NCBI GenBank assembly: GCA_017548245.1
Contig: JAFYMU010000135.1
Location: 1-10,027 of the forward strand
From: Kiritimatiellia bacterium
GTDB taxonomy: Bacteria > Verrucomicrobiota > Kiritimatiellia > RFP12 > DVOR01
Reading direction: 5' to 3'
DNA: 10,027 nt
Shown here: positions 1 to 10,027 of the stretch, one piece after another
How positions within the stretch are numbered: the stretch's first letter is position 1
Layout of the letters: every line of letters begins with the position of its first letter
Translations under genes and position numbers: made by a program
Notes under the pieces: generated by a model
The model's database searches: none
What the model was told of the DNA's origin: nothing
What the model saw: the letters and a program-made list of their open reading frames with translations, nothing else

Positions 1-86
1 ACCACCAAGTTGTGATTGCAATTCGGGCAATCAAACACAATGTCGGTCGGCATAATTTCAACATCTTGAATTTCGTTGTCGTCCAT
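1..86 (-). CDS. Partial zinc-ribbon protein (N-terminus only)
   Basis: This is the first 28 codons of a minus-strand gene that leaves the window at its left edge. The visible protein begins M-D-D-N-E-I, continues through an acidic stretch and reaches F-D-C-P-N-C-N-H-N-L-V-V, with cysteines at residues 20 and 23. A C-P-x-C pair followed by a short hydrophobic strand is the usual first half of a small zinc ribbon; the second cysteine pair would lie outside the window. The start at 86 is well supported: a near-perfect Shine-Dalgarno sequence (AAGGAGGT on the minus strand, 91-98) precedes it. An extended -10 promoter lies upstream at 113-142. I cannot say what the rest of the protein is; such ribbons are often the N-terminal part of larger uncharacterised proteins. 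The gene is real with good confidence, its function unknown. Confidence 0.75.
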   Translation of the reverse strand, partial: MDDNEIQDVEIMPTDIVFDCPNCNHNLV

Positions 87-112
87 AAAAACCTCCTTAA
101 GGTTACACGAAA

Positions 113-142
113 AGTCTAGCACAGCCCCCCTACGAAAATCAA
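113..142 (-). promoter_or_regulatory. Promoter for the leftward zinc-ribbon gene
   Basis: On the minus strand there is TTGATT (137-142), an 18-nt spacer and TAGACT (113-118), with TGC directly upstream of the -10, which makes it an extended -10 element. It lies about 27 nt upstream of the start codon at 86. Each hexamer matches the sigma-70 consensus at four positions. Inferred from sequence only. Confidence 0.45.
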
Positions 143-200
143 GCCTTTTCCGTCAAGAGCACCTTATTTAGAGAGAAGAATGAACGCGAATGGCTGAATA

Positions 201-209
201 TGTTATGCT
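201..209 (+). promoter_or_regulatory. Extended -10 promoter for the ArsC/Spx-like gene
   Basis: TGTTATGCT reads as an extended -10 (TGn followed by TATGCT), 29 nt upstream of the ATG at 239. No good -35 hexamer is visible at 16-18 nt spacing, which is tolerated in extended -10 promoters. The predicted transcript start is near 216. Together with the leftward promoter it makes 87-238 a divergent promoter region. Confidence 0.35.
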
Positions 210-238
210 ATCGTTAAATTCAGACCGATGGAGATGCG

Positions 239-595
239 ATGATGCTGTTCGTAGAATACCCTAAGTGTACGACCTGTCAAAAGGCAAAAGCGTGGCTTGA
301 AGCCCAAAAAATTCCCTTTACGGCGCGTCATATTAAAGACAATCCGCCCACGCGCGCAGAGTTGGAAGCGTGGTGGCAACGTTCGGCCTTACCCTTAAAA
401 CGCTTTTTCAACACGTCGGGTTTGCTCTACAAAAGCTTGGGGCTCTCAACCAAACTCGCGACATTGAGCGAATCGGAGCAACTCGATCTTTTGGCAACCG
501 ATGGGATGCTCGTCAAACGCCCCCTTCTCATCACGCCACAAGGAGTTTGCCCAGGCTTCAAGCCTGAGGTCTGGGAAGCGCTCCTCAAAGCGTAA
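239..595 (+). CDS. ArsC/Spx/YffB-family thioredoxin-fold protein
   Basis: A 118-residue protein of the arsenate reductase (ArsC)-like family, which has a thioredoxin fold. The N-terminal strand leads into C10-T-T-C13 followed by Q-K-A-K, the redox CxxC position of Spx and YffB relatives. F-F-N-T-S-G-L-L-Y lies at 56-64, and V-K-R-P-L-L at 92-97 carries the conserved cis-proline region. The length matches the family (110-135). CxxC is typical of Spx-like members, whereas glutaredoxin-dependent ArsC has a single cysteine, so arsenate reduction should not be assumed. Spx proper regulates transcription by binding RNA polymerase in Firmicutes; the role elsewhere is largely unknown. Two ATG codons are adjacent (239 and 242); GGAG at 230-233 is 5 nt from the first and 8 nt from the second, so the real start may be 242. 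It is convergent with the minus-strand operon and shares its terminator. Confidence 0.85.
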   Translation: MMLFVEYPKCTTCQKAKAWLEAQKIPFTARHIKDNPPTRAELEAWWQRSALPLKRFFNTSGLLYKSLGLSTKLATLSESEQLDLLATDGMLVKRPLLITPQGVCPGFKPEVWEALLKA

Positions 596-615
596 CCTAT
601 TAACCTTTCAGCGCG

Positions 616-675
616 CTCTGCGTTTATCTGTTAGGACGCCCTTTCGTGGTCGTCATAACCCAAAAGGACGCAGAG
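616..675. other. Nested inverted repeat, possible structured RNA
   Basis: CTCTGCGT (616-623) is the exact inverse complement of ACGCAGAG (668-675). Inside it, TTAGGACG (631-638) pairs with CGTCATAA (651-658) with one G/A mismatch. The result is a two-tier hairpin with a 7/9-nt internal loop and a 12-nt apical loop. It sits 20 nt after the stop codon of the ArsC/Spx-like gene and before the terminator at 701-732, so it would lie in that gene's 3' untranslated region. I do not recognise it as a known RNA family. Confidence 0.35.
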
Positions 676-695
676 ATGAGTCGTATCGCGCCAAA

Positions 696-738
696 AAACA
701 ACGCGGCCGCCTTCTTCAACAAGCGGCCGCGTGGGGTT
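696..738. terminator. Bidirectional intrinsic terminator
   Basis: A perfect 10-bp stem, ACGCGGCCGC (701-710) with GCGGCCGCGT (723-732), and a 12-nt loop. On the minus strand the stem is followed by a T-rich run (GTTGTTTTTTGG), a strong intrinsic terminator for the operon ending at nadK. On the plus strand it is followed by GGGGTTTTGA, a weaker tail that can serve the ArsC/Spx-like gene. It lies between two convergent transcription units, where a shared terminator is expected. Confidence 0.85.
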
Positions 739-823
739 TTGATATCACACACGTTGAATTTCCTACCCCCTCAACAATCCCTACCTTAAATAAGAGTAGC
801 ACACCCACCCTTTAACAACCGCC

Positions 824-1705
824 TTAACGCATAAAACCTTCACCCCAACGTAATTTACGCGATAACGGCAGGTACGGATTGTTGGTTTCCGGCAACATCA
901 TCCGCACTGGACGTGGCGAGAGGGTCACATCAAGCGTATCATGACACGTCACTTGCGTCTGCACCACGCCATCCACATAGACCGCCGCCGCAGTATCTGC
1001 TTTATCCAAGCGCAACGTCACCTTCGTATTTTCAGGCACCACTAAGGGACGTGCACTCAACGTATGCGGCGCGATGACATTAATCACAATCACCTTTGCC
1101 GAGGGGACCACTACGGGGCCACCCACGGAAAGCGAATAGGCGGTGCTCCCCGTTGGCGTTGACAGGATCACGCCATCGCAAATCCAACGCGCCACAGGGC
1201 AGTCGTCGAGTTCGAGACAGACCGCGATTGCGCGTCCACCCTCGGCGCGTGACAACACCTCATCATTGAGAGCATCGGAGAGCACATCGGTCGCCGTCTC
1301 CGTTTGGCGCAATGCCGCCCGCAACGTGGTTCGCGTTTCAAGCGTGTAAGCGCCAACCGAAAGATCTTTGAGGACGCGCGCAAATCCCTCTTCATTCACC
1401 GCAGTCAAATACCCCAAATGGCCAATATTGAGGCCAATTAAGGGCAAGTCGGTGTTCGCCAAGGTATGCGAGGCGGCCAAAAAGGAACCGTCTCCGCCCA
1501 ATGAAATCACCCCTTGCACCCCGACTGCGGCAAAATCTTCAGGACGACACGGTTGCATCTCTGAGGAAATCGCCGCGGTTTCTGGGGGCGCAAAGAGCTG
1601 AATACCTGCTTCACGTGCAGCGCCCAAAAGCACCTCTAATCCTTCACGTGCGTGAGGACGTGTGAAATTAACGAGCAATCCAAGACGTGAAACAGGCGTT
1701 TGCAT
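824..1705 (-). CDS. nadK: NAD kinase
   Basis: ATP (or polyphosphate)-NAD kinase, which makes cytosolic NADP from NAD and so feeds reductive biosynthesis and redox defence. The 293 residues match the family length. Diagnostic motifs occur in order: G-G-D-G-S at 70-74 (phosphate-donor site and catalytic Asp), N-D-E at 147-149 (NAD binding), D-G-V-I-L-S-T-P-T-G-S-T-A-Y-S at about 177-191, and I-A-P-H-T-L-S-A-R-P at 211-220. It is the last gene of the minus-strand run, starting 5 nt after the stop of the YhcH-family gene. No clear Shine-Dalgarno sequence precedes the ATG, so translation is probably coupled to that upstream gene. About 90 nt downstream of its stop the GC-rich terminator at 701-732 closes the unit. 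No key residue is missing. Confidence 0.97.
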   Translation of the reverse strand: MQTPVSRLGLLVNFTRPHAREGLEVLLGAAREAGIQLFAPPETAAISSEMQPCRPEDFAAVGVQGVISLGGDGSFLAASHTLANTDLPLIGLNIGHLGYLTAVNEEGFARVLKDLSVGAYTLETRTTLRAALRQTETATDVLSDALNDEVLSRAEGGRAIAVCLELDDCPVARWICDGVILSTPTGSTAYSLSVGGPVVVPSAKVIVINVIAPHTLSARPLVVPENTKVTLRLDKADTAAAVYVDGVVQTQVTCHDTLDVTLSPRPVRMMLPETNNPYLPLSRKLRWGEGFMR

Positions 1706-1710
1706 AGGAC

Positions 1711-2175
1711 TTACAGGCGGACCTTAACGATGACCTTGCGCACCTTATCAGCCGAGGGAACGCGCTGACCGGGAGCGTGTGCATCCTGCGGGAAGAGCAC
1801 GAAGAAGGTGTTCTTCGAGAAGGGCACAGCCGTACCTTCGCCCTGCACGAAGCCGATATCGGATTCTGCGTTGTAGGGCTTGAGTTCTGCCAAATCATCC
1901 GTGAGCGGACGATAACCGATGGCTTCGCAACCTTCGTAGAGGAACTGGATATCAGCATACGCGCGGTGATATTCCAACGGGCAATCCTTCGGATCGCGCG
2001 TATTGTATTCCTGCACGTTGGCGAAGAGCAATTCGGTGCCATCTTCGGCCTGTTCAATCACATGGTGACCCGCAGGGAGATTGGCATTGGCGGGGTCCTT
2101 CAACCACGCGAACGCCTTGTCAAAGCGCGGACCAAGATTGAGCTTTTCTGCATTGTCGAGGGTATCGATAATCAT
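1711..2175 (-). CDS. YhcH/YjgK/YiaL family (DUF386) protein
   Basis: A 154-residue single-domain protein of the YhcH/YjgK/YiaL family, a cupin-type beta-barrel that includes EbgC. Visible signatures are E68-Y-H-x-x-Y-x-D-I (68-76), the likely metal and ligand site, and F-F-V-L-F-P-x-D-x-H-x-P (124-135), followed by V-R-K-V-I-V-K-V near the C-terminus. The length is normal for the family. Relatives occur in sialic acid and other sugar operons and are suspected to act on sugars or sugar phosphates, but no sugar pathway gene is adjacent here, so the substrate is unknown. The ATG at 2175 follows AAAGGAA (2183-2189) with a 7-nt spacer. It lies 27 nt after xseB and 5 nt before nadK. Confidence 0.9.
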   Translation of the reverse strand: MIIDTLDNAEKLNLGPRFDKAFAWLKDPANANLPAGHHVIEQAEDGTELLFANVQEYNTRDPKDCPLEYHRAYADIQFLYEGCEAIGYRPLTDDLAELKPYNAESDIGFVQGEGTAVPFSKNTFFVLFPQDAHAPGQRVPSADKVRKVIVKVRL

Positions 2176-2202
2176 GAGTGTATTCCTTTCTTCAAAGAGT
2201 CA

Positions 2203-2430
2203 TTATTCAAAAGATTCGCGGATCAATGAACCATCTGCTTCAGCGGCCTTAATCTTCTCCACGCGCTGTTGCACTTCAGAGAGCTTCGCGTTGCAGAAGG
2301 CGACGAGTTTGCGACCTTCTTCAAAGGCGGCAATCATCTTATCCAACGGCAATTCGCCGCTTTCCATCGCCTTAATGAGTTCGTCCAACCGCTTCGAGGC
2401 GGCTTCAAAGGTCTTGGGTTCGGCTGCCAT
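2203..2430 (-). CDS. xseB: Exodeoxyribonuclease VII small subunit
   Basis: XseB is the small helical subunit that joins several-to-one with XseA to form exonuclease VII, which degrades single-stranded DNA in repair and recombination. The protein is about 75 residues, normal for the family. It carries the expected F-E-x-A-x-x-R-L-D-E-L-I-x-x-M-E-S-G-E-L-P-L-D pattern near the N-terminus and F-E-E-G-x-x-L-x-x-x-C in the middle. The large subunit gene is not in the window. The sequence at the start reads TAA-GTG-ATG, where TAA ends the upstream TPR gene. AGGAG (2437-2441) lies 6 nt from the ATG at 2430 but only 3 nt from the GTG at 2433, so I prefer 2430. The ribosome binding site overlaps the end of the TPR gene, which suggests translational coupling. 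Confidence 0.93.
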   Translation of the reverse strand: MAAEPKTFEAASKRLDELIKAMESGELPLDKMIAAFEEGRKLVAFCNAKLSEVQQRVEKIKAAEADGSLIRESFE

Positions 2431-2433
2431 CAC

Positions 2434-4725
2434 TTACTCCTGCGTTCCATCGCCATAACGTTCGGCGCATTCCTTACGCAAGCGATCGGCTTCACGCGTG
2501 CGACCTTCTGCATCCAAGAGTTCAATCGCCTCACGGAAGGCCACCGATACGCGTTCCTTATCATCAAAGAAGATAATCAAGCTCATGTTCGCGCGCAACG
2601 CCTCTGCATTGAGAGCCAACGCACGGCAAGCCGCGGCCAAACCCGAATAGGCGCGAGCACGATAGTGACGCCCTTCTGCCGAGTCCATGCTCGCGCGGTC
2701 AATCGCAATCAAAAAGGCTTCGCGGGCCTTGTCATGCGAGGCTTCTGCCAAACGCAATTCGCCCAAGCCCACCGCCGCTTCTGCGTCATAAGCCGTCTTT
2801 TCGTTGGTCAACTTCAATGCCGCTTCATAGGCCGCCAATGCTGTTGCGGTCTGGCCACGCCCCTGTGCTGCACGACCAATCAAGGTCTGCGCCAACACCT
2901 TGTCTGCTGCCGTTGCCGTGCTCTTATTGGCCAATGCACGTGCCGCCGCTTCTGCGTCAGCCCATTCGGCACGACCCAAACGGAACTCTGCCAACCAACG
3001 CAAGTAGGTCGGTGCCAACGCTTCAGCATCCTTCATGCCCAAGAGCGGTTGCAACAAGGCGGCCGCTTCATCATCCTGACCCAACGAGTGGTGAGCCTGA
3101 GCCTGACGCATCGCCGCATCAATCCGACGCGCGTGACCCAACGGGGTCTGTTCGCCACTGCCATCGACCGCCAAGGCACGCGACAACAAATTCACCGCCG
3201 CCTGGAAGTCCTGCGCATTGAAGAAGATCAAACCACGCAAGTAGGAGACTTCTGCAACCGCCTTACCCGTGGGGAAGCGCGTCAAGTATTCGTCCAACGC
3301 CGCACCTGCGCCCTGCACATCTTGTTCGCTCAACGAGTCACGCGCACGCAACAACAAGGCTTCCGGAATCACCGCCGGGTCACCCGACTGCAAGGCCAAT
3401 GCCAACGCTTGTTCGGCGCGGTCCTTCATCTCAGCCTGACGGAAGGCACATGCCGCCGCGAAGGCAGCACGCCCAGCGCAGGGTTCGGTCGGCCACGTTT
3501 CAGCCGTGCGCAACCAGGTTTCACCTGCGGCCGAATAGTTCTTTTCCTTGTGCTCCAACGCACCCAAACGGTAAGAGGCCTCAGCGGCCTGATCGGCGGG
3601 CGCGTGTTCAATCAACCACGTTGCCGCGGCACGGGTGTGTTCGGCATCCGAGGTCTGCAAAGCCGCATCCAAACGGTACCACATCAATGCGGGCAAGGCG
3701 CGTTCGGGCAACATCGTCGCCACACGTGCGTAAGCCTTCAAGAAGGCCGCAGGGTCACCTGCACGCGCACGCAACGACAACATCGTCTCCGCTGCCGAAG
3801 GAGCCTGAGCATCGGTCGGGAATTCCGTCAATAAGCGTTCGTACGCCGTAATCGCGCCCAACGAATCGCCGAGGGCCGTCGCAACCGAACCTTCCAAAAT
3901 CAAACGTGCAGCCGTCGGATTCGCATTCACTGTCTTGTCAGCAGCCAACCACACACGCGCTTCATCCGGACGATTGGCGCGCAACGAAGCCCATGCCGCA
4001 GGCAGCAACAACTGGTGCTTGGCCAAGAGCTTTTCACCAGTTTCCTGCGCAAAGGTGGCCGCCACCGAATAGTGTTCGGCACGATAGGCGCACGAGAAGG
4101 CGGTCAACGCGATCTCTTGTTTGCGAGCGGGGTCTTCTTCCAAGGTCATAATCTCGCGATAGAGGGCTTCGGCCTCTTCGCTACGACCCGCCTTTGCAAC
4201 CAACCCTGCGCGAGCCAAACGGGCATGGGCGGCATATTCGCCCGGACGATTGGCGATAAACTTGTAGAGCGCCTCGGCATCCATCGGGCGGTCAACCAAT
4301 TCGTAGCAGAGGGCCAAACGGTAACGGGCCGCATCAATCAACGCCGTAGAAGCCTTTGCCACCGACAACGTTTCCAACAAAGGCAACGCCTCTGCCGCCA
4401 AGCCTGCATCCAACAACGACATCGACAACCGCAATTTTGCCGCTGCCGCCAAGTCACCTTCGGCCTGATCCACCACCTCGCGGTACAATCGACGGGCGGC
4501 CTCGTGCTGCCCAATCTGTTCGTAACACGAAGCCAAATTGAAACGGGCTTCCGTCAATGCTTCACGCGCCGTATCCCCAGGCGAAGCCAAGAAGGCTTCA
4601 TATTCTGCGGCGGCCTGTTCGGACAAGCCACGACGGAACAAACCATCTGCAAAGGTCAATCGTTCATCTGCGGCGAACAAAACCGTTGCGCTTAAACCAA
4701 TACAAAATAAACAAATCTGACGCAT
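2434..4725 (-). CDS. Exported tetratricopeptide repeat protein
   Basis: A 763-residue alanine-rich protein made almost wholly of helical TPR-type repeats. The N-terminus (M-R-Q then a hydrophobic run ending F-A-A-D-E at residues 17-21) looks like a Sec signal peptide with signal peptidase I cleavage near 18-19, so the mature protein is probably periplasmic. Recognisable TPR signatures include A-R-F-N-L-A-S-C-Y-E-Q-I-G-Q-H-E-A-A-R-R near residue 60, a Y-R-L-A-L-C-Y-E-L repeat near 140, a Y-L-R-G-L-I-F-F-N-A-Q-D-F repeat in the middle, and repeats through to the C-terminus. No enzymatic domain is visible. Such proteins act as scaffolds, as BamD- or YbgF-like proteins do, but no specific partner can be named. 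The ATG at 4725 lies 18 nt after purN with only a weak GGA upstream. It sits between purN and xseB, an unexpected place for a large envelope protein. Confidence 0.85.
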   Translation of the reverse strand: MRQICLFCIGLSATVLFAADERLTFADGLFRRGLSEQAAAEYEAFLASPGDTAREALTEARFNLASCYEQIGQHEAARRLYREVVDQAEGDLAAAAKLRLSMSLLDAGLAAEALPLLETLSVAKASTALIDAARYRLALCYELVDRPMDAEALYKFIANRPGEYAAHARLARAGLVAKAGRSEEAEALYREIMTLEEDPARKQEIALTAFSCAYRAEHYSVAATFAQETGEKLLAKHQLLLPAAWASLRANRPDEARVWLAADKTVNANPTAARLILEGSVATALGDSLGAITAYERLLTEFPTDAQAPSAAETMLSLRARAGDPAAFLKAYARVATMLPERALPALMWYRLDAALQTSDAEHTRAAATWLIEHAPADQAAEASYRLGALEHKEKNYSAAGETWLRTAETWPTEPCAGRAAFAAACAFRQAEMKDRAEQALALALQSGDPAVIPEALLLRARDSLSEQDVQGAGAALDEYLTRFPTGKAVAEVSYLRGLIFFNAQDFQAAVNLLSRALAVDGSGEQTPLGHARRIDAAMRQAQAHHSLGQDDEAAALLQPLLGMKDAEALAPTYLRWLAEFRLGRAEWADAEAAARALANKSTATAADKVLAQTLIGRAAQGRGQTATALAAYEAALKLTNEKTAYDAEAAVGLGELRLAEASHDKAREAFLIAIDRASMDSAEGRHYRARAYSGLAAACRALALNAEALRANMSLIIFFDDKERVSVAFREAIELLDAEGRTREADRLRKECAERYGDGTQE

Positions 4726-4743
4726 AGTAATCCAAATTAGCCG

Positions 4744-5355
4744 TTAGCCAATGATGACACGGCGACCTTCAATTCGCAAGCGACCTGCGGCCAAGTGGCG
4801 CAAGGCTTCAGGGAACGCAATATGTTCTTGCACTTGAATGCGTGCATGAAGCGTTTCAGGCGTATCGCCCTCCTCCACAGGAACGCATTTCTGCACAATA
4901 ATCGGGCCACTATCGGTTCCTGCATCCACAAAATGGACCGTGCAACCCGCCACCTTCGCGCCATAATTCAACGCCTGTTCCCAAGAGTGCAAACCAGGGA
5001 ATGCGGGCAACAACGCCGGATGAATGTTCAACACGCGATTCGGGAAGGCATCCAAGAGGCCTTGTTTGACGATACGCATAAAGCCCGCAAGCACCACCGT
5101 GTCAGCACCCGCTTCTTTCATAATGCGGATGTAGTTCTCCTGCGCTTCGCCATCCAACTTGGTCTTAAACGGGGCGCAAGAGACATACTGACCGGCCAAA
5201 CCGTGCTTTGCGGCACGTTCCAAAATCTTTGCATCGGGCACATCCGAGAGCACGCAAACGATTTCAGCGTCCAACGTTCCTGCTTCGATTGCGTCCACGA
5301 TGGACTGCATATTGCTGCCCGAACCCGAGCCGAGCACTGCCAATTTCAACTTCAC
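4744..5355 (-). CDS. purN: Phosphoribosylglycinamide formyltransferase
   Basis: PurN transfers the formyl group from 10-formyltetrahydrofolate to glycinamide ribonucleotide, the third step of de novo purine synthesis, in the cytosol. The 203 residues match the family. The N-terminal V-L-x-S-G-x-G-S-N (7-15) binds the substrate phosphate. The catalytic triad can be placed as N110 and H112 in N-I-H-P-A-L-L-P, and D148 in D-A-G-T-D-S-G-P, followed by I-I-V-Q. The start is GTG at 5355, 7 nt after a strong GGAGG (5363-5367). It overlaps the TGA of the FtsH-Cmk frame by 4 nt (GTGA), so the two are translationally coupled. Its pairing with CMP kinase puts two nucleotide-synthesis functions together. 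Confidence 0.97.
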   Translation of the reverse strand: MKLKLAVLGSGSGSNMQSIVDAIEAGTLDAEIVCVLSDVPDAKILERAAKHGLAGQYVSCAPFKTKLDGEAQENYIRIMKEAGADTVVLAGFMRIVKQGLLDAFPNRVLNIHPALLPAFPGLHSWEQALNYGAKVAGCTVHFVDAGTDSGPIIVQKCVPVEEGDTPETLHARIQVQEHIAFPEALRHLAAGRLRIEGRRVIIG

Positions 5356-6071
5356 TTGGTTTCCTCCGTCGTTTCAGGCTGAGCCGTCCACTCTGCGGGC
5401 AATGCATCAATCACCGACTGCACCACCTGTTCCAAGGTCAAATAGGTCGAGTCAATCGCCACCACGCCATCTGCCTTACGCAAGGGGGCGCAGGCACGCG
5501 AGGAGTCAATCTTATCACGTGCCAAGAGCGACGCCTTCACCGCTTCCACATCCTGATTAGCGATTCCCTTCTGCACTTCTTCCAACTGACGACGTGCTGC
5601 ACGCACTTCCGGATCAGCTTCCAAGTAGAAGCGTGCTGGCGAATCCGGGAAGACTGCCGTGGTGATATCGCGGCCTTCAATAATTAAGTTGCCGAAACGC
5701 GTCAAGCTGCGCAAGCCCGAGGTAATCTTGGCGCGCACTTCAGGCACCGTAGCCACTGGCGAAGCGTGGGCATTGATACGCGGTTCGCGCAATTCCTTGT
5801 CAGGACGGATACCGCCGACTTCGTAGACCACGCGGCCATCTTCGGCCTTGCAGTCAATCGCCAAATCCTTTGCCAACGCCGCCACCGCTGCCGGATCAGA
5901 GGTATCCACCCCCTGCTCCAAGCACTGCCACGTCACAATACGATAGAGCGCACCCGAGTCCACGTGGAGGTAACCCAAACGCTTCCCCACTTCCTTCGAA
6001 ACGGACGACTTACCGGCGCCACTCGGGCCATCAATGGCAATTACACGTGCTAAAGGATTTTCGTTTGTCAT
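5352..6071 (-). CDS. cmk: CMP kinase module, possibly also translated alone
   Basis: The C-terminal 239 residues of the fused frame form a full-length (d)CMP kinase; stand-alone Cmk proteins are about 220-230 residues. An ATG at 6071 starts [16 protein letters not shown], which is where a free Cmk would begin. It is preceded by GAGGAG (6081-6086) with a 9-nt spacer, a usable ribosome binding site inside the FtsH tail codons. Free Cmk may therefore be made from the same message besides the fusion. The kinase converts CMP and dCMP to diphosphates and salvages CMP released by RNA and lipid turnover. All recognised motifs are intact, so it should be active. Whether the separate product exists cannot be read from DNA alone. 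Confidence 0.55.
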   Translation of the reverse strand: MTNENPLARVIAIDGPSGAGKSSVSKEVGKRLGYLHVDSGALYRIVTWQCLEQGVDTSDPAAVAALAKDLAIDCKAEDGRVVYEVGGIRPDKELREPRINAHASPVATVPEVRAKITSGLRSLTRFGNLIIEGRDITTAVFPDSPARFYLEADPEVRAARRQLEEVQKGIANQDVEAVKASLLARDKIDSSRACAPLRKADGVVAIDSTYLTLEQVVQSVIDALPAEWTAQPETTEETK

Positions 6072-8072
6072 CGCTGTCTGCTCCTCATCTGCTTTCGGAC
6101 GCTTGATTTCAGGCTTGATACCTGTCTTAATCAGGCTTTCAATATCACGTCCGTCTGCCGTTTCAACTTCCAATAAATAGTCCACCAGGAGTTCGAGCTT
6201 ATCCTTATTGGCATGGATGAGCTCTTCACCACGCTGATAGGCTTCACGCACCAAACGCGAGACTTCCTCGTCAATCGTTCGGGCGGTCGCCTCAGAATGA
6301 TCCTGCTTACGGCCGATTTCACGACCCAAATAAATCTGCTCTTCGTTGTCACCAAAGGCTTGGAAACCAAAGACATCGCTCATGCCATAGGCGCATACCA
6401 TGCGACGGGCCAAATGGGTGGCCATCTTGATATCCTGCGAAGCCCCAGTCGAACGTTCGCCCGTGTAGCACATCTCGGCGATACGACCTGCCGCCATCAC
6501 GACAAGCATATCCTTCATTTCATTTTCGGTGTGATTGAGCACATCCCGTTCGGGCAAGGTCATCGTTGCACCCAACGCACGGCCGCGGGGGATAATCGTC
6601 ACCTTGTGAAGGGGTTCGGTATGGTCCAACAAGACCTGCGCCAACGCATGACCACCTTCGTGCCACGCCGTAATGCGACGATCCTTGTCCGCCATGGCGT
6701 ACGAACGCCGTTCGCGGCCCCACAGCACCTTATCACGCGCCTCTTCCATATCCACATGCGCCACCGTTTTACGGTTCGCACGCACGGCCAAAAGCGCCGC
6801 TTCATTTAAGAGGTTCGCCAAATCTGCGCCCGAGAAGCCAGGCGTACCACGCGCCACGCGTTCCAAATCCACATCGTCGCCCAACTTCACCTTGTTGGCA
6901 TGCACCTTCAAGATGGCCAAGCGGCCCTCGGTCGTCGGCAAATCAACGACAATCTGGCGGTCAAAACGGCCCGGACGCGTCAATGCCGGGTCCAACACGT
7001 CCACACGGTTGGTCGCCGCCATCACAATCACGCCGCTATTGCCTTCAAAGCCATCCATTTCGACCAACATGGCATTCAACGTCTGCTCACGTTCGTCATG
7101 GCCACCACCGATGCCGGTAAAACGCGTACGGCCAATCGCATCAATTTCGTCAATGAAGAGGATGCACGGCGCATTCTTCTTGGCCTGGGCGAACATATCA
7201 CGCACGCGGCTCGCCCCCACGCCAACAAACATTTCCACGAAGTCCGAACCGCTGATGGTAAAAAACGGTACATTCGCTTCACCCGCGATTGCCTTTGCCA
7301 ACAAGGTCTTACCCGTTCCAGGAGGCCCCATCAAGAGCACCCCCTTCGGCACCTTGCCACCAATCTCTTCAAAACGCTTCGGCGACTTCAAGAAGTCCAC
7401 GATTTCCTGAACCTCTTCCTTCGCCTCATCCACGCCCGCGACATCCGTAAAGCGAATCTTCGCATCTTCCTTGTTCATCATGCGAGCACGCGACTTACCA
7501 AAGGCAAACGGACCTTCGCCCTCACCCTTCATGCGACGCATAAAGAAGACGTAAAAGAGCGCAAAGAAGATCAAAATCGGCAACACGGAGATAAACACCG
7601 TGCCGAACCAATTCGACTTGTTCTGTTGGATCGTGCGAACGCCATAAGCGGCCAACCGATTTTCCACGTTGGTCACATCCAAAACGTTCAACTTAAAGGG
7701 TTTGCCCTTTGCTTGAGAGACTGTGCCATCGGCCGCAGGGGTCGGTTGCCAAACGCCCTGGAGCGAGGTTTCATCCTGCCCCTCGCGCACCAACATGACC
7801 TCAGCCAACGCCGCATTACCCTTGACTTCGCCCGCGTCATTCTTCACCACACCCTGTTCGACACGCTGCCAGAATTCCAACTGTGACAACGCCGCCTCTT
7901 CGTGGGTCAGCGAAATCCCCTCCGCGCCGCTCTTGAAGAGCGCCACCAACGAGAAAATGAAGACAACGAGCAAGACCCACACCATCAGCGGCGCACGCCA
8001 CTGCGGTTTCTTATTGGGGTTCTTCGGATCTTGCGACGGTTTCTCTGCAGACGGTTGTTCGTTTTTCGACAT
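5352..8072 (-). CDS. ftsH-cmk: FtsH zinc metalloprotease fused to CMP kinase
   Basis: One uninterrupted 906-residue frame. Residues 1-27 are a polar lysine-rich cytosolic segment; transmembrane helices lie at about 28-46 and 155-178 with a periplasmic domain between. The AAA+ module has Walker A G-P-P-G-T-G-K-T (249-256), pore loop F-V-G, Walker B I-L-F-I-D-E-I-D (304-311) and the second region of homology A-A-T-N-R to R-F-D-R (352-372). The zinc protease has H-E-G-G-H (471-475) and the third ligand D547 in G-A-S-Q-D. After L-I-K-T-G (about 650) a short charged linker leads to a complete cytidylate kinase with G-P-S-G-A-G-K-S (682-689), D-S-G-A-L-Y-R (705-711), G-R-D-I (800-803) and the lid R-D-K-I-D-S-S-R. 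FtsH degrades misfolded membrane proteins; Cmk phosphorylates CMP and dCMP. The ATG at 8072 follows AAAGGAG (8078-8084), 5 nt away, and lies 1 nt after the glycosyltransferase stop; a longer frame back to 8153 lacks such a site. FtsH and Cmk are normally separate proteins. Confidence 0.9.
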
Positions 8073-8073
8073 C

Positions 8074-9009
8074 TCAACTCCTTTGAACTTCGCGTCCCTT
8101 TTCTTGCGAGACGAGAATTTCAAACATTTGATCATTTTGTTTTTTGCAGGCACCTAAAATCAATCCCACACCGTAGGATAGCAACCCTGCCATTGCTAAA
8201 AAGCCCGAGAAGTTCAACGTCGGCTGACGCGGCACTTCACCAATCTTAAAGTACTCAATCAAAACGGGGATAAAGAGTGCTGCGGCACAGAGCAACAATA
8301 CCGTTCCCACCGCGCCAAAGAAGAGTTCCGGACGGTAAAAACGGAAGAGGTTGAAGATGGTCTTCAACACGCGAATCCCGTCACGCACCGTGTTCAACTT
8401 CGAAACACTGCCCTCCGGACGATCACGATACTGCACCGGCACCTCAACCAAACTCATACGCTTATCAATCGTATGCAAGGTCATTTCGGTTTCAATCTCA
8501 AAACCTTCTGCCAACACCGGGCAGCTCTTCACAAAGAGACGGCTAAAGGCGCGATAACCCGTCATCACGTCATTCACGCGCTGGCCCCAGAGCAAACGGA
8601 TCAGCGTGCAGACGAGCGTGTTACCAAAATTGTGCCCCGGGCGCTTATTTTCCTGCATGTAGGTCGAAGACAGACGGTCACCATTGACCATATCCGCCTC
8701 ACCCGCCAACACCGGTTGAATCAACTTATGCACCTCATCAGCAGGATACGTATCATCCGAGTCCACCATCACGTAAACATCGGCATCCACCTCTTGGAAC
8801 ATGCGACGCACCACATGGCCCTTACCCTGCTGCGGCACACGACGCACCTGCGCACCAGCCGATGCCGCCAAATCGGCAGAACCATCCGAACTGTTATTGT
8901 CATACACCCAAATCTCAGCCTCCGGCAATTCCTTGCGGAAATCCCGAACAACCTTTTCAATCGTAAGTGCTTCATTGTAACAAGGCAATAAGATGGCAAC
9001 TTTCGGCAT
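8074..9009 (-). CDS. Family 2 glycosyltransferase, polyprenyl-phosphate type
   Basis: A 311-residue membrane-anchored GT2 enzyme of the DPM1/GtrB-like group, which moves a sugar from a nucleotide donor to a polyprenyl phosphate for use in envelope glycans or protein glycosylation. The GT-A domain shows L-P-C-Y-N-E (8-13), D-N-N-S-S-D-G-S (37-44), the metal-binding D-S-D-D-T-Y (83-88), D-V-M-T-G-Y-R-A-F-S-R (147-157) and E-G-F-E-I-E-T-E (168-175), then R-P-E-G-S-V-S-K. Two transmembrane helices follow at about 231-253 and 267-287, like GtrB-type proteins. The sugar is unknown. I chose the ATG at 9009 because AAGGAG (9017-9022) is 7 nt upstream and the likely -10 (9038-9043) lies between this start and the longest open frame (9117). 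It is the first gene of the operon and its TGA is 1 nt from the ftsH start. Confidence 0.92.
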   Translation of the reverse strand: MPKVAILLPCYNEALTIEKVVRDFRKELPEAEIWVYDNNSSDGSADLAASAGAQVRRVPQQGKGHVVRRMFQEVDADVYVMVDSDDTYPADEVHKLIQPVLAGEADMVNGDRLSSTYMQENKRPGHNFGNTLVCTLIRLLWGQRVNDVMTGYRAFSRLFVKSCPVLAEGFEIETEMTLHTIDKRMSLVEVPVQYRDRPEGSVSKLNTVRDGIRVLKTIFNLFRFYRPELFFGAVGTVLLLCAAALFIPVLIEYFKIGEVPRQPTLNFSGFLAMAGLLSYGVGLILGACKKQNDQMFEILVSQEKGREVQRS

Positions 9010-9037
9010 AGTCATACTCCTTAACGAATTAGTCGGC

Positions 9038-9046
9038 ATTATACCA
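9038..9046 (-). promoter_or_regulatory. Operon promoter (extended -10)
   Basis: On the minus strand TGGTATAAT combines a TGn extension with a perfect TATAAT hexamer (9038-9043). At 17-nt spacing the -35 position is GCATTT, a poor match, which is common for extended -10 promoters. The predicted start near 9031 gives a leader of about 20 nt with AAGGAG. A second AT-rich element, TATAAA at 9074-9079, has no -35 at a proper distance. This promoter probably drives all seven genes from the glycosyltransferase to nadK. Confidence 0.6.
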
Positions 9047-9157
9047 TAAACCACGCCCCAAAATGCACCCTTATTTATACTAAATAAAATACGCGCAACC
9101 CCACGCCATCGATACACCCCACCACAAAATGCCCAAAATCCCCATTTTTCCCTTTTT

Positions 9158-9380
9158 CAAAAGCGCCTGTTTTGCCCTCGCAAAAGCGCCTCGATTGATG
9201 ATCAAAAGCGCCTCGATTGCAAGTCAATCGAGCCTCGATTCAACCCCCAAAACAAGCGCTTTTCAATCGCAGTGGAATAGCCCTTTCAAAAGCACTGCTT
9301 TTGACCAACGAAAGCACTGCTTTTGACGAGAAAAAGCAGTGCTTTTCAACCCCCAATTCCACTGCTTTTGAAAGCGCCCT
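9158..9380. repeat. Mosaic of short direct and inverted repeats
   Basis: CAAAAGCGCCT occurs three times (9158-9168, 9181-9191, 9203-9213), the last two extended to CAAAAGCGCCTCGATTG with a 22-bp period. TCGATTG (9213-9219) pairs with CAATCGA (9225-9231). Then come three near-identical palindromes built on AAAAGCACTGCTTTT: 9286-9304 (a perfect 19-mer around one central base), 9310-9326 and 9330-9349 (inverted orientation). These are bracketed by GCAGTGGAAT (9269-9278) and its exact inverse complement (9356-9365), whose arms extend imperfectly to 9254 and 9380. This resembles REP/BIME-style intergenic repeat elements in general design, though I do not recognise the family. Confidence 0.75.
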
Positions 9381-9446
9381 TTTGAGGCAATAAAACCCAC
9401 GCGCTGCGACTTCCGAACGTTAGAGCGTAGCACGCTTGAGCGCTTT

Positions 9447-9560
9447 TTACGGAACTGGCGCGAAGCAGGTTTTGCCATTAACGCGTTGCGTCACCCAACC
9501 CTTCCGTTTTTTTCCCCAAACGCAATCGGCGCATTCGTGTAGCGCACAGAGGCGCATCAT
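9447..9560 (-). CDS. Possible 37-residue cysteine-containing small protein
   Basis: A short frame beginning ATG-ATG at 9560 encodes M-M-R-L-C-A-L-H-E-C-A-D-C-V-W-G, then a basic stretch, then G-K-T-C-F-A-P-V-P and TAA. The cysteines at 5, 10, 13 and 32 could bind a metal, but the pattern matches no family I can name. AAGGAGG (9575-9581) lies about 14 nt upstream, longer than optimal. The region between folds into a hairpin (GTGTATAGCGC with GCGCTACAC, 9537-9572) that puts the two ATG codons in its loop. A possible extended -10 (TGCTATCCT, 9584-9592) with TTGCGG at 17 nt lies upstream, but its transcript would start inside or next to the ribosome binding site. The frame overlaps another open frame in a different phase (up to 9478). 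It could be chance. Confidence 0.3.
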   Translation of the reverse strand: MMRLCALHECADCVWGKKRKGWVTQRVNGKTCFAPVP

Positions 9561-9581
9561 CGCGCTATACACACCCTCCTT

Positions 9582-9665
9582 TTAGGATAGCAGATTTCTT
9601 TCAATTCCGCAAATTTCACTTCCCGTCTGCGCTGCCAATTCAAGCGAGCAAAGGGCGATTTTCAT
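9582..9665 (-). CDS. Possible 27-residue leader-like peptide
   Basis: A minus-strand frame starts ATG at 9665, M-K-I-A-L-C-S-L-E-L-A-A, and ends TAA at 9582, one base before the AAGGAGG of the next small frame (9447-9560). GAGG lies about 10 nt upstream of the ATG. The arrangement, one tiny frame ending at the ribosome binding site of the next, is what translational coupling or a leader peptide would look like. The length is close to what random sequence gives, and no family is recognised, so confidence is low. Confidence 0.18.
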   Translation of the reverse strand: MKIALCSLELAAQTGSEICGIERNLLS

Positions 9666-9755
9666 CAAAAAGTAACCTCTTTTGCGGGAAAACTCAACCC
9701 ACTTTGCACTTCAATATAACCACTGTTGATCCTCAATGTAAGTTGAGTTGTTCCA

Positions 9756-9772
9756 CAACATAACTTATGTTG
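9756..9772. repeat. Perfect odd-length palindrome
   Basis: CAACATAACTTATGTTG has two exact 8-bp arms around one central C. It sits next to CTCAA/TTGAG (9732-9736, 9743-9747) and within 10 nt of the right arm of AACTCAAC/GTTGAGTT (9691-9698, 9742-9749). Symmetry of this type suits a dimeric DNA-binding protein better than an RNA hairpin. Confidence 0.5.
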
Positions 9773-9791
9773 CCCCAAAAGTGAGCTTTAC

Positions 9792-9815
9792 AGCGCCTCA
9801 CACGTGACGCTTTTT
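9792..9815 (+). terminator. Terminator-like hairpin on the plus strand
   Basis: AGCG (9792-9795) pairs with CGCT (9808-9811) and TCAC (9798-9801) with GTGA (9804-9807) around a 2-nt centre, with a CC bulge, followed by five T residues (9811-9815). No plus-strand gene is seen just upstream, so if functional it would end a small RNA or read-through transcript. The 2-nt centre is too tight for a normal RNA loop, so some inner pairs would open. Confidence 0.3.
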
Positions 9816-9884
9816 CACCAAGGAAGCGACTGTAGACGACTTGGCAACGGGCATTTTTTGAGATAAGTCATTGCTTTACAGCAC

Positions 9885-9899
9885 GTTATTTGAAATAAC
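9885..9899. repeat. Perfect odd-length palindrome
   Basis: GTTATTTGAAATAAC has exact 7-bp arms around one central G, in AT-rich DNA 3 nt after a GCTTTACAGC repeat. The same design as the palindrome at 9756-9772 but a different sequence. It could be a regulator site for a gene beyond the right edge. Confidence 0.45.
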
Positions 9900-10027
9900 A
9901 AAAGATGAGCAAAACAGCCCTAAAAGGGCCCTAAAGCGTGCTCAAAAGGGGGTTATAAGAAAAATTTTCATTTGGGCGATTTTCCCCTGAAAAAGTGCGC
10001 GAACCTCCCCTTTCTGCGTCAACCTCA

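Follow-up and report, generated by a model that had tools for sequence, protein, structure and literature searches.

FtsH and CMP kinase (Cmk) are both old and widespread housekeeping proteins. The FtsH family of ATP-dependent zinc metalloproteases (TIGR01241) is characterized by two transmembrane helices, AAA+ and M41 domains and a zinc motif, followed by a C-terminal tail, and the free Cmk (TIGR00017) is usually a separate protein of ~220-230 residues (208-252 in the solved chains). Cmk is also found in frame with unrelated housekeeping enzymes in the families PanC-Cmk (NF010004), AroA-Cmk (NF008816) and Cmk-Der (NF007071), whose partners are not membrane proteases. Here we analysed a window of 10,027 nucleotides, i.e. 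the whole stretch of DNA under study, from a Kiritimatiellia bacterium. It encodes an FtsH with all the above features, which carries a linker and a whole, full-length CMP kinase domain in place of the C-terminal tail. The protein resembles the three known families in that Cmk shares a frame with a housekeeping enzyme unrelated to it, but it scores far below their whole-protein cut-offs (181.8 against 524 bits for PanC-Cmk, 157.7 against 943 for AroA-Cmk and 143 against 953 for Cmk-Der), and hence belongs to none of them.

The author of an initial sequence-only reading was aware of no described FtsH-Cmk protein. We likewise found no description of this combination in the open-access literature searched, while Cmk fusions to other enzymes are already known. 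The excerpts of PMC2248599 and PMC6609329 mention cytidylate kinase and no FtsH fusion, and the excerpt of PMC9356133 has nothing bearing on the question. In this genus of uncultured gut bacteria the one CMP kinase gene detected now forms the 3' part of the gene for the membrane protease FtsH, which raises the question of whether the recycling of nucleotides goes together with proteolysis in the envelope.

Two complete enzymes in one open reading frame

All the features given here lie on the minus strand of the window. The open reading frame could start from GTG at 8153 (933 residues) or ATG at 8072 (906 residues) and ends with the stop codon at 5354-5352. The ATG, preceded by AAAGGAG-TTGAG, is the likely start, giving an ftsH-cmk gene of 906 codons plus the stop (5352..8072). 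The open reading frame and the Pfam and NCBIfam profiles confirm the earlier claim of a complete FtsH running in frame into a complete Cmk: the 906-residue chain has zero stops between the two, and the linker, estimated before at about 30 residues, measures 31 codons in the window.

The FtsH half matches TIGR01241 with 790.7 bits (family cut-off 600 bits) over residues 47-643, covering profile positions 11-597 of 598, and has the Pfam domains AAA (E=4.1e-48), AAA_lid_3 (E=3.5e-15) and Peptidase_M41 (E=1.5e-59). The two N-terminal transmembrane helices expected of FtsH are seen both as hydropathy peaks, with 19-residue hydrophobic windows beginning at residues 24-36 and 153-163, and as helices in a predicted structure, the first at 7932..7997 (residues 26-47) and the second at 7527..7610 (residues 155-182). 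The predicted structure as a whole is weak (mean pLDDT 67.1, pTM 0.44) and is uninformative on the domain arrangement. The AAA+ ATPase domain (6942..7340) has its Walker A motif at residues 249-256, invariant among the 38 aligned fusions. In the M41 domain (6132..6695) the zinc site of FtsH is intact, with H471, E472 and H475 of the HEGGH motif (residues 471-475) and the third ligand D547 invariant across the same 38 sequences. HEGGH is present in 42 of the 47 fusion proteins among the matches listed and replaced by HESGH in 4, and it is absent from the truncated chimera P0022. The best solved-structure match of this half is 7vhp, a 644-residue FtsH which we take to be that of E. coli, over residues 96-594.

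The CMP kinase domain (5403..6041) matches Cytidylate_kin (PF02224) with E=3.4e-62 over profile positions 1-208 of 211, and TIGR00017 at full length with 200.4 bits (cut-off 135.55) over residues 677-889. It also matches 11 distinct solved Cmk sequences. Residues G682-S690, D705-R711, E799-D802, R824/R827/R828 and R852/D853/D856/S857/R859, all unchanged across the 38 aligned fusions, correspond to the P-loop, the CMP-binding DSGALYR, the EGRD motif, the lid arginines and RDxxDSxR, respectively. Overall the active sites of the two halves show no change in this alignment. Both halves may be active, with the FtsH half forming a hexamer for ATP-dependent proteolysis and the Cmk half phosphorylating CMP/dCMP. 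That the sole detectable CMP kinase is tied to FtsH suggests that both work in the fused form.

Distribution and gene neighbourhood

The source genome of the window consists of 243 contigs and is 75% complete, which might favour an artefact of assembly or sequencing. However, both domains are encoded in one open frame in 16 of the 17 genomes of the genus; the 15 other copies have 76-88% protein identity and come from different records and hosts, and the fusion is repeated in 46 listed protein clusters besides P0022. We therefore reject the artefact, which has a negligible chance of being right. Split genes with a conserved stop in all the relatives, a pattern that the sequence-only reading had named as evidence against the fusion, are not what we found within the genus. 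The 17th genome (G013), where neither ftsH nor cmk was found, is only 77% complete, and we attribute the lack of both genes to this. Read-through of a recoded stop was considered too and ruled out, since the junction DNA is free of stop codons in the window and in the other 15 fusion genomes.

A search of 5.8 billion proteins, as had been suggested along with a phylogeny, gave at least 101 proteins, and those listed comprise 47 close relatives of the fusion and 54 non-FtsH proteins. Each of the 47 combines, in a single chain, the motif at the end of FtsH with the P-loop of Cmk, and Pfam recognizes Peptidase_M41 in 46 of them. The exception, P0022, has an FtsH tail seen by eye; there a foreign enzyme domain precedes the FtsH tail and Cmk, and it looks like a chimeric contig. 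P0094, a partial Cmk (72% identity across 28% of the query) with a Big-type domain, is included in the 54. The fusions form a single clade with support 100/100 in a tree built using LG+G4 without a mixture model, in which long branches come together at the outgroup and 8 of the 19 inner branches are left open.

PF02224 is found once in each of the 16 genomes (in G004 as two pieces of one gene), as is the full PF01434; the one sign of a second FtsH is a weak partial match. No cmk other than the fused gene was detected in these genomes. With one frame, intact catalytic sets, one Cmk per genome, one clade and a frame kept across the junction, the gene is, at the level of sequence, a genuine FtsH-Cmk fusion, beyond a chance open frame. 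The relatives of the same order outside the genus have ftsH and cmk as separate genes, which is the rule there, as the earlier reading had supposed. Among the matches listed, cmk lies in open frames of at least 450 residues in 8 non-genus rows, none of which joins it to FtsH. Four of the eight were read, and by eye these look like chance open frames, in which an arginine-rich stretch gives way to a new start at the Met of Cmk.

The fusion gene is directly preceded by a family 2 glycosyltransferase-like (GT2) gene (8074..9117, assigned by matches below the cut-offs and by adjacency) and followed by purN (4744..5355, TIGR00639), whose start codon, a GTG, overlaps the TGA that ends the fusion gene. 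The order GT2 / ftsH-cmk / purN is conserved in the genus: among the genomes with sufficient flanking sequence, the window included, GT2 precedes the fusion gene in 15 of 15 and purN follows it in 15 of 15. Neither was found near ftsH or cmk in the stretches read in 8 relatives of the order. In several of these relatives ftsH is near folP, dacA, ybbR and ftsK, and cmk is in unrelated places, the neighbours being assigned by Pfam in G053 only and by clustering in the rest. These neighbourhoods gave no trace of the route by which cmk came to ftsH.

The linker and a candidate internal start

The linker that connects the FtsH core to the first Cmk strand (6045..6137) varies among the fusions of the genus, being 22, 26, 31 or 32 codons long and loose in sequence. 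We did not count the whole-codon lengths as evidence as they follow from single-frame reading. In five close pairs 37.3 of 94.8 synonymous sites and 35.7 of 289.2 nonsynonymous sites of the linker have changed (Ka/Ks ~0.24; Fisher p ~1e-7, on rounded counts), so the linker evolves as coding sequence; this ratio points to coding both before and after the in-frame ATG described next, and alone fits one protein as well as two.

An AGGAG resembling a Shine-Dalgarno (SD) site (6081..6085) sits nine bases upstream of an in-frame ATG (M668, 6069..6071), which, from the linker comparison and the tree, is probably the former start codon of cmk. We considered whether the gene has a dual output, i.e. the long protein together with a free Cmk that does much of the cellular work and is made from this ATG (6071-6069) or by self-cleavage of FtsH in its linker, the latter being the release route suggested in the sequence-only reading. 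The site and ATG at 6085-6069 could yield free Cmk without any cleavage, and the linker is of low confidence in the predicted structure (residues 659-670). The arrangement seen in the window is repeated in G004, G016 and G011, and in G014 and G002 the SD-like sites measure 5 or 6 bases. Sites of at least five bases precede the linker ATG in 6 of 13 genomes, whereas among the remaining in-frame ATGs of these open reading frames 9 of 263 have one; the 6 are not independent as the species are related. Besides G010, which was placed manually in the SD class on the tree yet scored only 4 bases, 6 of the 13 scored no more than 4. Glutamate codons partly yield SD-like bases in the linker anyway.

On the other hand, the linker ATG is absent in 3 of the 16 genomes (G012, G008 and G015), which needs at least three changes on the tree, and among the fusion proteins listed the linker Met is absent in 7 of 47. 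The internal start is thus not needed genus-wide, and in the three genomes the kinase would have to come from the fusion, barring use of a weak non-ATG start. G015 has a GTG with GGAG at 7 bases and G012 a GTG with GGTG at 11, both weak candidates, and no candidate GTG or TTG was found in the linker of G008 upstream of the first Cmk strand. We give the dual output an even chance; a free Cmk as a second product is possible in the species of the window. This internal site, the conserved gene order and the finding of no other cmk all go beyond the sequence-only reading.

Proposed origin and possible roles of the fusion

We consider it highly probable that the bifunctional protein has a single origin, in the common ancestor of one gut genus of Kiritimatiellae, and that its history and product are as follows. 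A cmk gene preceded by a ribosome-binding site would have come to adjoin the 3' end of ftsH, and after the loss of the ftsH stop the FtsH tail and the old cmk leader would have become the linker. The product would be an inner-membrane FtsH hexamer with six CMP kinase domains on flexible cytosolic tethers, which would convert CMP to CDP for the whole cell. As the old ribosome-binding site and ATG remain in the species of the window, some free Cmk is probably made there by internal initiation, and in other species the start site would have decayed, leaving the fusion as the only evident source of Cmk. The internal start of the window could even supply most of the Cmk, with the fusion as a by-product.

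As for why the fusion was kept, E. coli FtsH controls some of the membrane enzymes that make phospholipids and Kdo-lipid A. The 17 genomes of the genus encode Glycos_transf_N of the Kdo-transferase type (17/17), LpxC (17/17) and CDP-alcohol phosphotransferase (15/17), and we take the first and third of these families to release CMP. We speculate, though we regard it as rather unlikely, that the fusion owes its retention to CMP being recycled at its sites of release, namely the membrane enzymes of these two pathways. A speculation we hold equally doubtful, akin to the link between CTP supply and proteolysis raised in the sequence-only reading, is that CTP supply is coupled, through its amount and perhaps through its activity, to the protease responsible for the balance between LPS and phospholipids, with CMP recycled on the spot. 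Published work reports that KdtA/WaaA is regulated by FtsH (PMC7773988) and, for E. coli, that the joint loss of cmk and lapD is lethal and that FtsH-LapA/B co-purifies with LapD (PMC9456370). The latter two observations hint, as an independent genetic pointer, at a connection between FtsH and Cmk.

A neutral or operonic fusion, in which cmk is a promiscuous partner, chance removed the ftsH stop, the joining was tolerated by both halves, and proteolysis and CMP recycling stay uncoupled, seems to us somewhat more probable than its opposite. It is compatible with the identity of the protein proposed above and rivals only the local-recycling idea. The gene has not split again in any of the 16 genomes although some had a cmk start available, and that start is missing in 3 of the 16, which speaks against neutrality. 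The loose sequence and length of the linker and the existence of the PanC-Cmk, AroA-Cmk and Cmk-Der models in NCBIfam speak for it, and so do the partners of Cmk in the 54 listed non-FtsH proteins, named by their Pfam accessions: AroA in 15, RpsA in 12, PanC in 11, Der in 4, a flavoprotein in 3, PlsC and TyrA in 2 each, and five singles. A three-domain AroA/RpsA protein is counted under AroA, and the singles include one without a named partner.

The FtsH-Cmk fusion in the genus

The genus-wide fusion of the membrane protease FtsH with the CMP kinase Cmk is real. A sequence-only reading had proposed the in-frame fusion in the window, and its proposal is borne out. A single minus-strand frame closes with the stop at 5354-5352 and gives a protein of 906 residues if read from the ATG at 8072, which follows AAAGGAG and five further bases, or of 933 residues from an alternative GTG start at 8153. 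The DNA at the junction of the two parts holds no stop codon. Both domains lie near full length in one chain, above the curated cut-offs of Pfam and NCBIfam.

We found the fusion in 16 of the 17 genomes analysed from the window's family, all of one genus and including the window's own, and in all nine genus genomes with completeness of at least 90% and contamination of at most 5%. Neither ftsH nor cmk was found in the seventeenth genome, G013 (77% complete). Over the matched part, the other 15 fusions share 76-88% identity with the window's protein; the gene is divided between two contigs in genome G004, and interrupted by a contig end in G010 and G009. Fourteen of 15 named loci, from ruminants and other sources, are the genus fusion, two of them being pieces from one genome and one belonging to Candidatus Spyradenecus faecavium; the one left over is a distant Cmk from Betaproteobacteria. 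The fusion is a trait of the genus rather than a feature of a single assembly.

PF02224 occurs once per genome in the 16 genus genomes (in G004 as the two pieces of the split gene), and so does the full Peptidase_M41 domain. The fused gene appears to be the sole gene detected for either activity in these assemblies, which are incomplete and may each have missed another copy. Genome G007 has, at G007:C55:4689-5690, an additional partial match to M41 with E=6.1e-8; it lies in a separate 774-residue frame and is perhaps a divergent FtsH-like paralogue.

Database searches and relatives outside the genus

At least 101 proteins passed a search with the window's Cmk region, in which the best 7998 candidates by shared words were scored. 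Chains with both domains, which the sequence-only reading had suggested looking for, were there: at least 47 close relatives, 72-100% identical over the region matched, combine the end motif of FtsH with the P-loop of Cmk in a single chain. Peptidase_M41 is recognized by Pfam in 46 of the 47, and three are too short to contain the Walker A motif. The exception is P0022, whose FtsH tail was recognized by eye; this 571-residue protein begins with PF00724, presumably of the old-yellow-enzyme type, continues into the FtsH tail and Cmk, and probably derives from a chimeric contig. The remaining proteins, at least 54, join Cmk to other partners, with one having no named partner, and none of these 54 has an M41 domain. 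With the best 7998 candidates scored, an FtsH-Cmk of separate origin and very distant sequence could have escaped.

The catalytic residues of both halves, whose roles we assign from the known families, are invariant in 38 aligned fusions (the window's and 37 of the 47 proteins). The zinc motif is HEGGH in 42 of the 47 and HESGH in four. Neither half looks decayed, judging by these residues.

Both ftsH and cmk are present in at least 36 of 42 genomes of the same order, always on different contigs (table read by eye). We searched 345 genomes of the class, 335 of which gave a match, and among the matches listed none outside the genus spans Cmk into the FtsH core: the core is query residues 1-71, and the listed non-genus matches start at residue 84 or later. 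Open-access full texts searched for an FtsH-cytidylate kinase fusion, for FtsH in Kiritimatiell- and for Cmk fusions gave no description of FtsH-Cmk, in agreement with the sequence-only reading, which knew of none, and the fusion appears to be undescribed. Known Cmk fusions likewise join Cmk to another protein; this one is unusual in that the partner is a membrane protease and that it is the only Cmk found.

Gene neighbourhood

The fusion is directly flanked by a family 2 glycosyltransferase-like gene upstream and by purN downstream. Among genus genomes whose contigs reach far enough, the glycosyltransferase gene was found upstream in 15 of 15 (the G009 contig ends inside ftsH) and purN downstream in 15 of 15 (the G010 contig ends inside cmk). 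In eight order relatives, neither gene turned up in the stretches read at the two separate loci, ftsH and cmk; in several of these ftsH lies beside folP, dacA, ybbR and ftsK genes. In the window, purN begins with a GTG that overlaps the fusion's TGA stop at 5352-5355, and GGAGG lies within the fusion's last codons, which suggests that translation of purN is coupled to that of the fusion.

Elsewhere in the window, 1711-2175 encodes a YhcH/YjgK/YiaL family protein (TIGR00022) beside NAD kinase; at the matching place in two relatives' loci (L033 and L034) an ORF is called on the opposite strand. A small ORF at 2203-2433, between a TPR gene and the YhcH gene, is found in two relatives and appears to resemble the exodeoxyribonuclease VII small subunit.

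Linker and origin of the fusion

The window's linker (6045..6137, minus strand) contains AGGAG at 6081..6085, then nine bases and an in-frame ATG at 6069..6071, which reads like a former start of cmk. Thirteen of the 16 linkers have an ATG. Shine-Dalgarno-like sites of at least five bases at suitable spacing precede 6 of these 13; for the other in-frame ATGs of the ORFs concerned, the figure is 9 of 263 (Fisher p ~1e-5, with relatedness ignored and glutamate codons favouring such bases). The linker methionine is absent in seven of the 47 proteins, and the scanned linker stretch of G008 has no ATG, GTG or TTG.

We built a tree from the FtsH core and Cmk, excluding the linker and representing the outgroups by FtsH alone (LG+G4, no mixture model; long outgroup branches were flagged). 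The fusions form one clade with full support, and the ATG-less linkers (genomes G012, G008 and G015) require at least three changes on it. The domain fusion probably has a single origin. In the simplest history, an ftsH stop ahead of cmk would have been lost once, cmk would initially have retained its own ribosome-binding site, and this site would later have been lost repeatedly. Wherever it is lost, Cmk needs translation through the fusion, unless a weak non-ATG start serves.

Possible functions of the fusion

Most likely the protein forms a hexamer in the inner membrane, its six kinases tethered on the cytosolic side and supplying the cell's CDP from CMP. A structure model, weak overall, supports a pair of helices at the N-terminus and a kinase domain set apart from the rest, with the linker poorly determined. 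In the window's species, initiation at the internal ATG probably yields free Cmk as well.

A coupling between proteolysis and CMP recycling is speculative. It is favoured by the envelope steps encoded in the genus, i.e. Kdo-transferase-type genes and LpxC (each in 17 of 17 genomes) and CDP-alcohol phosphotransferase (15 of 17), which release CMP or are controlled by FtsH in E. coli. Genome G016 has two equal-scoring LpxC matches (G016:C2:132557-133417 and G016:C33:16463-17323), which may reflect a gene duplication or one gene assembled twice. FtsH is reported to regulate KdtA/WaaA (PMC7773988), which also favours coupling, as do two results in PMC9456370: combined loss of cmk and lapD is lethal in E. 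coli, and LapD co-purifies there with FtsH-LapA/B. The authors of PMC9456370 point to the CTP and dCTP needed to make phospholipids; they also report weak PPIase activity of Cmk, which may be an alternative reason. We consider it likelier that the fusion reflects drift without functional coupling, a full rival since Cmk is frequently joined to unrelated partners.

Two proteins of other bacteria, P0066 and P0067, join Cmk to a PF01553 domain, presumably a PlsC-type acyltransferase, which may also connect Cmk with the synthesis of membrane lipids.
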